Below, piece after piece: positions 1 through 64,000 of a stretch of 64,000 bases of DNA. The notes below the pieces were generated by a model. It was given only the letters and a program-made list of their open reading frames with translations. It made no database searches and was not told the origin of the DNA. A program made the translations under genes and the position numbers. Source of the DNA: a virus; the IMG/VR virus record IMGVR_UViG_3300023179_006341, positions 1-64,000 of that record. One strand, 5' to 3'. How positions within the stretch are numbered: position 1 is the stretch's first letter; the number at the start of each line of letters is the position of its first letter.

Positions 1-567
1 AACATTGTATTAGGCAATACAGTACCTGCTATATTCAGTAATACAAGTGCTGCCAATGCTGCTAATTTCCAATTTGGTTTAACCACTACAAATATTACAA
101 CAGGCTCAAATGCTACAGCAGGTACAATTACAGGTAATTGGACATTAACAGCGGGTAGTCGTTGGAATGCTACATATGCTGACTTGGCAGAAAGATTTGA
201 AAGTGATGCACCTTATGAGGCAGGTACAGTTGTTGAATTAGGTGGCGAAAAAGAAATTACAGCAGTACGTTATGATTTAAGTGAAGATGTATTTGGCGTA
301 ATTTCTAATACTGCAGGTTACTTAATGAACGCAGGTGCAGGTGATGATTTAACACACCCTGCTGTTGCAGTAAGTGGACGTGTCGAGGTTAATGTGATTG
401 GTAAAGTGAAAAAAGGTCAACGTCTTGTAAGTGCAGGTAATGGTAAAGCTAGAGCAGCACTCAAACATGAAGCTTCACATTTGACAACAATTGGACGTGC
501 ACTACAAGATAAACTTACTGTGGGTGAAGGTAGAGTTTTGGCAGTAGTCAATGCTAAATTGAGTTAA
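1..567 (+). CDS. Tail fibre protein, C-terminal part (5' end outside window)
   Basis: The frame is open from base 1, so this is the last 188 residues of a longer protein. The visible part begins with Ser/Thr/Asn/Gly-rich sequence typical of fibre shafts. It then reads WNATYADLAERFE and YEAGTVVELGG, a hallmark of the C-terminal domain that ends many T4-like phage fibres and resembles self-cleaving chaperone domains. Its role would be virion structure or host contact. It is followed 10 bases later by another tail-type gene. A TTG at 184 could start a shorter reading, but the upstream frame is coding in character. Family assignment is from memory; substrate and cleavage are not shown. Confidence 0.7.
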   Translation, partial: NIVLGNTVPAIFSNTSAANAANFQFGLTTTNITTGSNATAGTITGNWTLTAGSRWNATYADLAERFESDAPYEAGTVVELGGEKEITAVRYDLSEDVFGVISNTAGYLMNAGAGDDLTHPAVAVSGRVEVNVIGKVKKGQRLVSAGNGKARAALKHEASHLTTIGRALQDKLTVGEGRVLAVVNAKLS

Positions 568-577
568 TGGTGATACT

Positions 578-1459
578 ATGACATATTCACAAGGTGGTTT
601 AGTCCAAGCATCTGATCACAATAGTCGTGAAACGATTATCGAAGGCATTTGGGGTCCAGGCAGCGGCAGTCGTGGTTGGGGACAATCGTTACTAAGTCCT
701 GTTAGTGCAGGATCACTTGTGTACGCAGGTCCAGGTGGCTCTCCCGTAGAATGGGCAAAACTTATTCAAACCTTGAATTATATATCAATCCATGAAAACG
801 GTTCCTCAACAGGATTAAGTGTACCTACTACAGGTGATATTATTACTTGGTTATCTACTTTTGATGGTCAAATGGATACATTATGTGATACAGGTGCTAC
901 TAATAACCGATTTGGCACGTATGCTGCATTTAGCGATCAAGGTGCGGTATCAGGCTCACATACTTCAACATGGGGAAGTGGTGTACAATCTATTACTAAC
1001 ATTGCTACCGTAACATGGGGTAGTGCAGACCAAGCAAGATACTTTTTCAATGCAGGTGGTAGAGTAAATTTACAAATTTCTTATAGTGGTGGCAGTGGTA
1101 GTCCACAAGATAATAATTGGGCAACTGTTTGTAGCAATGCAGGTACGATGTGGTTACAAGCTGTTGCTGTAGGTGGTACTGCATCAGGCTCGTATGGATA
1201 TTGGCAAAGTGCAGGTAGAATGTACAGCGCAAATGGTTCAGGAGCATATAGCAGTAACACATTAACCGTTGATGTAAGTGGTCAAGGAACATCACAGCTA
1301 TCATTTACTACAGTGTTTACAGATAACCACACAAACGGTCCATGGTTTGATCAAGTGTCAGGTACTTTTACTGTAACGGTTACAGTTCGTCGCCCAACAA
1401 CAAATGGTCCTATCTCTGATACATGGGGCACTGCATCAGTAAGCGTACCAAACTTTTAA
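578..1459 (+). CDS. Putative tail/virion structural protein
   Basis: This 293-residue protein is rich in Gly, Ser, Thr and aromatic residues, with no signal peptide or membrane segment. The C-terminal half alternates hydrophobic and Thr/Val residues (for example TFTVTVTVRRP), suggesting beta-sandwich folding. Similar proteins sit beside tail fibres in T4-like phages of aquatic bacteria, where they are annotated as virion structural. It lies directly after the fibre gene, supporting a tail role. No catalytic motif is seen. It could also be an adhesin or baseplate decoration. Confidence 0.55.
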   Translation: MTYSQGGLVQASDHNSRETIIEGIWGPGSGSRGWGQSLLSPVSAGSLVYAGPGGSPVEWAKLIQTLNYISIHENGSSTGLSVPTTGDIITWLSTFDGQMDTLCDTGATNNRFGTYAAFSDQGAVSGSHTSTWGSGVQSITNIATVTWGSADQARYFFNAGGRVNLQISYSGGSGSPQDNNWATVCSNAGTMWLQAVAVGGTASGSYGYWQSAGRMYSANGSGAYSSNTLTVDVSGQGTSQLSFTTVFTDNHTNGPWFDQVSGTFTVTVTVRRPTTNGPISDTWGTASVSVPNF

Positions 1460-1492
1460 TTTTTACCATCAACTATTACATTAAATAGTTGA

Positions 1493-1801
1493 ATGGAAAC
1501 ACAACAAATTATTCAAACCGTAAAGCATCGTTACGATCAACGATTGCATAAAAATTTACTTGAAGAAAAATATAGAAATAAGCTACTTGTAACTGCACAA
1601 AATGGTTATTGGTTATGCTCTCCTACATTAATTGCATTTTTATCAGTAGAATCTTTAGGTAGTGAAATTTATGCTCAAGATGAATATAAAAATGTTTTAC
1701 TCGTCAATCGTGTAGAATTGCTTAATAGCGTGGTTGCTAATTATAATCAAGCTATGACTATGTGGGCAAAAGAATTAGAAGAGCTAAAAACAAAACGATG
1801 A
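1493..1801 (+). CDS. Hypothetical phage protein
   Basis: A 102-residue protein, Lys/Glu-rich at both ends with a hydrophobic centre around residues 35-55 (GYWLCSPTLIAFL). I recognise the general layout (HRYDQ, later NGYW) from small proteins of T4-like aquatic phages, but no function is known to me. Its stop codon overlaps the start of the next gene (ATGA), so the two are probably translated together. It opens the glycosyltransferase and radical SAM cluster. Confidence 0.6.
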   Translation: METQQIIQTVKHRYDQRLHKNLLEEKYRNKLLVTAQNGYWLCSPTLIAFLSVESLGSEIYAQDEYKNVLLVNRVELLNSVVANYNQAMTMWAKELEELKTKR

Positions 1802-2592
1802 ACCGTGGCATTGTTATCGTAGCTCATGATACAGAATATATTGAGTACACAAAAATTGCAAAGTTTTGTGCTCGACAGGCAGCACATTATCTACAATTAC
1901 CTATAACTTTAATAACAGATAACCCATGCTCGGATCCTATTTTTGATCAAGTTATTACATCAAAAAACGATCATTATCAGTATAGGTCTTTTGGTGCTGA
2001 TGGTAAAAAATGGAAAAATTTTAATCGTTGTAATGTATACGATTTAACACCATATGATCATACATTAATGATTGATTGTGATTATATCATCAATTCAACA
2101 CAACTTAATCAATTATGGAAATTAGATAAAAGTTTTTTATGTCATGGCACAAGCACAGGTATCAGTAAACATATTGGAGCTATAACAGAAAAAGTAGGGC
2201 AATACGATCTTAATCTTGTTTGGGCAACCGTTGTTATGTTTAAAAAAGATGAGTTTTCTAAAGCAATTTTTGATATGTGGAAAATGATTCAACAAAATTA
2301 TGTGTACTATGCAGCACTATTTAAGTTTAACAACCAATTATTTCGCAACGATTATGCACTAAGTATTGCGTTAAATACCGTTACAGGGCATTTGGGATAT
2401 GAAGATTGTCTAATTCAATACCCACTTATCAATGTTTTCCAAGATGTAGATATAAAAAAATCTGATAATGGTTATGAATTTTTTTACGAAAAATCTGTAT
2501 CAAGTATGTATCGTCCATACAAAGTGCAATTAGACAATATAGATTTACATATGATGAATAAAGAAAAGTTGTTGGAGTTAATTAATGAATAA
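1798..2592 (+). CDS. Glycosyltransferase-like protein (GT-A fold)
   Basis: A 264-residue protein with N-terminal beta strand RGIVIVAHD and, near residues 85-95, TLMIDCDYIIN, a DxD-like metal and sugar-nucleotide site of GT-A enzymes. The ATG at 1798 is chosen because it overlaps the previous stop and begins right at the first strand. The sugar donor and acceptor are unknown. It is the first of several related proteins (next gene, 3730 and 9929), pointing to a glycan-building or glycan-altering cluster. Enzymatic activity is inferred from motif and context only. Confidence 0.55.
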   Translation: MNRGIVIVAHDTEYIEYTKIAKFCARQAAHYLQLPITLITDNPCSDPIFDQVITSKNDHYQYRSFGADGKKWKNFNRCNVYDLTPYDHTLMIDCDYIINSTQLNQLWKLDKSFLCHGTSTGISKHIGAITEKVGQYDLNLVWATVVMFKKDEFSKAIFDMWKMIQQNYVYYAALFKFNNQLFRNDYALSIALNTVTGHLGYEDCLIQYPLINVFQDVDIKKSDNGYEFFYEKSVSSMYRPYKVQLDNIDLHMMNKEKLLELINE

Positions 2593-3388
2593 AGGTATTG
2601 CTATACTAGCACAGAATAACTCAACAACAAACTATGTACAATGTGCTATTGTTTTGGCAAAAAGTATACGTAAGACCAATCCTACATTACCTATTGCACT
2701 TATCACAAATCACACTGTGACTAATACATGTTTTGATTATGTTATACCGTTACCATATGGTGATGTAGCCACTGAAGAATGGAAATTGTCTAATGATTGG
2801 CAAATATACGAAGCTAGCCCTTTTGATCAAACAATAAAAGTCGAAGCTGATGTACTAATGACTAGAGATATTTCAAATTGGTTTGATATATGTTCAAAAC
2901 AAGATTTAGTTATTGCACAAGGTTGCGTTGATTATAAAAATGAAATATCAACATCTAGGTTTTATCGTCAATTATTTGACAAAAATCAATTACCTGATTT
3001 GTACAATGGCATTACCTATTTCAAAAAATCAAGTACAGCAGAAGAATTTTTTAAATTAGTACGTTATATTTTTGAACATTGGGAAGATTTTAGAAGTACA
3101 TTGAAATATTGTGCCATGAGTGAACCTGCTACAACTGACATTGTTTATGCTATTGCTACATTGTGTATAGGTGAAGAAAAATGTTTATTACCTAACAGTG
3201 TAAATCCACTAAAATGGGCGCATATGAAGCCTAGAATTATTAACACGTTTAGTGATGATTGGACAAAAGAGTGTTTTTTTGAAATATTAAGTAGTGGTCA
3301 AGTGCGTGTTAATAGTTATAGCCAATATTATCCACTCCACTATGTTCATAAGAATTTAGCAAATCATTTTGAGAAGTATTATGACTAG
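2585..3388 (+). CDS. Glycosyltransferase-like protein
   Basis: A 267-residue protein, distant paralogue of the preceding gene. It opens with KGIAILAQNN, and around residues 80-92 has TIKVEADVLMTRD, with ExD in the place of the usual DxD. It overlaps the previous gene by 8 bases and the next by 8, so it belongs to one translation unit. Likely transfers a sugar or uses a nucleotide-sugar fold. The altered DxD might mean metal-independent or lost catalysis. Donor and acceptor unknown. Confidence 0.5.
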   Translation: MNKGIAILAQNNSTTNYVQCAIVLAKSIRKTNPTLPIALITNHTVTNTCFDYVIPLPYGDVATEEWKLSNDWQIYEASPFDQTIKVEADVLMTRDISNWFDICSKQDLVIAQGCVDYKNEISTSRFYRQLFDKNQLPDLYNGITYFKKSSTAEEFFKLVRYIFEHWEDFRSTLKYCAMSEPATTDIVYAIATLCIGEEKCLLPNSVNPLKWAHMKPRIINTFSDDWTKECFFEILSSGQVRVNSYSQYYPLHYVHKNLANHFEKYYD

Positions 3389-3743
3389 TATTGAAGATAT
3401 TATTGAAGCATTTAAATTAATTAGTGAAGTCCAACCTATACAATATGAGTATAGGTTATATTATGATAAGACAAATGGTGTACCATTAAAATATTCTGTT
3501 GAAGATGAGGGTGGTGATTATATTGTAATTTCTAAAAAAGATTATGAAGAAGCTAGTTTTTTAGTAAAAGTTGTCAATAACAAATTAATAAAACCTGTGC
3601 ACCCAAGATTTTTGATTATGCATGAATCTACAGGTGGTTTTACAGTAGACCCATATGATTGGACAGTATTAGTTGATCCTGATGAACCTCATTTGTTTGT
3701 TGATACCGTTAAAGTTGAAGACATACAATATGACAATCATTGA
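3381..3743 (+). CDS. Hypothetical phage protein
   Basis: A 120-residue protein starting at ATG 3381 (MTSIEDIIEAF), which overlaps the upstream stop; a TTG further up is unlikely. It contains YEYRLYYD near residue 20 and a later IVISKKDYEEA segment, a layout I have seen in conserved T4-like phage proteins of unknown role. No catalytic motif, signal or membrane segment. It overlaps the next gene by 14 bases. Confidence 0.55.
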   Translation: MTSIEDIIEAFKLISEVQPIQYEYRLYYDKTNGVPLKYSVEDEGGDYIVISKKDYEEASFLVKVVNNKLIKPVHPRFLIMHESTGGFTVDPYDWTVLVDPDEPHLFVDTVKVEDIQYDNH

Positions 3744-4653
3744 TATTGCAGACTTAGACGTAATATATCTTACCTACGATGAACCACAGAAAGAGGAGTT
3801 TTGGCTTAAGATCAAGCACATGATTCATTGGGCAAAACGAATAGATGGAGTATATGGTAGTGACGCTGCACACAAAGCTGCTGCCATAGCAAGCGAAACA
3901 GAACGTTTTATTCTTATAGATGGCGATAATTTACCACACGAAGATTTTTTTAATTTACAACTTGAATTAGATGAATTTAGTTATTATGCACAATTTCGTT
4001 GGCGAGCAAAAAATAATGTCAATCATTTATATTATGGTAATGGTGGTTTAAGTTGTTGGACAAAAGAACATGTTTTAAACATGAAAACACATGAAAATAC
4101 TGATGGGTCGCATCAAACCATTGTTGAATTTTGTTTTGATCCACTCTATTGGGCAATGCATGATTGTTATAGTACTACTTACATTAATTTCACACCAAAG
4201 CAAGCGTGGCGAGCAGGATTTCGTGAGGGTGTAAAACTTTGTTTAAAAGAAGGCAAAAAACCAAATTCGATTATTGATTTTAATGAACAGGTATGGGCAA
4301 AAAATTTACAAAGTTTAAACATTTGGCAAAATCTTGGACGTGATGTAGACAATGGTTGGTATGCTATGTATGGTGCTAGAATGGGCACATATTACCTAAT
4401 GTTAAAAGATTGGGATTATGCTAACGTGCGTGATTTTAAATATCTTGACGAACTATGGCAAGAAATAAGTGATTGTACCAATGAAGATAGTATAAGATTA
4501 GGTGAAATACTTAAGTATGATTTAGGGTTGGATATTGTTGAACTTAATGGTAATCAAAGTAAATTTTTTAAAAATTATATCAGTCAACATTGGCATAATC
4601 GTGGTTGTATGATTAAAGAAATTGATGTGATTCGTGAAATTGAAGGTTGGTAA
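3730..4653 (+). CDS. Glycosyltransferase-like protein
   Basis: A 307-residue protein beginning MTIIDIADLDVIYLTYDEP. Around residues 65-75 it reads ERFILIDGDNLPHEDF, a DxD-type GT-A motif. The following region (WRAKNNVNHLYYGNGGLSCW) resembles the C-terminal domain of the 791-residue protein at 9929, so the two probably share a fold. The start at 3730 is preferred because upstream codons in this frame overlap the previous gene. Probable function: glycosyl transfer or nucleotide-sugar binding, substrate unknown. Confidence 0.5.
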   Translation: MTIIDIADLDVIYLTYDEPQKEEFWLKIKHMIHWAKRIDGVYGSDAAHKAAAIASETERFILIDGDNLPHEDFFNLQLELDEFSYYAQFRWRAKNNVNHLYYGNGGLSCWTKEHVLNMKTHENTDGSHQTIVEFCFDPLYWAMHDCYSTTYINFTPKQAWRAGFREGVKLCLKEGKKPNSIIDFNEQVWAKNLQSLNIWQNLGRDVDNGWYAMYGARMGTYYLMLKDWDYANVRDFKYLDELWQEISDCTNEDSIRLGEILKYDLGLDIVELNGNQSKFFKNYISQHWHNRGCMIKEIDVIREIEGW

Positions 4654-4668
4654 AAAAGGTGATTGTAA

Positions 4669-5367
4669 ATGTTATTTCCTAAAAGATTATGTATTATTGG
4701 TTTACCTCGTAGTGGTAGCCAATATCTTGTTGAACTATTAAAAAACAATGCTACAAATCGTTATACTGATTTGAAAGAACCATTTACGTATAACTTACCA
4801 CGCATTGTTGTAGATGATAACTTGCAATTATCTATTGAAAGTTTTCCCTCTATCTACGATTTGTACCAAGATCGTGTCATATACACAAATAACGTATTAC
4901 GCAGTGGTGATATTAATCAATCAATTATTATGCGATTGTTTATTGTGCCTGAAATAGAAACTATGCTATACGATACCATACATAATCTAGTGCAAAAAGA
5001 TTTTGCATTTTTTATACTTAAACGTAAAAATGTTATCAATCATATTCTTAGTATAGGTATTGCAGACGCACGTAATCAATATAAATTAATATGGAGTGAA
5101 CCATATGACCATACACCTGTAAAAGTTACAAACTTTCAATTAATGAGATGGTTACACCAAAGTATCAAAAAATATGAAAAATTAATTGAAGAAAATGATA
5201 TCAGTGGACAAGAAATTTTTTATGAAACTGCAATAGAAGATCTTGCTCGCATTTATGATATGCCCATAAATATTTGTTTACCAATAAAAAAACAAGTCAT
5301 TGGTGATCCTTACGATCATATTATTAACAAAGATGAAGTAAAAGAATTTATATTAAACTTAGAATGA
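4669..5367 (+). CDS. Sulfotransferase-like protein
   Basis: A 232-residue protein. Near the N-terminus, LCIIGLPRSGSQYLVELL matches the PAPS phosphosulfate-binding loop (PRSGS) of sulfotransferases, following a beta strand. No second clear 3'-phosphate motif could be pinned down by eye. A sulfotransferase would move sulfate from PAPS to a glycan, lipid or protein. Its place among glycosyltransferase-like and radical SAM genes suits decoration of a glycan. It overlaps the next gene by 4 bases. It could instead be a related P-loop protein without sulfotransferase activity. Confidence 0.5.
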   Translation: MLFPKRLCIIGLPRSGSQYLVELLKNNATNRYTDLKEPFTYNLPRIVVDDNLQLSIESFPSIYDLYQDRVIYTNNVLRSGDINQSIIMRLFIVPEIETMLYDTIHNLVQKDFAFFILKRKNVINHILSIGIADARNQYKLIWSEPYDHTPVKVTNFQLMRWLHQSIKKYEKLIEENDISGQEIFYETAIEDLARIYDMPINICLPIKKQVIGDPYDHIINKDEVKEFILNLE

Positions 5368-6314
5368 AAAAGTATATTAAACTAGTACATAATGAACCAC
5401 ATTGTGAAGATTGGTTTGTTGTAAATTGGTGTATAGGAAATACATGTAATTATTCTTGTAGCTATTGTCCAAGCGGATTACATGATGGCAGTAAAGGATG
5501 GCCTGATCCTAACACCGTAAAACAATTTATTGCAAAAATTGCTGAACAAACATTCCCCAAAAAAATTTATTTTGAATTTACAGGTGGTGAAGTTACACTA
5601 TGGAAACACTTTATTGATATTTGTCAATTTTGCAACGATTTAAATATAAAAATTGGATTGATTAGTAATGGTAGTAGAACAATAAGATATTGGGAAGAAA
5701 ATAAACAATATTTTGATCATATTTGTTTATCGTTTCATCCTGAAGAAGCAGATCCTAAACATTTTATGGAAGTCATTAAAACAGTTCATAAAGATTTGCG
5801 AACTCATGTTAATATCATGATGAGTCCTGATAAGTTTGATGAATGTTATGTTTTAGCTACTAAGATTAAGGATTTAGGTGATTTAAGTATGGCATTGCAG
5901 CCATTGATTCATGATTTTGGTGATACATTGTATGACTATACTCCAACTCAAAATAAGATATTTGAAAAGCAATATGACTTAATTGTCAAACCTATTAAGT
6001 TTACCAAGCATTTTGACTTTTATCGTGGTGTTATGAAAAAGATTTATACTGATCAATCAGAAGAAGTTATTTCAGGGCATCGATGTATAGTTGAAAAAAG
6101 TAATAATTGGTTTAATTGGGATTGTTACGCAGGAGTAGAACAAATCGTGGTTGATATGGATGGTGAAATATTTCGTGGATGGTGCAAAGAAGGTGGTTCA
6201 CTAGGTCATATTAGTGATAGAGACTTTCATATACCACGTGACCCTGTTATATGTGGTAAAACAATGTGCCATTGTAATTTTGATATTATGTGCACAAAAG
6301 AATTAGTAGAATGA
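5364..6314 (+). CDS. Radical SAM protein with C-terminal SPASM-like domain
   Basis: A 316-residue protein. CNYSCSYC (C28, C32, C35) is the canonical CX3CX2C site for the SAM-cleaving [4Fe-4S] cluster, and FTGGEVTL is the GGE motif. The C-terminal third carries further cysteines (WDCYAGV, RGWCKEGG, VICGKTMCHC, DIMC) in a SPASM/twitch-like arrangement for an auxiliary cluster. Such enzymes usually modify peptides or sugars. The start overlaps the sulfotransferase stop and its end overlaps the next radical SAM gene, so they are co-translated. Substrate unknown. Confidence 0.8.
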   Translation: MKKYIKLVHNEPHCEDWFVVNWCIGNTCNYSCSYCPSGLHDGSKGWPDPNTVKQFIAKIAEQTFPKKIYFEFTGGEVTLWKHFIDICQFCNDLNIKIGLISNGSRTIRYWEENKQYFDHICLSFHPEEADPKHFMEVIKTVHKDLRTHVNIMMSPDKFDECYVLATKIKDLGDLSMALQPLIHDFGDTLYDYTPTQNKIFEKQYDLIVKPIKFTKHFDFYRGVMKKIYTDQSEEVISGHRCIVEKSNNWFNWDCYAGVEQIVVDMDGEIFRGWCKEGGSLGHISDRDFHIPRDPVICGKTMCHCNFDIMCTKELVE

Positions 6315-7468
6315 GTGATAAACGATTTTGCCCACTACCATGGATAAATTTATCACTTGACGTAAATGGTAGCACTAGACCATGCTGTCGTTATCACCAA
6401 CCTAATAGACAACAAGAATATAAACTACCATTTATTAAAGAAGATAAGCTAGATCGTTTATACAATAATCAACAATGGCAAAATTTGCGACAAGCATTTA
6501 TTGATGGTGTCGAACCATCTGAGTGTAAAATGTGTTGGGATGATGAAGCAGGTGGTGTAAAAAGCTATCGACAAAATTTTGTTGAGTCTAAAAACATTGA
6601 TATCACCAATGTCAATTTTAATTCAACCACTGTGCAATCTCCTATTACCCTAGATTTAAAATTAAACAATGTTTGTAACTTAAAGTGCCGTATTTGCGGC
6701 CCACAAGCTAGCTCAACATACGCAAAAGAACATAAGATATTATACCCTGCTAATTTATTAGACTATGATTATTGGACACAAGATAAAATAACAAATACTA
6801 CACATGAAGAAGTATTGGTTGATTGGGCAAATCATATTCAACACATTGAAATGACAGGTGGTGAACCAATGAATAGCCCAGAAAATGTAAAAGTGTTAAA
6901 ATTAATCAATGACGCATCAACACTATCAGACAAAACAATGTTGATTAATACTAACGTCACACAATGGAATCAATCATTGATTAATTATTTACTTAAGTTT
7001 AAGAAAAGCACCTTATGCTTAAGCGTGGATGATTTATATGAACGACAAGAATATCATCGTTTCCCAAGCAAATGGCAAGATATTACAAAAAACGTTGATA
7101 AATTTATATCATTAACACAACAGTACAATAATATAGAAGTTATACTATTTTGCACAGTAAGCGTGTTTAATGTATATTTTTTGAATGAGTATCAAGAATG
7201 GGCAGATAGTAAAGGCTTAACAGTGTATTATAATTTGTTACATACCCATGAGAAGTATTGTATACGAAATTTACCTAATCCTGCTAAAAAAGAAGTTGAA
7301 AGTAAGCTAAACAATACTTTTACTAAAGTGATTAATTTTTTACAATTACCAAGGAATGAATATTATTGGCAGCAGTTTTGTGATGAAGTAGAAAACTTAG
7401 ATGAATTTCGTGAGCAAAATTTTGTAAACACTTACCCACAATGGAGTAAAATTTTAGGAATCATGTAA
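6311..7468 (+). CDS. Radical SAM protein with N-terminal twitch-like domain
   Basis: A 385-residue protein starting at ATG 6311 (ATGA overlap). The N-terminus FCPLPWINLSLDVNG, followed by RPCCRYH and CKMCWDDEAGG, is the auxiliary-cluster (twitch/SPASM-like) domain. The radical SAM site CNLKCRIC follows at residues 122-129, with TGGEPMN as the GGE motif. This order, with auxiliary cysteines first, fits the phage group often labelled twitch-domain radical SAM proteins. It is convergent with the minus-strand radical SAM pair, separated by two bases. Substrate unknown; peptide or glycan modification is the family expectation. Confidence 0.8.
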   Translation: MSDKRFCPLPWINLSLDVNGSTRPCCRYHQPNRQQEYKLPFIKEDKLDRLYNNQQWQNLRQAFIDGVEPSECKMCWDDEAGGVKSYRQNFVESKNIDITNVNFNSTTVQSPITLDLKLNNVCNLKCRICGPQASSTYAKEHKILYPANLLDYDYWTQDKITNTTHEEVLVDWANHIQHIEMTGGEPMNSPENVKVLKLINDASTLSDKTMLINTNVTQWNQSLINYLLKFKKSTLCLSVDDLYERQEYHRFPSKWQDITKNVDKFISLTQQYNNIEVILFCTVSVFNVYFLNEYQEWADSKGLTVYYNLLHTHEKYCIRNLPNPAKKEVESKLNNTFTKVINFLQLPRNEYYWQQFCDEVENLDEFREQNFVNTYPQWSKILGIM

Positions 7469-7470
7469 AA

Positions 7471-8823
7471 TCAATCAATCCATTGAGCAAATTCAGGAAA
7501 TAACGATAGGAAGTCTGTATTTCTGCGTTGGTCTAAGGTACTAAAGTATACATAAATTTCTTCTGCTGTATCTTTACATTGTATCATAGTAGGATTTTTT
7601 TCAATGCCATCACGTGTTGTTATTAAGAAATCTCTAAAATCACACCAATTAGTGTATGATTTATGGTTACGATAAAGGTCGTTATTAATCAGTTCATCAA
7701 ATACTTTAATAGGTTGGTCTAAAAACCTAGCAAATTCTTTAGGTGCTTTAAGCGGACTTTGCTCTTTGGGCCAAGTTACAATATTACGATGTATTTCAAA
7801 AGGATAATATTGTTCTACACATTCTTTAAAATAATTAAGATAATTTATAAATGATGGTAAACCAAGCAAGTTTAAACATGGCATAAAGTTAATTGTTACC
7901 ATGTCAGGCATTTGCAACAATGTTTCTAAATTATGTTTAAATCGTTTCCATTTTACACCGTATCTTATGTATTCAAGTTCATCCCCAATATTTTCACCAC
8001 TTACTTGTATAATGATATCAAAATGTTCACGTAATTTTGGTAGATAATTTAAAAACTTTTTAAAGTAAGCTTCGGGAGTGTTTAAATTGGTTGTAATACA
8101 TAATTCAATTTTTGGATAATAGTCATCATTTAGTATATTGTGAAATGGTTCAGTACGTGGATATTTGGTGTGTATGTTAATTAATTCTTCAAAGCATTCG
8201 TAAATTAAATCAGTTATAAGCGGTTCACCACCTATAAAACCAAACCTAAGTAATTGCTTCATACCTATATTTTTGTACCATTCCCAAAAAAGTTTTTCAA
8301 CTTCAGGGTTGCGTGAACCAATTTGACTACTTTCTCTAGTCATTGGTATATTAAATTTTTTCTTTTCTGCATACCATTGTGTGCTATAATGTTCACTACA
8401 ATAAGTGCATTTTGCATCACATGTATTGTTTAAGACTATCTCAATAATATTGGAATATGAACTTAATTGTAAGGTTGGGTTAGTTAAGTCTTGTTTTGAT
8501 TTTGGTGTGATTTGAACATTTCTGTGCATGTATTGCTCAAATTTTGTGTCATTTCTTGCACTTTTAAAACCTTTATTTTCTATGCTCCAACATGTATTAC
8601 AATCACTATGTTGCTCATTGTTAAGTAAACTTTTTCTTCGTTCTTGATGTTTGGGTAAGTTAGAAAATAAATCATAACCTAATGTGTGATATATTTCGGG
8701 GGTAATCTTGGTACGTTCTGTTCTGCAACAATAAGTAAAGCTTGGTTCACTGATATAGAACATCAAGTAGTCCCAAGCATAATTACACAGTGTATTAGGA
8801 CGTTCAGGATAGATTGGTATCAT
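7471..8823 (-). CDS. Radical SAM protein with N-terminal auxiliary cysteine domain
   Basis: A 450-residue protein, a longer relative of the one at 6311. The N-terminal domain has LCNYAWDYL, YCCRTE and CNTCWS. The radical SAM motif CDAKCTYC is at residues 135-142, then GFIGGEPL. The C-terminal region beyond residue 330 is extra and contains NWCDFRDF and MIQCKD, possibly more cluster ligands. Its start overlaps the stop of the upstream minus-strand radical SAM gene by 4 bases, so the pair forms a two-gene operon read toward lower coordinates. Substrate unknown. Confidence 0.8.
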   Translation of the reverse strand: MIPIYPERPNTLCNYAWDYLMFYISEPSFTYCCRTERTKITPEIYHTLGYDLFSNLPKHQERRKSLLNNEQHSDCNTCWSIENKGFKSARNDTKFEQYMHRNVQITPKSKQDLTNPTLQLSSYSNIIEIVLNNTCDAKCTYCSEHYSTQWYAEKKKFNIPMTRESSQIGSRNPEVEKLFWEWYKNIGMKQLLRFGFIGGEPLITDLIYECFEELINIHTKYPRTEPFHNILNDDYYPKIELCITTNLNTPEAYFKKFLNYLPKLREHFDIIIQVSGENIGDELEYIRYGVKWKRFKHNLETLLQMPDMVTINFMPCLNLLGLPSFINYLNYFKECVEQYYPFEIHRNIVTWPKEQSPLKAPKEFARFLDQPIKVFDELINNDLYRNHKSYTNWCDFRDFLITTRDGIEKNPTMIQCKDTAEEIYVYFSTLDQRRNTDFLSLFPEFAQWID

Positions 8824-9887
8824 TTACGATCACCGAACAAAACAAAATGTTCAGGTGCGTAGCCTTCCATAATTTCCTCCCAATTTTTTGTAATTTTAGA
8901 TTGGTCAGGTGTTGCAAATTTATTTTGCATACTACCACGAATAGGCACAAATGCCCATGTACATAATTCAGTAAAATGTGCAATACTTTTAAGTTCTTCT
9001 TCTAAGCTAAGAGCTTCATCCACAAATTGTGGTGGCATCATAAATTTCACTTCTAAATGTCCAACATTGCGATTACCATGTTTTGATTTTTCGCTAGCAA
9101 TAGCTTCAACTACTTTAACAAATTTTGGTCTATCATAAAACTCAAAATGCACTGATAAATTAAGGTCACCAAAATGTATAAGTTCACGATAATAATCAGG
9201 TTTTCTTGAACCATTACTATGTAAACTAATGTGATGACCAAATGCGTTAAGGTAACGTAACCAATCTATAAAATCTTTGTTAGTAGTAGGTTCACCACCA
9301 CTTATAATAAAGTTAACACTTTCACCTTTAATAAACTTTTCTTCTAATAAATTAGTTGCTTTGATTAAGTCTGCTAATGGTTTGTGTGGGTCAGTATTAT
9401 TGTGTATCCAAGGCCAACAATAAGAACAATCATAATTACAACGTCTACCAATTTCCCAATAAATTTGTTTTTGACTACTAACATGTGTGCGTTCTAATGC
9501 AACAAATTCTGTTAGTGTTGGATCATTCTTATCCATTTGAGTGGGTAATTCTGCACTTTGTCGTAGTAAGAATATTGTTTTTTCATTGGTTGCTTTTGGT
9601 ATGAATAAATCTGCGCCACATGAACACACATTTTGTGTACAATCAATCCAAGTATTTGGTACATTAAATGTATTCCATACACTACCTAGTTTGCCACCTA
9701 CTCTACAGCTTGCAGTCCAAACATAACCATCCATGTCGATAAACAAGCTATCTACACCTGCGCCACACTTCCATCCTAATAAATGGTTAAGTTTAGCTCC
9801 AACAAGTTCGTCTGTGCTCCAATCTCTCCAATGTCCTAGTTCATTATATGTTCTAATCGGTTTACCCGCAGTTTTGTGTAATGTCAT
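8820..9887 (-). CDS. Radical SAM protein with SPASM-like domain placed first
   Basis: A 355-residue protein. A cysteine-rich domain (C41, C61, C83, C88, C90; motif FIDMDGYVW) comes first. The radical SAM site CNYDCSYC follows at residues 150-157, then ISGGEPT. The N-terminal domain resembles the C-terminal domain of the 5364 protein (VDMDGEIFRGW), so the two proteins look circularly permuted relative to each other. First gene of the minus-strand pair; the gap at 9888-9928 separates it from the divergent gene at 9929 and should hold promoters for both, including an AATAAATA read on the minus strand. Substrate unknown. Confidence 0.78.
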   Translation of the reverse strand: MTLHKTAGKPIRTYNELGHWRDWSTDELVGAKLNHLLGWKCGAGVDSLFIDMDGYVWTASCRVGGKLGSVWNTFNVPNTWIDCTQNVCSCGADLFIPKATNEKTIFLLRQSAELPTQMDKNDPTLTEFVALERTHVSSQKQIYWEIGRRCNYDCSYCWPWIHNNTDPHKPLADLIKATNLLEEKFIKGESVNFIISGGEPTTNKDFIDWLRYLNAFGHHISLHSNGSRKPDYYRELIHFGDLNLSVHFEFYDRPKFVKVVEAIASEKSKHGNRNVGHLEVKFMMPPQFVDEALSLEEELKSIAHFTELCTWAFVPIRGSMQNKFATPDQSKITKNWEEIMEGYAPEHFVLFGDRK

Positions 9888-9928
9888 AGCAATATTTATT
9901 GATGTAAACCCACATAATTAAATAATAG

Positions 9929-12304
9929 ATGGATGATGACGAGCTTCATGAACACTATTATGAATTGTGGAAACGTGGTTATTGGGAAATTCCAAGCGAT
10001 ATTGATGTAAATAATTTTGATTTTAATTGGAGACCACATTCATACCTAAAACCATCAATACATGTTTTTGGTACACAATGGCAACGTAGTGGTGGTCCGA
10101 AATTTATTGTTCCTGAACATGATGATATCATTTTTCATTCATTTCAAAAAGTTGTAAAACTAGAAAACAAAACTAATTTTCATATACCTGACTCAAGCTT
10201 GTTATTTGACTTTAGTTGGCATCATGATGAATACGATGCTAATTATCATTTCCAATGGAAAAATGGTATTAGCTACATTAACCCACAAGCCAATGAAACA
10301 ATTTACTTAACTGAATACAACAATGTTGACATACCCATCATTGGTAAACATATAGGGAACATTGATGAATTAGTCAATAAAGTTAATTATAATTTTTATG
10401 TTGTATCGCAATATATAGATTATTCAATTTGTGACTTTTTGTGGAAACCAAAATGTGTTGATGACATGTTGCACGTTAATGTTTTTAAAACTGAGCAACA
10501 TCAAAATACGCAAACTATGTTTATTAACACAGAAATGTATAAGCGTGGTTATCGTAATAGAAAATACATAGAAAATGAATTCTTAAAAGTTACATTTATA
10601 CCAAGTTTGTTTTTTGTTGACCATGGTAATAAACAATCAGAAAATAATTTCACTAAACTAAAACAAAGATTTCCTACTATACAAAAAATTAGGTTTTTTG
10701 ATAATTGGGTTGATACAATACAACGATGTGTAAGTAAAGCAACTACGCCAATTATTTGGGTTGTAGATAGTCATTATAATTACGACACTTTTGATTTTGG
10801 TTACTATCCTAATTTATGGGATGAAAAATACATTCATGTATTTGGTAATCAATGGAATGAATGGGGTAAAACATTTTTAATTAATGTTGATGAATACAAA
10901 AAAGTTAATACGTTAAAAAAAGATATTGAATTACTTAACCCAATTAAGCTAGTTGACCAAAAAGCTAACATTGAGTGTTCCAAATTTGATAAGTTAATGA
11001 TACATTTTGGTAATGAAAATAGTTTAGAAACAAAATATAAAGTTGCATATCAGGGAAGTTATTTGGCTACTATTGATTATTGGATTAGTCAACACCATTA
11101 TATTATGGGGTATAAAAATTATACTATATGGGTATGTAGTTCAATATGTGAATATTCAGAGTTTGATTTTACTTACGAGCCTAACCCATTTGATTATAAA
11201 CAATTACATGTTTTTTCTAGTAGTTATCATGGAATCATTGAAAAATTTGGTGACACATTTTTACTTAATGTTCATGAATATATTAAAGTGCGGAATGAAT
11301 TTGATTCATTACAACGATATAAATCAGGTATGAAATATATTGATAATATTACTGTACCAAGAAAAGACCACCCTGTTTATCCATTTATTGAAAGTTATGT
11401 TCATACTATACAACAAATTGAAGATGAAACTTTTCCTTATGTTGAAATTCGAAATAGTGATACTGAATATCCTAATCTTTTAAAATTATGGGATACAAAA
11501 CACATTGTATCTAACATGGATGGCAATGCTATATATTTTCCTATGGTTGCAAAAAGTATGATTAAAAATCAGTTGTATGATTATCCACACATTGAAAAAC
11601 CGTTAAAGTTTTATGGTAAACCGTTAGATATTGTGTTTATAAGCAATGGTGAACCCAATGCAGATGCACATTGGGATCATTTAAATAATTCATTAATAAA
11701 CAATAAAGCTACAAATAGAGTAGTGCGAGTAGATGGTATCAATGGTAGGGTAGCAGCGTATCATCGTGCTGCAGAAGAAAGTAAAACAAGATGGTTTTTT
11801 GCGGTTTTTGCTAAATTACGGGTTAATACTAAATTTGATTGGTCTTGGCAACCTGATTTGTTAGTACCTGATAAACATTATATTTTTACTGCGGTAAATC
11901 CTGTAAATCGTTTAAGCTATGGTCATCAAGCCATGATTGCCTATAATAAAAAACTAGTACTATCTAATAATGGTGTTGGTTTAGATTTTACGTTAGATGA
12001 TCCACATGATGTTATTAATCTTAATAGTGGTATTGCTTTTTATAACATTGATGCTTGGACAACTTGGCGAACAGCTTTTAGAGAGGCTATAAAGTTACAA
12101 GATTTGGTTGTCAAATACAATGATACAGATGCAATCTATAGATTAGGACGTTGGTGTGGTGCAGGTATAGGAGAGCATGCTGACTATAGTCAACGTGGTG
12201 CAAATGATGGTGTTGCATACTATAATGAAGTTAATGGTGATTTTAATAAACTGAAATTAAGTTATGAATGGGATTGGTTACGTAGACGTTTTGACTCATT
12301 ATAA
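9929..12304 (+). CDS. Large multi-module glycosyltransferase-like protein
   Basis: A 791-residue protein built from about six degenerate modules. Each has an aromatic D-F-x-W-x-P core followed by a phrase like HVFGTQW (FDFNWRP, FDFSWHH, CDFLWKP, FDFGYYP, FDFTYEP, FDWSWQP). The C-terminal 230 residues (LDIVFISNGEPNAD onward) look like a GT-A-type domain and resemble the 3730 protein, with IALYN-like and RWFFAVFAKLRV segments. No signal peptide. It probably binds or transfers sugars, but this is inference. It ends the radical SAM and glycosyltransferase cluster. No good Shine-Dalgarno precedes the ATG. Confidence 0.55.
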   Translation: MDDDELHEHYYELWKRGYWEIPSDIDVNNFDFNWRPHSYLKPSIHVFGTQWQRSGGPKFIVPEHDDIIFHSFQKVVKLENKTNFHIPDSSLLFDFSWHHDEYDANYHFQWKNGISYINPQANETIYLTEYNNVDIPIIGKHIGNIDELVNKVNYNFYVVSQYIDYSICDFLWKPKCVDDMLHVNVFKTEQHQNTQTMFINTEMYKRGYRNRKYIENEFLKVTFIPSLFFVDHGNKQSENNFTKLKQRFPTIQKIRFFDNWVDTIQRCVSKATTPIIWVVDSHYNYDTFDFGYYPNLWDEKYIHVFGNQWNEWGKTFLINVDEYKKVNTLKKDIELLNPIKLVDQKANIECSKFDKLMIHFGNENSLETKYKVAYQGSYLATIDYWISQHHYIMGYKNYTIWVCSSICEYSEFDFTYEPNPFDYKQLHVFSSSYHGIIEKFGDTFLLNVHEYIKVRNEFDSLQRYKSGMKYIDNITVPRKDHPVYPFIESYVHTIQQIEDETFPYVEIRNSDTEYPNLLKLWDTKHIVSNMDGNAIYFPMVAKSMIKNQLYDYPHIEKPLKFYGKPLDIVFISNGEPNADAHWDHLNNSLINNKATNRVVRVDGINGRVAAYHRAAEESKTRWFFAVFAKLRVNTKFDWSWQPDLLVPDKHYIFTAVNPVNRLSYGHQAMIAYNKKLVLSNNGVGLDFTLDDPHDVINLNSGIAFYNIDAWTTWRTAFREAIKLQDLVVKYNDTDAIYRLGRWCGAGIGEHADYSQRGANDGVAYYNEVNGDFNKLKLSYEWDWLRRRFDSL

Positions 12305-12356
12305 ACGGGTACTAAGTTTGCTGTAAAATAAGTAAATAATTAATAGGAGGTACATT

Positions 12357-12680
12357 ATGAAATATTTTTTAATTGGAATTATGGCTGCAATAGGTTTAAC
12401 ATTTAGCACAACAGTTAATGCACATATGAATGGTGGGCATAGAATGCATGTGCAACAAAGACATTTTCATCATCACCCACATCATTTTCATCGTTATCAT
12501 TGGGTAGCACCTGCCATAATAGGTGGAGCAGTAACGTATGCTATAACAAGACCATATATTGTTGACCAACCTGTTGTTGTGCAGCAAGTGCCACAATCTC
12601 CTGTTGTACACTGTACTGAATGGAAAGAAGTATTACAACCTAATGGAACCATTGTACAAGAACGTACATGTAATCAATAA
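12357..12680 (+). CDS. Small exported His-rich protein
   Basis: A 107-residue protein with a signal peptide (MKYFLIGIMAAIGLTFS, cut near VNA-H) and a strikingly His-rich mature start (HFHHHPHHFHRYH). Next come a short hydrophobic segment (APAIIGGAVTYAI) and a C-terminal CTEW...RTCNQ cysteine pair. It looks like host envelope proteins of Proteobacteria. It may bind metal, or act with the next gene in the envelope. A strong AGGAGG ribosome site precedes the ATG. The stop overlaps the next start (TAATG). Confidence 0.6.
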   Translation: MKYFLIGIMAAIGLTFSTTVNAHMNGGHRMHVQQRHFHHHPHHFHRYHWVAPAIIGGAVTYAITRPYIVDQPVVVQQVPQSPVVHCTEWKEVLQPNGTIVQERTCNQ

Positions 12681-13078
12681 TGAAAAAGTTATTAATTTTA
12701 TTATCCATAGTTGGATGTAGTATAAGTTATGCACAAAACTATGGACAAGATGTTGCTATTGTTGTAGCAAAGCAACCAAGGTATAACACAATTTATCAGC
12801 AAGTATGTACACAATATCCTGTAGAGCGTAAGTCACAAGGTGGCAGTGTATTAGGTGCTATTGCGGGAGCAGCAATTGGTAATCAAATTGGTGGTGGTAG
12901 TGGTCGTGATATTGCTACTGCTGCGGGTGCTGTCATTGGTAGTCAATTAGGTGGTCAAAGTGATGGCAGTGTTGTTGAAATGCAAACAAGATGTAGTCAA
13001 CAACCTATGCAAGTACAAGCAGGTGAGGTGGTTACTTTTGAATATCGTGGACGTAGATTTACACAAGTTTTCCATTAA
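12680..13078 (+). CDS. Glycine-zipper envelope protein (17 kDa surface antigen-like)
   Basis: A 132-residue protein with signal peptide MKKLLILLSIVGCSISYAQ. Residues 50-95 form two glycine-zipper helices (GSVLGAIAGAAIGNQIGGG and AAGAVIGSQLGG), as in the Rickettsia 17 kDa antigen and YcfJ-type families. Such proteins associate with the outer membrane or periplasm. The signal peptide contains a Cys but not a convincing lipobox. It is coupled to the His-rich gene upstream. In a phage it could alter the envelope during infection; this is inference. Confidence 0.65.
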   Translation: MKKLLILLSIVGCSISYAQNYGQDVAIVVAKQPRYNTIYQQVCTQYPVERKSQGGSVLGAIAGAAIGNQIGGGSGRDIATAAGAVIGSQLGGQSDGSVVEMQTRCSQQPMQVQAGEVVTFEYRGRRFTQVFH

Positions 13079-13084
13079 TATTAT

Positions 13085-13092
13085 TATAAATA
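13085..13092 (+). promoter_or_regulatory. Late-promoter-like octamer TATAAATA
   Basis: TATAAATA lies 24 bases before the adhesin start at 13117 and matches the T4-type late promoter core. The same octamer recurs before many virion and cargo genes here. Confidence 0.55.
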
Positions 13093-13108
13093 TATGGATA
13101 TAAAGGTT

Positions 13109-13139
13109 TTTTCAATATGTCATTTACTATAACAGGTGG
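13109..13139 (+). repeat. 31-bp direct repeat, copy 1
   Basis: The 31 bases across the start of the glycine-rich adhesin gene recur exactly at 13999-14029. The repeat spans the translation start and the first seven codons (MSFTITG), which suggests duplication of an adhesin gene start. Confidence 0.85.
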
Positions 13140-13986
13140 GTTACAATTATTAGGTGGGATGCAAGCAATTACTCCACCACCATCAGGACAGGCAGAATAT
13201 ATAGTACCTGGGACATACACATGGGTTGCACCCACAGGGGTAAGCTCAGTAAGTGCAGTTGCTATTGGAGCAGGGGGTGGTGGTGCAACTAATACAATTT
13301 TTGTAGTAGGTGGAGGTGGAGCTGGTCTTGGTTATGCGAATATTAGTGTAACATCGGGAAATCCTTATACTGTAGTTGTAGGGCAAAGAGGTCCACAAGG
13401 AGATGCTGGCTCTCCAGGAGGGCAAAGTTATTTTTCTGCGAATACTGTATTAGCAGGAAATGGTGGTGGAGGTGGGTCTGCAACTTCAAACCCTAGTAAT
13501 AAACCAGGCGGAACGGGTGGGGGATACGTAGGAAATGGTGGTGGTTTTGGTGGTAATGGAGGAAATAATTCAGGTCTAGGTGGTTCAGGAGGTGGTGGTG
13601 CAGGTGGTTATTCAGGAAATGGTGGAATTGGTGGTGTAGTAGGTAGTAGTGGAGCAACAGGCACTGGCGGGGCAGCAGGTGGAGGTGGAGGCGGTCAATC
13701 TAATTATTATAACGGTTCAGGTGGTGGGGGTACAGGAATATATGGGGCAGGAAGTAGCGGTTCAGGTGGACCTGTCCAAACAGGTGGAAACGGTGGGTCG
13801 GGTGGAACTCAAGGTGGAGCAGGAGGTTATGGATATCATAGCGCAGGAGGGGGTGGTGGAACTTATGGTGGTGGAGCAGGTGGTTCTATATCAACAAACC
13901 CAACAGGTTTAGGAGGAAATGGTGCTGTAAGAATAATTTGGGGAAGTGGAAGACATTATCCGTCCACAGGCACAGCAAACGTATAA
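13117..13986 (+). CDS. Glycine-rich tail-tip adhesin-like protein
   Basis: A 289-residue protein. Residues 1-50 form a short head (MSFTITGG..., then AEYIVPGTYTWVAPTGV). Residues 60-265 are dominated by runs such as GAGGGGA, GGNGGN and GGGGG with few bulky residues. It ends GAVRIIWG, a closure typical of phage glycine-rich proteins. T4-like phages use gp38 adhesins with glycine-rich polyglycine-helix cores to bind outer-membrane receptors, so a receptor-binding role is plausible. Out-of-frame readings through it are artefacts of the GGN bias. A duplicated 5' end follows. Confidence 0.6.
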   Translation: MSFTITGGLQLLGGMQAITPPPSGQAEYIVPGTYTWVAPTGVSSVSAVAIGAGGGGATNTIFVVGGGGAGLGYANISVTSGNPYTVVVGQRGPQGDAGSPGGQSYFSANTVLAGNGGGGGSATSNPSNKPGGTGGGYVGNGGGFGGNGGNNSGLGGSGGGGAGGYSGNGGIGGVVGSSGATGTGGAAGGGGGGQSNYYNGSGGGGTGIYGAGSSGSGGPVQTGGNGGSGGTQGGAGGYGYHSAGGGGGTYGGGAGGSISTNPTGLGGNGAVRIIWGSGRHYPSTGTANV

Positions 13987-13998
13987 TATAAAAAAGGG

Positions 13999-14029
13999 TT
14001 TTCAATATGTCATTTACTATAACAGGTGG
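13999..14029 (+). repeat. 31-bp direct repeat, copy 2
   Basis: Exact copy of 13109-13139, here leading into a reading frame that stops after 23 codons. Confidence 0.85.
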
Positions 14030-14078
14030 TATAAGTTTTACAGGTTGCATACAAAGTAAAACGCTTTACCAACTTTAG
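14007..14078 (+). pseudogene. Truncated adhesin gene start
   Basis: An ATG with the same upstream and first codons as the adhesin at 13117 reads MSFTITGGISFTGCIQ and stops at codon 24. The ISF phrase also occurs in the minus-strand lectin protein (PGISFGSGINF). It is probably the surviving 5' end of another adhesin gene lost by recombination. A genuine 23-residue peptide is less likely. The remaining 140 bases to the BMP gene hold no other ORF. Confidence 0.55.
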
Positions 14079-14136
14079 AAACTATACTAAGAGCAAATGC
14101 AGCAATGTGCCACATCGACCAATAAAAAAAATAGAA

Positions 14137-14167
14137 TTGACATATTCTACTTATTATCCAAAATACT
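14137..14167 (+). promoter_or_regulatory. Possible sigma70-type promoter for the BMP gene
   Basis: A perfect -35 hexamer TTGACA is at 14137-14142. The only -10 candidate at workable spacing is the weak AATACT at 14162-14167 (19-base gap). The -35 is convincing, the -10 is not. Confidence 0.3.
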
Positions 14168-14222
14168 TTACTACAGTTTTCAGGTATGTTAAATAGAATT
14201 ACTTTTTAAAAGGAACAATTCT

Positions 14223-15350
14223 ATGATTTTAACAAAAAGAAAACTTGTTAGTATGACAGTTGCTGCAATTACAGCACTTACTTTAGCAAGTTGCAGCAAA
14301 AAAGAAGAAGCTAAAGCACCTGCTGAACCACCTAAAGCAGCAGAACCATTAAAAGTTGGCTTCGTATATGTTGGTCCCGTAGGTGATGCAGGTTGGACAT
14401 TTGCACATGATAATGGTCGCAAACACATTGAAAGCAAGTTTGGTGATAAAATTAAAACTACATTTGTAGAAAAAGTACCTGAAGGTGCTGATGCTGAACG
14501 TGTTATTCGTGATTTAGTTAGCCAAGGTAATAAGCTAATTTTCGCTACATCATTTGGTTTTGGTGATGCTATGGAAAAAGTAGCAAAAGATCATCCTGAT
14601 GTTAAGTTTGAACATGCAACAGGTTATAAAACATCAGAAAATTTACGTGTATATGAAGCAAGATTCTATGAAGATGCTTATATGGCAGGTATTGTAGCAG
14701 GTAGTATGACAAAAACTAATACACTAGGATTTGTTGCTAGTTTTCCAATTCCTGAAGTATTGCGTAACATCAATGCATTTACAATGGGTGCAAGAAGTGT
14801 TAATCCTAAAGTTACTACCAAAGTTGTATGGGTGAATACTTGGTTCGATCCACCTAAAGAAGGTGAAGCAGCACAAGCATTAATTAATCAAAAAGCAGAC
14901 GTATTGTTACAAAATACAGATTCTACTGCAGTACTATTAACAGCAGAAAAGAATGGCAAATTTGCCTTTGGTTGGGATAGTGACATGAGCGCATTTGCTC
15001 CAAAAGCACATCTAGGTTCTGCCATCGTAAATTGGGGACCATACTACGAAAAAGCTGTTAACGATGTATTAAATGGTACATGGAAAACAAGTGATACCAA
15101 ATGGGGAACCAAAGAAGGTACTAATGATTTAGTGAAGATTAATGATGTCGTATCTGATGCTGCTAAGAAAAAAGTTGATGAAGTTAAATCATCATTAAAA
15201 GCAGGTACATTTGCAGTGTTTAAAGGACCACTTAAAGACAACACAGGTAAAGTTGTATTGGAAAAAGATGTGGTTGGTGATGATGCATGGAAGGGTAGGA
15301 TTAACTTTTATGTTGAAGGTGTAGAAGGTAAGATTCCTTCAGGTAAGTAA
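14223..15350 (+). CDS. BMP-family ABC transporter substrate-binding lipoprotein
   Basis: A 375-residue protein. A lipoprotein signal with lipobox LASC (Cys24) is followed by an Ala/Pro/Glu/Lys linker. Then comes a periplasmic binding fold: LKVGFVYVGPVGDAGWTFAHD, RVIRDLVSQGNKLIFATSFG, AGIVAGSMT and GWDSDMSAFAP. This is the Bmp/PnrA-like family that binds purine nucleosides in several bacteria. It closely resembles burkholderial proteins. No permease or ATPase lies nearby, so it would work with host transporter parts, perhaps to raise nucleoside uptake. RBS AAGGA precedes the start. Probable host-derived auxiliary gene. Confidence 0.85.
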   Translation: MILTKRKLVSMTVAAITALTLASCSKKEEAKAPAEPPKAAEPLKVGFVYVGPVGDAGWTFAHDNGRKHIESKFGDKIKTTFVEKVPEGADAERVIRDLVSQGNKLIFATSFGFGDAMEKVAKDHPDVKFEHATGYKTSENLRVYEARFYEDAYMAGIVAGSMTKTNTLGFVASFPIPEVLRNINAFTMGARSVNPKVTTKVVWVNTWFDPPKEGEAAQALINQKADVLLQNTDSTAVLLTAEKNGKFAFGWDSDMSAFAPKAHLGSAIVNWGPYYEKAVNDVLNGTWKTSDTKWGTKEGTNDLVKINDVVSDAAKKKVDEVKSSLKAGTFAVFKGPLKDNTGKVVLEKDVVGDDAWKGRINFYVEGVEGKIPSGK

Positions 15351-15544
15351 TGTTTAATTCAGCCAATACAAGGTTATCACAAATTGCAAAACGTGCAGGG
15401 GTAGAATATACGGAAAGCATTGAGTTATTTGCTGAAATGATAGCTGAAGAATGTGCTGAAATTGCGGATACAGCGTGGCAGGTAAATTTATCTGCTGCGC
15501 CTGTTATTCGTAGACATTTTAATTTAATTGAGCCTAAAAAATGA
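15350..15544 (+). CDS. Small phage protein, helical (MazG-like fragment)
   Basis: A 64-residue protein. The start overlaps the BMP stop (TAATG). The centre ELFAEMIAEECAEIAD resembles acidic helices seen in many short phage proteins, sometimes described as MazG-like but too short to be a full pyrophosphohydrolase. A related layout occurs in the protein at 57587 (NEIIKRAGF). Function unknown. Overlaps the next small gene by 4 bases. Confidence 0.6.
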   Translation: MFNSANTRLSQIAKRAGVEYTESIELFAEMIAEECAEIADTAWQVNLSAAPVIRRHFNLIEPKK

Positions 15545-15690
15545 ATAACATTTCTAAAGATAATTTATTTATTGGTGTGTTTGTAGCATCATTAGTGTTG
15601 ATAGGTATATTTTTTGATATTGGAGAAACATGCATGATAGGATGGAACCCAATGTTAGGTGAATGTTCTGATATTGTTAAACCTAAATAA
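15541..15690 (+). CDS. Small single-pass membrane protein
   Basis: A 49-residue ORF starting in the ATGA overlap with the upstream gene. Residues 9-25 (LFIGVFVASLVLIGIFF) form one hydrophobic helix, followed by a short tail with two Cys. No family recognised. The tight coupling to neighbours is the main evidence that it is real. Confidence 0.5.
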   Translation: MNNISKDNLFIGVFVASLVLIGIFFDIGETCMIGWNPMLGECSDIVKPK

Positions 15691-15694
15691 CGTG

Positions 15695-15787
15695 ATGGAT
15701 TGGTACACACTAGGTTTACTTTTGTTTGTATGTATTGCAGTGTGGATTATAGAAGATATAATTTTACCAAAGTATCAAAATAAATAA
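15695..15787 (+). CDS. Very small membrane peptide
   Basis: A 30-residue ORF beginning MDWYTLGLLLFV with one hydrophobic helix and a basic end (PKYQNK). It starts 4 bases after the previous stop; a GTG at 15692 is an alternative start. It ends beside the tmRNA acceptor piece. Small size makes the call tentative. Confidence 0.35.
   Translation: MDWYTLGLLLFVCIAVWIIEDIILPKYQNK
15779..15786 (+). promoter_or_regulatory. Late-promoter-like octamer AATAAATA before the tmRNA
   Basis: AATAAATA sits a few bases before the acceptor piece of the permuted tmRNA. It matches the NATAAATA pattern found before other late genes, though it also overlaps the end of the small ORF. Confidence 0.4.
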
Positions 15788-15790
15788 TAG

Positions 15791-15855
15791 TATTGTTGTA
15801 TGAAGTTGATGGAAAAGTGCTGCGGACGAGGGTTCGAATCCCTCCCACTCCACCA
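15791..15855 (+). ncRNA. tmRNA acceptor piece
   Basis: The 3' part of the tRNA domain: T stem 15828-15832 and 15840-15844, T loop TTCGAAT, acceptor strand 15845-15851, discriminator A at 15852 and encoded CCA at 15853-15855. GTTGT near 15794 could pair with ACAAC in the coding piece to form P2. The 5' end is uncertain by several bases. Confidence 0.85.
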
Positions 15856-15861
15856 TAAATA
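15854..15861 (+). promoter_or_regulatory. Late-promoter-like octamer at the tmRNA processing junction
   Basis: CATAAATA begins inside the encoded CCA and runs into the intervening segment. If it works as a late promoter, transcripts would start near the small ORF at 15868 and could make the coding piece separately from the acceptor piece. Confidence 0.4.
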
Positions 15862-15867
15862 GATTGA

Positions 15868-15969
15868 ATGACTGAAGAAGAGATTAATAAAAGAAATTTT
15901 AAAATTAATGTTGTAATAATTTTATTAGTTTATGTAATAGGTATTACTGTTAATATAGTCTTTTTATGA
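15868..15969 (+). CDS. 33-residue membrane peptide ORF inside the tmRNA intervening segment
   Basis: The ORF reads MTEEEINKRNF, then a strongly hydrophobic stretch (INVVIILLVYVIGITVNIVF) of one transmembrane helix, and stops one base before the tmRNA coding piece. It fills nearly the whole intervening segment. No strong Shine-Dalgarno is visible. Small membrane ORFs are common nearby, which supports it; its short length counts against it. Function unknown. Confidence 0.4.
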   Translation: MTEEEINKRNFKINVVIILLVYVIGITVNIVFL

Positions 15970-15970
15970 T

Positions 15971-16138
15971 GGGGTGGTATTAGGTTTCGACGGGGTAACA
16001 AGTACGGATATGGACAACACGATAGGCGAAGAACGTAATTCTAGCAAATCAAATAATCGCAAATGACGATTACTTTGGAGAAGTTCGCTTAGCTGCGTAA
16101 CCTCCACGAGGTAGGAAAGACCTTGTAACCAAACTACC
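15971..16138 (+). ncRNA. tmRNA coding piece
   Basis: Starts with acceptor 5' strand GGGGTGG and continues through TTAGGTTTCGACGGGG, the conserved tmRNA D-domain block. The tag frame begins at GCA 16059. After the stop, CCTC/GAGG and AGGTAG/CTACCT pairings can form 3' helices or a pseudoknot. The 3' end is placed just before the terminator and is approximate. Confidence 0.85.
16059..16100 (+). other. tmRNA tag reading frame ANDDYFGEVRLAA
   Basis: From resume codon GCA, the frame reads ANDDYFGEVRLAA and then TAA. The AND start and the LAA end are standard; LAA is the ClpXP-recognised C-terminus of SsrA tags. The 13-codon length matches alphaproteobacterial tags better than the 10-codon gammaproteobacterial one. 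The bases just before GCA (TAATC) match the conserved resume-codon context. Confidence 0.9.
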
Positions 16139-16165
16139 TAGGGGCATTTGTGCCCCTATTTTTTT
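16139..16165 (+). terminator. Rho-independent terminator after the tmRNA
   Basis: TAGGGGCA pairs with TGCCCCTA across loop TTTG and is followed by seven Ts. It ends the tmRNA transcript and overlaps the start of the next promoter-like octamer. Confidence 0.85.
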
Positions 16166-16172
16166 ATAAATA
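16165..16172 (+). promoter_or_regulatory. Late-promoter-like octamer TATAAATA
   Basis: TATAAATA directly after the terminator, 20 bases before the nuclease start at 16192, with a GGGAG ribosome site in between. This is the cleanest late-promoter layout in the window. Confidence 0.6.
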
Positions 16173-16191
16173 TCTTATAAGGGAGATATTT

Positions 16192-16617
16192 ATGTACATA
16201 TATCGTTGTAGAATAAACAAGGTTGTAGATGGTGATACGGTTGAAATTGATTTAGATTTAGGTTTTAACATCATTTTAGCTAATCAAAAAGTTCGTATGG
16301 CAGGTATAGATACCCCTGAAAGTAGAACATCTATTGCTGAAGAAAAAGTACGTGGTATGCTATCAAAGAAAAAATTAGCAGAAAAGTTGCCTGTAGGTAG
16401 TTGGCAAAGCATACAAACAATGAAAGCTGACAATAATGATGATAAATTCGGACGCATACTTGGTGTATTCATTATGGAAGATGGTTCTAGTTTAAATCAA
16501 TGGATGATTGATAATAACTATGCTGTACTGTATCAAGGTGAAAATAAAGAATTAGTACAAGAAGGTCATCGTTACAATAAACAAAAGTTGATTGAGCGTG
16601 GTGAGCTAAAAGCATAA
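16192..16617 (+). CDS. Staphylococcal-nuclease-like (thermonuclease) protein
   Basis: A 141-residue SNase-fold protein. It has VVDGDTVEID at residues 11-20, VRMAGIDTPE with Arg35 and Glu43 as likely catalytic residues, and KFGRILG with the second Arg. It would cut DNA or RNA with Ca2+ as cofactor. ATG 16192 is chosen for its GGGAG site; an upstream in-frame codon lies inside the terminator. No signal peptide, so it acts in the cytoplasm or the virion. It could help degrade host nucleic acid. Confidence 0.85.
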   Translation: MYIYRCRINKVVDGDTVEIDLDLGFNIILANQKVRMAGIDTPESRTSIAEEKVRGMLSKKKLAEKLPVGSWQSIQTMKADNNDDKFGRILGVFIMEDGSSLNQWMIDNNYAVLYQGENKELVQEGHRYNKQKLIERGELKA

Positions 16618-16620
16618 ATA
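16613..16620 (+). promoter_or_regulatory. Late-promoter-like octamer CATAAATA
   Basis: CATAAATA overlaps the nuclease stop codon and ends 7 bases before the kinase ATG at 16628. No Shine-Dalgarno fits in the gap, so a transcript from it would be nearly leaderless. Confidence 0.4.
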
Positions 16621-16627
16621 CATAATC

Positions 16628-17281
16628 ATGCTTACAAGAGAGTTCATTCAAGAAGGTGTCAACGATCCTAATATTTTTAAAGCTGTGTTTATGGCAGGTG
16701 GGCCTGGCTCAGGTAAGAGTTTTGTCGCACGTCAGTTAGGATTACAAGCAGCAGGGTTACGCACCATCAATAGTGATGATGCATTTGAGTACCTACTAAG
16801 AAAACATCAACTTGACCCTAAAATGCCACCTGAAGAACAGGAAAAACGTGATATTATTAGACAACGTGCTAAAGATATTACTTCTACTAAACGATCACTT
16901 GCCATACAGGGTCGTTTAGGATTAATCATAGATGGTACTGCTAAAAATCCCGAAAAGACAGCATCAGTTAAACAAGGATTAGAAGCACTAGGTTATGACA
17001 CCATGATGATATTTGTTAATACAAGTTTACCTGTTGCTTTAGAGCGCAATCGTATGAGAGCAAGAAGCGTACCTAATGAAGTTGTAAAAAAAGCACATGA
17101 AGAAGTTCAACTAGGCAAAGAAGGATTAGAAAAAGTTTTTGGTAGCAGTTTTGTACAAGTTTTAAATGATATGGAACCTGATTTTAAACCTGCATACAAA
17201 AAATTACAATCATTTTTAAGAAAACCATTATCACCAAATGCCCAAGAATGGGTAAACATGCATACACAGCCCAAAAAATAG
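16628..17281 (+). CDS. P-loop kinase/zeta-toxin-like protein with capsid-targeting-like N-terminus
   Basis: A 217-residue protein. Walker A GGPGSGKS lies at residues 24-31, followed by TINSDDAFEYL and later LIIDGTAKNP, as in zeta-toxin and polynucleotide-kinase-like proteins that phosphorylate nucleotides or sugars. The N-terminus MLTREFIQE|G matches the T4 capsid-targeting pattern (M-x-x-x-EF-I-x-E) and the prohead-protease cleavage consensus I-x-E before a small residue. It may therefore be packaged into the head and injected. I recall similar proteins in other T4-like aquatic phages. Substrate unknown. Confidence 0.7.
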   Translation: MLTREFIQEGVNDPNIFKAVFMAGGPGSGKSFVARQLGLQAAGLRTINSDDAFEYLLRKHQLDPKMPPEEQEKRDIIRQRAKDITSTKRSLAIQGRLGLIIDGTAKNPEKTASVKQGLEALGYDTMMIFVNTSLPVALERNRMRARSVPNEVVKKAHEEVQLGKEGLEKVFGSSFVQVLNDMEPDFKPAYKKLQSFLRKPLSPNAQEWVNMHTQPKK

Positions 17282-17305
17282 TAATTTTTTTGTGCAGTTG
17301 CAAAA

Positions 17306-17313
17306 TATAAATA
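17306..17313 (+). promoter_or_regulatory. Late-promoter-like octamer TATAAATA
   Basis: TATAAATA 33 bases before the ATG at 17347, with an AAGGA ribosome site between them. Confidence 0.55.
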
Positions 17314-17346
17314 TTAGCTTATGTAAGTTTATTATAAGGAACTATT

Positions 17347-18249
17347 ATGACAATTACTACAAAATTAACCATTGCTGACAAAGCTGTGGATACAACTTAC
17401 CAAGATGTAACAGGAACGACAAGTGGTGCAGGTACAGGGGCAAAATTCGATGTAACCAAAACCAATGGTGTATATACAGTAAAATTAGATTCTGCAACAG
17501 CAAGTTCAGGAACAGGTTATGTAGCAGGTGATACTATCACTATCCCAGGCGCAACCCTTGGGGGCACATCAACTAATAACTTGATTGTAACGGTAGCTAC
17601 CGTAGGAACAAGTGGTAAAATTGCAACATTTGGTGCAGTTGGAACAGGACGTGTAGGTGATGGTGACATTGATGTAATGTTTGAAGTAACAGGAAGCAAT
17701 GCCAAAGCTGAAGTATATGCACTAACAGGCAAAAAAGCTGACTTTAGTGTTACAGTTGGTGAGACAGGTGTTGTTACTGTAACACATCCTGATCTTGACA
17801 ATGTTGAACTCACTATGAAAGACATTGAACGTCTATCATTTACAGACTCATCGATTGCTTTTGATGTAAAAGGTAGTGCAGGTGAAGTATACGCTTTATT
17901 ATGCGCAGCACTTGGTAAAAATGATGTTACTCCTGCTTTAGTTGGTAAATATCTTAAGTTGGCTGATTCAGGTATGACAGATACACAGATAGCTGCTGAA
18001 ATACTTTCCTCAAAAGACTATGAACTAGATGCATTAGGTTTAGGTAACGAAACCTTTGTTAAACAAGTATGGAAAAATGTTACAGGTGAATTGCCTAGCT
18101 TAGAAAATCTAAGAGCATTTACTAAAGTTTTAGATGATAAAGTTTATTCTAAAGCAGAATTACTTGAAGCTGCTTCTAACTTAACAGTTTTCCGTGATGA
18201 AGATCATATTGACTTAGTTGGTATGACAAAAATTGATTTTATCCCCTAA
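17347..18249 (+). CDS. DUF4214-like surface/virion protein
   Basis: A 300-residue protein. The first half is Thr/Gly/Ala-rich beta structure (GTTSGAGTGAKFDV, GYVAGDTITIPG). Around residues 175-270 the helical region VYALLCAALGKNDVTPALV...SKDYELDALG...FVKQVWKNVTG resembles DUF4214, found in secreted and surface proteins of betaproteobacteria and other bacteria. No signal peptide is seen, so in a phage it is more likely a virion component. It has its own late-promoter-like octamer and ends at a terminator. Confidence 0.55.
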   Translation: MTITTKLTIADKAVDTTYQDVTGTTSGAGTGAKFDVTKTNGVYTVKLDSATASSGTGYVAGDTITIPGATLGGTSTNNLIVTVATVGTSGKIATFGAVGTGRVGDGDIDVMFEVTGSNAKAEVYALTGKKADFSVTVGETGVVTVTHPDLDNVELTMKDIERLSFTDSSIAFDVKGSAGEVYALLCAALGKNDVTPALVGKYLKLADSGMTDTQIAAEILSSKDYELDALGLGNETFVKQVWKNVTGELPSLENLRAFTKVLDDKVYSKAELLEAASNLTVFRDEDHIDLVGMTKIDFIP

Positions 18250-18274
18250 AAATTTTGGATAAAATCAATTCCCA

Positions 18275-18301
18275 AAAGGGTAGTGTTTACTACCCTTTTT
18301 T
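18275..18301 (+). terminator. Rho-independent terminator
   Basis: AAAGGGTAG pairs with CTACCCTTT across TGTTTA and runs into a T tract. It lies 26 bases after the DUF4214-like gene. Confidence 0.85.
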
Positions 18302-18311
18302 ATTGTAACAA

Positions 18312-18319
18312 TATAAATA
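18312..18319 (+). promoter_or_regulatory. Late-promoter-like octamer TATAAATA
   Basis: TATAAATA just after the terminator and 60 bases before the peroxiredoxin start, which has an AAGGAG ribosome site. Confidence 0.5.
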
Positions 18320-18378
18320 GTATGTAAATATTACGTCCTAGACAAAAATTTTATTCACACACACAAGGAGAAAATAAA

Positions 18379-18912
18379 ATGAAAACAGTAGGTGATCGAT
18401 TAGAATCCTTTACAATAACAGGTGTAAACCCAAGTAGTGATCAGTTTTTTGATATTACTGAAAAGTCATACGCAGGAAAATGGAAAATTATCGTATACTA
18501 TCCAAAATCTTTTACTTTTGTTTGTCCTACAGAGATTGTTGGATATGACAAATTATATCAAGATTTTGAAGATCGTGATACAGTTCTTCTTACAGGATCC
18601 ACAGATAATGAATTTTGTGTACTAGCTTGGCAAAATAGTCATTCAGATTTAAAAAAAATTAGACATACTCAATTTGCTGATACACAAAGGGGCAACTTAA
18701 GTTTAGTCGAACAACTAGGAATATTTTACGCTCCCGCAGGAGCACCACTTAGAGCAACATTTATTATTGATCCTGACAATGTAATTCAACATGTTACAGT
18801 AAATAACTTAAATGTTGGTCGTAGTCCTGAAGAAACATTACGAATTTTAGATGGATGCCAAACCAATGAACTTTGCGCTTGCAATCGTGCTGTAGGCGGC
18901 GAAACTTTATAA
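18379..18912 (+). CDS. ahpC: Peroxiredoxin AhpC (AhpD-dependent type)
   Basis: A 177-residue thioredoxin-fold peroxiredoxin. PKSFTFVCPTE holds the PxxxTxxC motif with peroxidatic Cys49. The C-terminal phrase GCQTNELCACNR has Cys166 and Cys168, matching the CxC of mycobacterial AhpC that is reduced by AhpD rather than AhpF. It would detoxify H2O2, organic peroxides and peroxynitrite in the cytoplasm. An AhpD gene lies 2.8 kb downstream in the same island, with a homing-endonuclease-like gene inserted between. Likely host-derived auxiliary metabolic gene. Strong AAGGAG site at the start. Confidence 0.93.
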   Translation: MKTVGDRLESFTITGVNPSSDQFFDITEKSYAGKWKIIVYYPKSFTFVCPTEIVGYDKLYQDFEDRDTVLLTGSTDNEFCVLAWQNSHSDLKKIRHTQFADTQRGNLSLVEQLGIFYAPAGAPLRATFIIDPDNVIQHVTVNNLNVGRSPEETLRILDGCQTNELCACNRAVGGETL

Positions 18913-18926
18913 ATCAGTAGGGCAGA

Positions 18927-18934
18927 CATAAATA
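18927..18934 (+). promoter_or_regulatory. Late-promoter-like octamer CATAAATA
   Basis: CATAAATA 19 bases before the endonuclease-like gene at 18953, with AAAGGAG between. Confidence 0.55.
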
Positions 18935-18952
18935 CTCTAAAAAGGAGTGTTT

Positions 18953-19702
18953 ATGTCTCAAAGAATACCTTATACATATTATGTCTTTCATAAACCAACA
19001 GGTTTAAAATACTATGGTTCAAAGTATGGAAAAAATGCTGATCCTAATAGTTTTTGGAAACCTAATGGATACTATACTTCTTCAAAAAAAGTTAAAAAGC
19101 TTATTTTAGAATATGGAATTAATTCATTTAATGCCGAGGTGAGGAAAATTTTTGACAGTCCTGAAAAAGCATTGATTTACGAATACAAATTTTTAAAAAA
19201 AGTAAAAGCTTTATCAAAAGATGATTGGTTAAATGATAATTACGGAGGAGAAAAATTTAGAAATATTGGTCCTGCTAGCGAAAAAACTTTGCAAGCACAA
19301 AAAAATAAAAAACAATCACCTGAAAGTAATATAAAAAGATCTAATTCTTTAAAAGGCAGAATTATTTCTGATGAAACAAGAAAAAAAATGTCAGAAGTTC
19401 AAAAAAATAGATCTGAAGAAAATGAAATGCTTAGGCGAGACAAAATTAGACAACATGCTTTAGGAAGAAATCAAAGTGAAAAAGTTAAAAAACAATTGTC
19501 TCATATAGTTAGTAACACAAGATGGGTTCATAATGGCAAAATGCAAAAAAAAGTTGGTAAAGATGAGTTACAAATATATATAGATAATGGTTGGCATAAT
19601 GGTAGAATTTTGTCTATAGTTACTTGTCCACATTGTGATCAAAGTGGTGTAAAACATAATATAGCTAGAAAACACTTTGATAAATGCCAATCTAAAAAAT
19701 AG
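18953..19702 (+). CDS. Putative homing endonuclease (GIY-YIG-like)
   Basis: A 249-residue basic protein. The N-terminus (PYTYYVFHKPTGLKYYGSKYG, residues 4-24) and following FTSS/LEYG-type phrases resemble phage homing endonucleases related to GIY-YIG. The middle SDETRKKMSEVQKNRSEE is a NUMOD3-like DNA-binding repeat. The C-terminus has a zinc-finger-like CPHCDQ...HFDKC. It is a selfish gene placed between ahpC and the antiporter with its own late-promoter-like octamer. Start ATG 18953 follows AAAGGAG; a GTG two codons upstream is less likely. Confidence 0.65.
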   Translation: MSQRIPYTYYVFHKPTGLKYYGSKYGKNADPNSFWKPNGYYTSSKKVKKLILEYGINSFNAEVRKIFDSPEKALIYEYKFLKKVKALSKDDWLNDNYGGEKFRNIGPASEKTLQAQKNKKQSPESNIKRSNSLKGRIISDETRKKMSEVQKNRSEENEMLRRDKIRQHALGRNQSEKVKKQLSHIVSNTRWVHNGKMQKKVGKDELQIYIDNGWHNGRILSIVTCPHCDQSGVKHNIARKHFDKCQSKK

Positions 19703-19718
19703 CAAAGGTTGGTTAATA

Positions 19719-20894
19719 ATGAGTAATATATTATTGATAATTGCAGCCATGGTTTTTATACCATGGCTGTTTTTAAAGTTAACTAAGCTAGACAAACATA
19801 TACCACTGCCAATGGCTCAGATTGCTTTTGGTATATGCTTTGGTCCTAGCGCATTAGGTTCAGCATTTCCTGAATTATGGTCAAACGTTTTTACGCAACC
19901 TGTTCGATTTGGTTTAGACGCTATACAAATATTAGCGATTAGCGTATTTGCATTTATTGCAGGTATTGAATTAAAACCAAAAGAAATTATTGAACGTGAA
20001 GGTCATGCAATATGGAAACAAGCATTTCATGTCATACTCATACCTATTCTTTTGGCAGGTTTAAGTTTCATCGTATTTTTTGATGATCCAATTTGGCATA
20101 ATCCTGATATACCATTTTGGAAATATGCATGGACAATGGGTGTAGCAACTTGTATTACTGCTATGCCTATGTTGGTAGTTGCATGTAAATCAATGGGTAT
20201 ATGGGGCACACATACTGCTAAAAAATTGCTAGGATTGGTAACTTTTGATGATTTAGTATTATGGTTGACTGTAGCTGTAATTGTCAGTGTAGGCAAATAT
20301 GCTGTAAATGCATCTATATTTTTTGCAGTATTGGTAGCATTATGGTATCTTTGGCCTAAGATATTACAAGTCGCAGGTGAAAATGCTTATCCAACCTTGA
20401 CTGTTGCTTTAGCTTTAATCATGGCAAGTTTTAGTCATTGGGCAGGATTGCATTATGTTTTAGGTGCATTTTTTGCAGGTATGATTACGCCAAGACATGC
20501 TATTAAATGGAATGAAGGCATGGAACTTCAACAAATGTATTGGTTGATGCCTGTATTTTTTATTTGGACAGGATTGAAATCACAATGGACATTAGACTTT
20601 GAAGTAATCCTTATGGGTGCATTGGGTATGTTTGTTGTTGCCATAATAACAAAATTTGTAGGTGTATGGTTGGCTTATCGTGAACAAGGTATGCGACTAG
20701 TGTGCTTTAAAACTGCACTACTTCAAAATAAAGGGTTAATGGAAATATTTTTAGTATCCATGTTATTGAGTGCAGGAATTATTAGTGATAATATGTTTGC
20801 TGCGGTGGTTATTATGAGTTTAATGAGCACTATTGTTGCTGTGCCTTTAGCAAAACTCTTTTACAAACCTGAATACATTGAACACAAAATTTAA
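19719..20894 (+). CDS. Cation:proton antiporter (CPA2/Kef-type)
   Basis: A 391-residue integral membrane protein with about 11-13 hydrophobic helices and no C-terminal TrkA-N domain. FGICFGPSALGSAFP is the conserved GPSALG-type re-entrant region, followed by VFAFIAGIELKPKE (typical FIAGLELD-like). It would exchange Na+ or K+ for protons across the inner membrane, affecting pH and ion balance. Start ATG 19719 (MSNILLIIAAM) is preferred over an upstream codon inside the previous gene. Neighbours are ahpC, terC and ahpD. Phage-borne antiporters are unusual. Confidence 0.85.
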   Translation: MSNILLIIAAMVFIPWLFLKLTKLDKHIPLPMAQIAFGICFGPSALGSAFPELWSNVFTQPVRFGLDAIQILAISVFAFIAGIELKPKEIIEREGHAIWKQAFHVILIPILLAGLSFIVFFDDPIWHNPDIPFWKYAWTMGVATCITAMPMLVVACKSMGIWGTHTAKKLLGLVTFDDLVLWLTVAVIVSVGKYAVNASIFFAVLVALWYLWPKILQVAGENAYPTLTVALALIMASFSHWAGLHYVLGAFFAGMITPRHAIKWNEGMELQQMYWLMPVFFIWTGLKSQWTLDFEVILMGALGMFVVAIITKFVGVWLAYREQGMRLVCFKTALLQNKGLMEIFLVSMLLSAGIISDNMFAAVVIMSLMSTIVAVPLAKLFYKPEYIEHKI

Positions 20895-20903
20895 GGAGCT
20901 AAT

Positions 20904-21038
20904 ATGTTTAACTATGAAACAATTTGGGATGTTTATGAAGTTAAATTCGTAATATTTTTTATTTCAGTTGTTTTAGCTATCGTTCTTACTACTTGGTTAT
21001 ACGATAAGAAAAAAGACAAGGATGTAGATAATGATTGA
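20904..21038 (+). CDS. Small membrane protein
   Basis: A 44-residue ORF after AAGGAG. One helix (FVIFFISVVLAIVLTTWLY, residues 15-33) is followed by a charged tail (DKKKDKDVDND). It overlaps the TerC start by 8 bases, so the two are translationally coupled and it may help that transporter. No family recognised. Confidence 0.55.
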   Translation: MFNYETIWDVYEVKFVIFFISVVLAIVLTTWLYDKKKDKDVDND

Positions 21039-21720
21039 ATTTTTATGGGCACTTGGTGCTATTATTTTAATTGATGTTGTTTTAGGTGGTGAAAATGCAC
21101 TAGTGATTGCTATGGCATCAAAAAATCTACCTGAACATTTGCGCAAACGTGCTATGTTTTGGGGTACTTTTGGTGCAGTAGCTGTACGCTTTGTTTGTGT
21201 GGCAGCATTAACTTACCTGCTGATGATACCTGGGCTAAGGTTGGTGGGTGGATTATTATTAATTTGGATTGCATGGCGACTGACTTCAAATAATAACGAT
21301 CATACTGATATTAAAGCATCTATGACATTTTGGGGTGCTATGGGAACTATTGTCATGGCAGATGCTGTTATGGGACTAGATAATGCTTTAGCTATCGCAG
21401 GAGCAGCAGGTGGTAATTGGACATTAATCATTATTGGGTTGTTAGTCAGTGTTCCAATTATATTGTTTGGTAGCACCATGGTGTCTAAGATTTTAGAAAA
21501 ATATCCTGATACTATTTTTATTGGTGCATTTGTATTATATGCGGTTGCGTTTAAAATGATAACAGGTGAACCATTTGTAGATACTTATATTGACCCTTTA
21601 CATGATTGGTCAGAATATGGTTTACCTTATGTATTAGCTTTAGTATTAACATTGAAGCAATACTATAGAACAAGAATTAGAAAAATTAAAGGAGAAAATA
21701 ACAATGGCACAATGGCTTGA
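21031..21720 (+). CDS. TerC-family integral membrane protein
   Basis: A 229-residue protein with seven or so helices. GAIILIDVVLGGENALVIA and VMADAVMGLDNALAIAG are the two signature repeats of TerC/YjbE proteins, each with conserved acidic and Asn residues. Members of this family export Mn2+ or protect metalloenzymes during secretion. Next to peroxide-detoxifying genes it may adjust metal balance under oxidative stress. It overlaps AhpD by 17 bases. The name TerC is a family label; tellurite resistance is not implied. Confidence 0.88.
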   Translation: MIEFLWALGAIILIDVVLGGENALVIAMASKNLPEHLRKRAMFWGTFGAVAVRFVCVAALTYLLMIPGLRLVGGLLLIWIAWRLTSNNNDHTDIKASMTFWGAMGTIVMADAVMGLDNALAIAGAAGGNWTLIIIGLLVSVPIILFGSTMVSKILEKYPDTIFIGAFVLYAVAFKMITGEPFVDTYIDPLHDWSEYGLPYVLALVLTLKQYYRTRIRKIKGENNNGTMA

Positions 21721-22219
21721 AGTATTAAAACAGGGTTTACCTGATTATGCAAAAGATATTCGTTTAAATTTAGATGCAGTAATTTTGCGATCAACACTAG
21801 ACCCAATAGTGGCTGAAGGATGTGCACTAGCAGCAACTGTTGCAACAGGTAATGGTGGTATGGTAGGTAGAATTTATCCTGCTATACAAGATGAAGTCGA
21901 ACGTAATGCAGCAATGGCAGCAGCAAGTTTAATGGCTCAAAATAACGTATGGTATCCTTTTGTTGAAATGACAGGTGATGAAAATTTGAAAGGATTACCT
22001 GCACAGTTAAGAATGAATGCTATTACTTCACATGGTGGTACTACTAAAGTACGATTTGAAGCGTATAGTTTATGTGCTAGCATAGTTGGTAAGTGTCATT
22101 TTTGTGTAAAGGCACATTATGAAACATTGAAAAAAGAAGGATACACTGTTGAACAATTGCGGGATATAGGACGTATTGCAGCAGTCATGACAGCAGTGTG
22201 TAAACTTTTGGTGGGTTAG
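21704..22219 (+). CDS. ahpD: Alkyl hydroperoxidase AhpD
   Basis: A 171-residue all-helical protein. Glu119, Cys131, Cys134 and His138 (KCHFCVKAHYETLKKEG) reproduce the spacing of the catalytic Glu, CxxC and His of mycobacterial AhpD. AhpD passes electrons, via lipoamide and dihydrolipoamide dehydrogenase in mycobacteria, to AhpC. The matching AhpC type lies upstream, so the phage carries a full two-part peroxide-reducing pair that would borrow host reductants. Overlaps TerC and is followed at once by the next gene. Confidence 0.92.
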   Translation: MAQWLEVLKQGLPDYAKDIRLNLDAVILRSTLDPIVAEGCALAATVATGNGGMVGRIYPAIQDEVERNAAMAAASLMAQNNVWYPFVEMTGDENLKGLPAQLRMNAITSHGGTTKVRFEAYSLCASIVGKCHFCVKAHYETLKKEGYTVEQLRDIGRIAAVMTAVCKLLVG

Positions 22220-22486
22220 GTGGATTATAGATCCTTAAAAGAGTGTGATCATTGTGGTACTAATGTTTCAAAGTATCACCCTGTATGCGCTCAGTGCGGT
22301 AGAGATCATTCGGAAGAATGGTTGTATATTCCCCCACCACCCCCACCTCCAATTTATCCCGAAGGTTTTAAATTTCATGATATTCCCCCTTATAAACCTG
22401 AAATAATTCCTGAATGGTTACAAATTGGATTATGTCTTGTGGCAATACCATTTGTTGTTTGGTTTCTTGCTAATCTTATAAATTGA
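22220..22486 (+). CDS. Zinc-ribbon, proline-rich membrane protein
   Basis: An 88-residue protein. The GTG start comes immediately after the ahpD stop. Residues 9-28 hold two CxxC pairs (CDHCGTN, CAQCGRD), a zinc ribbon. A run of prolines (IPPPPPPPIYP) follows, and residues 66-86 form one C-terminal membrane helix. It is probably tail-anchored with the zinc domain in the cytoplasm. No known function. Coupled to the redox/ion cluster by position. Confidence 0.6.
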   Translation: MDYRSLKECDHCGTNVSKYHPVCAQCGRDHSEEWLYIPPPPPPPIYPEGFKFHDIPPYKPEIIPEWLQIGLCLVAIPFVVWFLANLIN

Positions 22487-22494
22487 AGGATTTT

Positions 22495-23664
22495 ATGAAA
22501 ATCGCAATTATTGGTGCAGGTATAGCAGGAATATTACCTGCTTATTATTTGGCAAAACGTGGTCATGATATTACCATTTACGATCAAGAACATTATGCTG
22601 CTATGCGCACTAGTTATGCTAATGGTGGACAAATTAGTGTAAGCAATAGTGAAGTATGGACAACTTGGGCAAATGTTATAAAGGGTTTAAAATGGTTACT
22701 TAAAAAAGATGCACCATTATTAATTCGTCCCCAACTTGATTATGATCAACTTAAATGGATTGCTAAGTTTTTACACCATACTGCATCTAATGTATATCGC
22801 CAAAATACTATTGATACCATTACATTAGGCTTAGAAAGCAGAACTTTATATCAAGAAATTATTGATGAAGAAAACATAACTTTTGACCATAGTGCATGTG
22901 GTATTCTTCATATTTACAAAAGTGACAAATATTTTCAACCAACCTATGAGGTCAAAGAATTATATGAATCACATGGTTGTAGTTGGCAAATACTAGACAA
23001 TGAACAACAACTACTTGATATTGAACCCAACCTGAAATATTTTAAAAATTTAGTTGGTGGTGGATGGACAGCAGAAGATTGGGTGGGGGATATTCATAAA
23101 TTTTGTAATGAATTGTTAAAAGTATTAGTATCAAAATATTCAGCTTGCGTAAGTTTTAATAATGAAATAAATGATGCAAGACAATTAACAAGCATTCATG
23201 ATGCAGTAATTATTGCTGCGGGTGCAGAAACTACACATTTATCAAAATTATTGGGTGATAGTATTGATGTATACCCTGTAAAAGGTTATAGTATAACAAT
23301 TAATGATTGTCATATTGATGAATTACCCAAAGTAAGTTTACTCGATGATGAATCTAAAATTGTAACTTCAACATTAGGAAATAGGTTAAGAGTGGCAGGT
23401 ACAGCAGAATTGTGTGGGCACAATCGTGATATTACAAGAAGTAGAATTGAACCATTATTAAATTGGGTCAACGAAAATTTCCCACATCTTGATACTAGAA
23501 ATTATAGTAGTTGGGCATGTTTGCGTCCTATGACACCAAACATGATGCCTATTGTTTGTGAAAGTAAAGTAAAAAATATTTACTATCATACAGGACATGG
23601 GCATTTAGGATGGACAATTAGTCCTGCAACATCTAAAAAACTTGTTTCTTTGATTGAAAAATGA
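22495..23664 (+). CDS. dadA: D-amino acid dehydrogenase-like FAD oxidoreductase
   Basis: A 389-residue DAO-family flavoprotein. IAIIGAGIAGILPAYYL is the dinucleotide-binding GxGxxG at the N-terminus. RTSYANGGQISVSNSEVWT matches the DadA phrase TSxANxGQIS, and HTGHGHLGWTISPA matches the C-terminal TGHGTLGWT. DadA oxidises D-amino acids, mainly D-alanine, to keto acids and ammonia and feeds electrons to the respiratory chain. In a lytic phage it could recycle peptidoglycan D-Ala for carbon or reductant. Start ATG 22495 follows AAGGA; a TTG upstream is rejected. Gene symbol is by similarity. Confidence 0.82.
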   Translation: MKIAIIGAGIAGILPAYYLAKRGHDITIYDQEHYAAMRTSYANGGQISVSNSEVWTTWANVIKGLKWLLKKDAPLLIRPQLDYDQLKWIAKFLHHTASNVYRQNTIDTITLGLESRTLYQEIIDEENITFDHSACGILHIYKSDKYFQPTYEVKELYESHGCSWQILDNEQQLLDIEPNLKYFKNLVGGGWTAEDWVGDIHKFCNELLKVLVSKYSACVSFNNEINDARQLTSIHDAVIIAAGAETTHLSKLLGDSIDVYPVKGYSITINDCHIDELPKVSLLDDESKIVTSTLGNRLRVAGTAELCGHNRDITRSRIEPLLNWVNENFPHLDTRNYSSWACLRPMTPNMMPIVCESKVKNIYYHTGHGHLGWTISPATSKKLVSLIEK

Positions 23665-23933
23665 TAAATATGTATATGAGCGAAGAATACGACAAGTTTA
23701 AACATAGTCGTCGTAGGCAGCAAAAAGAAAACTATGTTCATAGACAAGCTGATATTTTAAAAGCATATCATCTTGAGCCAAAGAATGGTCAAGAGCATCG
23801 TTATGCAAAACATAGTTCAATGAACTGTGGTAATCCAAAGTGCATACTATGTTCTAATCCTAGAAAGATTTTTAATGAAAAAAAGATACAAGAGCAACGT
23901 CACGAACAGTCAAAATTATGGGATGAAGAGTAG
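23661..23933 (+). CDS. Small Cys/His-rich protein
   Basis: A 90-residue basic protein. HRYAKHSSMNCGNPKCILCSNPRK is a conserved zinc-binding-looking phrase found in small phage and bacterial proteins of unknown role. The first ATG overlaps the dadA stop; in-frame ATGs at 23670 and 23676 (MSEEYDKF) are equally plausible starts, and a GATAAATA octamer precedes them. It probably binds nucleic acid. Confidence 0.6.
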   Translation: MINMYMSEEYDKFKHSRRRQQKENYVHRQADILKAYHLEPKNGQEHRYAKHSSMNCGNPKCILCSNPRKIFNEKKIQEQRHEQSKLWDEE

Positions 23934-24002
23934 TATCTATAGTTATTACGTAGTAAACAAGTTTATTTTCAGATAATTTACATCATAAGTAAATATCTAC
24001 GC

Positions 24003-24023
24003 ACACATTTTAATGTGTTTTTT
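24003..24023 (+). terminator. Probable rho-independent terminator
   Basis: ACACAT pairs with ATGTGT across TTTA and is followed by a T run. The stem is short (6 bp), so it may be weak. It isolates the porin from the upstream operon. Confidence 0.5.
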
Positions 24024-24044
24024 AATTTCTAAGAGGAAAGAAGC

Positions 24045-25064
24045 ATGAAGAAACTTTTATTTGCAACATTATTTGCAACAGCGACAGGGGTAGCAACTGC
24101 ACAAACATCGATTTATGGTTTAGCAGATGCTTTCTACGGTCACTCATCAGGTAAGCAATCTGTAAATCGTGTTGAATCAGGTGGTATGACTACTAGTTAT
24201 ATTGGTATTCGTTCTACTGAAAAACTAGGTGATGTTACAGCATCAGCGGTACTTGAAACATTTTTACGTCCTGACACAGCAGCAAATGGTCGTTTTAATG
24301 GTGATACATTTTATGCACGTAACGCATATGTTAGCTTAGCTAATAAAGCAGGTGAAGTACAAGTTGGTCGTGTAACAACACCAATGTTTATTTCAACCAT
24401 TGCTTTTAATGCGTTAGCTGATAGTTTTGTATTCAGCCCAATGGTTACTGCACGTTATGGTGTTAATAACTTTAACTTAGGTGGGGGTGGTTCAGACACA
24501 GGTTGGAGCAATAGTGTATTAGTTAAAACTAATGCAGGACCTTTAGCGGTAACAGGTGTTTACAGTGCAGGAGTAGCCGATGATGCTGCAGGTACAAAGC
24601 AAGCAGGTAAAAGTGTTGGTGCTATGTATTTTGCAGGACCTGTTGGTTTAACTGCAACATGGCAAGATGTTGAGCAAGGTGCAGGTAAGCCAAGCATGGT
24701 ATCAACGATTGTTGGTGGTTCAGTTGACATGAAAGTAGCAAAGTTTTTTGCACAATGGAATCGTGTTGAGCACAGTGATGCAGTAACTAAAGAAGACAAA
24801 GGTTATAGCATTGGAGCAACTATGCCATTAGGTGGTGGCAACACTGCTATGGTAAGTTATGCTAAGCATGATCATTCATTTGTTAATCGTAAATCAGCAG
24901 AGACAGCATCATGGGCAGTTGGAGTGTCACATGCTTTAAGCAAGCGTACAGACTTGTATGCAGCAGTGCGTGATACAAACTATACTAATGATGGTATTAA
25001 CCGTACAAATGCATCATGGACAGATAGTCGTGTAACAGGTGTTGGTGTACGTCACCGTTTCTAA
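24045..25064 (+). CDS. Outer-membrane porin (Burkholderiales type)
   Basis: A 339-residue general porin with signal peptide MKKLLFATLFATATGVATA, then QTSIYGLADAFYGH, the standard opening of trimeric betaproteobacterial porins. GGMTTSYIGIRSTEKLGD and ARNAYVSLANKAGEVQVGR are typical strand and turn phrases. The protein ends in Phe (GVGVRHRF), the outer-membrane assembly signal. It appears full length and intact. A phage porin could replace the host receptor or alter permeability, as the porin of lambdoid phage PA-2 does. It lies next to adhesin genes on the other strand. RBS GAGGA precedes the start and a terminator follows. Confidence 0.92.
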   Translation: MKKLLFATLFATATGVATAQTSIYGLADAFYGHSSGKQSVNRVESGGMTTSYIGIRSTEKLGDVTASAVLETFLRPDTAANGRFNGDTFYARNAYVSLANKAGEVQVGRVTTPMFISTIAFNALADSFVFSPMVTARYGVNNFNLGGGGSDTGWSNSVLVKTNAGPLAVTGVYSAGVADDAAGTKQAGKSVGAMYFAGPVGLTATWQDVEQGAGKPSMVSTIVGGSVDMKVAKFFAQWNRVEHSDAVTKEDKGYSIGATMPLGGGNTAMVSYAKHDHSFVNRKSAETASWAVGVSHALSKRTDLYAAVRDTNYTNDGINRTNASWTDSRVTGVGVRHRF

Positions 25065-25086
25065 TTTATAAAACCTAGAAACAATT

Positions 25087-25110
25087 AAGGGAGCATAGTG
25101 CTCCCTTTTT
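25087..25110 (+). terminator. Rho-independent terminator after the porin
   Basis: AAGGGAGCA pairs with TGCTCCCTT across TAG, followed by Ts. It sits between the porin and the convergent lectin gene. Confidence 0.88.
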
Positions 25111-25111
25111 A

Positions 25112-26449
25112 TTATGGATTAAATCTACTTTGGAAAGCGTTATAATTTTGTGCAACTTCATTTCCATTTAGTATAGAACTATACATTCTAGCAGCATTTA
25201 TTCTCCCGTTTAAAAAATTTTCAGGTACGCTATAAATTGCACCAATATTTAATTGCCCTGTACCACCATACGGACCCTGTGTTGCCTGATTTTGTAAAAC
25301 ACCGTTTGCATAAAATTGTTTTCTATATGTGGTATGATTATATGTAAACACAAATTGATACCATGTGTTTAAAGTTAACACGTAAGCTGTATCCATATCA
25401 TTAGCAAAAAATGAAAAACTTATATACCGAGTAGGTCCAAAGTACAGTATCTGAAATCCATTGTTGTTGGTTAATGGACCCTGACCAAAATAGCCACTAC
25501 CGTTTGCGGAAGTATAAACCCATATTTCTAAACTCCAATTTCTTAGTAAGTTTAAACTACCCATGTTAACGTATTGATTGCTACCATTAAAGGTAAAATA
25601 TGAGGTTGCTCCTGAACTAGTAAATGTAGGTGAATTTACTAATGTACCATTACTTGTGCCCGTTAAGTCTGTCCAAGTAGTTCCTGAGCCTCCATAACTT
25701 GTACTAATACCTGCGTCCAAGTTAAATAATAAATTACTTGTTACAATATTAGTATATCTACTCTGTAAAGCTGCATAATTTTGTGCAACTTCAGGTGCAG
25801 TTAAAACTGTGCTATACATTCTAGCAGCAGCTATTCTTCCATTGATAGGAGTACTAGCCGAACTGTACGTACCGCCTATGTTAAATTGTCCTGACCCACC
25901 ATATGCAGCACCTGTATTACTATTTTGGAAAACACCATTTGCATAAAATTGTTTTAAATATGTACTATGGCTATATGTAAAAACAAATTGATACCATGTG
26001 TTATAAGTTAATACATATGAGGTATCCAAGTCATTGGCATACATACCAAAAATAATATATCGTCCACCTGATGCTAGATATAAAATATGTAGTCCAACGT
26101 TTGTTGATGTTGTACCTTGCCCAAAAAACCCACTATTGTCTGCTGTAACCCAAGCCCATAGTTCTAACGTCCAAGTACGCTGTAAGTTTAAACTACCCAT
26201 GTTAACGTATTGATTGCTACCATTAAAGGTGAAGTAAGAACTTACTCCTGCATTAGTAAATGTGGGTGTATTGACTAATGTGCCATTACTCGTGCCTGTC
26301 AAATCTGTCCAAGTACTACCTGTACCTGAATAGCTTGCTTTGTTACCTGCGTCTAAATTAAATAGCAAATTACTTGTGACAGGCGAAATAATACTTCTAA
26401 AATTAATGCCACTGCCAAAAGAAATGCCTGGACTAACTGTAAAACCCAT
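25112..26449 (-). CDS. Adhesin with two LamG-like lectin domains
   Basis: A 445-residue protein. After a short head (PGISFGSGINF), two tandem concanavalin-A/LamG-type domains begin SNLLFNLDAG and share TWTDLTGTSNGTLVN, YFTFNGSNQYVNMGSLNL and AARMYSS. They are nearly parallel copies with a 49-bp exact DNA repeat. Such domains bind carbohydrates, and in T4-like phages they appear in tail adhesins or decoration proteins. Last of four minus-strand genes with related heads. It faces the porin gene tail to tail. Confidence 0.7.
   Translation of the reverse strand: MGFTVSPGISFGSGINFRSIISPVTSNLLFNLDAGNKASYSGTGSTWTDLTGTSNGTLVNTPTFTNAGVSSYFTFNGSNQYVNMGSLNLQRTWTLELWAWVTADNSGFFGQGTTSTNVGLHILYLASGGRYIIFGMYANDLDTSYVLTYNTWYQFVFTYSHSTYLKQFYANGVFQNSNTGAAYGGSGQFNIGGTYSSASTPINGRIAAARMYSTVLTAPEVAQNYAALQSRYTNIVTSNLLFNLDAGISTSYGGSGTTWTDLTGTSNGTLVNSPTFTSSGATSYFTFNGSNQYVNMGSLNLLRNWSLEIWVYTSANGSGYFGQGPLTNNNGFQILYFGPTRYISFSFFANDMDTAYVLTLNTWYQFVFTYNHTTYRKQFYANGVLQNQATQGPYGGTGQLNIGAIYSVPENFLNGRINAARMYSSILNGNEVAQNYNAFQSRFNP
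25546..25594. repeat. 49-bp repeat in lectin gene, copy 1
   Basis: Identical to 26182-26230. It encodes the FNGSNQYVNMGSLNL region in each lectin domain, a sign of recent domain duplication or gene conversion. Confidence 0.85.
26182..26230. repeat. 49-bp repeat in lectin gene, copy 2
   Basis: Identical to 25546-25594, in the N-terminal lectin domain of the same gene. Confidence 0.85.
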
Positions 26450-26451
26450 AA

Positions 26452-27210
26452 TTAATTTCCAAAATATGATTTATAATAATTATAATTACTTAAGCATTCA
26501 CTATCGGTTAAATATTTGTTATACATCATAAAAACAGAAATATCACCCCAATATTGTGAAGCACTTGATGGGTCAGTGTTTCCTTCATGATACGCACCAA
26601 TTGAACCAAAACCTCTATCAAAATTTGCTGATCCGCTTGCAATACTGCCTCTGATGGTGCCTGGGGTATCGTTGTAGGAAATTTGGTAATATGGATCAAA
26701 ATTTTGCCAACGCCAAAATATTACAACCCAATTTGAAGTACCCCAATTTGGCAATTGATATTGATAAAATCCACTTCCTAAAAAACCTGCCCCATCATTA
26801 TCATACATGCCTATTTGATATCCAGCATATTCAATAATTACGTGATGATCGTTAACATAAGATCTTGTTAAGGTTCTCCAATTAGAGGTATCTGCGCTTA
26901 CTCTTGTCCATACACAAAACGTTACTCCTGATGCACTACTAATTGATATATCTGATCCATTTTTGGCACAGCCGTAGCTACCATTAAAATCCATGTATTT
27001 TACTGCACCCGCTGCATTATAAGCTGATGCAAGTATATTAAAATTATTTCCGTTCCCACTTCTGTCATACCAAATTGTTCCTGAACCACTATAACTAGCA
27101 GAATTAGTGGCATCAAGCCAAAGAACTAAATTTGATGGAGCAGCAATTGCATATGAAAATATACCAAGACCCCCTCTAAGGGTTACACCTGTTCCAATAA
27201 TTGAACCCAC
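26452..27210 (-). CDS. Adhesin with one LamG-like lectin domain
   Basis: A 252-residue protein. The head MGSIIGTGVTLRGGLGIFSY is followed by one LamG-like domain (NLVLWLDATNSASYSGSGTIWYDRSGNG through YNKYLTDSEC). It ends two bases before the two-domain adhesin starts, so they are co-transcribed. Likely a tail receptor-binding or decoration protein that recognises a surface glycan. Ligand unknown. Confidence 0.65.
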   Translation of the reverse strand: MGSIIGTGVTLRGGLGIFSYAIAAPSNLVLWLDATNSASYSGSGTIWYDRSGNGNNFNILASAYNAAGAVKYMDFNGSYGCAKNGSDISISSASGVTFCVWTRVSADTSNWRTLTRSYVNDHHVIIEYAGYQIGMYDNDGAGFLGSGFYQYQLPNWGTSNWVVIFWRWQNFDPYYQISYNDTPGTIRGSIASGSANFDRGFGSIGAYHEGNTDPSSASQYWGDISVFMMYNKYLTDSECLSNYNYYKSYFGN

Positions 27211-27280
27211 TTTTAGTTTCTCCTGATTTGTATTTAACTATTTTTAAACTCTTACTTTTTAATGATAGCAATTTACATGT

Positions 27281-27817
27281 TTAATTTAATCCACTTCCAC
27301 GATATCGTATAAAACTATCAATGCTTGTTGTATATGAAAAATCAGAGGTAGCTACCCCAAAAGCAAAATCCCAAGGACCATCGAAATTTCCAAACTGTAT
27401 TCTCAATGCAGTATATGTGCCTTTATACATGTATATTGAATTGGATATTGCACGTGACGCATGTCTGCCACCATTGTTTATAAAAGCATTACCTGTTGTA
27501 AAATTAATTGTCGCCTCAGGCCCTAACCATAGATAACTAGCATCATCTGAAGTTAACGTAAAAGTATATGTATTGCTTTTTGTCGCATACCAATATCCTA
27601 ACCACTGTACACTAAAATCTCCCGTTCTAAATAAGTCATTTGGAAATATTGGGCTAGTATTTGTGTTGGTTGGTACTGATACTGTAGCGGTAGCAAACCA
27701 ATTAGGATCATCTCCAAAATAATTGTTATACTCTGTTCGTCTTAATCCAACTCCTGTCATAGCAGGAAAATCAATAGTCACTCCGCTTACACTAACTCCA
27801 CCGAAAAAACCTGGCAT
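27281..27817 (-). CDS. PA14/GLEYA-like adhesin
   Basis: A 178-residue protein beginning MPGFFGGVSVSGVTIDFPAMTG; an upstream in-frame ATG at 27871 gives an implausible leader. FSVQWLGYWYATKSNTYTFTLTSDDASYLWLG is a PA14/GLEYA phrase, with the DD pair that coordinates Ca2+ and sugar in lectins of this fold. Probably a carbohydrate-binding tail adhesin. Paralogue of the next gene on the strand (27914). Confidence 0.65.
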   Translation of the reverse strand: MPGFFGGVSVSGVTIDFPAMTGVGLRRTEYNNYFGDDPNWFATATVSVPTNTNTSPIFPNDLFRTGDFSVQWLGYWYATKSNTYTFTLTSDDASYLWLGPEATINFTTGNAFINNGGRHASRAISNSIYMYKGTYTALRIQFGNFDGPWDFAFGVATSDFSYTTSIDSFIRYRGSGLN

Positions 27818-27913
27818 TTTTATATTATCCTCATTTAATATTGTAAAACTATATTGGCAAATAAAAAGCAATTAAAATCATAATTTTTTGTATTAAGTAA
27901 ACCAAAAATATAT

Positions 27914-28432
27914 TTACCCCATCCCATTTCCATACCAAATTAGGTCAGTAAAGTAAATGGTTGCTGAGGTGCCTGGACGGTACCATTTCCAATAAAACTC
28001 TCCTGTGCCTGTATAATTTCCCCATTGAAGTCGTACAGGATAGTAAAAATTTGCTGCAAGGGCTATACTTGCCTCAACTGTTTGCGTTGCGTGTAAACCT
28101 CCATTATTGATTAATGAATTACCTGTTGTAAAACCTCTTACAGCATTGTCACCTATCCACATATAACTAGCATCATCTGAAATTGTTTGAAAAGTATATG
28201 TGGCAGTAACAAGTGGCTTAAACCAACCCAACCATTGATACGAAATACCTTCAGTTGTTGTCCCTGATAGATAAGGGTATACTGTATATACTCCTGTAGG
28301 TGTATTTGATGCAAAGTAATTTACGTTATCAGAAAAATAACCATTGTATATCGAAAGTCTTAAACCTTGGTCTGTTATAGCAGGAAAATCTATGGTAATA
28401 TTTTCTAATGAAAAACCTGTTGCTAATTGCAT
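27914..28432 (-). CDS. PA14/GLEYA-like adhesin
   Basis: A 172-residue protein. Head MQLATGFSLENITIDFPAITDQGLR parallels the 27281 protein. ISYQWLGWFKPLVTATYTFQT and SDDASYMWIGDNA form the PA14/GLEYA core with its DD pair, and NNGGLHATQTVEASIALAA follows as in its paralogue. First gene of the minus-strand adhesin block. Likely binds a surface glycan. Confidence 0.65.
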   Translation of the reverse strand: MQLATGFSLENITIDFPAITDQGLRLSIYNGYFSDNVNYFASNTPTGVYTVYPYLSGTTTEGISYQWLGWFKPLVTATYTFQTISDDASYMWIGDNAVRGFTTGNSLINNGGLHATQTVEASIALAANFYYPVRLQWGNYTGTGEFYWKWYRPGTSATIYFTDLIWYGNGMG

Positions 28433-28476
28433 AATTACATCCTTATATACTATTTAACAATTTAATTTAAAATAAA

Positions 28477-28758
28477 ATGCTTTTTAAAATAAGTAATACT
28501 ATGATACAAAGCACCTATGAATGGGCAGATAAAAGACATGATTTTTTAACGCAAATAAGAAATTTAAATCGTTATTATGCTGATGCGCACGTTTTGTTAA
28601 AAAATATAGATAAACTTGTACGTGAACTAACCATACTAAATGTTGAATACCGTAATCGAGTTACCCCCACTATTAAACAAAAAGAAAAACTGTCGGAAAT
28701 AAACAACGCTATTGATATCTTGGAAAAATGGTTACTTGTCATCACCTTAACCGAATAA
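28477..28758 (+). CDS. Hypothetical helical protein
   Basis: A 93-residue, Lys/Arg/Asn-rich, probably all-helical protein (LLKNIDKLVRELTILNVEYRNRV). The start may be 28477 or the ATG at 28501 (MIQSTYEWADKRHDF), as neither has a clear Shine-Dalgarno. It stands alone between the divergent adhesin block and the AAA promoter. No family recognised. Confidence 0.45.
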   Translation: MLFKISNTMIQSTYEWADKRHDFLTQIRNLNRYYADAHVLLKNIDKLVRELTILNVEYRNRVTPTIKQKEKLSEINNAIDILEKWLLVITLTE

Positions 28759-28764
28759 AACCTC

Positions 28765-28793
28765 TTGACAATGGTAGGAATTAGCGTTAATAT
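28765..28793 (+). promoter_or_regulatory. Sigma70-type promoter for the AAA ATPase gene
   Basis: TTGACA, a 17-base spacer, then TAATAT. The start codon is 50 bases downstream with an AAAAGGA ribosome site. Host RNA polymerase should recognise it early. Confidence 0.8.
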
Positions 28794-28843
28794 ACGCTTA
28801 TTGCTTAGGGCAATACACAAGTCAACTTCAAAAGGATTTTGCA

Positions 28844-29998
28844 ATGTCAAAGATTGATACTAGTTTTAGCTTTACGCTTGATGAAGCAGAGGATGCTCTA
28901 CATAGCCTTATCAAGACCAAACTTTCTATGTTTCTATGGGGTCCACCAGGGATCGGTAAATCTGACCTCATTCGTTCTATCGCACGTAAAAATGCTTGGG
29001 CAGTACGTGAAGTGCGCCTTGGTCAAATCGACCCTACAGATATCAAAGGAATTCCATTCTTTAACTCTGATAAGTCATATTATGCGTTTAATGAGCACAC
29101 TAAAGAGTTTGAAGAAACCAAAGGTACTCTAGATTGGGCACCACCATCAGAATTTCCTGATGCCAAATTTGCTGAACAATATGAGCAAGTTATTCTATTT
29201 CTTGATGAAATGAATGTTGCTGCCCCCACTGTTCAAGCTGCTGCTTATCAACTTGTTCTTGATCGTCGTGTTGGTAAATATAAAGTTCCTGAGAACGTAA
29301 TTATCGTTGCTGCAGGTAACCGTGATAGTGATAAAGGTGTAACTTATCGTATGCCATCACCACTATCTAACCGTTTTATCCATATGGATATTCGCCCTGA
29401 TTTCAACGTATGGCAAAATTGGGCAGTACAAAACAATATACACAAAGATGTAGTGGGTTACTTGTCATTCGCTAAAAATGACTTGTATGATTTTGATGGT
29501 CGCAGTAGTGGACACGCATTTGCTACACCACGTAGTTGGTCAGCAGTAAGTAAAATTCTAGAGGATGCACCAACCATTCCAAGTGAATTGTTAACTAAAA
29601 TTATCGCAGGTACTGTTGGTGATGGTCTTTCAGTCAAGTTTATGGCGCACCGTAAGCTTGTTGACAAAATGCCTGATCCTATGGACATTCTACAGGGTAA
29701 AGTCACTGAGCTTGCAGTAAAAGAAGTTAGTGCTATGTACTCACTTACTGTAAGTATGTGCTACGAATTAAAAGACATGAGCGATAGCAAAAAAGTAGAA
29801 GGTAAGAAATTTCACGAAATGTGCGACAATTTCTTCAAATTTATGATGGAAAATTTTGAAACTGAGTTGGTTATTATGGGTGCAAGAATTGCCCTGAAAA
29901 CCTACAAATTGAATATTGATCCTACACAGTTGAAAACTTTGACTGATTTCCATAAGAAGTATGGTAAGTACATTAAGGAAGCCATTAACACTAAGTAA
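28844..29998 (+). CDS. MoxR-type AAA+ ATPase
   Basis: A 384-residue protein. Walker A GPPGIGKS is at residues 33-40, Walker B VILFLDEMN with Asp121-Glu122, and AAGNRDSDKG is sensor 1. This matches MoxR-like AAA+ chaperones that usually pair with a VWA-domain protein. The next gene is such a partner, so together they likely form an ATP-driven machine that remodels or activates a protein complex. It has its own sigma70-type promoter, implying early expression. Target unknown. Confidence 0.85.
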   Translation: MSKIDTSFSFTLDEAEDALHSLIKTKLSMFLWGPPGIGKSDLIRSIARKNAWAVREVRLGQIDPTDIKGIPFFNSDKSYYAFNEHTKEFEETKGTLDWAPPSEFPDAKFAEQYEQVILFLDEMNVAAPTVQAAAYQLVLDRRVGKYKVPENVIIVAAGNRDSDKGVTYRMPSPLSNRFIHMDIRPDFNVWQNWAVQNNIHKDVVGYLSFAKNDLYDFDGRSSGHAFATPRSWSAVSKILEDAPTIPSELLTKIIAGTVGDGLSVKFMAHRKLVDKMPDPMDILQGKVTELAVKEVSAMYSLTVSMCYELKDMSDSKKVEGKKFHEMCDNFFKFMMENFETELVIMGARIALKTYKLNIDPTQLKTLTDFHKKYGKYIKEAINTK

Positions 29999-30008
29999 AA
30001 TGTAGGAA

Positions 30009-30031
30009 AAGTGGGGTGAAATTCCCCACTT
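30009..30031 (+). other. Stable hairpin without T tract
   Basis: AAGTGGGG pairs with CCCCACTT across a 7-base loop, just after the ATPase gene. It lacks a T run, and its last bases overlap the -35 of the next promoter. It could protect the upstream mRNA end or act as a weak terminator. Confidence 0.5.
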
Positions 30032-30058
30032 GATTAAAAATAGTTATTGTGTTATCAT
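30030..30058 (+). promoter_or_regulatory. Sigma70-type promoter for the VWA gene
   Basis: TTGATT, 17 bases, TATCAT. The ATG at 30085 follows AAAGGAAAG. Confidence 0.6.
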
Positions 30059-30084
30059 GATGCTATTATATCAAAGGAAAGTTT

Positions 30085-31380
30085 ATGACTATTACCGCTA
30101 ATACCAAAGAAAACAAAAAAATTAAAAAAGAGTTTGAAGATTTGATCGGTCCGTTCGACCCTGTTCTTGATCGTGAAGCACGTGACATTATTACAGGCGC
30201 ACGTGTTGCCCTACTGCTTAAACATTCATTTTTTGGTAACTTAGCTACACGTCTTAAACTAATTAATGGTGATGAGTGGTTACCTACTGCCGCTACTGAT
30301 GGTAAGCGATTCTATTATAATAGTCGTTTTATCAAAAAACTTACACGTGGTGAGGTTGAGTTTCTTGTTGGTCATGAAGTACTTCATGTTGTTTATGATC
30401 ATATTGGTAGGATTGGTCATCGTGATCGTCAAATGTTTAACATTGCCAATGACTATGCTGTTAACGCAGACCTGAAAAAACATAATGTAGGTACGTTTAT
30501 TACTACAGTACCATGCTTATACGAACCCAAATATGAAGGTAAATCATCTGAAGAAATTTATGATGATTTAATGAAAAATATCCAAACCATCAGTATGGAT
30601 GCACTGATCGATAAAATGATCGATGAACACCTTGAAGGTGATAGTGAGGGTGATGAGGGTGATGATGATGGTGATATGGATAAAACAGGACGTAGCAAGA
30701 ACGGTCCTAAGAAAATGACCGATGAAGAACGTGAACAACTTCGCCAAGAAATTAAACAAAATATTATCAATGCAGCACGTAGTAGTGAAGCAGGATCTAT
30801 CCCTAAAGGTGTAGAGCGTTTAATTAAGGATATTACTGATCCTAAAATGCCTTGGAGAGAATTGCTTCAAACCAACATTGTTTCAACGTTGCGTGATGAC
30901 TATACTTTTATACGCCCAAGCAAGCGTGGTTGGCATCTTGATGCTATCTTACCTTCACTGAATTTTAGTGAGCTAATCGACATATGCGTAGCTATTGATA
31001 TGAGTGGCAGTATTAGTGATAAACAAGGCAAAGATTTCTTAAGTGAAATTCAAGGTATCATGGACATGTTTAATAACTACAAGATTCACGTGTTTTCATT
31101 TGATACACGTTGCTACAATTTAAAAGAATTTAATTCTGAAAATATGGATAGTATTGTTGATTATGAACTAAAAGGTGGTGGTGGTACTGACTTTGATGCA
31201 ATTTTTGATTTCTTAAAAAACCAAGCTATCGAACCAAAACGTTTAGTAGTGTTTACTGATGGATATCCTTGTGGATCATGGGGTGATGCAAATTATTGTG
31301 ATACAACGTGGATTATTCATGGTGATTCCAACCCAAACCCACCTTTTGGAACATGGGCAATTTATGATGACCACAAATAA
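30085..31380 (+). CDS. VWA-domain protein with metallopeptidase-like N-domain
   Basis: A 431-residue protein. HEVLH (His97, Glu98, His101) within VGHEVLHVVYDH is a zinc HExxH motif in a DUF2201-like N-terminal domain. An acidic linker (residues 185-200) follows. The C-terminal von Willebrand A-like domain has MIDAS motif DMSGS at residues 305-309 and a later FTDG. The usual partner of MoxR ATPases, which it follows here. It probably supplies substrate recognition and perhaps peptidase activity. Whether the peptidase is active is unknown. Confidence 0.82.
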   Translation: MTITANTKENKKIKKEFEDLIGPFDPVLDREARDIITGARVALLLKHSFFGNLATRLKLINGDEWLPTAATDGKRFYYNSRFIKKLTRGEVEFLVGHEVLHVVYDHIGRIGHRDRQMFNIANDYAVNADLKKHNVGTFITTVPCLYEPKYEGKSSEEIYDDLMKNIQTISMDALIDKMIDEHLEGDSEGDEGDDDGDMDKTGRSKNGPKKMTDEEREQLRQEIKQNIINAARSSEAGSIPKGVERLIKDITDPKMPWRELLQTNIVSTLRDDYTFIRPSKRGWHLDAILPSLNFSELIDICVAIDMSGSISDKQGKDFLSEIQGIMDMFNNYKIHVFSFDTRCYNLKEFNSENMDSIVDYELKGGGGTDFDAIFDFLKNQAIEPKRLVVFTDGYPCGSWGDANYCDTTWIIHGDSNPNPPFGTWAIYDDHK

Positions 31381-31633
31381 TATAATCTATAAATCACAAG
31401 ATATTAATCAGTACAATGTTTATACATCAAGTAATAGCACAGATGAAGTCATTGTTAAAAATTTAAGTCATGGTGCAATTAGTAATTTAAAAACTTGGGT
31501 CTTTAAAAATGAAGACTCAGGTTTAAATATTGATGATTATATTAAATGCAGAGAGTCTGCAAAGTATGATCAGCGTTTAGCAAATTTATTAGATGAACTA
31601 AAAACCATATATCTATTATTGAAAAATGAGTAA
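31367..31633 (+). CDS. Hypothetical phage protein
   Basis: An 88-residue protein (MTTNNIIYKSQDINQYNV start) overlapping the VWA stop by 14 bases; an ATG one codon earlier is possible. The central NLSHGAISNLKTWVFKN resembles small T4-like phage proteins without known function. Overlaps the next gene by 8 bases. Confidence 0.55.
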   Translation: MTTNNIIYKSQDINQYNVYTSSNSTDEVIVKNLSHGAISNLKTWVFKNEDSGLNIDDYIKCRESAKYDQRLANLLDELKTIYLLLKNE

Positions 31634-31949
31634 CTATATTGCTAGTTGGGATGAATTTGGTTTAGAAGCGTTGTTCAATGTTACAAACATTGATGAAAAC
31701 AATGTTTGGAAAATCTTAAAAGATGAAAGAACACAAACGGTTCCATTACGTAATTTAATTTTGCGAGCACAATTTAATCCGCAACGTGCATACGAAATAT
31801 ATGCATTTGCATCTGATTTAAGCGAAGATGAAATAGTGTATTGTTTCGAGCATACTCCACAAACTATAGTTGAACAAATTAGGCAAGTTGGTCATAAGTT
31901 TTTTTCTAACTATAATCCACATGATAAAAGTAAAATAAAAATAACATAG
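31626..31949 (+). CDS. Hypothetical phage protein
   Basis: A 107-residue, probably helical protein (MSNYIASWDEFGLEALFNV...). The LRNLILRAQFNPQRAYEIYAF phrase resembles conserved proteins of T4-like aquatic phages. No motif suggests activity. Translationally coupled to the gene before it. Confidence 0.6.
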   Translation: MSNYIASWDEFGLEALFNVTNIDENNVWKILKDERTQTVPLRNLILRAQFNPQRAYEIYAFASDLSEDEIVYCFEHTPQTIVEQIRQVGHKFFSNYNPHDKSKIKIT

Positions 31950-31997
31950 GTACATCCTCCTAAATATTTGTGGTAGAAACACGTTTAGGAGAATACC

Positions 31998-32708
31998 ATG
32001 GCAAGATTTATTAAACACGTTGGATTACATGGAGACCGTAAAGTAGCGGTTGTTTTTAGGCAAGTTCCTAATGAGGAGCATATGTGCCTAGTTGTTTATA
32101 CCCAACTGTTAAATCAAAATATTCATGACCCACTAATGGCTACCATTGAAAGTGATATTGGTCAAGTTAGTAAAGAACTCGCAGATGCATTAAATCGTAC
32201 ACATACTCGTGATGGTAAAATTATTTTACAAGTTTTACATAGTGAAGGTATGCTTAAAAAAGTTAACACTGAACAAATTGTAATGACTCCTGCTCCAAGA
32301 CAACATATACGATTAAATGAATTAAATAAGCTGTTAAACGAAATGGAGCAAGGTGAAGCAGCAGTACGTAGATTGGCTGAAATTGATGCTAGTAAGGGCT
32401 TACAAGATCCTGCAGATATTGCCAAACGTATGCGTGGAGAACAACCTGCAGCAGACCGTATGTTTGGTGCTAAGGATGCATTAGGTGATAATGAATTAGC
32501 AAATAATTTACGTCAACAAGCAGCTAAAATGAGTGCTGAGGCTAAAGGATTGCTTGCTGAGGCTGATCGTTTAATAAAAGAAGCTGCAAGCATGGAAGGG
32601 GTAATGATTGAAGAACCTGCACCAAAGGCAAAAGCAACCAAGAAAACTGCTACAAAAGCACCTGCAAAAAAATCAACTCGTTCTAAAGTGAGCCAACTAG
32701 TAAGCTAA
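31998..32708 (+). CDS. Conserved T4-like phage protein with basic tail
   Basis: A 236-residue protein. The N-terminus MARFIKHVGLHGDRKVAVVFR...EEHMCLVVY is a strongly conserved phage phrase that I recall from T4-like genomes of aquatic bacteria. The middle is helical and Ala/Glu/Lys-rich. Residues 205-236 are a Lys/Ala/Thr-rich histone-like tail (KAKATKKTATKAPAKK) likely to touch nucleic acid. AGGAG precedes the start. Role unknown; DNA or RNA binding is inferred from the tail. Confidence 0.65.
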   Translation: MARFIKHVGLHGDRKVAVVFRQVPNEEHMCLVVYTQLLNQNIHDPLMATIESDIGQVSKELADALNRTHTRDGKIILQVLHSEGMLKKVNTEQIVMTPAPRQHIRLNELNKLLNEMEQGEAAVRRLAEIDASKGLQDPADIAKRMRGEQPAADRMFGAKDALGDNELANNLRQQAAKMSAEAKGLLAEADRLIKEAASMEGVMIEEPAPKAKATKKTATKAPAKKSTRSKVSQLVS

Positions 32709-32712
32709 TATT

Positions 32713-33009
32713 ATGTCTCCCGAAGTATTCAAGAAGTGGGAAGAAATTGTTGATGATGTTGACAAAATAAAAATACCTGTTGAGTTTATTAAGAAAATAA
32801 TCATCAAAATGGAAGGTCGTAGGCAACGAACGTTAAACATACAATCGTTGGTACGATCAGGACATGATAATGATGAAATTGAAGAAATCATAGCATCTAA
32901 GTTAAAAGAACTTGATGATGAAATGATTAGTATAGAATTTATACTAGATATTGAAAACATTGCAGAAACAGTTCAACCCACAACCGATCATCTATTAAGA
33001 AAATTATAA
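32713..33009 (+). CDS. Hypothetical phage protein
   Basis: A 98-residue charged helical protein (FKKWEEIVDDVDKIKIPVEFIKKII). It follows the conserved gene at 31998 by four bases and probably shares its transcript. The layout matches small conserved T4-like proteins of unknown role. It ends before the thyX promoter. Confidence 0.6.
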   Translation: MSPEVFKKWEEIVDDVDKIKIPVEFIKKIIIKMEGRRQRTLNIQSLVRSGHDNDEIEEIIASKLKELDDEMISIEFILDIENIAETVQPTTDHLLRKL

Positions 33010-33026
33010 AACTAGATAAACTCATG

Positions 33027-33055
33027 TTGATTTTATAGAATTTTGCTAGTATGAT
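33027..33055 (+). promoter_or_regulatory. Sigma70-type promoter for thyX
   Basis: TTGATT, 17 bases, TATGAT, 21 bases before the thyX ATG, with AAGGA between. Confidence 0.65.
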
Positions 33056-33076
33056 TGCACCATTTAAGGAATCAAC

Positions 33077-33766
33077 ATGAATGTAACGTTATTATCTTAC
33101 TCACAACCAACCAAAGATTTTAGAAAACTTGGTATAGAGGATGCACAAGACTTAATTGCATATTGCGCTAGAGTAAGTAATCCATCTAACCAACTCAATA
33201 TTGAAACTAGCCAAAAACTCATACGCTATCTTATTAAAAACGCACATTGGTCACCATTAGAAATGGTCAGTGCATGTATGGAAATCACAACCACACGTGA
33301 TATTGCTAGACAAATATTGCGTCATCGTTCTTTTTCATTCCAAGAGTTTTCACAACGTTACGCTGACCCAACTAAAGATTTAAATTTTTTAGTGCGTGAA
33401 GCACGTTTGCAAGACCCAAAAAATCGTCAAAATAGTATTGAATTAGATAATACGGTTGAACATGGCATAATGCAAGAAGAATGGGCACTTAAACAACTAG
33501 AAGTCATTGTCTCAGCAAAAAATGCTTATACATGGGCAGTTAAGAATGGTATTGCTAAAGAACAAGCACGTGCTGTACTTCCTGAAGGATTGATAGAAAG
33601 CAAACTTTATGTCAACGGAACAATTAGGTCATGGGTACATTTTATTCAACTACGAAGCGGTAATGGTACACAAAAAGAGCACCAATTAATCGCACTAGAA
33701 TGTGCAAAGGTTATCGCAAATGTCTTTCCTATGGCAACAGAATTGGTCAACAACACCAATGATTAA
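33077..33766 (+). CDS. thyX: FAD-dependent thymidylate synthase ThyX
   Basis: A 229-residue protein. RHRSFSFQEFSQR (residues 82-94) is the ThyX signature RHRxxSxxxxSxR. HWSPLEMV and RAVLPEG are other conserved phrases. It makes dTMP from dUMP with methylenetetrahydrofolate and NADPH through FAD, supplying thymidine for AT-rich phage DNA. Its own sigma70-type promoter suggests early expression. Full length for the family. Confidence 0.95.
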   Translation: MNVTLLSYSQPTKDFRKLGIEDAQDLIAYCARVSNPSNQLNIETSQKLIRYLIKNAHWSPLEMVSACMEITTTRDIARQILRHRSFSFQEFSQRYADPTKDLNFLVREARLQDPKNRQNSIELDNTVEHGIMQEEWALKQLEVIVSAKNAYTWAVKNGIAKEQARAVLPEGLIESKLYVNGTIRSWVHFIQLRSGNGTQKEHQLIALECAKVIANVFPMATELVNNTND

Positions 33767-34052
33767 AAACTTACTTTACCCTACTAATGGTACAGTACCG
33801 CACCTTATGCAAAATGTAACCTATGTTGAGGTTTGCAATTTTAGGATGGGTGATGTAGAAGATCCTGAATTATATGCATCAATACCATTAGGTGAATGGT
33901 TAACCACGGAAAAAGGTAAGTGGGTAAAAGACTATAGTAGCGACATGGTATACGCAATAATGGTTGATGTTGAATCTTATGGTTATCGTTGTGTTGTACG
34001 TGCAGCATTTGATGAAGCAACATTAAATTTATATATTTTAAAGTGGAAATAA
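33759..34052 (+). CDS. Hypothetical protein
   Basis: A 97-residue protein (MIKNLLYPTNGTVPHLM) overlapping the thyX stop. Beta-rich with YSSDMVYAIMVDVES in the middle. No family recognised. Coupled to thyX and followed two bases later by the epimerase. Confidence 0.5.
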   Translation: MIKNLLYPTNGTVPHLMQNVTYVEVCNFRMGDVEDPELYASIPLGEWLTTEKGKWVKDYSSDMVYAIMVDVESYGYRCVVRAAFDEATLNLYILKWK

Positions 34053-34053
34053 T

Positions 34054-35022
34054 ATGATTTTTGTAACAGGTGGATTAGGGTTTATAGGACATAATGTAGT
34101 AAGACAATTAGAGAAACGTAAGCATGAAGTACGCATTATTGATAATTGTACTAATTATGGTTTTGTGCCTAAAGACGAACTTTCTTATCTTGTAAAAGAA
34201 CGTAAAAAACAGTTTAGTTCTATTCTACACAATTTTCACGTTGCTGATTCAAGGTTGCACATGGTGTTTAGCACACTTAAACCTAAAACTGTTATACATC
34301 TTGCTTCGATGCCTAGAGCAAAAATTGTAAACAATACTCCTACTATAGCAGCACGTACTATGATTGAAGGATTACTTAACTTACTTGAATTATGTACAAA
34401 CAACAATGTCAAAAGATTTGTCTATGTTAGTAGTAGTATGGTATATGGTGATTGGGATGGTATTATTGATGAACATTACCCATGTAACCCAAAAGATATC
34501 TATGGCACACTAAAACTTACAGGTGAAAAATTAGTTGAAATATGGGCACGTGATAACAACCGTGAATATAGTATATTGCGACCAAGTGCGGTGTACGGTC
34601 CGTTAGACGTAGAGGATAGAGTGCTCAGTAAATTCTTACTCAATGCAATGCGTGGACAAGATATTGTGGTAAAAGGAGAACAGGAAGTTTTAGATTTTAC
34701 CTATGTTGAAGATGTTGCTTGGGGTATAACCAATGCAGCATTAAGTAATGTAGCAGTAAATAAAATTTATAATGTTACAAGAAATCAAGCAGATAGATGT
34801 ACATTGCTAGATGTTGCAAATATGGTGGTAGAAATGGTAGGAAAAGGTAATGTACGTGTTGAACCAAAAGACCCACGCTATCCAAGTCGTGGCAAGCTAA
34901 ATTCAGAATTAGCTAAACAAGATTTTAATTTTAATCCTTATGTTGACATTGAAAACGGTTTGGAATGCTATTACAAGTGGCTCACAGAAAGCACCTATTG
35001 GCAATCAAAACTTAGCAAATAG
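34054..35022 (+). CDS. NAD-dependent sugar epimerase/dehydratase
   Basis: A 322-residue extended SDR protein. MIFVTGGLGFIGHNVV carries the Rossmann GxxGxxG, VYVSSSMVYGD the catalytic Ser region, and Tyr150-Lys154 (YGTLK) the YxxxK pair. GPLDVEDRVLSKF and DFTYVEDVAWG are family phrases. It alters a nucleotide-sugar, such as UDP- or GDP-hexose. Paired with an aminotransferase downstream, it would build an amino sugar. Exact substrate cannot be read from sequence. Confidence 0.85.
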   Translation: MIFVTGGLGFIGHNVVRQLEKRKHEVRIIDNCTNYGFVPKDELSYLVKERKKQFSSILHNFHVADSRLHMVFSTLKPKTVIHLASMPRAKIVNNTPTIAARTMIEGLLNLLELCTNNNVKRFVYVSSSMVYGDWDGIIDEHYPCNPKDIYGTLKLTGEKLVEIWARDNNREYSILRPSAVYGPLDVEDRVLSKFLLNAMRGQDIVVKGEQEVLDFTYVEDVAWGITNAALSNVAVNKIYNVTRNQADRCTLLDVANMVVEMVGKGNVRVEPKDPRYPSRGKLNSELAKQDFNFNPYVDIENGLECYYKWLTESTYWQSKLSK

Positions 35023-36157
35023 TATACCATTTCATCGTTTAGACAGACAGTATGATTTGATAAAGGATGAGTTATTGTATGTCACCAATGAAGTATTAAA
35101 AAGTGGCAAGCTAGTCAATGGTAGGTACAAGTTTGACTTAGAAGAATACTTTAGTAATTACTTAAATTTTAAACATGTATATGCAGTGCACAGTGGCACA
35201 CAAGCCTTAGAAATTATTGCTGAGGCTAATAAATTAGCTACATCATACAGAAAACATGAATATCATATTCTTATACCTGATGTTAGCTATAAAGCTACAT
35301 TACATGCTTTTGTCAGACATGGTTATAAAGTTACATTAGTTGATGTTGACGCATATGGTATGATGAAGTGGGATGAAGTAACCAAAATAGTTGAATCTAA
35401 TCCTGATACCATTTATGATATTTGTATTGTGGGGTTATATGGAGCAAAACCATACTATAATAATTATAAAGAAAGTGAGTTACGATTTAAAGCATTAAGC
35501 ACAATTAGTATACGTGGTGGTAAAATATTTGAAGATGGTGCGCAACATTGGTTAAGTGGTAGAAATGAAATGTCCACTGCTATGGCAATAAGTTTAGATC
35601 CTACAAAAAACCTAAATGCTAGTGGTAATGGTGGTGTAATTTGTACTAGCTATGATAGTTTAGCGCATCATATTGAATCAATTTGTAAAAATGGTTCAGA
35701 AAATAATATACTTGCTACGCAGATAGGAACTAATAGTAAGTTAAGTGAAATTGATTGCGCACACGTTTTAGTACGTTCTAAGTATATTGAAGCATGGCAA
35801 CAACGCAGAAAAGATATTGCTGCATACTATATGCGTGAATTTACTAAGCATGATATTGAAAACCTATGTGAATCTAAAGAAGAGCGTATGTATGCTTATC
35901 ACAGCGTAAATAAGTTTGCCATTAGTATAGAAAATCGTGACCGTTTACAAGAATACCTTACATTAAATGGTATAGAGACTAAAATACATTATAAACGAAA
36001 CTTATCAAGATATAGACTAGCTTATAATAATTGTTCTTTGTTAGAAAATTCTTGGCAATTTTGTGCGCATACATTATCTTTACCAATCTATCCTGAATTA
36101 ACTGATGGTGAAGTTGAGCACATAGTGCAAACAATTATTAAGTTCTTGTATAAATAA
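34940..36157 (+). CDS. DegT/DnrJ-type PLP aminotransferase
   Basis: About 405 residues, fold type I. VHSGTQALEII and DPTKNLNASGNGGVICT (Lys forms the PLP Schiff base) mark the DegT/DnrJ/EryC1 family, which aminates keto sugars made by the upstream epimerase-type enzyme. The family normally starts at the phrase IPFHRLDRQYD (about residue 30 here). The only start codons upstream (ATG 34940, TTG 34943 or 34949) lie 83 bases inside the epimerase gene, so the true start is uncertain and overlap is unusually long. Confidence 0.82.
   Translation: MLTLKTVWNAITSGSQKAPIGNQNLANSIPFHRLDRQYDLIKDELLYVTNEVLKSGKLVNGRYKFDLEEYFSNYLNFKHVYAVHSGTQALEIIAEANKLATSYRKHEYHILIPDVSYKATLHAFVRHGYKVTLVDVDAYGMMKWDEVTKIVESNPDTIYDICIVGLYGAKPYYNNYKESELRFKALSTISIRGGKIFEDGAQHWLSGRNEMSTAMAISLDPTKNLNASGNGGVICTSYDSLAHHIESICKNGSENNILATQIGTNSKLSEIDCAHVLVRSKYIEAWQQRRKDIAAYYMREFTKHDIENLCESKEERMYAYHSVNKFAISIENRDRLQEYLTLNGIETKIHYKRNLSRYRLAYNNCSLLENSWQFCAHTLSLPIYPELTDGEVEHIVQTIIKFLYK
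36149..36156 (+). promoter_or_regulatory. Late-promoter-like octamer TATAAATA
   Basis: TATAAATA overlaps the aminotransferase stop and ends 6 bases before the spanin-like gene at 36162. Lysis genes are expected to be late. Confidence 0.45.
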
Positions 36158-36161
36158 CAAT

Positions 36162-36668
36162 ATGTGGATATTATCTCTTTTACCTGAGTGGGCTATTCAT
36201 GCAATATTTGCTGCGGGAGCAGTTGGTATCATTCTAGGATTTGTACTAGGATTCATTCCATTCGTAAATAAATACAAACTTCCTATACAGATTATAAGCA
36301 TTTTAGTATTTGCTTTTGGTGTATATCTTGAAGGTGGGTATGCAAATGAAATGATTTGGCAAATGAAAGTCAAAGAAATGGAAGTAAAAATTAAAGAAGC
36401 TGAAGTAAAAGCAGCACAAAAGAATGTAGAAATTCAAGAAAAAGTAGTCACTCAAACTCAAATTGTAAAAGAAAAAGGTCAAGATATTATTAAATATGTG
36501 GATAGGTATAGAGACCGTGAAATTCTCAAAACAGTAGAAGGACCTGAACGTGTTAAGATTGAAGAAGTCATTAAGTTTGTAGAAAATTGTCCTATTCCAC
36601 AAGATATAATTGATGCGCATAATACTGCTGCCAAAATGAATGAAGCAGCAAAAGGTGATAAAAAATGA
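36162..36668 (+). CDS. Inner-membrane spanin-like protein (i-spanin)
   Basis: A 168-residue protein. Two hydrophobic segments (AIFAAGAVGIILGFVLGFI and LPIQIISILVFAFGVYL) are followed by a long coiled coil (MKVKEMEVKIKEAEVKAAQKN) and the end NCPIPQDIIDAHNTAAKM. It overlaps a small lipoprotein gene by 4 bases. This is the Rz/Rz1 arrangement, which fuses inner and outer membranes at lysis. Two membrane helices rather than one is a variation. Assignment rests on architecture and gene order. Confidence 0.6.
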   Translation: MWILSLLPEWAIHAIFAAGAVGIILGFVLGFIPFVNKYKLPIQIISILVFAFGVYLEGGYANEMIWQMKVKEMEVKIKEAEVKAAQKNVEIQEKVVTQTQIVKEKGQDIIKYVDRYRDREILKTVEGPERVKIEEVIKFVENCPIPQDIIDAHNTAAKMNEAAKGDKK

Positions 36669-36973
36669 CAATCTCCAATGATGTTCGTTTTTTGATTGCT
36701 GTATGTTTTATCATGTTATTGATTACTTTAGGTGGATGTTCACTATTTGAAAAGCAACCTATCCCTGTAAAACGTGAATTTCCACAAGCCACGCCTGAAT
36801 TAATGAAAAAATGTGAGCAACTTAAAACCATACAAGGTGACAAAGTTGCTATTACAGAAATGTTAAAAACTGTAGTAGAAAATTATACGTTATATTATCA
36901 ATGCTCAACTAAAGTAGAAGGTTGGCAAGAATGGTATACAGAACAGAAAAAGATTTTTGATGAAGTAAAATAA
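36665..36973 (+). CDS. Outer-membrane spanin-like lipoprotein (o-spanin)
   Basis: A 102-residue lipoprotein with lipobox LGGC after a hydrophobic signal (FLIAVCFIMLLITL). FPQATPELMKKCEQL and NYTLYYQCSTKVEGWQEWY are phrases I recall from o-spanin-type proteins of T4-like phages. It would be anchored in the outer membrane and bind the i-spanin encoded just upstream. It overlaps that gene by 4 bases. Confidence 0.65.
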   Translation: MTISNDVRFLIAVCFIMLLITLGGCSLFEKQPIPVKREFPQATPELMKKCEQLKTIQGDKVAITEMLKTVVENYTLYYQCSTKVEGWQEWYTEQKKIFDEVK

Positions 36974-36982
36974 GGACATAAA

Positions 36983-37237
36983 ATGAACAAATTACTAGTT
37001 ATTGGTGCAGTAGTTTTGTTAGCAGGATGTGCATCAAGCAAAGATCAACTATACTATGATGCTGCTAAAGCTATTAGCAAAGACAATACCATGAGTCAAA
37101 CTGCTTGTTGGGCAGCTATTTCAGATATTGCCAAAGGTGGTGGTGAAGGTGCTAAAGTTGGTGCAATTAGTCTTGCTGACAAGTGCAAGAACGAAACCAT
37201 GAAGATTGAACGTCCTAGAAATTGGATTGGATTATAA
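36983..37237 (+). CDS. Small lipoprotein
   Basis: An 84-residue protein with lipobox LAGC (MNKLLVIGAVVLLAGCASS). The mature part has TACWAAISDIAKGGGEGAKVGAISLADKC with two Cys, a pattern seen in short phage lipoproteins near lysis genes. It follows the spanin pair, so a lysis or envelope role is plausible. It ends overlapping the convergent gene. Confidence 0.6.
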   Translation: MNKLLVIGAVVLLAGCASSKDQLYYDAAKAISKDNTMSQTACWAAISDIAKGGGEGAKVGAISLADKCKNETMKIERPRNWIGL

Positions 37238-37993
37238 TAGTTTAGCTATTTGTATAGCTAGTTCATCATTACGTGGTGCATCAGGTAAATCGTTATCGTT
37301 AATATCACGATATCCAATGATTGGAAACTCTACGTTTTCATTTCTAATAAATCGTTGTATTAGTTCTTTTGGTGCAGCAATACCATCAGCATCCATTAAT
37401 TGACCATTAGGCAATTCTAACACAGCATGATCTGCACGTTTGCCATACGGTGTGTCTGCAATTAGTACAACCACTTTACCGCCATATTTTTTCTGTAGTG
37501 CTTGGGCAAAAACTACACACCCACCGTCAAACGGTCCGCTATCCGTGTGGTGTACTAATAATGTATATATTTTGTTCTTATTTTTAAATGGAAATTTACC
37601 TTCATGTATGATTTTTCTAGCTATTATACCATGACCAACAGGATATTCTTTATTAAACCTAATAGGTTGTAGCATAGGGTATAGGTATTTTGTTGTACCA
37701 CATTGTATATCAAACTTAGAACCACGTGGTACAAGGTGTTTACGCTCTAGTTTTCTAAATGTTTCTTCATCTACAACAATAGGTTCGCCAACAATGACTG
37801 AACCTATAGCAACTGCCTTACCTGTACCTGTACGAACGATGCCAACACGTTTACCTATGTATGGGTTTAAAGATGGTCCACGCCTACTTTCGTAATACTT
37901 TTTACCATCTACAATAAGATCAGCATAGTGTATATCACCATCGCTACGTATGTTTATGCCAATGGATGGTATATCAAACTCATTAAACTTCAT
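37232..37993 (-). CDS. ASCH/PUA-like protein with papain-like C-terminal motif
   Basis: A 253-residue protein. The N-terminal half (YADLIVDGKKYYESRRGPSLNPYIGKRVGIVRTG) looks like an ASCH domain of the PUA fold, an RNA-binding or base-recognition module. The C-terminal half has GGCVVFAQAL, then ADHAVLELPNG and MDAD, a Cys-His-Asp order like NlpC/papain or deamidase folds. It begins MKFNEF, close to capsid-targeting starts of its neighbours. Domain readings are by eye; activity is unproven. Confidence 0.5.
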   Translation of the reverse strand: MKFNEFDIPSIGINIRSDGDIHYADLIVDGKKYYESRRGPSLNPYIGKRVGIVRTGTGKAVAIGSVIVGEPIVVDEETFRKLERKHLVPRGSKFDIQCGTTKYLYPMLQPIRFNKEYPVGHGIIARKIIHEGKFPFKNKNKIYTLLVHHTDSGPFDGGCVVFAQALQKKYGGKVVVLIADTPYGKRADHAVLELPNGQLMDADGIAAPKELIQRFIRNENVEFPIIGYRDINDNDLPDAPRNDELAIQIAKLL

Positions 37994-38013
37994 TTATTAT
38001 AGCTTTCGTTTTA

Positions 38014-38874
38014 TTAAATTACAAATATTTTACCAACACTAGAGTTTAAAACGTCATCAAACATATAATTCATATCATTAGCTAATCGTTCAGATGCTTC
38101 CTTTCGTTCATTTTCATCACGATATTCAGGTTTAATATTTAAATACTGTGTTGGATTACCAAAAACTTTACGTCCATATCCTAGGTTAGTTGGTAAGGGA
38201 TTTAGTGTTACAGTGCCTGTACCTAAATATTGTGCAAATAATTCATACAAAAATTCATAAGGTCTACGAATTTGTCCTGTGCGACTACTGCGCTGTGTAC
38301 CAATAGCATTGAATAATGCATTGTATTCAGGAGTTAATTCTAAACTAAAGTTAGTATTAAATCTTGCTGATATCCTGCTGTAGTATTCTGCGAGCATATT
38401 GTTTACAGCACTAAAAAAATGCTTTTCAGCTTCTGACCAAGTACTCCATCCTCTATTGTTTCTTGTACCTGCTTGTATAGCATGTCCAAAACGATGTGCC
38501 ATTATCCATGGTGTAAGCATCACTCTAGCATCACCTTTATTACCAACAAAGACTACGGTTATTGCGTCATCACTTCCATCAATGATTTGATCAGATTGCT
38601 TTCCAAAAATAGTTCTAATTTGATCAGTTGTCATTGGGCCATATTCTATATATTTGCCTGTGCCACTGATGTTACTAAAAAATAATCTAAAATCATATGG
38701 AGTTTTTTCAAAAAACTTTTGTGTTTTTAACTTATTAGTAGGATGTGGAACTAATCTTCTATCAACAGGATTAAATGGTCCTGATTTTGCAAAATCCCCC
38801 ATCGGTTGGTAAGTGGACAATGCCATTTCATCAATGTCATCACTTGATTCAGTAATAAATTCAGTAGCTCTCAT
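38014..38874 (-). CDS. Putative packaged metallopeptidase-like protein (degenerate HExxH)
   Basis: A 286-residue protein. The N-terminus MRATEFITE|S fits the T4 capsid-targeting and prohead-cleavage pattern. TPWIMAHRFGHAIQ has HxxxH spacing like a zinc peptidase, but Phe replaces the catalytic Glu position (HRFGH). Glu residues in YEFLYELFAQYLG could act as a third ligand. I recall phage homologues with the AHRxGH phrase. It may be a non-canonical or inactive peptidase carried in the capsid. Confidence 0.5.
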   Translation of the reverse strand: MRATEFITESSDDIDEMALSTYQPMGDFAKSGPFNPVDRRLVPHPTNKLKTQKFFEKTPYDFRLFFSNISGTGKYIEYGPMTTDQIRTIFGKQSDQIIDGSDDAITVVFVGNKGDARVMLTPWIMAHRFGHAIQAGTRNNRGWSTWSEAEKHFFSAVNNMLAEYYSRISARFNTNFSLELTPEYNALFNAIGTQRSSRTGQIRRPYEFLYELFAQYLGTGTVTLNPLPTNLGYGRKVFGNPTQYLNIKPEYRDENERKEASERLANDMNYMFDDVLNSSVGKIFVI

Positions 38875-38906
38875 TTATATATTTATGAACAACGCTAAAT
38901 ATTATA

Positions 38907-40370
38907 ATGGATAAAAAGCACAAAAAATTACTAAAGTTTACTGATTGGGTTATTGGTCGTTTAGGCATAAAAAATAAACCACAGATACGCTTTAGTGATG
39001 ACAAATCGGAAGTTACCAAACATAGAACATTTGGTTCGACCACCCCTAATAATACCATATGGGTGCATGTTGGTGACCGTAATACAGCAGATGTTATGCG
39101 TACATTATGCCATGAATTAGTACATGCAAAACAATTTGAAATTGGTACCGCTAAAGCAAAGATGGCTCCAAAGCGTGAACAAGGCATAGAAGATGAGGCC
39201 AATGCAGTAGCAGGACGTATGATGCGTAAGTATGGTAAGATGGATGCCACCATTTATGAGAGTAAAGAACGTGCATGTTGTGCAGAATTACGTCAAGGTT
39301 TACTTAAGTTAGAAAAGACTGATTACGATACGATTGATCGTTTAATGAAGAAAATAGCCAAAAAGCATAACATTACTCCAAAACAATTACATGATTACTT
39401 TGTTGAAACACATGGTGTTATACCTGATACATGGATTAAAAACAAGAAGAAAGAGTTAAAAGAAAGTGATTTAGGCGAATATAAAATTGTTAATATTCCT
39501 GAATTTAGGATACAGGAGTTGATTAAAAGCGGTAATGAACACAAAGATACGATGAAAATTATTAAATCACCTGTAAGTGATTTATTTAGAGTGAGATTAG
39601 ATATAGAACATCCATATCGTGATTATTTTTTATATGATAAGAAAAATGATGTGTGTGTTGGTGCAGTATCTATTGAAACTGTTACTTCAATCCCAAGAAA
39701 AGCTTTTAATGCTATATTAAAAACTAATGTAGCTGTTGTTAGCCCACATATTGTATTGGATAAAGCATACCGTCAAAGTGGGTTAGGCAGTAGAATATAT
39801 TCTAGTTTTTTATATAGTAAAAATTGGGTGTTTATTACGGATAGACATACTGAAGCAGCATCTAAGTTATGGAATGCTTTAAGTAGTAAAAATGGTTTTG
39901 TGACATTATTTTATGATGTTGTCCAACAGAAAGTAGTTAATGATGTAAACGAAAATACCTTTCGTTTAATTGGTGCACCTGAACATTTTAAAATTAAGTT
40001 ATCAGAAAGTCGTGAAGGGTCATTAACGCATGAAGTAGCAGATAGTTTACCACATGCTTATGTATTACCTGACATTAATAGTGGTAATCCATATTTACAA
40101 TACAAGTTTGGGGTGGCTATTGCTTCAGCACGTGGCGCACAATCACGTAAAGATGATAATATTAACCCATTTGATGAAAACGGTATGACAGACGTATTTT
40201 CAGATAAAGAATTTGTAGTAAGTTTTGACCCACATATTGATGAAATTATTACTGCAGCATTGAAAAAAATTGGTATGCCTAATAACAAAAAGCAAGTTGG
40301 GGTAAAAGGTAGTAAAGAAAGCAATGATGTTGCCAAAGTAAGCCCTGTTATAGGATTTAAGGGGTTCTAA
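38907..40370 (+). CDS. Zn-metallopeptidase/GNAT-like multi-domain phage protein
   Basis: A 487-residue protein. HELVH (His69, Glu70, His73) is a zinc-peptidase motif in an N-terminal SprT-like domain. A basic helical region follows. The middle (YRQSGLGSRIYSSFL, about residues 290-305) resembles the acetyl-CoA loop of GNAT folds. The C-terminal domain (THEVADSLPHAYVLPDINSGNPYLQYK) is common in large virion-associated proteins of T4-like phages. It ends SPVIGFKGF, shared with the protein at 41490. Probably a virion or internal protein; enzymatic status untested. Confidence 0.6.
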   Translation: MDKKHKKLLKFTDWVIGRLGIKNKPQIRFSDDKSEVTKHRTFGSTTPNNTIWVHVGDRNTADVMRTLCHELVHAKQFEIGTAKAKMAPKREQGIEDEANAVAGRMMRKYGKMDATIYESKERACCAELRQGLLKLEKTDYDTIDRLMKKIAKKHNITPKQLHDYFVETHGVIPDTWIKNKKKELKESDLGEYKIVNIPEFRIQELIKSGNEHKDTMKIIKSPVSDLFRVRLDIEHPYRDYFLYDKKNDVCVGAVSIETVTSIPRKAFNAILKTNVAVVSPHIVLDKAYRQSGLGSRIYSSFLYSKNWVFITDRHTEAASKLWNALSSKNGFVTLFYDVVQQKVVNDVNENTFRLIGAPEHFKIKLSESREGSLTHEVADSLPHAYVLPDINSGNPYLQYKFGVAIASARGAQSRKDDNINPFDENGMTDVFSDKEFVVSFDPHIDEIITAALKKIGMPNNKKQVGVKGSKESNDVAKVSPVIGFKGF

Positions 40371-40371
40371 A

Positions 40372-41046
40372 ATGAAAATCGTAGAAATTATTAATGAAGA
40401 TACAGTTAATGAAATAAATTGGCGTAAAGCTGCTGCTACAGGTGCAACCGCATTGGCTGCGATGGGTGCATTAGGCAAAGCAGATGCAAGCGACAATACT
40501 AGAAGGGTAAGTCCACAAGCAGATGGCTCAATGAGCCAAAGTTTTGCACAGCAAGTTGCTGCAAACGCACCGAAGATACAAGTAGTTAAACCATTAGCCA
40601 ATGATTTTGAACAAATTGTCTATAAAGATACACATAGTAATAGATTTCTTAATGGGGTAAGAGATACTGCAGATGGTACTATTATATTACAAAGTGGTGC
40701 TGATAGTTTTCAAATTATAAGAGTTGCTAATGGTAAGGAAACAATTGATTATGTTAGTTCTAGAGTTTTGGGAAATGATACAAAAGCAGCTTTACAATCA
40801 ATAGCTAACAAATCAGATTCACAGCCAATGGCTCAACCTACTCAAAATGTTTCAGTTAAAGGAAATACACTAAGCTACAATGGAAAAGACTATAACATTG
40901 TTAGAATTAACAAAGATGGTTTACAGCCAAGGATAAGCAGGTTTGATGCTAAAGTATTAGTAGCATATCCTGATTTAGGAATTAGAAGCTTAGGATCTGC
41001 TAATGCAACTTTAGCAGGTGATACTGCTTACGTTTATATGGACTAA
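40372..41046 (+). CDS. Putative internal virion protein
   Basis: A 224-residue protein starting one base after the metallopeptidase stop. The N-terminus MKIVEIINE|D resembles a capsid-targeting sequence (Asp rather than a small residue after Glu). Residues 17-40 are Ala-rich and hydrophobic (WRKAAATGATALAAMGALG). The remainder is Gln/Asn/Ser-rich with beta segments (FQIIRVANGKETIDYV). No catalytic motif. It is likely a packaged protein. Confidence 0.5.
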   Translation: MKIVEIINEDTVNEINWRKAAATGATALAAMGALGKADASDNTRRVSPQADGSMSQSFAQQVAANAPKIQVVKPLANDFEQIVYKDTHSNRFLNGVRDTADGTIILQSGADSFQIIRVANGKETIDYVSSRVLGNDTKAALQSIANKSDSQPMAQPTQNVSVKGNTLSYNGKDYNIVRINKDGLQPRISRFDAKVLVAYPDLGIRSLGSANATLAGDTAYVYMD

Positions 41047-41047
41047 C

Positions 41048-41482
41048 ATGAGAATATACGAAATATTAAAAGAAGATGCGGAAGACCGCCCACATTTATC
41101 AAAAGATCAGCTTGATGCGGTTGAACGTTTTGCTGATAAGTTATGGGAAAAATTAGGTATCGATGTAAAATTTGGTAGTCATTTTTTAGAACGATTATAT
41201 CGTCGTGAAAATGATCCACCCATTTCAGGGGCAGAATTAGTTCGTTTATTTAAACAAGAGTATCAAAAATATGGTAAAGAGATTGCATCATTACCACCTG
41301 AAACTGAAGGTGTGTTTATGGATTTATTGACTAACGTAAACTTACCCTTTGTTATTAAGCAACGTGACGAAGATGAACCAAAGAAAATATTAGGGCAAAC
41401 GATTATGCGTAAACCTAGTAATACAGTAAAGGGTGAATTTGTGCCTAAAGGTAAACCTTATAAAATTGGTAGAACGGATTAA
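41048..41482 (+). CDS. Putative internal virion protein
   Basis: A 144-residue protein starting at ATG 41048, one base after the previous stop. MRIYEILKE|D resembles a capsid-targeting start. The mature part has FADKLWEKLGIDVKFGSHFLERL, a phrase seen in T4-like virion-associated proteins, and a basic C-terminus (GEFVPKGKPYKIGRTD). Charged and helical. Function unknown. Confidence 0.55.
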   Translation: MRIYEILKEDAEDRPHLSKDQLDAVERFADKLWEKLGIDVKFGSHFLERLYRRENDPPISGAELVRLFKQEYQKYGKEIASLPPETEGVFMDLLTNVNLPFVIKQRDEDEPKKILGQTIMRKPSNTVKGEFVPKGKPYKIGRTD

Positions 41483-41489
41483 ATACAAT

Positions 41490-41861
41490 ATGCGAGCAAA
41501 AGAATTTATAACAGAACAAAACAGTATTGGCGAACCACCTGTTCGTGCAAAAGAAGCTTCACGTGGTTTACATAAATTTCGTGACTTAGAAGGTATGGAT
41601 CGTATTTACGAACTTAACCGTGTGATGATGGCAGTTGCCTGTACTGATGGAACTAAACCCGTAACGCTAGATTCTGAAAGTTATACAGGGCGTTACAATA
41701 CTGCACATCCTTATACAAAACAAGAACAAGATATGTTAAAAGTGGCATATGCTGCCGTAGGGTCAGATATGCATGATTTTAATGATGGTGATATGCGTAG
41801 TTTAGAAGTTAAAGATACAAATAAAACAAGCCCAATTCAGTCATTCAAAGGCTTCAAGTAA
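41490..41861 (+). CDS. Putative internal virion protein
   Basis: A 123-residue protein starting at ATG 41490. The N-terminus MRAKEFITE|Q is nearly the same as that of the 38014 protein (MRATEFITE). The body has YELNRVMMAVACTDG and ends SPIQSFKGFK, echoing the end of the 38907 protein. These shared ends suggest a set of packaged cargo proteins with common targeting signals. No enzyme motif. Confidence 0.55.
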   Translation: MRAKEFITEQNSIGEPPVRAKEASRGLHKFRDLEGMDRIYELNRVMMAVACTDGTKPVTLDSESYTGRYNTAHPYTKQEQDMLKVAYAAVGSDMHDFNDGDMRSLEVKDTNKTSPIQSFKGFK

Positions 41862-41911
41862 AAAATTATCTCCGTCATGCAACAGCATAAGTAGTTACAC
41901 AGAGGACTACT

Positions 41912-42607
41912 ATGAAAAATATTGATATTAACAAAACAATCGATGGTGTTAAATTAAAATGGTACCATGAATGGTTAGCTACTCATATCTATGATGAAGG
42001 TGAAAGTGGCTTTCATGAACAACTTACAAGACAGGTTGTAACAAAGTATGTTGACCCTATTCAATTACCTAAAGATGCTAAAATTTTAGACATGGGCTGT
42101 GGTCCAGGCTACTTTATGAACGAAATGAAGCAACGTGGTTATACCAATTACCTTGGTATTACCTTAAGTCAAGGTGATATTGATATATGTAATAAAAATG
42201 GACATAAAGTTGAGTCATACGATTTGAGCTTTTTACCTCAAGAAAAGGGATATATAGATGAGTCAGTTGATTTTATCTTTTGTCGCCATGCATTAGAACA
42301 TAGCCCATATCCATTGTTTACTTTGGTTGAATATAATCGTGTGCTAAAACAAGGTTCTAAATTATATATTGAAGTACCCGCACCTGATTGTGAACGTATG
42401 CATGAATTTAACATTAATCACTATAGCATTTTTGGTGAACGTATGTTAGCAGCTTTACTACAGCGTACAGGATTTACAATTAATTTGTTTGAAAATTTAG
42501 AATTTGATCTTAATATGGGTCAAAATGAAGATGGTACACCACGTGCAGTACGTGAAAAGTTTTACTGTATCGTTGCTACAAAGGCTAGACCACTCGATTT
42601 AAAATAA
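41912..42607 (+). CDS. SAM-dependent methyltransferase
   Basis: A 231-residue class I methyltransferase. ILDMGCGPGYFMNEM is motif I (SAM binding). FIFCRHALEHSPYPLFTLVEYNRVLKQGSKLYIEVP is the typical post-I to motif VI run of Methyltransf_11-type proteins. It would methylate a sugar, lipid or small molecule; the family often works on surface glycans, which fits the sugar genes elsewhere in the window. GAGGA site before the start. Confidence 0.82.
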   Translation: MKNIDINKTIDGVKLKWYHEWLATHIYDEGESGFHEQLTRQVVTKYVDPIQLPKDAKILDMGCGPGYFMNEMKQRGYTNYLGITLSQGDIDICNKNGHKVESYDLSFLPQEKGYIDESVDFIFCRHALEHSPYPLFTLVEYNRVLKQGSKLYIEVPAPDCERMHEFNINHYSIFGERMLAALLQRTGFTINLFENLEFDLNMGQNEDGTPRAVREKFYCIVATKARPLDLK

Positions 42608-42611
42608 CACT

Positions 42612-42619
42612 CATAAATA
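42612..42619 (+). promoter_or_regulatory. Late-promoter-like octamer CATAAATA
   Basis: CATAAATA 6 bases before ATG 42625; too close for a normal ribosome site. Confidence 0.4.
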
Positions 42620-42624
42620 TCTTT

Positions 42625-42819
42625 ATGAGTGATTTAGATGATTTAAGAAAATTGGCAGGTATTACCCTGCCAAATTCTTCTGATTATGGTGCAGCGATTA
42701 GTATGTCTGCTACCCAAAAAGCGCAAATAATGCGAGAGAAAAATATTAGGCCTGGCGATCCTGCATGGTTTAAGTTATGGTTTTCCCAAACACATCTAAC
42801 AGGAGAAAAACCAATTTAG
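42625..42819 (+). CDS. Small conserved phage protein
   Basis: A 64-residue protein. DDLRKLAGI near the N-terminus and AWFKLWFSQTHLTGEKP at the C-terminus are phrases I recall from T4-like phage proteins near terminase and virion genes. The DDLRKLAGI motif resembles the end of the 767-residue protein (LDRIRKLSGL). Probably virion-associated. Confidence 0.6.
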   Translation: MSDLDDLRKLAGITLPNSSDYGAAISMSATQKAQIMREKNIRPGDPAWFKLWFSQTHLTGEKPI

Positions 42820-42826
42820 ATAAATA
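42819..42826 (+). promoter_or_regulatory. Late-promoter-like octamer GATAAATA
   Basis: GATAAATA 20 bases before the large tail-type gene at 42846. Confidence 0.5.
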
Positions 42827-42845
42827 AATTAATAGAGAAACTATT

Positions 42846-44687
42846 ATGGCAGAACCTAATCCATCAAATGTAGCCCCATGGTATTTACGTAATATCAATC
42901 AAGCACTAGCTTTAGATGAAGATAGTGGAAATGTTTTTGTAAGAACGGGATTTCAGGGTAATATAATTATTTCAGGTAATGTAAATATTCCTGGCACTGT
43001 TACGGTAGATAGTTCTCCCGAAGATCCTGTGCATGTTCACTTAGATGAAATCGGAACATCGGGTATTCTTAATGTACCTTATATGCCAATCGGAGGTAAT
43101 GTAGTAGTAACATCAGGCAATGTCAACGCTAATGTATCGGGAAATGTAGGTATTACAGGTAATGTTAACATCGGTACTATGCCAAATGTTAACGCAAACA
43201 TTACTAGTAATGTAACAGTAGTTGATGGAGGTGGTAGTTTAACAGTTGATGGTAATGTAGGTATTACAGGCAATGTTAATATTGGTACAATGCCAAATGT
43301 TAATGCTTTAGTAACAGGAAATGTAACTTCCACATTAAGTGGCAATTTAGCAGGTATTACAGGAAATGTAACAGTAGTTGATGGAGGTGGTAGTTTAACA
43401 GTTGATGGTAATGTTGGTGTGACAGGTAATGTCAATATAGGCACCATGCCTAATGTTAATGCCAGCGTATCAGGCAATGTAAGCATAACTAACAATGCTA
43501 ATGTAGTATTAGGTGGTACTAATTTAGACGCATTTGGTCGTTTGCGTGTAAGTAATCCTGTTACATTATTTGATTCTCAGAATCGTTACTTAGATGGTCA
43601 ACAATTTAGCACTATAACTGCAGGTGGTGGCTTAAGAACTTATGTTCAAAATGAGAGTAGTTTTAATTTAGCAGTGGGAACTGCCAATGGTGATAGTGTT
43701 ATCACGCAATCATATACAACACAAGCGTATCAACCTGGTAAAAGTTTATTAGCACTCAATACATTTGCGTTTGCTAGTGCTAAACCAAATTTAAGACAAC
43801 GAGTGGGATATTTTACAAGTCAAAATGGTGTATTTTTTGAACAAGATGGTAGCACATTGTATATGGTAGTTAGAAGTTATACTACAGGTGCTGCTGTAGA
43901 CACTAGAGTAGCACAAAGTAGTTGGAACGGTGATGCACTAGATGGAAATGGTCCTAGCGGAATTACATTAGATCCTACACTTGTTCAAATATTTTGGTTA
44001 GACATTGAGTGGTTGGGTGTAGGCAACGTACGCACAGGCTTTGTGATAAATGGACAATTTATAGTTTGCCATACATTTACACATGCTAATGTCGTAGGAA
44101 ATACAAAAGTATACATGACAACTGCTACTCTGAACCCAAGATATGAAATTACTAATACAGGAATAACAGGTAGTGCTAGTACGATGAAGCAAATCTGTAG
44201 CACAGTAATGAGCGAAGGTGGCTATAATCCTAGCGTAAGCATACAATATAGCACCAATGGCACAAATGTAACTAGAGTATCAGGGTCAAATACGTTAACA
44301 AGTTTGACAAGCATAAGATTGAACCCTAGTTATCCTGATGCAGTTGTACTTCCTGCGCAAGTTGATTTATTATTAATTGATACAAGGTATGGGCAGTTTC
44401 AATTGATCGAAAATGCTACATTAGGTAATGCAGTATGGAGCAATGCTAGTGCCACAAGTGTAGTTCAAACTAGCGTTACTACCGATATAATAACTAATGG
44501 TAATGTAGTTTATGCAGGGCTTACTAGTAGTAGAGACAGCCTTGAGATCAGCGAGGACATAGCAAAAAGATTACAATTAAAAAGGTATGCGAACGGTAGT
44601 CCTATAACATTGACATTAGCCGTTTCTTATACAGGGACTAATACTGATGTACTATGGAAGCTAGGTTGGGAAGAAATTACTAATTGA
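42846..44687 (+). CDS. Repeat-containing virion (tail/fibre) protein
   Basis: A 613-residue protein. Residues 35-215 consist of GNV-type repeats (GNVNIGTMPNVNA, SLTVDGNVGITGNV), a beta-solenoid-like shaft, with two exact 50-bp DNA repeats. From residue 220, DAFGRLRVSNPVTLFDSQNRY starts a globular beta-rich domain found in T4-like phage structural proteins. The C-terminus (YTGTNTDVLWKLGWEEI) is compact. Likely a tail fibre, whisker-like or decoration protein. Followed directly by the terminase. Confidence 0.7.
   Translation: MAEPNPSNVAPWYLRNINQALALDEDSGNVFVRTGFQGNIIISGNVNIPGTVTVDSSPEDPVHVHLDEIGTSGILNVPYMPIGGNVVVTSGNVNANVSGNVGITGNVNIGTMPNVNANITSNVTVVDGGGSLTVDGNVGITGNVNIGTMPNVNALVTGNVTSTLSGNLAGITGNVTVVDGGGSLTVDGNVGVTGNVNIGTMPNVNASVSGNVSITNNANVVLGGTNLDAFGRLRVSNPVTLFDSQNRYLDGQQFSTITAGGGLRTYVQNESSFNLAVGTANGDSVITQSYTTQAYQPGKSLLALNTFAFASAKPNLRQRVGYFTSQNGVFFEQDGSTLYMVVRSYTTGAAVDTRVAQSSWNGDALDGNGPSGITLDPTLVQIFWLDIEWLGVGNVRTGFVINGQFIVCHTFTHANVVGNTKVYMTTATLNPRYEITNTGITGSASTMKQICSTVMSEGGYNPSVSIQYSTNGTNVTRVSGSNTLTSLTSIRLNPSYPDAVVLPAQVDLLLIDTRYGQFQLIENATLGNAVWSNASATSVVQTSVTTDIITNGNVVYAGLTSSRDSLEISEDIAKRLQLKRYANGSPITLTLAVSYTGTNTDVLWKLGWEEITN
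43209..43258. repeat. 50-bp direct repeat, copy 1
   Basis: Exact match to 43365-43414. Encodes NVTVVDGGGSLTVDGNV within the fibre-like shaft. Confidence 0.85.
43365..43414. repeat. 50-bp direct repeat, copy 2
   Basis: Exact match to 43209-43258, in the same gene. Confidence 0.85.
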
Positions 44688-44693
44688 CTGTAA

Positions 44694-45626
44694 ATGAATC
44701 ATTCAAACACTGTAAAATTAATTAAAAATCCATACGAAGCAACAGTTTTTAAAAACGACAACGAATTACAAGATTTTATAAAATGTTGTGACCCACAAAC
44801 AGGTTATCTATATTTTATGGATAATTTCTTTATTATTCAACACCCAACCAAAGGTAGTATGAATTATCATCCGTGGTCATATCAAAAACGATTAATAGAA
44901 ACTTATCATAATTATAGATATTCAATAGCGTTGATGCCACGTCAAAGTGGTAAAAGTACAAGTGCAGCAGGTTATCTTTTATGGTATGCAATGTTTGTTC
45001 CTGATAGCACAATTTTAATAGCTGCACATAAGTATGCAGGTTCACAAGAAATTATGCAACGTATACGATATGGTTATGAAAATTGTCCATTACACATTAA
45101 AGCAGGGGTTGTTACATATAATAAAGGATCACTAGATTTTGAAAATGGCAGTAGGATTATTTCCGCTACTACAACAGAAACTACAGGTCGTGGTCTCTCA
45201 ATATCATTATTATACTTAGATGAGTTTGCGTTCGTAAGACCAAGCATTGCTAAAGAATTTTGGACTTCTATTGCACCAACCTTAGCAACAGGTGGTAAAG
45301 CAATCATAACAAGCACACCAAATAGTGATGAAGATCAATTTGCTATAATTTGGAAAGGTGCAAATAAAACACAAGATGAATATGGTAATACAACAGAATT
45401 GGGAGTAAATGGATTTAAAGCATATAAAGCACATTGGAGCGAACAACCAGGTCGTGACACCGCTTGGGCTGACAACATGAAAGCACAATTAGGTGAAGAA
45501 CGTTTCAGACGAGAAATTGGGTGTTTTTCGGGTAAGACAAATATAAGACTTAAAGACTCAACAGGTAAAATATTTACAACAACCATGGAAGAATTAGAAA
45601 AAATGTTAGCAATTCGTAATAGCTGA
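44694..45626 (+). CDS. Terminase large subunit, N-terminal half fused to split-intein N fragment
   Basis: A 310-residue protein. Residues 1-276 are the ATPase half of a gp17-type terminase: Walker A RQSGKST (83-89), Walker B LLYLDE (172-177), coupling motif TSTPN (206-210). At Cys277, after FRREIG, the sequence changes to CFSGKTNIRL, intein block A. It ends 34 residues later with no splice block B. The rest of the intein and the nuclease half are encoded at 46447. The two proteins should trans-splice to a 526-residue terminase that packages DNA. The very short N-intein resembles the AceL-TerL split intein. Confidence 0.9.
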   Translation: MNHSNTVKLIKNPYEATVFKNDNELQDFIKCCDPQTGYLYFMDNFFIIQHPTKGSMNYHPWSYQKRLIETYHNYRYSIALMPRQSGKSTSAAGYLLWYAMFVPDSTILIAAHKYAGSQEIMQRIRYGYENCPLHIKAGVVTYNKGSLDFENGSRIISATTTETTGRGLSISLLYLDEFAFVRPSIAKEFWTSIAPTLATGGKAIITSTPNSDEDQFAIIWKGANKTQDEYGNTTELGVNGFKAYKAHWSEQPGRDTAWADNMKAQLGEERFRREIGCFSGKTNIRLKDSTGKIFTTTMEELEKMLAIRNS

Positions 45627-45634
45627 TGAAATAG

Positions 45635-45642
45635 TATAAATA
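45635..45642 (+). promoter_or_regulatory. Late-promoter-like octamer TATAAATA
   Basis: TATAAATA between the N-terminase gene and the HNH gene, 5 bases before ATG 45648. It may give the endonuclease its own transcript. Confidence 0.45.
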
Positions 45643-45647
45643 AATAT

Positions 45648-46469
45648 ATGTTACAAAATAAATATCAAAAATGGTATATGAAAATAATATATCATGCTAC
45701 AAATCAAAAAAGACCACAAAAAGGTCATGAAATGCATCATATCATCCCAAAATGTATGGGTGGTTTAAACAAAAAAGAAAATTTAGTTAGACTTACATTA
45801 CGAGAACATTATATTTGTCATTTGTTATTGCCAAAGTTTACAACAGGCGATGACCAAAGAAAATTAAAATTTGCTCTTTGGTGTTTTATTAATAAGTGGG
45901 GAAGAAAATCTTGCAAATTTAAAATGAATAGTAAAATGTACGAAAAATTAAAGATTGAAATTTCTGATCAAATTTCTAAACTTAACAAAGGTAAAATTAA
46001 CCCCCCTTTAAGCGTGGAAATGATTAAAAAATTTTCTGAACGAATGAGAGGTGATTCTAACCCCATGTATGGAAAATTGGGTTCTGAAAATCCAAATTTT
46101 GGTAAGAAACGGCCTGGTATAGGTGGTAGAAAAAAAGGCACTACATGGTCAGACGAAGAGCGTTCTATACATCTTAAGATACGATCAGAAATAGGATATT
46201 ATAATTATTTAAAAGATCCGAAAAGAGGAGAAAAAATAAGTAATTCACAACGAGGAAGAATTGGGACAGCTTTGGGAAAAGTTTGGTATAACGATGGTAT
46301 TAATGAATACTATGGAAATCAAGTTCCTATAGGATTTAATAAAGGTAGATTGATTTCAAATTCTTCTAAAAAAGGCATGAAATGGTTTACTAATGGGGTA
46401 GTAAGTAAACAGTTTAAAGAAGATATGCAACCACAGGATTTTATTCGTGGAAGAATTATTAAAAAATAA
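45648..46469 (+). CDS. HNH homing endonuclease inserted in the fractured terminase
   Basis: A 273-residue protein. EMHHIIPKCMGGLNKKENLVRL (His30-His31, Asn45), then EHYICHLLL (His54, His58), is the phage HNH pattern. RMRGDSNPMYGKLGSENPNFG is a NUMOD3-like DNA-binding repeat. Two C-terminal W(Y/F)N(D/N)G motifs (VWYNDGINEYY, KWFTNGVVSKQF) resemble one in the 18953 endonuclease (RWVHNGK). It lies exactly where the intein is broken, as in the fractured-gene arrangements known from environmental phage genes. It overlaps the next gene by 23 bases. Confidence 0.85.
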   Translation: MLQNKYQKWYMKIIYHATNQKRPQKGHEMHHIIPKCMGGLNKKENLVRLTLREHYICHLLLPKFTTGDDQRKLKFALWCFINKWGRKSCKFKMNSKMYEKLKIEISDQISKLNKGKINPPLSVEMIKKFSERMRGDSNPMYGKLGSENPNFGKKRPGIGGRKKGTTWSDEERSIHLKIRSEIGYYNYLKDPKRGEKISNSQRGRIGTALGKVWYNDGINEYYGNQVPIGFNKGRLISNSSKKGMKWFTNGVVSKQFKEDMQPQDFIRGRIIKK

Positions 46470-47532
46470 CTTAGGGCTACAAATACTTACTGATACAGGT
46501 TGGCAATCTTTTAGCGGCATTGTCAAAAAAGGTATTAAACACACTATAACTATAGAATTAGAAAATATCTCAGTAACTTTAACACCCGATCATAATGTTT
46601 TTTTGGAAAATTTGACAAAAATACCTGCGAACAACCTTAGAAAGGGTGACAGTGTTTGTACATTAAATGGGCCGCAAATTGTAAAAAATATTTATGAGCA
46701 TTGTTTAGAAGTTGTTTACGATATAGTTAATGCAGGTTCCAATAAAAGATTTTATGCAGATGATATACTTTGTTCAAACTGTGAATTTATTATTGGTGAT
46801 GAAACACTTATTAATCCTCTTATATTGAATACTCTTGAAGGTATTGAACCAATTGAAAGAATGGGTCAAGTACGTTGGTTTTCTAAACCGCAAAAGGGTA
46901 ATATTTATTGTGTAGGATTAGATCCAAGTTTAGGTACAGGAAGTGATCCTGCTGCAATACAAATATTTGAGGCTAATACAACTAAACAAGTTGGTGAATG
47001 GAAACATAATCGTACTACAATACCTGAACAAATTAAATTATTAGCTAAGATCATTGATTATATTGTAGATATCACAAAAGAACCAAATAATTTATATTAT
47101 AGTTTAGAAAATAATACTATAGGTGAAGCAGCATTGATCTCATTAGCAGAATATGGTGAAGAAAACATCAAGGGAACAATGTTAAGTGAACCTAAACAAG
47201 TAGGATCGACTAGAAGATATCGTAAAGGATTTAATACCACACAAAAAAGTAAATTAGCAGCATGTTCAAAGTTAAAAAATTTAATTGAAAGTGGAAAAAT
47301 GTCACTTAAGAGTAATGCTTTGATATCTGAATTAAAGTCATTTGTTGCTGCAGAAGGTAGTTATGCTGCTAAAATTGGAGAAACTGATGATTTAGTTATG
47401 GCAACATTATTAGTTGTAAGAATATTTCAACATTTACAAAACTATCATAGTGATTTAGACACGCATCTTAAAGATCATAGTGAATATATTGAACCAATGC
47501 CTTTTATAATGACATTAAGTTCTGTAAGCTGA
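46447..47532 (+). CDS. Split-intein C fragment fused to terminase C-terminal (nuclease) half
   Basis: A 361-residue protein. Residues 1-111 are the intein C fragment, with block B LTPDHNVFL, RKGDSV, and block F/G VYDIVN...RFYADDILCSN. Splicing would occur between Asn111 and Cys112 (CEFIIGDETLINP), giving REIG-CEFI in the ligated terminase. Residues 112-361 hold the RNase H-like nuclease, with VGLDPSLGTGSDPA, SLENNTIGEA and ETDDLVMATL. Ser replaces the usual penultimate His. The best start is GTG 46447, after AGGA and inside the endonuclease gene; no ATG is available before the intein. Confidence 0.88.
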   Translation: MEELLKNNLGLQILTDTGWQSFSGIVKKGIKHTITIELENISVTLTPDHNVFLENLTKIPANNLRKGDSVCTLNGPQIVKNIYEHCLEVVYDIVNAGSNKRFYADDILCSNCEFIIGDETLINPLILNTLEGIEPIERMGQVRWFSKPQKGNIYCVGLDPSLGTGSDPAAIQIFEANTTKQVGEWKHNRTTIPEQIKLLAKIIDYIVDITKEPNNLYYSLENNTIGEAALISLAEYGEENIKGTMLSEPKQVGSTRRYRKGFNTTQKSKLAACSKLKNLIESGKMSLKSNALISELKSFVAAEGSYAAKIGETDDLVMATLLVVRIFQHLQNYHSDLDTHLKDHSEYIEPMPFIMTLSSVS

Positions 47533-47538
47533 TAAATA
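47531..47538 (+). promoter_or_regulatory. Late-promoter-like octamer GATAAATA
   Basis: GATAAATA overlaps the terminase stop and precedes ATG 47560 by 22 bases. Confidence 0.45.
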
Positions 47539-47559
47539 CACTATAAAAGTGGATTTATC

Positions 47560-49863
47560 ATGCCAAAAAATAACGATTTAATTAATGTAGATTTAGAAAA
47601 ATTTCTTGATGCTAATAATTTAAATGCTATTCCATATGATAGTAGTGGAAAACAAGTACCCATTCCCGATGAAGCAGAATTATTTCAATTTAAATTTGCT
47701 TCCAATGGTGATGAAAAAGGTACAGCTACTGTATCGATTGATGGTACAAAAACTTTAAATGTTTATTACGATGATGCAATTATGACAGAAAACAATGCCT
47801 CTGACGATTGGTTTGATTTTATTAAACGATTAAAACGATTTGCAATGACGCATCAGTTAGATTTTAAAACTAAAAATATGGATAGGTTAGCTACTGATAT
47901 GAAAAAACGTGAACATCAAAAAAAATTAGATGAAGGTTATTATGGGACACGCCATACTAGTTATAGCGATAAAAACCCAGGCACCGTCAAAATGATTCTT
48001 AAACACAATCGCCCACTTGAAGAAACTGATGCAAGATTTAGAAACATTCAAAAGATTTTTTTAGAAACTGATACAGGAGAACGTTTTTTACTTGATACAA
48101 AAAAGCCAAATATAGCTAGAGCATTTGCAAGACATTTAGCTGAAGGTGGTCGTTATAATGATGAAAGATGGAATCATATTACTCAAATAGCTGAAGATAT
48201 TAATCGTTTAGGTGGTTTTGTACGTGCTACACGTAATAAACAATTTAATGAAAGTGCAGTAAAATTAGTTAATGAAGCACAAAATCATTATCAATCTTTG
48301 CGTGAAACAATAAAACAAATACAAGGTTCACGAGGATATAACAAATATTTTGAAAGTTGGAAACCGACTTTAAATGAAGATGATCATGATAATTCAATAT
48401 CAGAAATGTTTTTAACACAGAGACTTGATCCACGAGTTGAAAGTGCAATACCTGTATTAAATCGTTTATCAAAAAATATAACAGAAATGTCTGAAGTAAA
48501 TGAATTTACTGAATGGGCAAGTAATATAGTTCATGAAGTATTACATCCAACTGCAGAAGGTTCACTTGATGATTTAGTAGATTTAGTTGGTGCTGATAGT
48601 GAGTTTATGACTCTTGGTCCTGATGGAAAAAATGCAATCAATGAAATAGAAGGTATTATTAATGAACCTGCATTAAATTCACGCTTACAAAAAGCGGGAA
48701 TGAGTAAACCTGATCAAGACGCACGTCCTATAATTATTGGTTGGATGCAAGAAAATGCCAAGGATAAACATTATGAAGAAATTTTGGCTAAAATTGAAAC
48801 TGAGCAACCTGCACCTAAAATAACTAAACCTGCACCCCAACCTAAAAAAGAAACCCCACCTGATATACCTCCACCCCCACCTCCTGAAGTAGCTAGGGAA
48901 GACTATGATCCACGTTTATCACAAAAAACACAGATTGCAGGTACATTGCCAACATATCGCCACGCTAAAGCTGTACTAGACAAGTTAAACGGTGTTGAAG
49001 GTAAAACACTTGACTTTGGTGCAGGACTTGGTTTAGGTTCAGCAGAAATTGGTGCAGATAGTTATGAAATGCATCCTAAAGCAGGGTTCAAACCTAATTT
49101 TGATCGTGTAGATTCTATTCCCGATGAATCATATGCTAAAATTGTCTCGCTAAATGTTCTTAATGTCATACCAAATGACAAGGGATGGCGTGACGCAGCA
49201 GTTAAAGATATTGGTCGTATTTTGATGCCAAATGGTACTGCCTTAATTACTACTCGTGGCAAAGATGTATTAGCTGCAAAAGGTGAACCACAAGATGAAC
49301 CAAATAGTATTATCACAAGTGCAGGAACTTTCCAAAAAGGATTTACTCCACAAGAGTTAGCAAGTTATGTACAAAATGTATTAGGTAGTGGGTTTAAAGT
49401 TAAAGCAGTTAAAGTTGGTAGCGCACCTGCTGCTATCTTAGTTACAAAAGGTGGAGAACAAGTTAACGAACTCAAGGGTAAATTACCAACACCTGATGAA
49501 ATGAGAACATTGTTACAAAAACAAAAGAAACGCTTTGATGATCAAGGTTTTGTACGTGCTGCTGATGATACAGATAAATTAGCAAAAACTTTTTATAAGC
49601 CTGAACCATCTAAAAAAATAGATACAATAATGAAAGAATTTGCTGAATCATTAGATGAAGCTAAGGATAAAGAACCATCTGTGAAAATACGTAATCCTGT
49701 AGCAAAAAATGCTATGGCAGGTATTGGGGGTGGTGCGGCAGGACAACATAAAGATAAGAAAAAAGCTGATCAACGTGGTGATGTAAAGCATAAAAAAGAT
49801 AGAATCCCAATGGATCTTGATGAAGGTTCACTTGATAGGATCAGAAAACTATCAGGGTTATAA
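47560..49863 (+). CDS. Large phage protein with methyltransferase-like domain
   Basis: A 767-residue, mostly helical charged protein. Residues 425-450 are Pro-rich (KKETPPDIPPPPPPEV). About residues 460-630 form a class I methyltransferase-like domain (KTLDFGAGLGLGSAEI as motif I, IGRILMPNGTALITT later). Near the end, GIGGGAAGQHKDKKKADQRG is a tail phrase I recall from large virion proteins of T4-like phages, and it closes LDRIRKLSGL. It may be a virion protein with an embedded enzyme. Target of methylation unknown. Confidence 0.55.
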   Translation: MPKNNDLINVDLEKFLDANNLNAIPYDSSGKQVPIPDEAELFQFKFASNGDEKGTATVSIDGTKTLNVYYDDAIMTENNASDDWFDFIKRLKRFAMTHQLDFKTKNMDRLATDMKKREHQKKLDEGYYGTRHTSYSDKNPGTVKMILKHNRPLEETDARFRNIQKIFLETDTGERFLLDTKKPNIARAFARHLAEGGRYNDERWNHITQIAEDINRLGGFVRATRNKQFNESAVKLVNEAQNHYQSLRETIKQIQGSRGYNKYFESWKPTLNEDDHDNSISEMFLTQRLDPRVESAIPVLNRLSKNITEMSEVNEFTEWASNIVHEVLHPTAEGSLDDLVDLVGADSEFMTLGPDGKNAINEIEGIINEPALNSRLQKAGMSKPDQDARPIIIGWMQENAKDKHYEEILAKIETEQPAPKITKPAPQPKKETPPDIPPPPPPEVAREDYDPRLSQKTQIAGTLPTYRHAKAVLDKLNGVEGKTLDFGAGLGLGSAEIGADSYEMHPKAGFKPNFDRVDSIPDESYAKIVSLNVLNVIPNDKGWRDAAVKDIGRILMPNGTALITTRGKDVLAAKGEPQDEPNSIITSAGTFQKGFTPQELASYVQNVLGSGFKVKAVKVGSAPAAILVTKGGEQVNELKGKLPTPDEMRTLLQKQKKRFDDQGFVRAADDTDKLAKTFYKPEPSKKIDTIMKEFAESLDEAKDKEPSVKIRNPVAKNAMAGIGGGAAGQHKDKKKADQRGDVKHKKDRIPMDLDEGSLDRIRKLSGL

Positions 49864-49864
49864 T

Positions 49865-51766
49865 ATGTCAGAACTAATATTGTTGGAATCATCTAAACCA
49901 TCTGTTGGTCGTGAATTCCAACACTTAGAGGATCTTATATACATTGAAGGTAAACGTGGTATTAAACGTGTACTAGAATGTATAGCAGGTATTATTAAGC
50001 GTCAACCACTTGAAGTAAAATGGGATGGAAGTCCTGCAATATTATTCGGTAGAACTGATAATGGGCGTTTTCATTTTGGTGACAAGTATAGTCGTGATAT
50101 TGTAGATAATCCACGTGCAGTATATGAGCAATATATTGGACGCAAGCCTAAAAAAACATTTGAGCGTGAACAATTTGCACGTGATATGGCTGCATTGTTT
50201 GAAGTATATGAAGCAGCAACACCAAAAGATTTTCGTGGTTTTTTAGAAGCAGGATTATTATATAAGAATTCACCTGCACTAACTGAAGATTGTTTTCAAT
50301 GTAATCCAAACACAGTAATTTACAAAATTAATAACAGTAGTAACTTGGGTAAGCGTGTTGCCAATAGTAAGAGTGGATGTGCGGCTACAGCATATTTTCA
50401 ACATTTACCTGCCACAGGTGGTAGAAGATATCCTGTAGGCGATCATTCCAATCATTTTAATAGTAATGATGTAGTTATTATACCACCTTTGCACACAAGT
50501 GATACGGTGAGATTAGACCGTAGCATGTTAGAAAAATTATGGAATTTTGCTAAACAAAAACAACATAGTATTGATCAGTTTGTTGGACCACAAAACATTA
50601 AAAAAATGATTTATGAGTATGTAAATAGTCAAGTAAGTGAAAATGAATTAAGTGCATTACATAATTTAGGTGATAATTTTACAAGATGGTCACGTGATAG
50701 TTTATCTGCAAAAGAACAAAATATATTGGCTGAACATTTAAAACAACACATAGATGGTGCCAATGATACGTTTAGGTTAGTACGTGCAACAATGAAATTA
50801 AAAGATATGATTGTTGACCAATTAGAAGAATCGACATTAAGTAAAATTGGTATACAAGCAGAATTACCTGATGGACAACGTGGTGGTGAAGGATTTGTCT
50901 ATGATATTAATGAAGGTATTAATCCTATCAAATTAGTTAAACGTGGATCATTTACACGAGCAAATAAATTTAAGAATGAGTCAAAATATTTAAAAGAGTC
51001 ATTAAGTAGAAGTGGTAAAAGTGATCGTGCTGTCATTACTTTTGGTCGTTGTATGGGTCATCGTGGACATATGTATTTGGCTAATAGTGTGTTTACAACT
51101 GCTAAAGAACAAGGTGCAGATCCATATATTATTGTAAGTCGTACATTGGGTGATGATGATCCACTGACTCCGAATGAAAAATTATCTATCTATCATAAAG
51201 TATTTCCAAATCATAAGCATTGTTTTCAAGCTTCAGACGATAGTATGCCAACATTAATGAGTGCCTTAAAGAAATTAAATGAATTAGGATACAAGCATAT
51301 TACTGCTATCTTTGGTAATGATCGTGCTGATAGTATGAGTCATATTAAAGAATATAATGGGCGCAGTTATCAATTTGAAACATTAAACGTAATAAGTCGT
51401 CAACAAACTAATGATCCATACCGTAATATAAATGGACCACGTGGTACGGATATGCGTAATGTATTAAATAATCCAAATTTATCTGAAAAAGAAAAATTTG
51501 GATATTGGCGTAAATGTATGAGTCCACAATTAAGTGATGATGATGTACAATATATAATGGATATAGTAAAAAAACGTATTGGACATAATTTAAATGAAGC
51601 AGATAATCCAATGTATATTGGTGGTAACACTAATAGCCCCATCCCAGGCACCCCTGAAGATTTAGCCGATACTAGAACACCTGAACAAAAACGCAAAGAT
51701 GCCAAGCGAGCGATTAAGCAGGCACGAGAATTACGCAAATTTATGGGTCATAATGAAGTTCGTTAA
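49865..51766 (+). CDS. Ligase-like nucleotidyltransferase fused to cytidylyltransferase-like domain
   Basis: A 633-residue protein. Residues 49-60 (LEVKWDGSPAIL) show the KxDG motif of covalent nucleotidyltransferases (DNA/RNA ligases, capping enzymes) with Lys52. The C-terminal part, near residue 400, has FGRCMGHRGHMYLANSVF, an HxGH-like motif of NMNAT/adenylyltransferase folds. The N-terminus MSELILLE|S fits an L-x-E|S prohead cleavage site. Similar phage proteins are known under domain-of-unknown-function labels. It might join or cap RNA or handle NAD; this is inference. Start ATG 49865. Confidence 0.6.
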   Translation: MSELILLESSKPSVGREFQHLEDLIYIEGKRGIKRVLECIAGIIKRQPLEVKWDGSPAILFGRTDNGRFHFGDKYSRDIVDNPRAVYEQYIGRKPKKTFEREQFARDMAALFEVYEAATPKDFRGFLEAGLLYKNSPALTEDCFQCNPNTVIYKINNSSNLGKRVANSKSGCAATAYFQHLPATGGRRYPVGDHSNHFNSNDVVIIPPLHTSDTVRLDRSMLEKLWNFAKQKQHSIDQFVGPQNIKKMIYEYVNSQVSENELSALHNLGDNFTRWSRDSLSAKEQNILAEHLKQHIDGANDTFRLVRATMKLKDMIVDQLEESTLSKIGIQAELPDGQRGGEGFVYDINEGINPIKLVKRGSFTRANKFKNESKYLKESLSRSGKSDRAVITFGRCMGHRGHMYLANSVFTTAKEQGADPYIIVSRTLGDDDPLTPNEKLSIYHKVFPNHKHCFQASDDSMPTLMSALKKLNELGYKHITAIFGNDRADSMSHIKEYNGRSYQFETLNVISRQQTNDPYRNINGPRGTDMRNVLNNPNLSEKEKFGYWRKCMSPQLSDDDVQYIMDIVKKRIGHNLNEADNPMYIGGNTNSPIPGTPEDLADTRTPEQKRKDAKRAIKQARELRKFMGHNEVR

Positions 51767-51774
51767 GAATATAT

Positions 51775-51911
51775 ATTTTTTGCGTATGTGGTTATCCTAA
51801 ATACTTTTATCACAGAAAGAAATAAAGTAATATTCAATCTGTGTGTTGTTCTCACAATTACACTTAGGTCTCAATTTAGCTACACTTTTAACTTTATAAG
51901 GAGAATACAAA
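51775..51911 (+). promoter_or_regulatory. gp32 leader region
   Basis: A 137-base untranslated gap before the gp32-like gene, long for this compact genome. It has a CTAAATA promoter-like heptamer near 51800 and possible pairing between GTGTGTTGTT and ACAATTACAC. T4 gene 32 is controlled by a leader pseudoknot; whether this leader folds that way is untested. AAGGAG precedes the ATG. Confidence 0.35.
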
Positions 51912-52883
51912 ATGTCACTAGCTGCTATTCGTGCAAAATTGGCTGCACAAGAAGCCAAATCAAATTCCCAAGCAACAAATATAGGCGATAATGCCATATA
52001 TCCATTTTGGAACATGGAAGAAAACACAACAACAACGGTTCGTTTTTTACCTGACGCTGATGGACTAAATGATTATTTTTGGGCTGAACGTAATTTAATT
52101 ACGTTAGAATTTAGTGGAATAAAGGGTCAATCATCATCAAACAAAGTATTTGTAAAAGTACCTTGTGTTGAGATGTTTGGTGAAAACTGTCCTATTTTAT
52201 CTGAAGTACGAACATGGTATAAAGATGCGTCATTAAAAGAAATTGCAAACAAGTATTGGAAAAAGCGCACTTATATTTTTCAAGGATTTGTACGAGATAG
52301 TAAAATGAAAGAAGATATTTTACCTGAAAATTCAATTCGCAGATTTATTATTTCACCACAAATTTATGGTGTTATTAAAAATAGTTTAATGGATCCTGAT
52401 ATTGAAGAAATTCCCACACATTATTTGCGTGGTTTAGACTTTAAAATTATTAAATCATCAAAAGGTGGTTATGCAGATTACAGTACAAGTGGGTGGTCAC
52501 GTAAAGAATCCGCATTAACTGAATCTGAACAAGCTGCCATTGAAAAATATGGATTATTTAACTTAAAAGAATTTTTACCGAAGAAACCTAGTGAAAGCGA
52601 ACTACGTGTAATGAAAGAAATGTTCGATGCTAGTGTTAATGGTGAAGAATATGATACCGATAAGTGGGGAGCATATTTTCGTCCACGTGGTGTACAGTCA
52701 ACTAGTAATGCTGACCACGATGATGATACATATGTATCACCAAGACAAGTTTCAACTCCTGTCGTGGATGAGGATGACGAGCCTGTTGTGACTTCCGAAG
52801 TTAAAGTTACAACACCTCAAACCTCTGATTCAACTGCTAATATTCTTGCTATGATTCGTAGTAAGAAAACATCGCAAGCGTAA
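51912..52883 (+). CDS. Single-stranded DNA-binding protein (gp32-like)
   Basis: A 323-residue protein with T4 gp32 layout: N-terminal LAAIRAKLAAQEAK (LAST-like cooperativity region), NTTTTVRFLPDADGLNDYFWAER, and a central OB-type core with CVEMFGENCPI. The acidic C-terminal tail (DEDDEPVV) recruits partners in gp32, and the last residues are ANILAMIRSKK. It coats ssDNA in replication and recombination. It precedes uvsX and uvsY as expected for a T4-like recombination module. A 140-base leader could hold an autoregulatory structure. Confidence 0.88.
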   Translation: MSLAAIRAKLAAQEAKSNSQATNIGDNAIYPFWNMEENTTTTVRFLPDADGLNDYFWAERNLITLEFSGIKGQSSSNKVFVKVPCVEMFGENCPILSEVRTWYKDASLKEIANKYWKKRTYIFQGFVRDSKMKEDILPENSIRRFIISPQIYGVIKNSLMDPDIEEIPTHYLRGLDFKIIKSSKGGYADYSTSGWSRKESALTESEQAAIEKYGLFNLKEFLPKKPSESELRVMKEMFDASVNGEEYDTDKWGAYFRPRGVQSTSNADHDDDTYVSPRQVSTPVVDEDDEPVVTSEVKVTTPQTSDSTANILAMIRSKKTSQA

Positions 52884-52897
52884 ATAACAGTGCTAAA

Positions 52898-52920
52898 AGT
52901 GGTGGAATTTTTCCACCACT
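52898..52920 (+). other. Stable hairpin after gp32 gene, no T tract
   Basis: AGTGGTGGA pairs with TCCACCACT; flanking AGTG and CACT can extend the stem. No T run follows. It probably protects the gp32 message 3' end rather than ending transcription. Confidence 0.5.
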
Positions 52921-52939
52921 AACACTTAAGGAGAACACA

Positions 52940-53173
52940 ATGACATTACCTGATGAAAGATACAGGGCATTAAAACAAGGTAAAAAATTGTTGGAAGAGT
53001 TATGCGATCCTGGTCGCACCCCACGTGTACCAAGTTCAGTACGTGATCGAGCTAGAGCAACACTAAAACATTTCCCAAATGATTTTGATATTGATTGTCT
53101 TGCTGATTCAGCACCAACAATTTTAGATAAACAGTTATTTAAAGTATATACAAATAATACAATTGCAAAGTGA
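52940..53173 (+). CDS. BPSL0761-like small protein
   Basis: A 77-residue protein (LPDERYRALKQGKKLLEELCDPG...VRDRARATLKHFPNDFDI). The layout matches a small family named after a Burkholderia protein and common in betaproteobacteria and their phages. Function unknown. It sits between gp32 and uvsX, 6 bases before uvsX. AAGGAG precedes the start. It supports a burkholderial connection. Confidence 0.65.
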   Translation: MTLPDERYRALKQGKKLLEELCDPGRTPRVPSSVRDRARATLKHFPNDFDIDCLADSAPTILDKQLFKVYTNNTIAK

Positions 53174-53179
53174 TAAGCT

Positions 53180-54244
53180 ATGGGAAAACCATTCGACCTC
53201 AGTAAGTTTCGTAAAGACGTTACAAAAAGTATAGACGGTATTAGTATAGGATTTCATGATCCCACTGATTGGATTTCAACAGGTAATTATGCCCTTAATT
53301 ATCTTATCAGTGGTGATTTTAATAAAGGTGTACCACTTGGAAAAGTTACTGTATTTGCAGGTGAAAGTGGTAGCGGCAAATCATATATTTGCAGCGGTAA
53401 CATCGTAAAAAATGCACAAGAACAAGGCATATTTGTTGTTCTTATTGATAGCGAAAATGCATTAGATGAAAGTTGGTTACGTGCGCTTGGTGTTGATACA
53501 AGTGAAGATAAACTATTGAAATTAAACATGGCAATGATTGATGATGTTGCTAAAACTATTTCAACTTTTATGAAGGATTATAAAGAAACACCTGCAGCAG
53601 ATAGACCAAAAGTGTTATTTGTTATTGATAGTCTTGGTATGTTGATGAGTCCAACTGAAGTTAATCAATTCGATAGTGGTGATATGAAAGGTGATATGGG
53701 GCGTAAAGCCAAAGCACTTAAAGCACTTGTTACAAATTGTGTAAACATGTTTGGTTCATATAATGTAGGATTAATTGCTACTAACCATACCTATGCATCA
53801 CAAGATCCATACAATCCTGATCCTAATGTAAGTGGTGGACAAGGATTTGTATTTGCTAGCAGCATTCTTGTTGCAATGAAAAGATTAAAACTAAAAGAGG
53901 ATGAAGAAGGTAATAAAACATCTGATGTACTAGGTATACGTGCAGGATGTAAAGTTATGAAAACACGTTTTGCTAAACCATTTGAAGATGTTGAAGTACA
54001 AATACCCTATACAACAGGTATGAATCCTTATAGTGGATTTTTTGATTTAATTGAGAAAAAAGGATTTGTAACAAGAGAAGGAAATCGTTATCTTTATACA
54101 GACTTGAACGGTGAAGTGCATCGTTATTTTAGAAAAGAATGGTCTAAGAACGAAAATGGTATTATGGATTTGGTGATGAATGAATTCAACCAACGTGAAA
54201 AACAAGTAAATACTGAGTTAGCGGAGGAAGAACAAAATGCTTGA
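53180..54244 (+). CDS. uvsX: RecA-like recombinase UvsX
   Basis: A 354-residue protein. Walker A is GESGSGKS (residues 61-68), preceded by VPLGKVTVFA; VVLIDSENALDESWLRALG and VLFVIDSLGMLMSP follow. The overall layout matches T4 UvsX rather than bacterial RecA. It forms ssDNA filaments for strand exchange and recombination-dependent replication, working with gp32 and UvsY, both encoded beside it. Overlaps the next gene by 8 bases. Confidence 0.93.
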   Translation: MGKPFDLSKFRKDVTKSIDGISIGFHDPTDWISTGNYALNYLISGDFNKGVPLGKVTVFAGESGSGKSYICSGNIVKNAQEQGIFVVLIDSENALDESWLRALGVDTSEDKLLKLNMAMIDDVAKTISTFMKDYKETPAADRPKVLFVIDSLGMLMSPTEVNQFDSGDMKGDMGRKAKALKALVTNCVNMFGSYNVGLIATNHTYASQDPYNPDPNVSGGQGFVFASSILVAMKRLKLKEDEEGNKTSDVLGIRAGCKVMKTRFAKPFEDVEVQIPYTTGMNPYSGFFDLIEKKGFVTREGNRYLYTDLNGEVHRYFRKEWSKNENGIMDLVMNEFNQREKQVNTELAEEEQNA

Positions 54245-54491
54245 TACAGTAGCAGCAGTTTATGAAGTATTTAAACGATACGTTAGTGCTAGTGATATGC
54301 GTGATGCAGCAGAGGATGTGCTCAATGTTTTAATTGACCATGATTTTAGCCATGATGAATTAAAAGAAGCTTTTAGTGGTGAAAAAGAAATGGTAAACGC
54401 ATTGAAAGCATATGATGAAGAAATAGAATGGGATGATGATGAGGACTTCGCAGATGAAGAAGCTTATGATGATTGGAACGATGATGAGTAA
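54237..54491 (+). CDS. Small acidic phage protein
   Basis: An 84-residue protein whose second half is very acidic (YDEEIEWDDDEDFADEE). N-terminal helices (VAAVYEVFKRYVSASDMRDAAEDVL) are a conserved T4-like phrase in the uvsX-uvsY interval as I recall it. It may mimic DNA or regulate recombination; function unknown. It overlaps uvsX and is followed 3 bases later by uvsY. Confidence 0.6.
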   Translation: MLDTVAAVYEVFKRYVSASDMRDAAEDVLNVLIDHDFSHDELKEAFSGEKEMVNALKAYDEEIEWDDDEDFADEEAYDDWNDDE

Positions 54492-54494
54492 ATC

Positions 54495-54956
54495 ATGGCA
54501 TGGTTTAGTAAAATAACGCAAGATATCTCATCATTACCTGAATTTATCGAACATTACCAAACGGAACTTAACCAAGCAAAATATGAAGTAAAAATTATTA
54601 AAGGTGAGCGTGTTGAAAAAATGCTTGCAACGCTCCCAGGCGTCACAGAGCATCGTTTCAATCAACTACAAGAAATAGAAGCTGTACTAGATTATATGAA
54701 TGGACAACTTCGTAAAACACGTAGTATCGCCTTTAAAAAATATTTAGAAAACTATCCACGTCAATTAACATCACGGGATGCTGAACGATATTCTGATGCT
54801 GAACAAGATGTTATTGATATGGAAACATTAGTTAATGAAATTGCGTTAGTTCGTAATCAATGGTTAGGTATCATGAAAGCATTAGAAAGTAAAAACTTCA
54901 TGCTTGGGCATATCGTGCGTCTACGTGTTGCAGGTATGGAAGATATTACCATTTAG
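54495..54956 (+). CDS. uvsY: Recombination mediator UvsY-like
   Basis: A 153-residue helical protein. RSIAFKKYLENYPRQLTSRDAERYSDAEQDVIDMETLVNEIALVRNQWLGIMKALESKNFMLGHI follows the UvsY family layout, with the (R)SRDAE-like core and terminal helix SKNFMLGHI. T4 UvsY is of similar length and loads UvsX onto gp32-covered ssDNA. Position just downstream of uvsX supports the call. Confidence 0.8.
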   Translation: MAWFSKITQDISSLPEFIEHYQTELNQAKYEVKIIKGERVEKMLATLPGVTEHRFNQLQEIEAVLDYMNGQLRKTRSIAFKKYLENYPRQLTSRDAERYSDAEQDVIDMETLVNEIALVRNQWLGIMKALESKNFMLGHIVRLRVAGMEDITI

Positions 54957-54972
54957 CAAAAACACAACATGC

Positions 54973-55001
54973 TTGACACATATCCTAATTTTTGTTAATA
55001 T
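54973..55001 (+). promoter_or_regulatory. Sigma70-type promoter
   Basis: TTGACA, 17 bases, TAATAT, before the small gene at 55032. The spacer contains CTAATT, shared with the promoters at 57839 and 58816. Confidence 0.8.
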
Positions 55002-55031
55002 ATGTCTATGGTAAAAATTCAGGAGCAAGAG

Positions 55032-55262
55032 ATGACCAAGCAATACACTGTATATATGACAAACTTTGGGTTGAACAAGGGAAGCTTTCCTACGCTTGAA
55101 GAAGCGATTGCTCATGCAAAAGCTTTGGGGTTCGAGTGCTCGATCAATGTTAAAGAGGAAAGTAAACGTCCTCTCCATGTTTGTAGGGTTAGACCTTATA
55201 TTACTGAAGCATTAAAAATTGACCACACAGTGCGTCATGTTTGTAATGTAACCCCATACTAG
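55032..55262 (+). CDS. Hypothetical early protein
   Basis: A 76-residue protein (MTKQYTVYMTNFGLNKGSFPTLEEAIAHAKALGFECSI). ATG 55032 follows AGGAG; an upstream ATG at 55002 overlaps the promoter and is unlikely. The layout is that of small phage proteins with a beta-alpha-beta core. No function recognised. Confidence 0.6.
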   Translation: MTKQYTVYMTNFGLNKGSFPTLEEAIAHAKALGFECSINVKEESKRPLHVCRVRPYITEALKIDHTVRHVCNVTPY

Positions 55263-55270
55263 GAATAATC

Positions 55271-55468
55271 ATGAAACTAAATGGTCGTAAAGTTGTTGAT
55301 GCACAAGTTGATGGTATCGATGCTAGTGATTACCCTGACTTCTGCGATGCTTATTTTTCTTACGCTGTATTTCTTGATACAGGTGTAGAACTTACTGAAT
55401 TTGAACTTGACAAACTTACTGAAAAATATCCTGATGTAATCTATGAAAAAGCTGTACAATTTTGCTAA
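55271..55468 (+). CDS. Hypothetical small protein
   Basis: A 65-residue acidic protein (MKLNGRKVVDAQVDGIDASDYPDFCDAYFSYA...LTEFELDKLTEKYPDVIYEKA). I recognise the general phrase DxxDYPDFxDAY from small phage and bacterial proteins of unknown role. AGGA before the start. Confidence 0.65.
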   Translation: MKLNGRKVVDAQVDGIDASDYPDFCDAYFSYAVFLDTGVELTEFELDKLTEKYPDVIYEKAVQFC

Positions 55469-55485
55469 TAAATATTGGAGATATT

Positions 55486-55668
55486 GTGAATTATCTTAAA
55501 CTAGCTCAGGTTTATGTTGATGAACGCAATGATACCGATTGGTTTTCCTTACATTATACCAATGCTCGTGAATGGTTTAATGTACAGGATTCAGTTTACA
55601 AAGTGTTAACTTTTTTGTATAATGAAAATGTTGCAAAAAAGCTATTAGAACTTTCAAAAAAGAGTTGA
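55486..55668 (+). CDS. Hypothetical small protein
   Basis: A 60-residue protein starting at GTG 55486 after TTGGAG. A TTG at 55462 lies inside the previous gene. Helical and aromatic (VYVDERNDTDWFSLHYTNAREWFN). No family recognised. Confidence 0.5.
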   Translation: MNYLKLAQVYVDERNDTDWFSLHYTNAREWFNVQDSVYKVLTFLYNENVAKKLLELSKKS

Positions 55669-55693
55669 TTTAAATTTATCTTTGATATATAAT
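55665..55693 (+). promoter_or_regulatory. Sigma70-type promoter
   Basis: TTGATT, 17 bases, perfect TATAAT, 31 bases before ATG 55725 which has AAGGAG. Confidence 0.75.
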
Positions 55694-55724
55694 AGCTGTA
55701 TAGTGAATAACAAGGAGCTACAAA

Positions 55725-56435
55725 ATGCAACTTAGCGCACATGATACCGAGTTGATGATTTTTGTACGGTCTTTAATCAAGTATTCTAACGGTGCCTTTA
55801 AAACTACAGGTCAACGTTGGTTCTATATGGATCGTACTAAAGACCTTACTGAAAAAGAAGATGGTGTTACTCCCTACGGTGTAACCTTCAAAAAAGGTGA
55901 GCGTATCATTTCAATCGATGGTATTGTGTCATGGGCAGGTTATGGTGTACGTAGCCAAATGCCTGTTGTTCATGTTGCCATTCTTGACCGTGTTGGTGTA
56001 CGTGCTTTCTACAAGCTAGGTGGTCGTGGTAACCTGCGTGATGGATGGGGACCTGATCCCAAGAAAACAAAATTAATTTGGGAGCGTCCTGCTCATGTTG
56101 TAGGATTGCCTGAAGAAGTTAAAGTAGAGACCAAATCCTCAAAAGTAGGTGAAGTTGGTGAAGCGATTACTGTAGAAGGTACGGTAATCAAATATGAATT
56201 AGTTACTACTCCATACGGTACTGCTCATAAGTTTGTTATTAAAGATAGTGCTGATAACTTGTACATGTATCGTGGTACAAAATACTTAACTGAGCGTGGT
56301 GGATATGTTAAGTTAGAGACTAAAGTAAAAGATCACTTTGAAATGGGTACAGATTCGGGTAGTTGGATGACTATCTTAGGTGGTAAGGGTAAAAACTCAA
56401 TGAACGTTATTATTGCGGAGAATTTTAAATTATGA
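55725..56435 (+). CDS. Hypothetical phage protein
   Basis: A 236-residue protein. The beta-rich core has GYGVRSQMPVVHVAILDRVG and a second half beginning EAITVEGTVIKYELVTTPYG, which reads like an OB-type beta barrel. No catalytic residues stand out. It has its own early promoter. Possibly nucleic-acid binding; this is a guess from the fold-like pattern. Confidence 0.5.
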   Translation: MQLSAHDTELMIFVRSLIKYSNGAFKTTGQRWFYMDRTKDLTEKEDGVTPYGVTFKKGERIISIDGIVSWAGYGVRSQMPVVHVAILDRVGVRAFYKLGGRGNLRDGWGPDPKKTKLIWERPAHVVGLPEEVKVETKSSKVGEVGEAITVEGTVIKYELVTTPYGTAHKFVIKDSADNLYMYRGTKYLTERGGYVKLETKVKDHFEMGTDSGSWMTILGGKGKNSMNVIIAENFKL

Positions 56436-56575
56436 AATTGTTAATAAAAAATAATAAATTTACATGGTTAGGGTTATTCCTAGCCTTACTTTTTGCCGCA
56501 TTATATATACCCATTTGGGCATTGTTTCACCCCAAAGAATTTCTTGTAGAATGTAAGAAAGCATGGTTTAGATGA
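56432..56575 (+). CDS. Small membrane protein
   Basis: A 47-residue ORF in ATGA overlap with the previous gene. One hydrophobic helix (WLGLFLALLFAALYIPIWALF, residues 12-32) and a basic tail. It overlaps the next gene by 4 bases. One of several small membrane ORFs in this region. Confidence 0.55.
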   Translation: MKLLIKNNKFTWLGLFLALLFAALYIPIWALFHPKEFLVECKKAWFR

Positions 56576-56784
56576 ATGACCATTTAAGAAATATAGCGAC
56601 TAAAGCGAGTCGTGACGTTGACCTAGTATATATGGGTGATGCCTATGCTAGGTCATTGACAAAAGCTATTATTAAAGACCTTACTGATGATCTTAGTAAG
56701 ATTAAGTGGGTAGGCGATGATGATGGATGGAATAAAGCTATTGATGCAGTCAAGGCTGAGTTAAAAAAACGTTATGGTGTTTGA
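56572..56784 (+). CDS. Hypothetical small protein
   Basis: A 70-residue charged helical protein (MNDHLRNIATKASRDVDLVYMGDAYARSLTKAI). Coupled by ATGA overlap to the membrane ORF upstream. No family recognised. Confidence 0.55.
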   Translation: MNDHLRNIATKASRDVDLVYMGDAYARSLTKAIIKDLTDDLSKIKWVGDDDGWNKAIDAVKAELKKRYGV

Positions 56785-56873
56785 ATTTGTTCAGATAATT
56801 CATTATACATTTTTATAATTTCTAACTTTGTTGGGTCGTGTTTATCATCATAGGGAACAGGGGTATCTTGCCA
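56772..56873 (-). pseudogene. Possible minus-strand gene remnant
   Basis: On the minus strand, 33 codons read as ordinary-looking protein (WQDTPVPYDDKHDPTKLE, ending QIQTP) and then stop, but an in-frame TAA immediately precedes them and no start exists. It lies in an otherwise empty gap. It may be the 3' end of a lost gene, or chance. Confidence 0.25.
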
Positions 56874-56897
56874 TTAAATTAAATTGGAGATGTTATT

Positions 56898-57035
56898 ATG
56901 TTCAATTTGTTTGTAAGTATGTGTTGTTTGCTGATAGCAACTAATGATTTTAAAGAGGGTTCTAATAAAGCAGGGTGGTTTGGTCTTATTGTGTCTGCTT
57001 GCAACTTTTCTGTATTCTTATTTAATTTTTTCTAA
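56898..57035 (+). CDS. Small membrane protein
   Basis: A 45-residue ORF after TTGGAGA. Two hydrophobic stretches (LFVSMCCLLIA and WFGLIVSACNFSVFLFNFF) flank a short charged loop. It may span the membrane twice. No family recognised. Confidence 0.45.
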   Translation: MFNLFVSMCCLLIATNDFKEGSNKAGWFGLIVSACNFSVFLFNFF

Positions 57036-57043
57036 ATACGAAC

Positions 57044-57178
57044 ATGGGCAATTTTATTTGGATGTTATTGTGTGCTTTATTATGTATCCTACTAGGATTT
57101 ATTATTGGATTTTGGATTGAAGTTTTTACATATTCACCATTAACAAAGGGTTTTTACGAATGCAAAGGATGTTGGTAA
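57044..57178 (+). CDS. Small membrane protein
   Basis: A 44-residue ORF with one long hydrophobic helix (FIWMLLCALLCILLGFIIGF, residues 4-23) and a short tail ending CKGCW. It lies between two other small genes with no ribosome site I can name. Tentative. Confidence 0.4.
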   Translation: MGNFIWMLLCALLCILLGFIIGFWIEVFTYSPLTKGFYECKGCW

Positions 57179-57179
57179 A

Positions 57180-57407
57180 ATGAAAATGTTTAATACGTTT
57201 GAAGTTGTAGAAGAGATGAAATCATGTGTGAAACGACCAATTGTTGTTCATGCTGTACAAGTTAATGAAGAATTCAGAGTAAATAGTTTAGAGGGTGATT
57301 ATGCACAAGGTAAGGCAGGTGATTATCTTATGCGTGGTATAAAAGGTGAACTTTATATTTGTGATAAAGAAATCTTTGAACAGACCTATGATTTTATTGA
57401 AAACTAA
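57180..57407 (+). CDS. PGDYG-like small phage protein
   Basis: A 75-residue protein. VKRPIVVHAVQVNEEF followed by KAGDYLMRGIKGELYICDKEIFEQTYD is a phrase common in small phage and bacterial proteins (PGDY-type). Its role is not established. It starts one base after the previous stop. Confidence 0.7.
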   Translation: MKMFNTFEVVEEMKSCVKRPIVVHAVQVNEEFRVNSLEGDYAQGKAGDYLMRGIKGELYICDKEIFEQTYDFIEN

Positions 57408-57415
57408 ATACTAAA

Positions 57416-57580
57416 ATGAAACCCGTACTAATCCAATCATTAATTAGGCATAATCAAAGACGTAAAGCATTAAAAGAACACGATGTAGATCATGCTCATG
57501 GTGGTCATAAGGATCGTTCAGGTTTTATTGTAATGTTAATATTAGTAATATGTGTAATACTTGCAATGGGTTTTAGTTAG
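57416..57580 (+). CDS. Small tail-anchored membrane protein
   Basis: A 54-residue ORF. A basic N-terminus (RHNQRRKALKEHD) and a His-rich middle (HAHGGHKD) are followed by a C-terminal hydrophobic helix (GFIVMLILVICVILAMGF). It might sit in the inner membrane with its basic end in the cytoplasm. No family recognised. Confidence 0.45.
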   Translation: MKPVLIQSLIRHNQRRKALKEHDVDHAHGGHKDRSGFIVMLILVICVILAMGFS

Positions 57581-57586
57581 AACAAT

Positions 57587-57823
57587 ATGAGCGATAAATT
57601 AAACGAAATAATCAAACGTGCAGGATTTAGTAGTACATATGAAATAGTGCGTCTTGAACGTTTGATATGGCTAACTGCTTTAGAAATTAGCCCATTGTTA
57701 TCTGCTGAGGATTGGGCAAAAGTTAAGGAATTATTAAAAATTCCTGATGATGCGTTACAACGTAAAAACTTTAATTATTTGACAAAATTAAAGCAAGAAC
57801 AACCTGAAGAATACATGAAATAG
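57587..57823 (+). CDS. Small helical phage protein
   Basis: A 78-residue protein (MSDKLNEIIKRAGFSSTYEIVRLERLIWLTALEIS). The N-terminus shares the xxIxKRAGx pattern with the 15350 protein. Helical; unknown role. Precedes a strong early promoter. Confidence 0.55.
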   Translation: MSDKLNEIIKRAGFSSTYEIVRLERLIWLTALEISPLLSAEDWAKVKELLKIPDDALQRKNFNYLTKLKQEQPEEYMK

Positions 57824-57838
57824 TTGTTAAAATACAAC

Positions 57839-57867
57839 TTGACAATATATCTAATTTTTACTATAAT
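57839..57867 (+). promoter_or_regulatory. Consensus sigma70 promoter
   Basis: TTGACA, 17 bases, TATAAT: a perfect host consensus. Spacer contains CTAATT. Drives 57897. Confidence 0.88.
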
Positions 57868-57896
57868 ATCTTTATAGTCAGATATAGGAGATTGTT

Positions 57897-58250
57897 ATGC
57901 CACTAGTTCAATACATGGATCATACCCACCCTGATGCATTCGTTGATTTTCCTGAAAAACTTGAACCCATGCATGGTTACACCAAACCATGCCCTATGTG
58001 TCAGTGCTACGGTGGTTGGAATCTTAAACTCCACGCATATCCACTCCATTATCCAAACACCCCCGAAAATCGTCATCGGTACTCCCATTTTCGTTCTAAC
58101 TGCTCACATTGTAACGGATGGGGTTACACACTACCTACCGAAACCTGCGATGGACATGAGTGGGAGAAAAAGTACAATCTTGGTAAATGTTTAAATTTGT
58201 ACGTGTGTAAAAAATGCAACAAGAATTGGGAAGTTGATTCTAGCGATTGA
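57897..58250 (+). CDS. DnaJ-type zinc-finger protein
   Basis: A 117-residue protein. CPMCQCYGGW and CSHCNGWGY resemble the CxxCxGxG repeats of DnaJ zinc fingers. A C-terminal CKKCNKNW with upstream CDGHEW may bind a second zinc. No J domain. It may bind proteins or nucleic acid. Strongly transcribed early, judging by its promoter. GGAG site before the start. Confidence 0.65.
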   Translation: MPLVQYMDHTHPDAFVDFPEKLEPMHGYTKPCPMCQCYGGWNLKLHAYPLHYPNTPENRHRYSHFRSNCSHCNGWGYTLPTETCDGHEWEKKYNLGKCLNLYVCKKCNKNWEVDSSD

Positions 58251-58268
58251 CAAATAATTGAGGTAAAA

Positions 58269-58496
58269 ATGAAAGTACACTCCGTAGGTTCAGTAGATTC
58301 AAGTAATACTCGCAACGTCATGATGGAGTTATGGCGTATGACCATGACTCAACGTGTTCAACATGATTTACAGCAACGTGTATCAGGTAGAAAAGTTGAT
58401 CCTGAACCACGTAGGGTAGAACCTGCTGTAAAAGTTGAAATTAGTGATTCAGCACGTTATATTTTAGCAACACAAGCAGTTGACAAAAATCATTAA
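58269..58496 (+). CDS. Hypothetical basic protein
   Basis: A 75-residue protein rich in Arg, Gln and Val (RVQHDLQQRVSGRKVDPEPRRVEPAVKVEI). A GAGG site precedes it. Possibly RNA or DNA binding from charge alone. No family recognised. Confidence 0.5.
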   Translation: MKVHSVGSVDSSNTRNVMMELWRMTMTQRVQHDLQQRVSGRKVDPEPRRVEPAVKVEISDSARYILATQAVDKNH

Positions 58497-58498
58497 TA

Positions 58499-58527
58499 TT
58501 GATAAACTTATTTCTATCAGATAACTA
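58499..58527 (+). promoter_or_regulatory. Possible sigma70-type promoter
   Basis: TTGATA, 17 bases, TAACTA. Weaker than its neighbours; precedes the 12-codon ORF at 58538 and the gene at 58607. Confidence 0.4.
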
Positions 58528-58537
58528 GTGAGGAATA

Positions 58538-58576
58538 AATGACTGAAACTCAAATGCACGATGCCATTATTAGCTA
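58538..58576 (+). CDS. 12-residue leader-type ORF
   Basis: GAGGAA followed by ATG and the reading MTETQMHDAIIS, then TAG. The ribosome site is good, but the peptide is tiny. It may be a leader peptide for the next gene or a truncated gene start. Confidence 0.25.
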
Positions 58577-58606
58577 GTAAATTTTAAATTTTTATGGATT
58601 AAAATA

Positions 58607-58807
58607 ATGCAAGAAAAAATTACACTAAATTTTAATGACTTGAACACTATTATGGAAGTATTGAAAGAATTTGAAATTAATCACTTTACAATTATCAAAA
58701 ATGGTGATAGTGGTATTGGTTACGATGTTGATTTACAATTTACCGCAGATTTTAAGGGTAAAATGGCAACAATTTGTATCCCAATTACAACAACTGATAA
58801 TTGGTAA
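58607..58807 (+). CDS. Hypothetical small protein
   Basis: A 66-residue protein (MQEKITLNFNDLNTIMEVLKEFEINHFTIIKNGDSGIGYDVDL), beta-alpha type. It has no clear ribosome site. No family recognised. Next to the consensus promoter at 58816. Confidence 0.5.
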   Translation: MQEKITLNFNDLNTIMEVLKEFEINHFTIIKNGDSGIGYDVDLQFTADFKGKMATICIPITTTDNW

Positions 58808-58815
58808 AAAAGTAC

Positions 58816-58844
58816 TTGACATGATGTCCTAATTCATTTATAAT
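58816..58844 (+). promoter_or_regulatory. Consensus sigma70 promoter
   Basis: TTGACA, 17 bases, TATAAT. Spacer contains CTAATT. Drives 58884. Confidence 0.88.
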
Positions 58845-58883
58845 TATTTCTGTAGTGATTGATAAACATCTTGGAGAAAAAAC

Positions 58884-59291
58884 ATGGCATACATGAGTCA
58901 GGAAAAGAAAGCAAAGTTAGCCCCTGCAATCAAATATATAATGAAAAAATATGGTGTCAAGGGTACGCTTGCAGTGAATCATTACTCGACTTTGGTGCTT
59001 AATATTAAGTCGGGTAAGATTGATTTTCTTAAATCCTACAATGAAACATGCGGTTTCCGCCCTAGCTATGTAGAAGCAGGGTTTAAGCCTCGTGTTGACT
59101 ATGTTGATGTAAATCCTTATTGGTACCATGAACACTTTGATGGTGTAGCAAAAGAATTCCTAACAGAAATTTTTGAAGCAATGAATGTTGGTAATCATGA
59201 TAGAAGCGACGCTCAGATTGATTACTATGATGTAGGTTGGTACGTAGATGTTAATATCGGTAAGTGGAATAAACCATACCAACTAGCGTAG
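58884..59291 (+). CDS. Conserved phage protein (LPD-like)
   Basis: A 135-residue protein. MAYMSQEKKAKLAPAIKYIMKKYGVKGTLAVNHYSTLVLNIKSG is a phrase I recall from many phages and mobile elements, sometimes annotated as a large-polyvalent-protein-associated domain. GDARxD-like DRSDAQIDYYDVGWYVDVNIGKW follows. Function unknown, widely conserved. GGAG site and consensus promoter upstream. Confidence 0.7.
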   Translation: MAYMSQEKKAKLAPAIKYIMKKYGVKGTLAVNHYSTLVLNIKSGKIDFLKSYNETCGFRPSYVEAGFKPRVDYVDVNPYWYHEHFDGVAKEFLTEIFEAMNVGNHDRSDAQIDYYDVGWYVDVNIGKWNKPYQLA

Positions 59292-59349
59292 TAAATTTAA
59301 ATTTAAATCACTTTGGGGCGTAATGCCCCTACAATTTTATGGAGAAATT

Positions 59350-59568
59350 ATGGAAGAAAACCCAAATAAAACTAGTACACTTCCCCCTTATTATACTCGT
59401 TATATTCGCAATGAAAATGGTAAGTTAGTGCTTGATCCTGAATGTGTAGCATTAGCAAAAAAATATTATTGGAAAGATAGACCTGCTTATGATCCTAATG
59501 ATCGACGAGTTATGATTGGACGATATGATGAAAATGGTACACTAATTCCTTTTTCTAAACCAAGATGA
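59350..59568 (+). CDS. Hypothetical small protein
   Basis: A 72-residue protein (MEENPNKTSTLPPYYTRYIRNENGKLVLDP), start ATG 59350 after TGGAG. A short GGGGC/GCCCC hairpin lies just upstream at 59314-59328. Tyr/Pro/Arg-rich. Overlaps the next gene by 4 bases. Confidence 0.55.
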   Translation: MEENPNKTSTLPPYYTRYIRNENGKLVLDPECVALAKKYYWKDRPAYDPNDRRVMIGRYDENGTLIPFSKPR

Positions 59569-59912
59569 GTGGGTATAGTTTAGTTAAAAGAATACATTCT
59601 TTAGAAGAAGAATGTGTTAAATTAGGTTTTACTATGTGTTATGCTAAACAATATCACAATACTTTTGGGGATGTGGTTGCTATAAAACCAAAAGACCAAG
59701 ATAGCCTACCTGTTTACAGCAGAGATGCTGAGTTATTTGTTGGAACCTTAGATGGTTTAGAACAATGGCTAAAAGGGATTGAGTGGGCTAGAAGATATGA
59801 TACAATGTTATTCGGTTCTAAACATAATGAGCGCAGGATAAAGAAAGAGCAAGAGCATAGAAACGTTGAAATTTTTAATATTATTAAGAATGAAAGGAAA
59901 GAGGAATTATGA
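59565..59912 (+). CDS. Hypothetical phage protein
   Basis: A 115-residue protein. DAELFVGTLDGLEQWLKGIEWARRYDTMLFGSKHNERRIKKEQEHRN resembles conserved phage proteins with a WLxGxxWAxxYD phrase. The end is a basic helix. Coupled to both neighbours by 4-base overlaps. Confidence 0.6.
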   Translation: MSGYSLVKRIHSLEEECVKLGFTMCYAKQYHNTFGDVVAIKPKDQDSLPVYSRDAELFVGTLDGLEQWLKGIEWARRYDTMLFGSKHNERRIKKEQEHRNVEIFNIIKNERKEEL

Positions 59913-60418
59913 TTACGTTAAAAGAATTTATGGAAGTCAATGACTACAAAGTGACAGAAGGTAACGACTATCTTTGGGATAGTTTTGGTCGTAATGCTTA
60001 TATGTTATCTTATTGGAATGGTAGCCATGATGGGTTTAATATGTCCATTCTCTTTGATACTGAAACACAAGTTGTCTACAAAGTAGAAGTATGTGATTAT
60101 AAGAATGAACGTGCTTATCGTTTGATTAATCCTGAATACAAACAAGGTTACATGGATGAAGCAAAACGTAAAAATGTTAAGCATGATGAAGCTTGGGATA
60201 ATGTAAATTATGTTGACCTTGAAACTTCTGAGGATTGGATAGTAAAAGCAGTTGCAATCAAAGAAGGAAAAGTGTATGATACTAGGGTGCAACTACCTAT
60301 TGAATTAAGTGATGAAGAATTCGCCACTATTGCTAGAATGGCGCATGATCGTGATATCACCTTTAACCAAATGGTTGAGCAAATTCTTATGCAATTTATT
60401 GAATCTCAAAAGGAATAA
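59909..60418 (+). CDS. Conserved phage protein with C-terminal RHH-like region
   Basis: A 169-residue protein. KEFMEVNDYKVTEGNDYLWDSFGRNAYMLSYWNG and SILFDTETQVVYKVEVCDY form a conserved N-terminal domain that I recall from T4-like and jumbo phages. The end (LSDEEFATIARMAHDRDITFNQMVEQIL) resembles a ribbon-helix-helix dimer. It might bind DNA. Function unknown. It precedes DNA ligase by two bases. Confidence 0.65.
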   Translation: MITLKEFMEVNDYKVTEGNDYLWDSFGRNAYMLSYWNGSHDGFNMSILFDTETQVVYKVEVCDYKNERAYRLINPEYKQGYMDEAKRKNVKHDEAWDNVNYVDLETSEDWIVKAVAIKEGKVYDTRVQLPIELSDEEFATIARMAHDRDITFNQMVEQILMQFIESQKE

Positions 60419-60420
60419 AC

Positions 60421-61755
60421 ATGCTAGAATCATGGGTTTATAAGTTAAATGAAAGCAATAGCCGTTTACATAAAGAATCAGTATTGCAAGAAGTACTTAA
60501 TTTAGAAACATTGGGAGATGAAAATTGTAAAATGTTTTTAAAATTAATTCATTTGACTTATAACCCATTTTTTACTTTTGGAGTAACTACATCACAAATT
60601 ACTCAAGGAGTTGAAAACGAAGAAAATCCTTGGGATGATTTTGTTAGTATGCTATCTTTACTTAACGGTAGAAATTTAACAGGTAATGCAGCACATAGTG
60701 CAATTCAAACAATGAGCTATCGTTTTAATAGTTCGACATGGAATGATTTTTGTGTAAATGTCATTAACAAAGATTTGCGCTGTGGAATTAGCGATAAAAC
60801 AATTAATAAAATTGTTAAAAATACCAAGTATGAAATTCCTATGTTTGGATGCCAACTTGCTACTGATAGCGAGGGTCGTCCTGAAATGTGTGGTAGAAAA
60901 CGTCTAGAACCAAAGCTTGATGGTGTACGTGTGCTGATGATATGTACTCCAACTGATGTAGGAGTCACAGTTACAAGCTATAGTCGTAACGGTAAAGTAT
61001 TCGAAAACTTTAGCCATATTGAAAACCAAATTAAAGGTAATTGGAATCAAATAGTACGCAATATTGCATCAAGTAATGTTAGCATGGGATTAGTACTTGA
61101 TGGTGAAGTTATGGGTGAATCATTTCAAGCACTGATGCGACAAGCAAGAAGAAAAGAAAATGCGAATGCTTCAGACAGTGTTTACCATATATTTGATTTA
61201 ATTCCACTCAATGATTTTAACCGTGGATATTGGAACGCACAATTGTTTAAACGTATTAATATGTTAAATGATATTAGGGAAATTATTGATACAATGCCTA
61301 ATGTTGAATTATTACCTAGTATTAAAGTAGATTTAGATTTGGCTGAAGGAGTTGATCAATTACATCGTTATGCAAATGATTGTGTTGCCCAAGGATACGA
61401 GGGTATCATGATTAAAAGCCTAGATGCACCATACGAATGTAAACGTAATCGTTTTTGGTTAAAATGGAAACCAACTATCACAGTGGATTTGGAGGTGATC
61501 GGTGTTGAAGAAGGTACGGGAAGAAATGTTGGACGCTTGGGAGCATTGGTTTGCCAAGGAATCGACAACGAGAGAGAAATTACAGTCAATGTGGGTAGTG
61601 GTTTTAGTGACATTGATAGAAATGAGTTTTATATTAATCGTAATATTATCATTGGTCGCACTGTAGAAATTCTTTCTGATGCAATAACACAAAATCAAGA
61701 TGGTTCATATTCGTTGAGATTTCCAAGATTTTTGAGGTTTAGAGATGATAAATGA
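60421..61755 (+). CDS. ATP-dependent DNA ligase
   Basis: A 444-residue ligase. Motif I KLDG with Lys165 (EPKLDGVRV) is the adenylated site. DGEVMGE is motif III-like, EGIMIKS motif IV and FWLKWKP motif V. An OB-fold domain follows (RNVGRLGALVCQG). Length and layout fit T4 gp30-type ligases. It seals nicks during replication and recombination and overlaps a small downstream gene by 4 bases. Confidence 0.93.
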   Translation: MLESWVYKLNESNSRLHKESVLQEVLNLETLGDENCKMFLKLIHLTYNPFFTFGVTTSQITQGVENEENPWDDFVSMLSLLNGRNLTGNAAHSAIQTMSYRFNSSTWNDFCVNVINKDLRCGISDKTINKIVKNTKYEIPMFGCQLATDSEGRPEMCGRKRLEPKLDGVRVLMICTPTDVGVTVTSYSRNGKVFENFSHIENQIKGNWNQIVRNIASSNVSMGLVLDGEVMGESFQALMRQARRKENANASDSVYHIFDLIPLNDFNRGYWNAQLFKRINMLNDIREIIDTMPNVELLPSIKVDLDLAEGVDQLHRYANDCVAQGYEGIMIKSLDAPYECKRNRFWLKWKPTITVDLEVIGVEEGTGRNVGRLGALVCQGIDNEREITVNVGSGFSDIDRNEFYINRNIIIGRTVEILSDAITQNQDGSYSLRFPRFLRFRDDK

Positions 61756-61997
61756 TGGTGAAATTATTCTATCCTCCTGTACGTGAATGGTTTATGGAAC
61801 ATCATTTTAAAGAATTTTGTATATTTGAAAATGAAACGTTTAAAAATTCAACACAAAGTCTATTTAACTTAGCATTAGAAATTAGGTTTAGGGATTATTT
61901 TGATCAATTTAATTATCCTATTGAATTGATTGATGGTGAAATATGTATTAATATGCCCGAATCTGAATTAACTTATATAAATTTAAAATACACTTAA
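61752..61997 (+). CDS. Hypothetical small protein
   Basis: An 81-residue protein (MMVKLFYPPVREWFMEHHFKEFCIFENETF) rich in Phe, Glu and Asn. Coupled to ligase by ATGA overlap. No family recognised. Confidence 0.5.
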   Translation: MMVKLFYPPVREWFMEHHFKEFCIFENETFKNSTQSLFNLALEIRFRDYFDQFNYPIELIDGEICINMPESELTYINLKYT

Positions 61998-62009
61998 AGG
62001 AATAATATT

Positions 62010-63227
62010 ATGGTAATGGTTGTTAAAAGCGAATGGCATCAAGTTGAACGAAGAGATGGTATTGACATTGATGTTGATATTTTACAGGAAATTTATCCTG
62101 ATTATGATGAAGAACAAATTCAAGAAATTTTAGATGGTCTTGAATCAGGAGAGCATGATATTGATGAAATTATTAGTGATGCATTTGATAATGATGTTGA
62201 ACTAGATTGGCAATATCTTAACCAAGATGATTGGTGGACTGATCGAAAAGGTGGATATGAGATTACATATAAGGTTGAAGATTGGGAATATCGTAAAGAA
62301 TATGAATCACCAAAAACACATAAATGTACTAAGTGTCGTTGGACAGGTACTAGATGGGAAACTCGTACACTTCATTTAAATGAAGATGGTTCTATACATC
62401 AAGAAGATGATTTAGAATTTGATTCAACTAAAGATGTTTGTCCAATGTGCGATAGTGATGTTGAGCTTACACCTGAAGGTATTGAAATCCAAGAAAAAAG
62501 CAATAAGTTAAGCAAAGAATTAGACGAAATGTATCCTGACGAAGCAGATGAATCTGAACAGGTTGAAGAAACTGTAGAAACTACTTACCAACGTGTACAT
62601 CCTGCGGGTGAATATACCATTCGTATATGGGGTCGTACATTAGAAGCAGGAATCGGTAATATCACTGAAGCGCAATATGAGTATTGGAGCGATGATGATC
62701 ACATGTATGACTTAAGTGATGCGTTAGATGGTAGTTATGATTACGAAGAAAATAAAGCACCTGAAGATGCAAAGTTTGAGTGTGAAGGGTATTATGATTT
62801 TAATGATGTAGCTGATTTTTATGGATACGAAGAAGATGATGTTCTTATAACCATTACAGATTCAAATAATAATGAAATTTATAGAGGTAATTTTTCAGGT
62901 ATTTTTGAACTTGGTCATGGTGATGAGGATACTTATTGGGATTGTAGTGAAGAGGTTGATGAAATGTATCCTAATTCATACGGTAATGGATTTTTCCTCA
63001 TGTACAAACAAGGTGGAAAGGGATCTTGTATGCAACATACTATTACTGTAACAGAGGAATTTGATTTAGCTAAATTTAAGATCCATACGGTTGATGTAGA
63101 TGGAATTAGTCATGTAAAAACTGTTTTTTATGGTGATGAAGAACTTGATGATCAAGGTATGGATTCTGAGCATGATAATTGGCGTGGACAGTGGTCTGAT
63201 TTTCAAGTTCATAAAATCAACAGATAA
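62010..63227 (+). CDS. Large acidic protein with CUE-like start and zinc site
   Basis: A 405-residue, strongly acidic protein. Residues 24-62 (ILQEIYPDYDEEQIQEILDGLESGEHDIDEIISDAF) look like a CUE/UBA-type three-helix fold. Two CxxC pairs (CTKCRW, CPMCDS) around residues 108-150 form a likely zinc ribbon. The rest is beta-rich and Asp/Glu-heavy. Acidity suggests DNA mimicry or a partner-binding role. CUE-like is a reading by eye; phages have no ubiquitin. AAAGGA before the start. Confidence 0.5.
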   Translation: MVMVVKSEWHQVERRDGIDIDVDILQEIYPDYDEEQIQEILDGLESGEHDIDEIISDAFDNDVELDWQYLNQDDWWTDRKGGYEITYKVEDWEYRKEYESPKTHKCTKCRWTGTRWETRTLHLNEDGSIHQEDDLEFDSTKDVCPMCDSDVELTPEGIEIQEKSNKLSKELDEMYPDEADESEQVEETVETTYQRVHPAGEYTIRIWGRTLEAGIGNITEAQYEYWSDDDHMYDLSDALDGSYDYEENKAPEDAKFECEGYYDFNDVADFYGYEEDDVLITITDSNNNEIYRGNFSGIFELGHGDEDTYWDCSEEVDEMYPNSYGNGFFLMYKQGGKGSCMQHTITVTEEFDLAKFKIHTVDVDGISHVKTVFYGDEELDDQGMDSEHDNWRGQWSDFQVHKINR

Positions 63228-63248
63228 TTATTAATTGTATTAAAAGAT

Positions 63249-63260
63249 GGTTATATAACC
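63249..63260. repeat. 12-bp perfect palindrome
   Basis: GGTTATATAACC in the 57-base gap between the acidic protein and the membrane genes. It could be an operator or a weak hairpin terminator (a few Ts follow). Confidence 0.4.
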
Positions 63261-63284
63261 ACCTTATTATTTTAGGGCTAAAAA

Positions 63285-63536
63285 ATGGGATCGTTTAATC
63301 GTAAAATTGTTGAATCGTTAGATTTACTAAACAAAATATTAGCAGCAATTTTTTTTGTTATGGCTATTACTACCCTTTATGGTGAAATGTTTGATAATTT
63401 TACAACAGCAGTAATTTCTGCTCTTGGTATACTTGTTGTTGGAATTGTTACTTGTGGATACACTGCAATCCTTATTAACGTTAATCAAAACATAGAAGCA
63501 ATACGTGAACATTTTACTCCATCCGAAAAGGAATAA
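63285..63536 (+). CDS. Small two-helix membrane protein
   Basis: An 83-residue protein with two hydrophobic helices (ILAAIFFVMAITTLYGEMF and AVISALGILVVGIVTCGYTAI) and a short charged end. Paralogue-like to the next gene in size and layout. No family recognised. Confidence 0.55.
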   Translation: MGSFNRKIVESLDLLNKILAAIFFVMAITTLYGEMFDNFTTAVISALGILVVGIVTCGYTAILINVNQNIEAIREHFTPSEKE

Positions 63537-63538
63537 TA

Positions 63539-63781
63539 ATGCGTAAATATGTTGATTTTTTAATTTGGCAAGTTAGTCAATTTGATAAAATTACTTGGGT
63601 ATTTTGGTTGACTTTTACACCTGCTATTATAGCTATGCTATTCGGTGAAATTGTTATTGGAACAGTTCTTGTAACAGGTTTTCTTTTAGTTGCAAGTGGT
63701 GCAATGCTTACTGAACGTATTAAAAGCAATTACGAAAAGTATAAACGTATTAAAGATGCTACTGAACAAAGTCCTTTCTAA
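63539..63781 (+). CDS. Small two-helix membrane protein
   Basis: An 80-residue protein with two hydrophobic helices (ITWVFWLTFTPAIIAMLFG and VIGTVLVTGFLLVASGAML) and a basic tail (RIKSNYEKYKRIKD). Two bases after the previous membrane gene; likely translated together. Its stop overlaps the next start. Confidence 0.55.
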   Translation: MRKYVDFLIWQVSQFDKITWVFWLTFTPAIIAMLFGEIVIGTVLVTGFLLVASGAMLTERIKSNYEKYKRIKDATEQSPF

Positions 63782-64000
63782 TGAGCGAAACAATTTATAA
63801 AAAAGTTGGTAGGAAATATGTACCAATCAAAGAATTTGACTCTGCATACAATGCAGGATTCCCAAAAGGATGTCATCTTGTTATTTGCGAACCAGGCAAA
63901 CATCTTTACAAATACAATATAGAACCTGAACTCGCTCCACTGATAGCAGCATCAACCTATGCTAGAGAGGCAATAAGCAAAACTATACAAGAATCATTAG
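63781..64000 (+). CDS. Conserved phage protein, N-terminal part (runs off window)
   Basis: The frame starts at ATG 63781 (TAATG overlap) and is open to the last base, giving 73 residues: MSETIYKKVGRKYVPIKEFD, then FPKGCHLVICEPGKH. I recall this opening from hypothetical proteins of T4-like phages. The rest lies outside the window. Confidence 0.65.
   Translation, partial: MSETIYKKVGRKYVPIKEFDSAYNAGFPKGCHLVICEPGKHLYKYNIEPELAPLIAASTYAREAISKTIQESL

What the first reader, a model, noticed from the sequence alone, without database searches (positions are those of the whole stretch)
44694..47532. Terminase broken by an atypically split intein with a nested HNH gene
The N gene ends with only intein block A (34 residues). 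A free HNH endonuclease follows. The C gene starts with a 111-residue intein fragment carrying blocks B, F and G before Cys+1. The very short N and long C fragments match the layout of the AceL-TerL split intein. Splicing would restore REIG-CEFI within a 526-residue gp17-like terminase. Such short N fragments are rare and biochemically interesting.
Basis: partly seen in the sequence, partly recalled or inferred. Interest (0 to 1): 0.9.

Follow-up and report, generated by a model that had tools for sequence, protein, structure and literature searches.

The report
Split-intein phage terminase with nested nuclease
A phage's DNA-packaging motor gene is cut into two genes whose proteins should be rejoined by a self-splicing element with an unusually short first half; a homing-nuclease gene sits in the gap, and relatives show the nuclease being swapped or lost and the two halves fused again.

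Summary
TerL-N plus a 34-aa IntN (44694-45626), an HNH/NUMOD3 nuclease gene (45648-46469) and a 111-aa IntC plus TerL-C (GTG 46447-47532) form a fractured terminase. Joining at REIG|CEFI gives 526 aa, 92% identical to an intact intein-free terminase (L003). The record holds no other terL, and no intron is detected. IntC is predicted to be a confident HINT fold (pLDDT 91), matching VidaL, gp41-1 and Cat, the AceL/GOS-TerL consensus. In 61 non-redundant loci with the same intein at the same site, splicing residues are kept (Cys1 56/56; TxxH, Asp, Cys+1 61/61) and IntC dN/dS is 0.03-0.18; none has the usual penultimate His (46 Ser, 15 Lys). It is a new member of the known atypically split TerL inteins and of 'fractured genes'. 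Splicing itself is inferred, not shown.

The parts
44694..45521 (+). TerL N-extein: ATPase part, residues 1-276, ending REIG
   Evidence: Pfam Terminase_6N 1.3e-13; PHROG 36964 3.6e-58; 91% identical to intein-free L006 over residues 4-277
45522..45623 (+). IntN, 34 aa, Cys1 and block A; stop TGA 45624-45626
   Evidence: aligned with IntN of 7 split relatives; Cys1 in 56/56 scored loci, IntN length 30-37 aa in 50 split loci
45648..46469 (+). HNH/NUMOD3 (MobE-like) homing endonuclease gene, 273 aa, with C-terminal repeats ending GRIIKK*
   Evidence: Pfam NUMOD3, PHROG 655 homing endonuclease 6.8e-39; phage matches annotated MobE/homing endonuclease
46435..46438 (+). AGGA, likely Shine-Dalgarno of the IntC gene, inside the nuclease gene
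   Evidence: read from sequence; relatives have GAAGGA/GAGGGG-like sequence at the same place, in nuclease codons E-G
46447..46469 (+). 23-nt overprint: the same bases encode nuclease end GRIIKK* and IntC start VEELLKN
   Evidence: nuclease frame +2 relative to IntC in 18 of 19 loci and 20-23 nt overlap in 13 of those 19; start codon (ATG or GTG) in the same place in all 10 aligned loci
46447..46779 (+). IntC, 111 aa: blocks B (TPDH), F (VYDIV..RFYA), G (LCSN)
   Evidence: AlphaFold2 mean pLDDT 91.4; Foldseek to VidaL E 3.9e-7 TMq 0.84, gp41-1, Cat 6DSL
46780..47532 (+). TerL C-extein: Cys+1 and nuclease domain, CEFIIGDETLI..., 250 aa
   Evidence: Pfam Terminase_6C 6.5e-8; PHROG 36964 3.8e-44; 93% identical to intein-free L003

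Best explanation
The locus is a fractured terL gene: a mobile, atypically split class 1 intein of the AceL/GOS-TerL type with a nested free-standing homing endonuclease. Three proteins are made: TerL-N-IntN, the HNH endonuclease, and IntC-TerL-C. The 34-aa IntN docks onto the largely prefolded 111-aa IntC, rebuilding the HINT domain. Cys1 (N-S shift), transfer to Cys+1 and cyclisation of the last Asn then join REIG to CEFI, giving an intact 526-aa packaging motor (inferred from conserved residues and the known pathway). The HNH protein would cut intein-free terL alleles at or near this site, so that repair copies the whole IntN-HEN-IntC cassette (inferred). The sequence shows directly: exact anatomy, conserved catalytic residues, purifying selection on IntC, intein-free sister alleles, repeated gain or loss, and replacement of the nuclease by other nuclease classes.
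For: Exact split with nothing lost. Intein-free sisters L003/L006/L007: the window's TerL-C is 94% identical to L003 and nests with them (99*), yet its intein's closest relative is only 67% identical (L087), as expected for recent horizontal arrival. At least 9 intein presence/absence changes on the TerL tree. 61 non-redundant loci: Cys1 56/56, TxxH 61/61, block F Asp 61/61, Cys+1 61/61. IntC dN/dS 0.03-0.18 in 8 pairs. IntC model pLDDT 91, matches VidaL, gp41-1, Cat; natural contiguous relative L106 folds as a whole HINT domain, best match VidaL, TM 0.82. No Rfam intron, and only 21 nt separate the IntN stop from the nuclease start. No other terL in the record.
Against: No experiment. The penultimate block G His is absent in the whole family (0/61) and the window also lacks the block F His, both of which usually assist Asn cyclisation, so splicing could be slow or need native exteins. 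The record is an incomplete metagenomic virus contig. The homing target was not identified.
Confidence: 0.9

Rival explanations
1. The two halves work as a non-covalent two-chain terminase and the intein is a dead remnant. The break (T4 gp17 residue ~354) is close to the hinge between ATPase and nuclease domains.
For: Cys+1 aligns with T4 gp17 residue 354, near the end of the ATPase domain (own knowledge of the gp17 structure); splicing helpers (penultimate His) are missing.
Against: Splicing residues are conserved in every locus scored and IntC is under purifying selection. Halves re-fused as contiguous inteins in L097 and L106 keep the splicing residues, which a dead remnant would not need.
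Confidence: 0.06
2. An RNA intron (group I or II) carrying the HNH gene interrupts a contiguous cis-intein, so the mRNA rather than the protein is spliced.
For: NUMOD3/HNH nucleases often sit in phage introns (own knowledge).
Against: No Rfam intron at E<=1, only a chance miRNA hit; the nuclease ORF fills the gap (21 nt on the left, 23-nt overlap on the right); each half has its own stop or start codon, conserved in relatives.
Confidence: 0.02
3. Assembly or sequencing error breaking a cis-intein with an in-frame nuclease.
For: Single metagenomic contig.
Against: 50 split loci with IntN of 30-37 aa and a recurring nuclease/IntC overlap, from many metagenomes; isolated Providencia phage PSTRCR_127 has the same arrangement.
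Confidence: 0.01

Closest known systems
AceL-TerL / GOS-TerL / Cat atypically split TerL inteins
   Same: Short IntN, long IntC (25/104, 37/115, 30/104; PMC11766414), host gene terL, Cys+1 then Glu+2; CatC is the best PDB sequence match to the window IntC (8.6e-6) and is among its structural matches.
   Different: Only distant: CatC is 23% identical over the structural match. The window family lacks the penultimate His (Cat has SH before its mutated Asn). Whether AceL/GOS carry a nested nuclease was not checked (primary papers not held).
'Fractured genes' with split inteins and free-standing homing endonucleases (Dassa et al. 2009, NAR; known here by citation only)
   Same: A nuclease gene lies between the two gene halves, each with an intein half.
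   Different: Window: atypical split point, HNH rather than the new nuclease family of that paper's title (own recollection of its type), nuclease 3' end overprinted on IntC.
Jumbo phage vB_PaeM_MIJ3 DNA polymerase B split intein with HNH gene (PMC6892783)
   Same: Split intein with HNH gene between the halves of a phage gene.
   Different: Host gene PolB; MIJ3's own terL is intein-free at this site.
Providencia phage PSTRCR_127 gp17 (MW358927, L083)
   Same: Isolated phage; terL-IntN, nuclease, IntC-terL at the aligned site FKQEH|CAEF, IntC gene overlaps the nuclease stop.
   Different: GIY-YIG (SegE-like) nuclease, penultimate His present (THN|C), about 29% identical; intein not annotated in the record.
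VidaL and gp41-1 split inteins
   Same: Best structural matches.
   Different: Low sequence identity (18-23%).
ShiLan hidden HNH insertion in phage methylase (PMC11855218)
   Same: HNH gene read in another frame across its host gene.
   Different: Whole-length overprint, no splicing domain; here only about 23 nt overlap and a real intein.

Membership tests
Class 1 intein (HINT) | Cys/Ser1, TxxH (B), Asp (F), terminal Asn, Cys/Ser/Thr+1 | tested here: met
   Window sequence; 61-locus tally
Class 1 intein (HINT) | Penultimate His in block G (usual, not universal) | tested here: not met
   0/61; Ser 46, Lys 15. Not treated as excluding: it is a helper residue, and all nucleophiles are present.
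Class 1 intein (HINT) | HINT fold | tested here: met
   AF2 models and Foldseek to solved inteins
Class 1 intein (HINT) | Splicing activity | not testable with these tools
   needs expression assay
Atypically split TerL intein (AceL/GOS type) | Natural split near the N end: IntN about 25-37 aa, IntC about 104-115 aa | tested here: met
   34/111; published values
Atypically split TerL intein (AceL/GOS type) | Same insertion site in TerL | tested here: inconclusive
   CatC carries Cys+1 Glu+2 like the window's CEF; AceL/GOS full host sequences not available here
Atypically split TerL intein (AceL/GOS type) | Common ancestry of IntC | tested here: met
   phmmer 8.6e-6 to CatC over 107 residues
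Fractured gene with homing endonuclease | Free-standing nuclease gene between split halves | tested here: met
Fractured gene with homing endonuclease | Intein-free alleles and mobility | tested here: met
   L003/L006/L007 intein-free; at least 9 presence changes
Fractured gene with homing endonuclease | Nuclease cuts the intein-free allele | not testable with these tools
   needs cleavage assay
Group I/II intron | Catalytic RNA core | tested here: not met
   no Rfam match

The most novel reading that the evidence does not exclude
In this terL lineage splitting is a reversible stage of a homing cycle. Nucleases of three classes have replaced one another in the same gap of the same split intein, with a 3' overprint on IntC. 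When the nuclease is deleted, the two intein genes are re-fused into one contiguous intein, whose linker is the old nuclease 3' end read out of frame. Some lineages carry two split inteins and so build one terminase from three polypeptides by two trans-splicing reactions. The family splices without the penultimate His.
Probability: 0.55. Interest if true: 0.75.

Novelty: new member of a known kind. Interest (0 to 1): 0.52.

Why it matters
Naturally split inteins with short N fragments are sought-after tools for protein labelling, and few have been characterised. This locus opens a family of 61 non-redundant members at one site, with intact, degenerate and re-fused forms side by side. That lets one test how split inteins arise and revert, how homing nucleases are exchanged, and how Asn cyclisation proceeds without the penultimate His.

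Tried and rejected
(1) Duplicated helix at IntN tail (MEELEKML) and IntC head (VEELLKNN): an apparent short direct repeat suggested overlapping fragments. Dropped: in the models the IntN tail is a helix and the IntC head a strand, and the clean cis-intein L162 has KELTVNN where IntC starts. (2) Late promoter TATAAATA at 45635: not enriched (6 on + strand, 10 expected). (3) Intron: none. (4) Relatives in bacterial/archaeal genomes: none. (5) Co-conversion signal around the insertion versus L003: identity is flat, no tract seen. (6) PDB match for IntN alone: none meaningful. (7) Nuclease fossil in the cis-inteins L132 and L162: scores not clearly above shuffles, so these are not claimed as re-fusions.

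Full report
OBSERVATION. TerL-N (44694-45626) ends in a 34-residue IntN. An HNH gene follows (45648-46469). IntC and TerL-C run from a GTG at 46447 to 47532. The GTG is preceded by AGGA with 8-nt spacing, and all 10 aligned relatives have a start codon (ATG or GTG) at this place. The N and C genes match the same TerL family up to and from the same profile position (PHROG 36964, 628/627). The joined protein has 526 residues, 483 of them identical to the contiguous terminase of L003. The window lies in a 79,519-base IMG/VR record, in which no second terL was found.

INTEIN. Cys1, TPDH (block B), VYD (block F), terminal Asn and Cys+1 are present. AlphaFold2 on the IntC alignment gives pLDDT 91.4. 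Its structural matches are VidaL, gp41-1 and others including Cat. By sequence its best solved relative is CatC (8.6e-6), which PMC11766414 describes as the consensus of GOS-TerL and AceL-TerL. A natural contiguous relative (L106) folds as a complete HINT domain (pLDDT 89.7, best match VidaL, TM 0.82). Two oddities: the penultimate residue of block G is Ser, and the block F His position is Lys. The first is a family trait: of 61 non-redundant loci none has His (46 Ser, 15 Lys), while the residues that carry out splicing are kept (terminal Asn was part of the junction pattern used to define the set, and the three loci left out by that pattern also have Asn-Cys).

RELATIVES. A scan of IMG/VR with the IntC alignment gave 80 loci; with those and the window they reduce to 61 non-redundant loci. 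The slot between the intein halves holds HNH genes in 37, GIY-YIG in 8 (one frameshifted), and DUF7487 proteins with a PD..(I/V)E(I/V)K motif in 5. Three have degenerate or deleted nuclease, five are contiguous, three are cut by the contig end. On the IntC tree the nuclease class changes at least 9 times and split/contiguous at least 5 times. Many forks of that tree are unresolved (111 columns), so these counts are approximate.

MOBILITY. On the TerL-C tree with 19 intein-free rows, presence changes at least 9 times. The window sits with intein-free L003, L006 and L007 (99*, 94% identity to L003), while its intein has no relative closer than 67%. IntC is under purifying selection (dN/dS 0.03-0.18 in eight pairs). 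This is what a mobile but splicing-competent element should look like.

OVERPRINT AND RE-FUSION. In 18 of 19 loci checked the nuclease frame is +2 relative to IntC; in 13 of the 19 the overlap is 20-23 nt. The bases that encode the nuclease end (..EGFVRGRIxKK*) also provide the Shine-Dalgarno, the start codon and the first residues of IntC. In L097 (one of five near-identical records, L095-L099), L106 and L130 the nuclease is gone and both intein halves lie in one frame. The linker, read in the old nuclease frame, still spells REGSQPKGFLHGRINKK*, EGFHRGRISKK* and NKQFKDGTQPEGFTRGRIRKK*. Local scores are 81, 49 and 88, against best-of-300-shuffle values of 42, 36 and 39. That orders the events: nuclease first, deletion and re-fusion later. 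L130 has an in-frame stop further upstream in terL, so it may be damaged or mis-sequenced. L132 and L162 are contiguous without a clear fossil. L154/L156 have IntN fused to the remaining nuclease C-terminal domain.

SECOND SPLIT INTEIN. L011, L104, L137 and L149 are also broken at Walker B (LLY|CLDGDT.. and ..|CDEFAFV), with inserts between the halves, so terL lies in three pieces; L132 and L157 have variants of this, and in L154 that second intein is contiguous. Salicola phage SCTP-2 is split at the same Walker B site.

MECHANISM. Shown: anatomy, conservation, selection, mobility pattern, fold prediction. Inferred: docking of IntN on IntC, trans-splicing through Cys1/Cys+1/Asn, and homing by the HNH protein. 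The main doubt is efficiency without the penultimate and block F His.

KNOWN OR NEW. Atypically split TerL inteins (AceL, GOS) and fractured genes with nested nucleases are known, and an HNH gene inside a phage split intein is published for MIJ3 PolB (PMC6892783). The window is a new member. Nuclease exchange in one slot, reversal of splitting with a nuclease fossil, and three-piece terminases were not found in the papers searched, but that library lacks most subscription journals, including the primary AceL and fractured-gene papers.

Noticed in passing
L011:3198-5458; L104, L137, L149, L132, L154, L157: Second intein at TerL Walker B (ISLLY|C......SHQ|CDEFAFV), split in several, some ending in Gln instead of Asn; together with the CEF-site intein it leaves terL in three pieces.
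   Followed up: partly
L002:5001-6014, L086, L089, L127, L164: DUF7487 (PF24308, unknown function) occupies the homing-nuclease slot and carries a PD..IVEIK motif, suggesting it is a PD-(D/E)XK/Vsr-like homing endonuclease.
   Followed up: partly
L083 (Providencia phage PSTRCR_127, MW358927): Isolated Straboviridae phage with the same fractured gp17 and a SegE-like GIY-YIG gene; only the C part is annotated as terminase, the intein is unannotated.
   Followed up: partly
L082:2495-4579 (Salicola phage SCTP-2): Terminase ORF starts with an IntC at Walker B and contains a further contiguous intein-like insert (TIS|CLAPGT...GSN|TGGK).
   Followed up: no
window 19677-20894: ORF with a sodium/hydrogen exchanger domain (PF00999, 1.1e-25), unusual for a phage.
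   Followed up: no
window 28844-31380: AAA (MoxR-like) ATPase gene next to a DUF2201 metallopeptidase/VWA-like gene.
   Followed up: no
window 7471-9887: Two adjacent minus-strand radical SAM genes (one below the Pfam cut-off).
   Followed up: no
window 49817-51766: DUF6267 domain fused to a cytidyltransferase-like domain (PHROG 3041).
   Followed up: no
L039:3913-6006: TerL-N hit broken near residue 87 with a roughly 1.2-kb insert, possibly another mobile-element site near Walker A.
   Followed up: no
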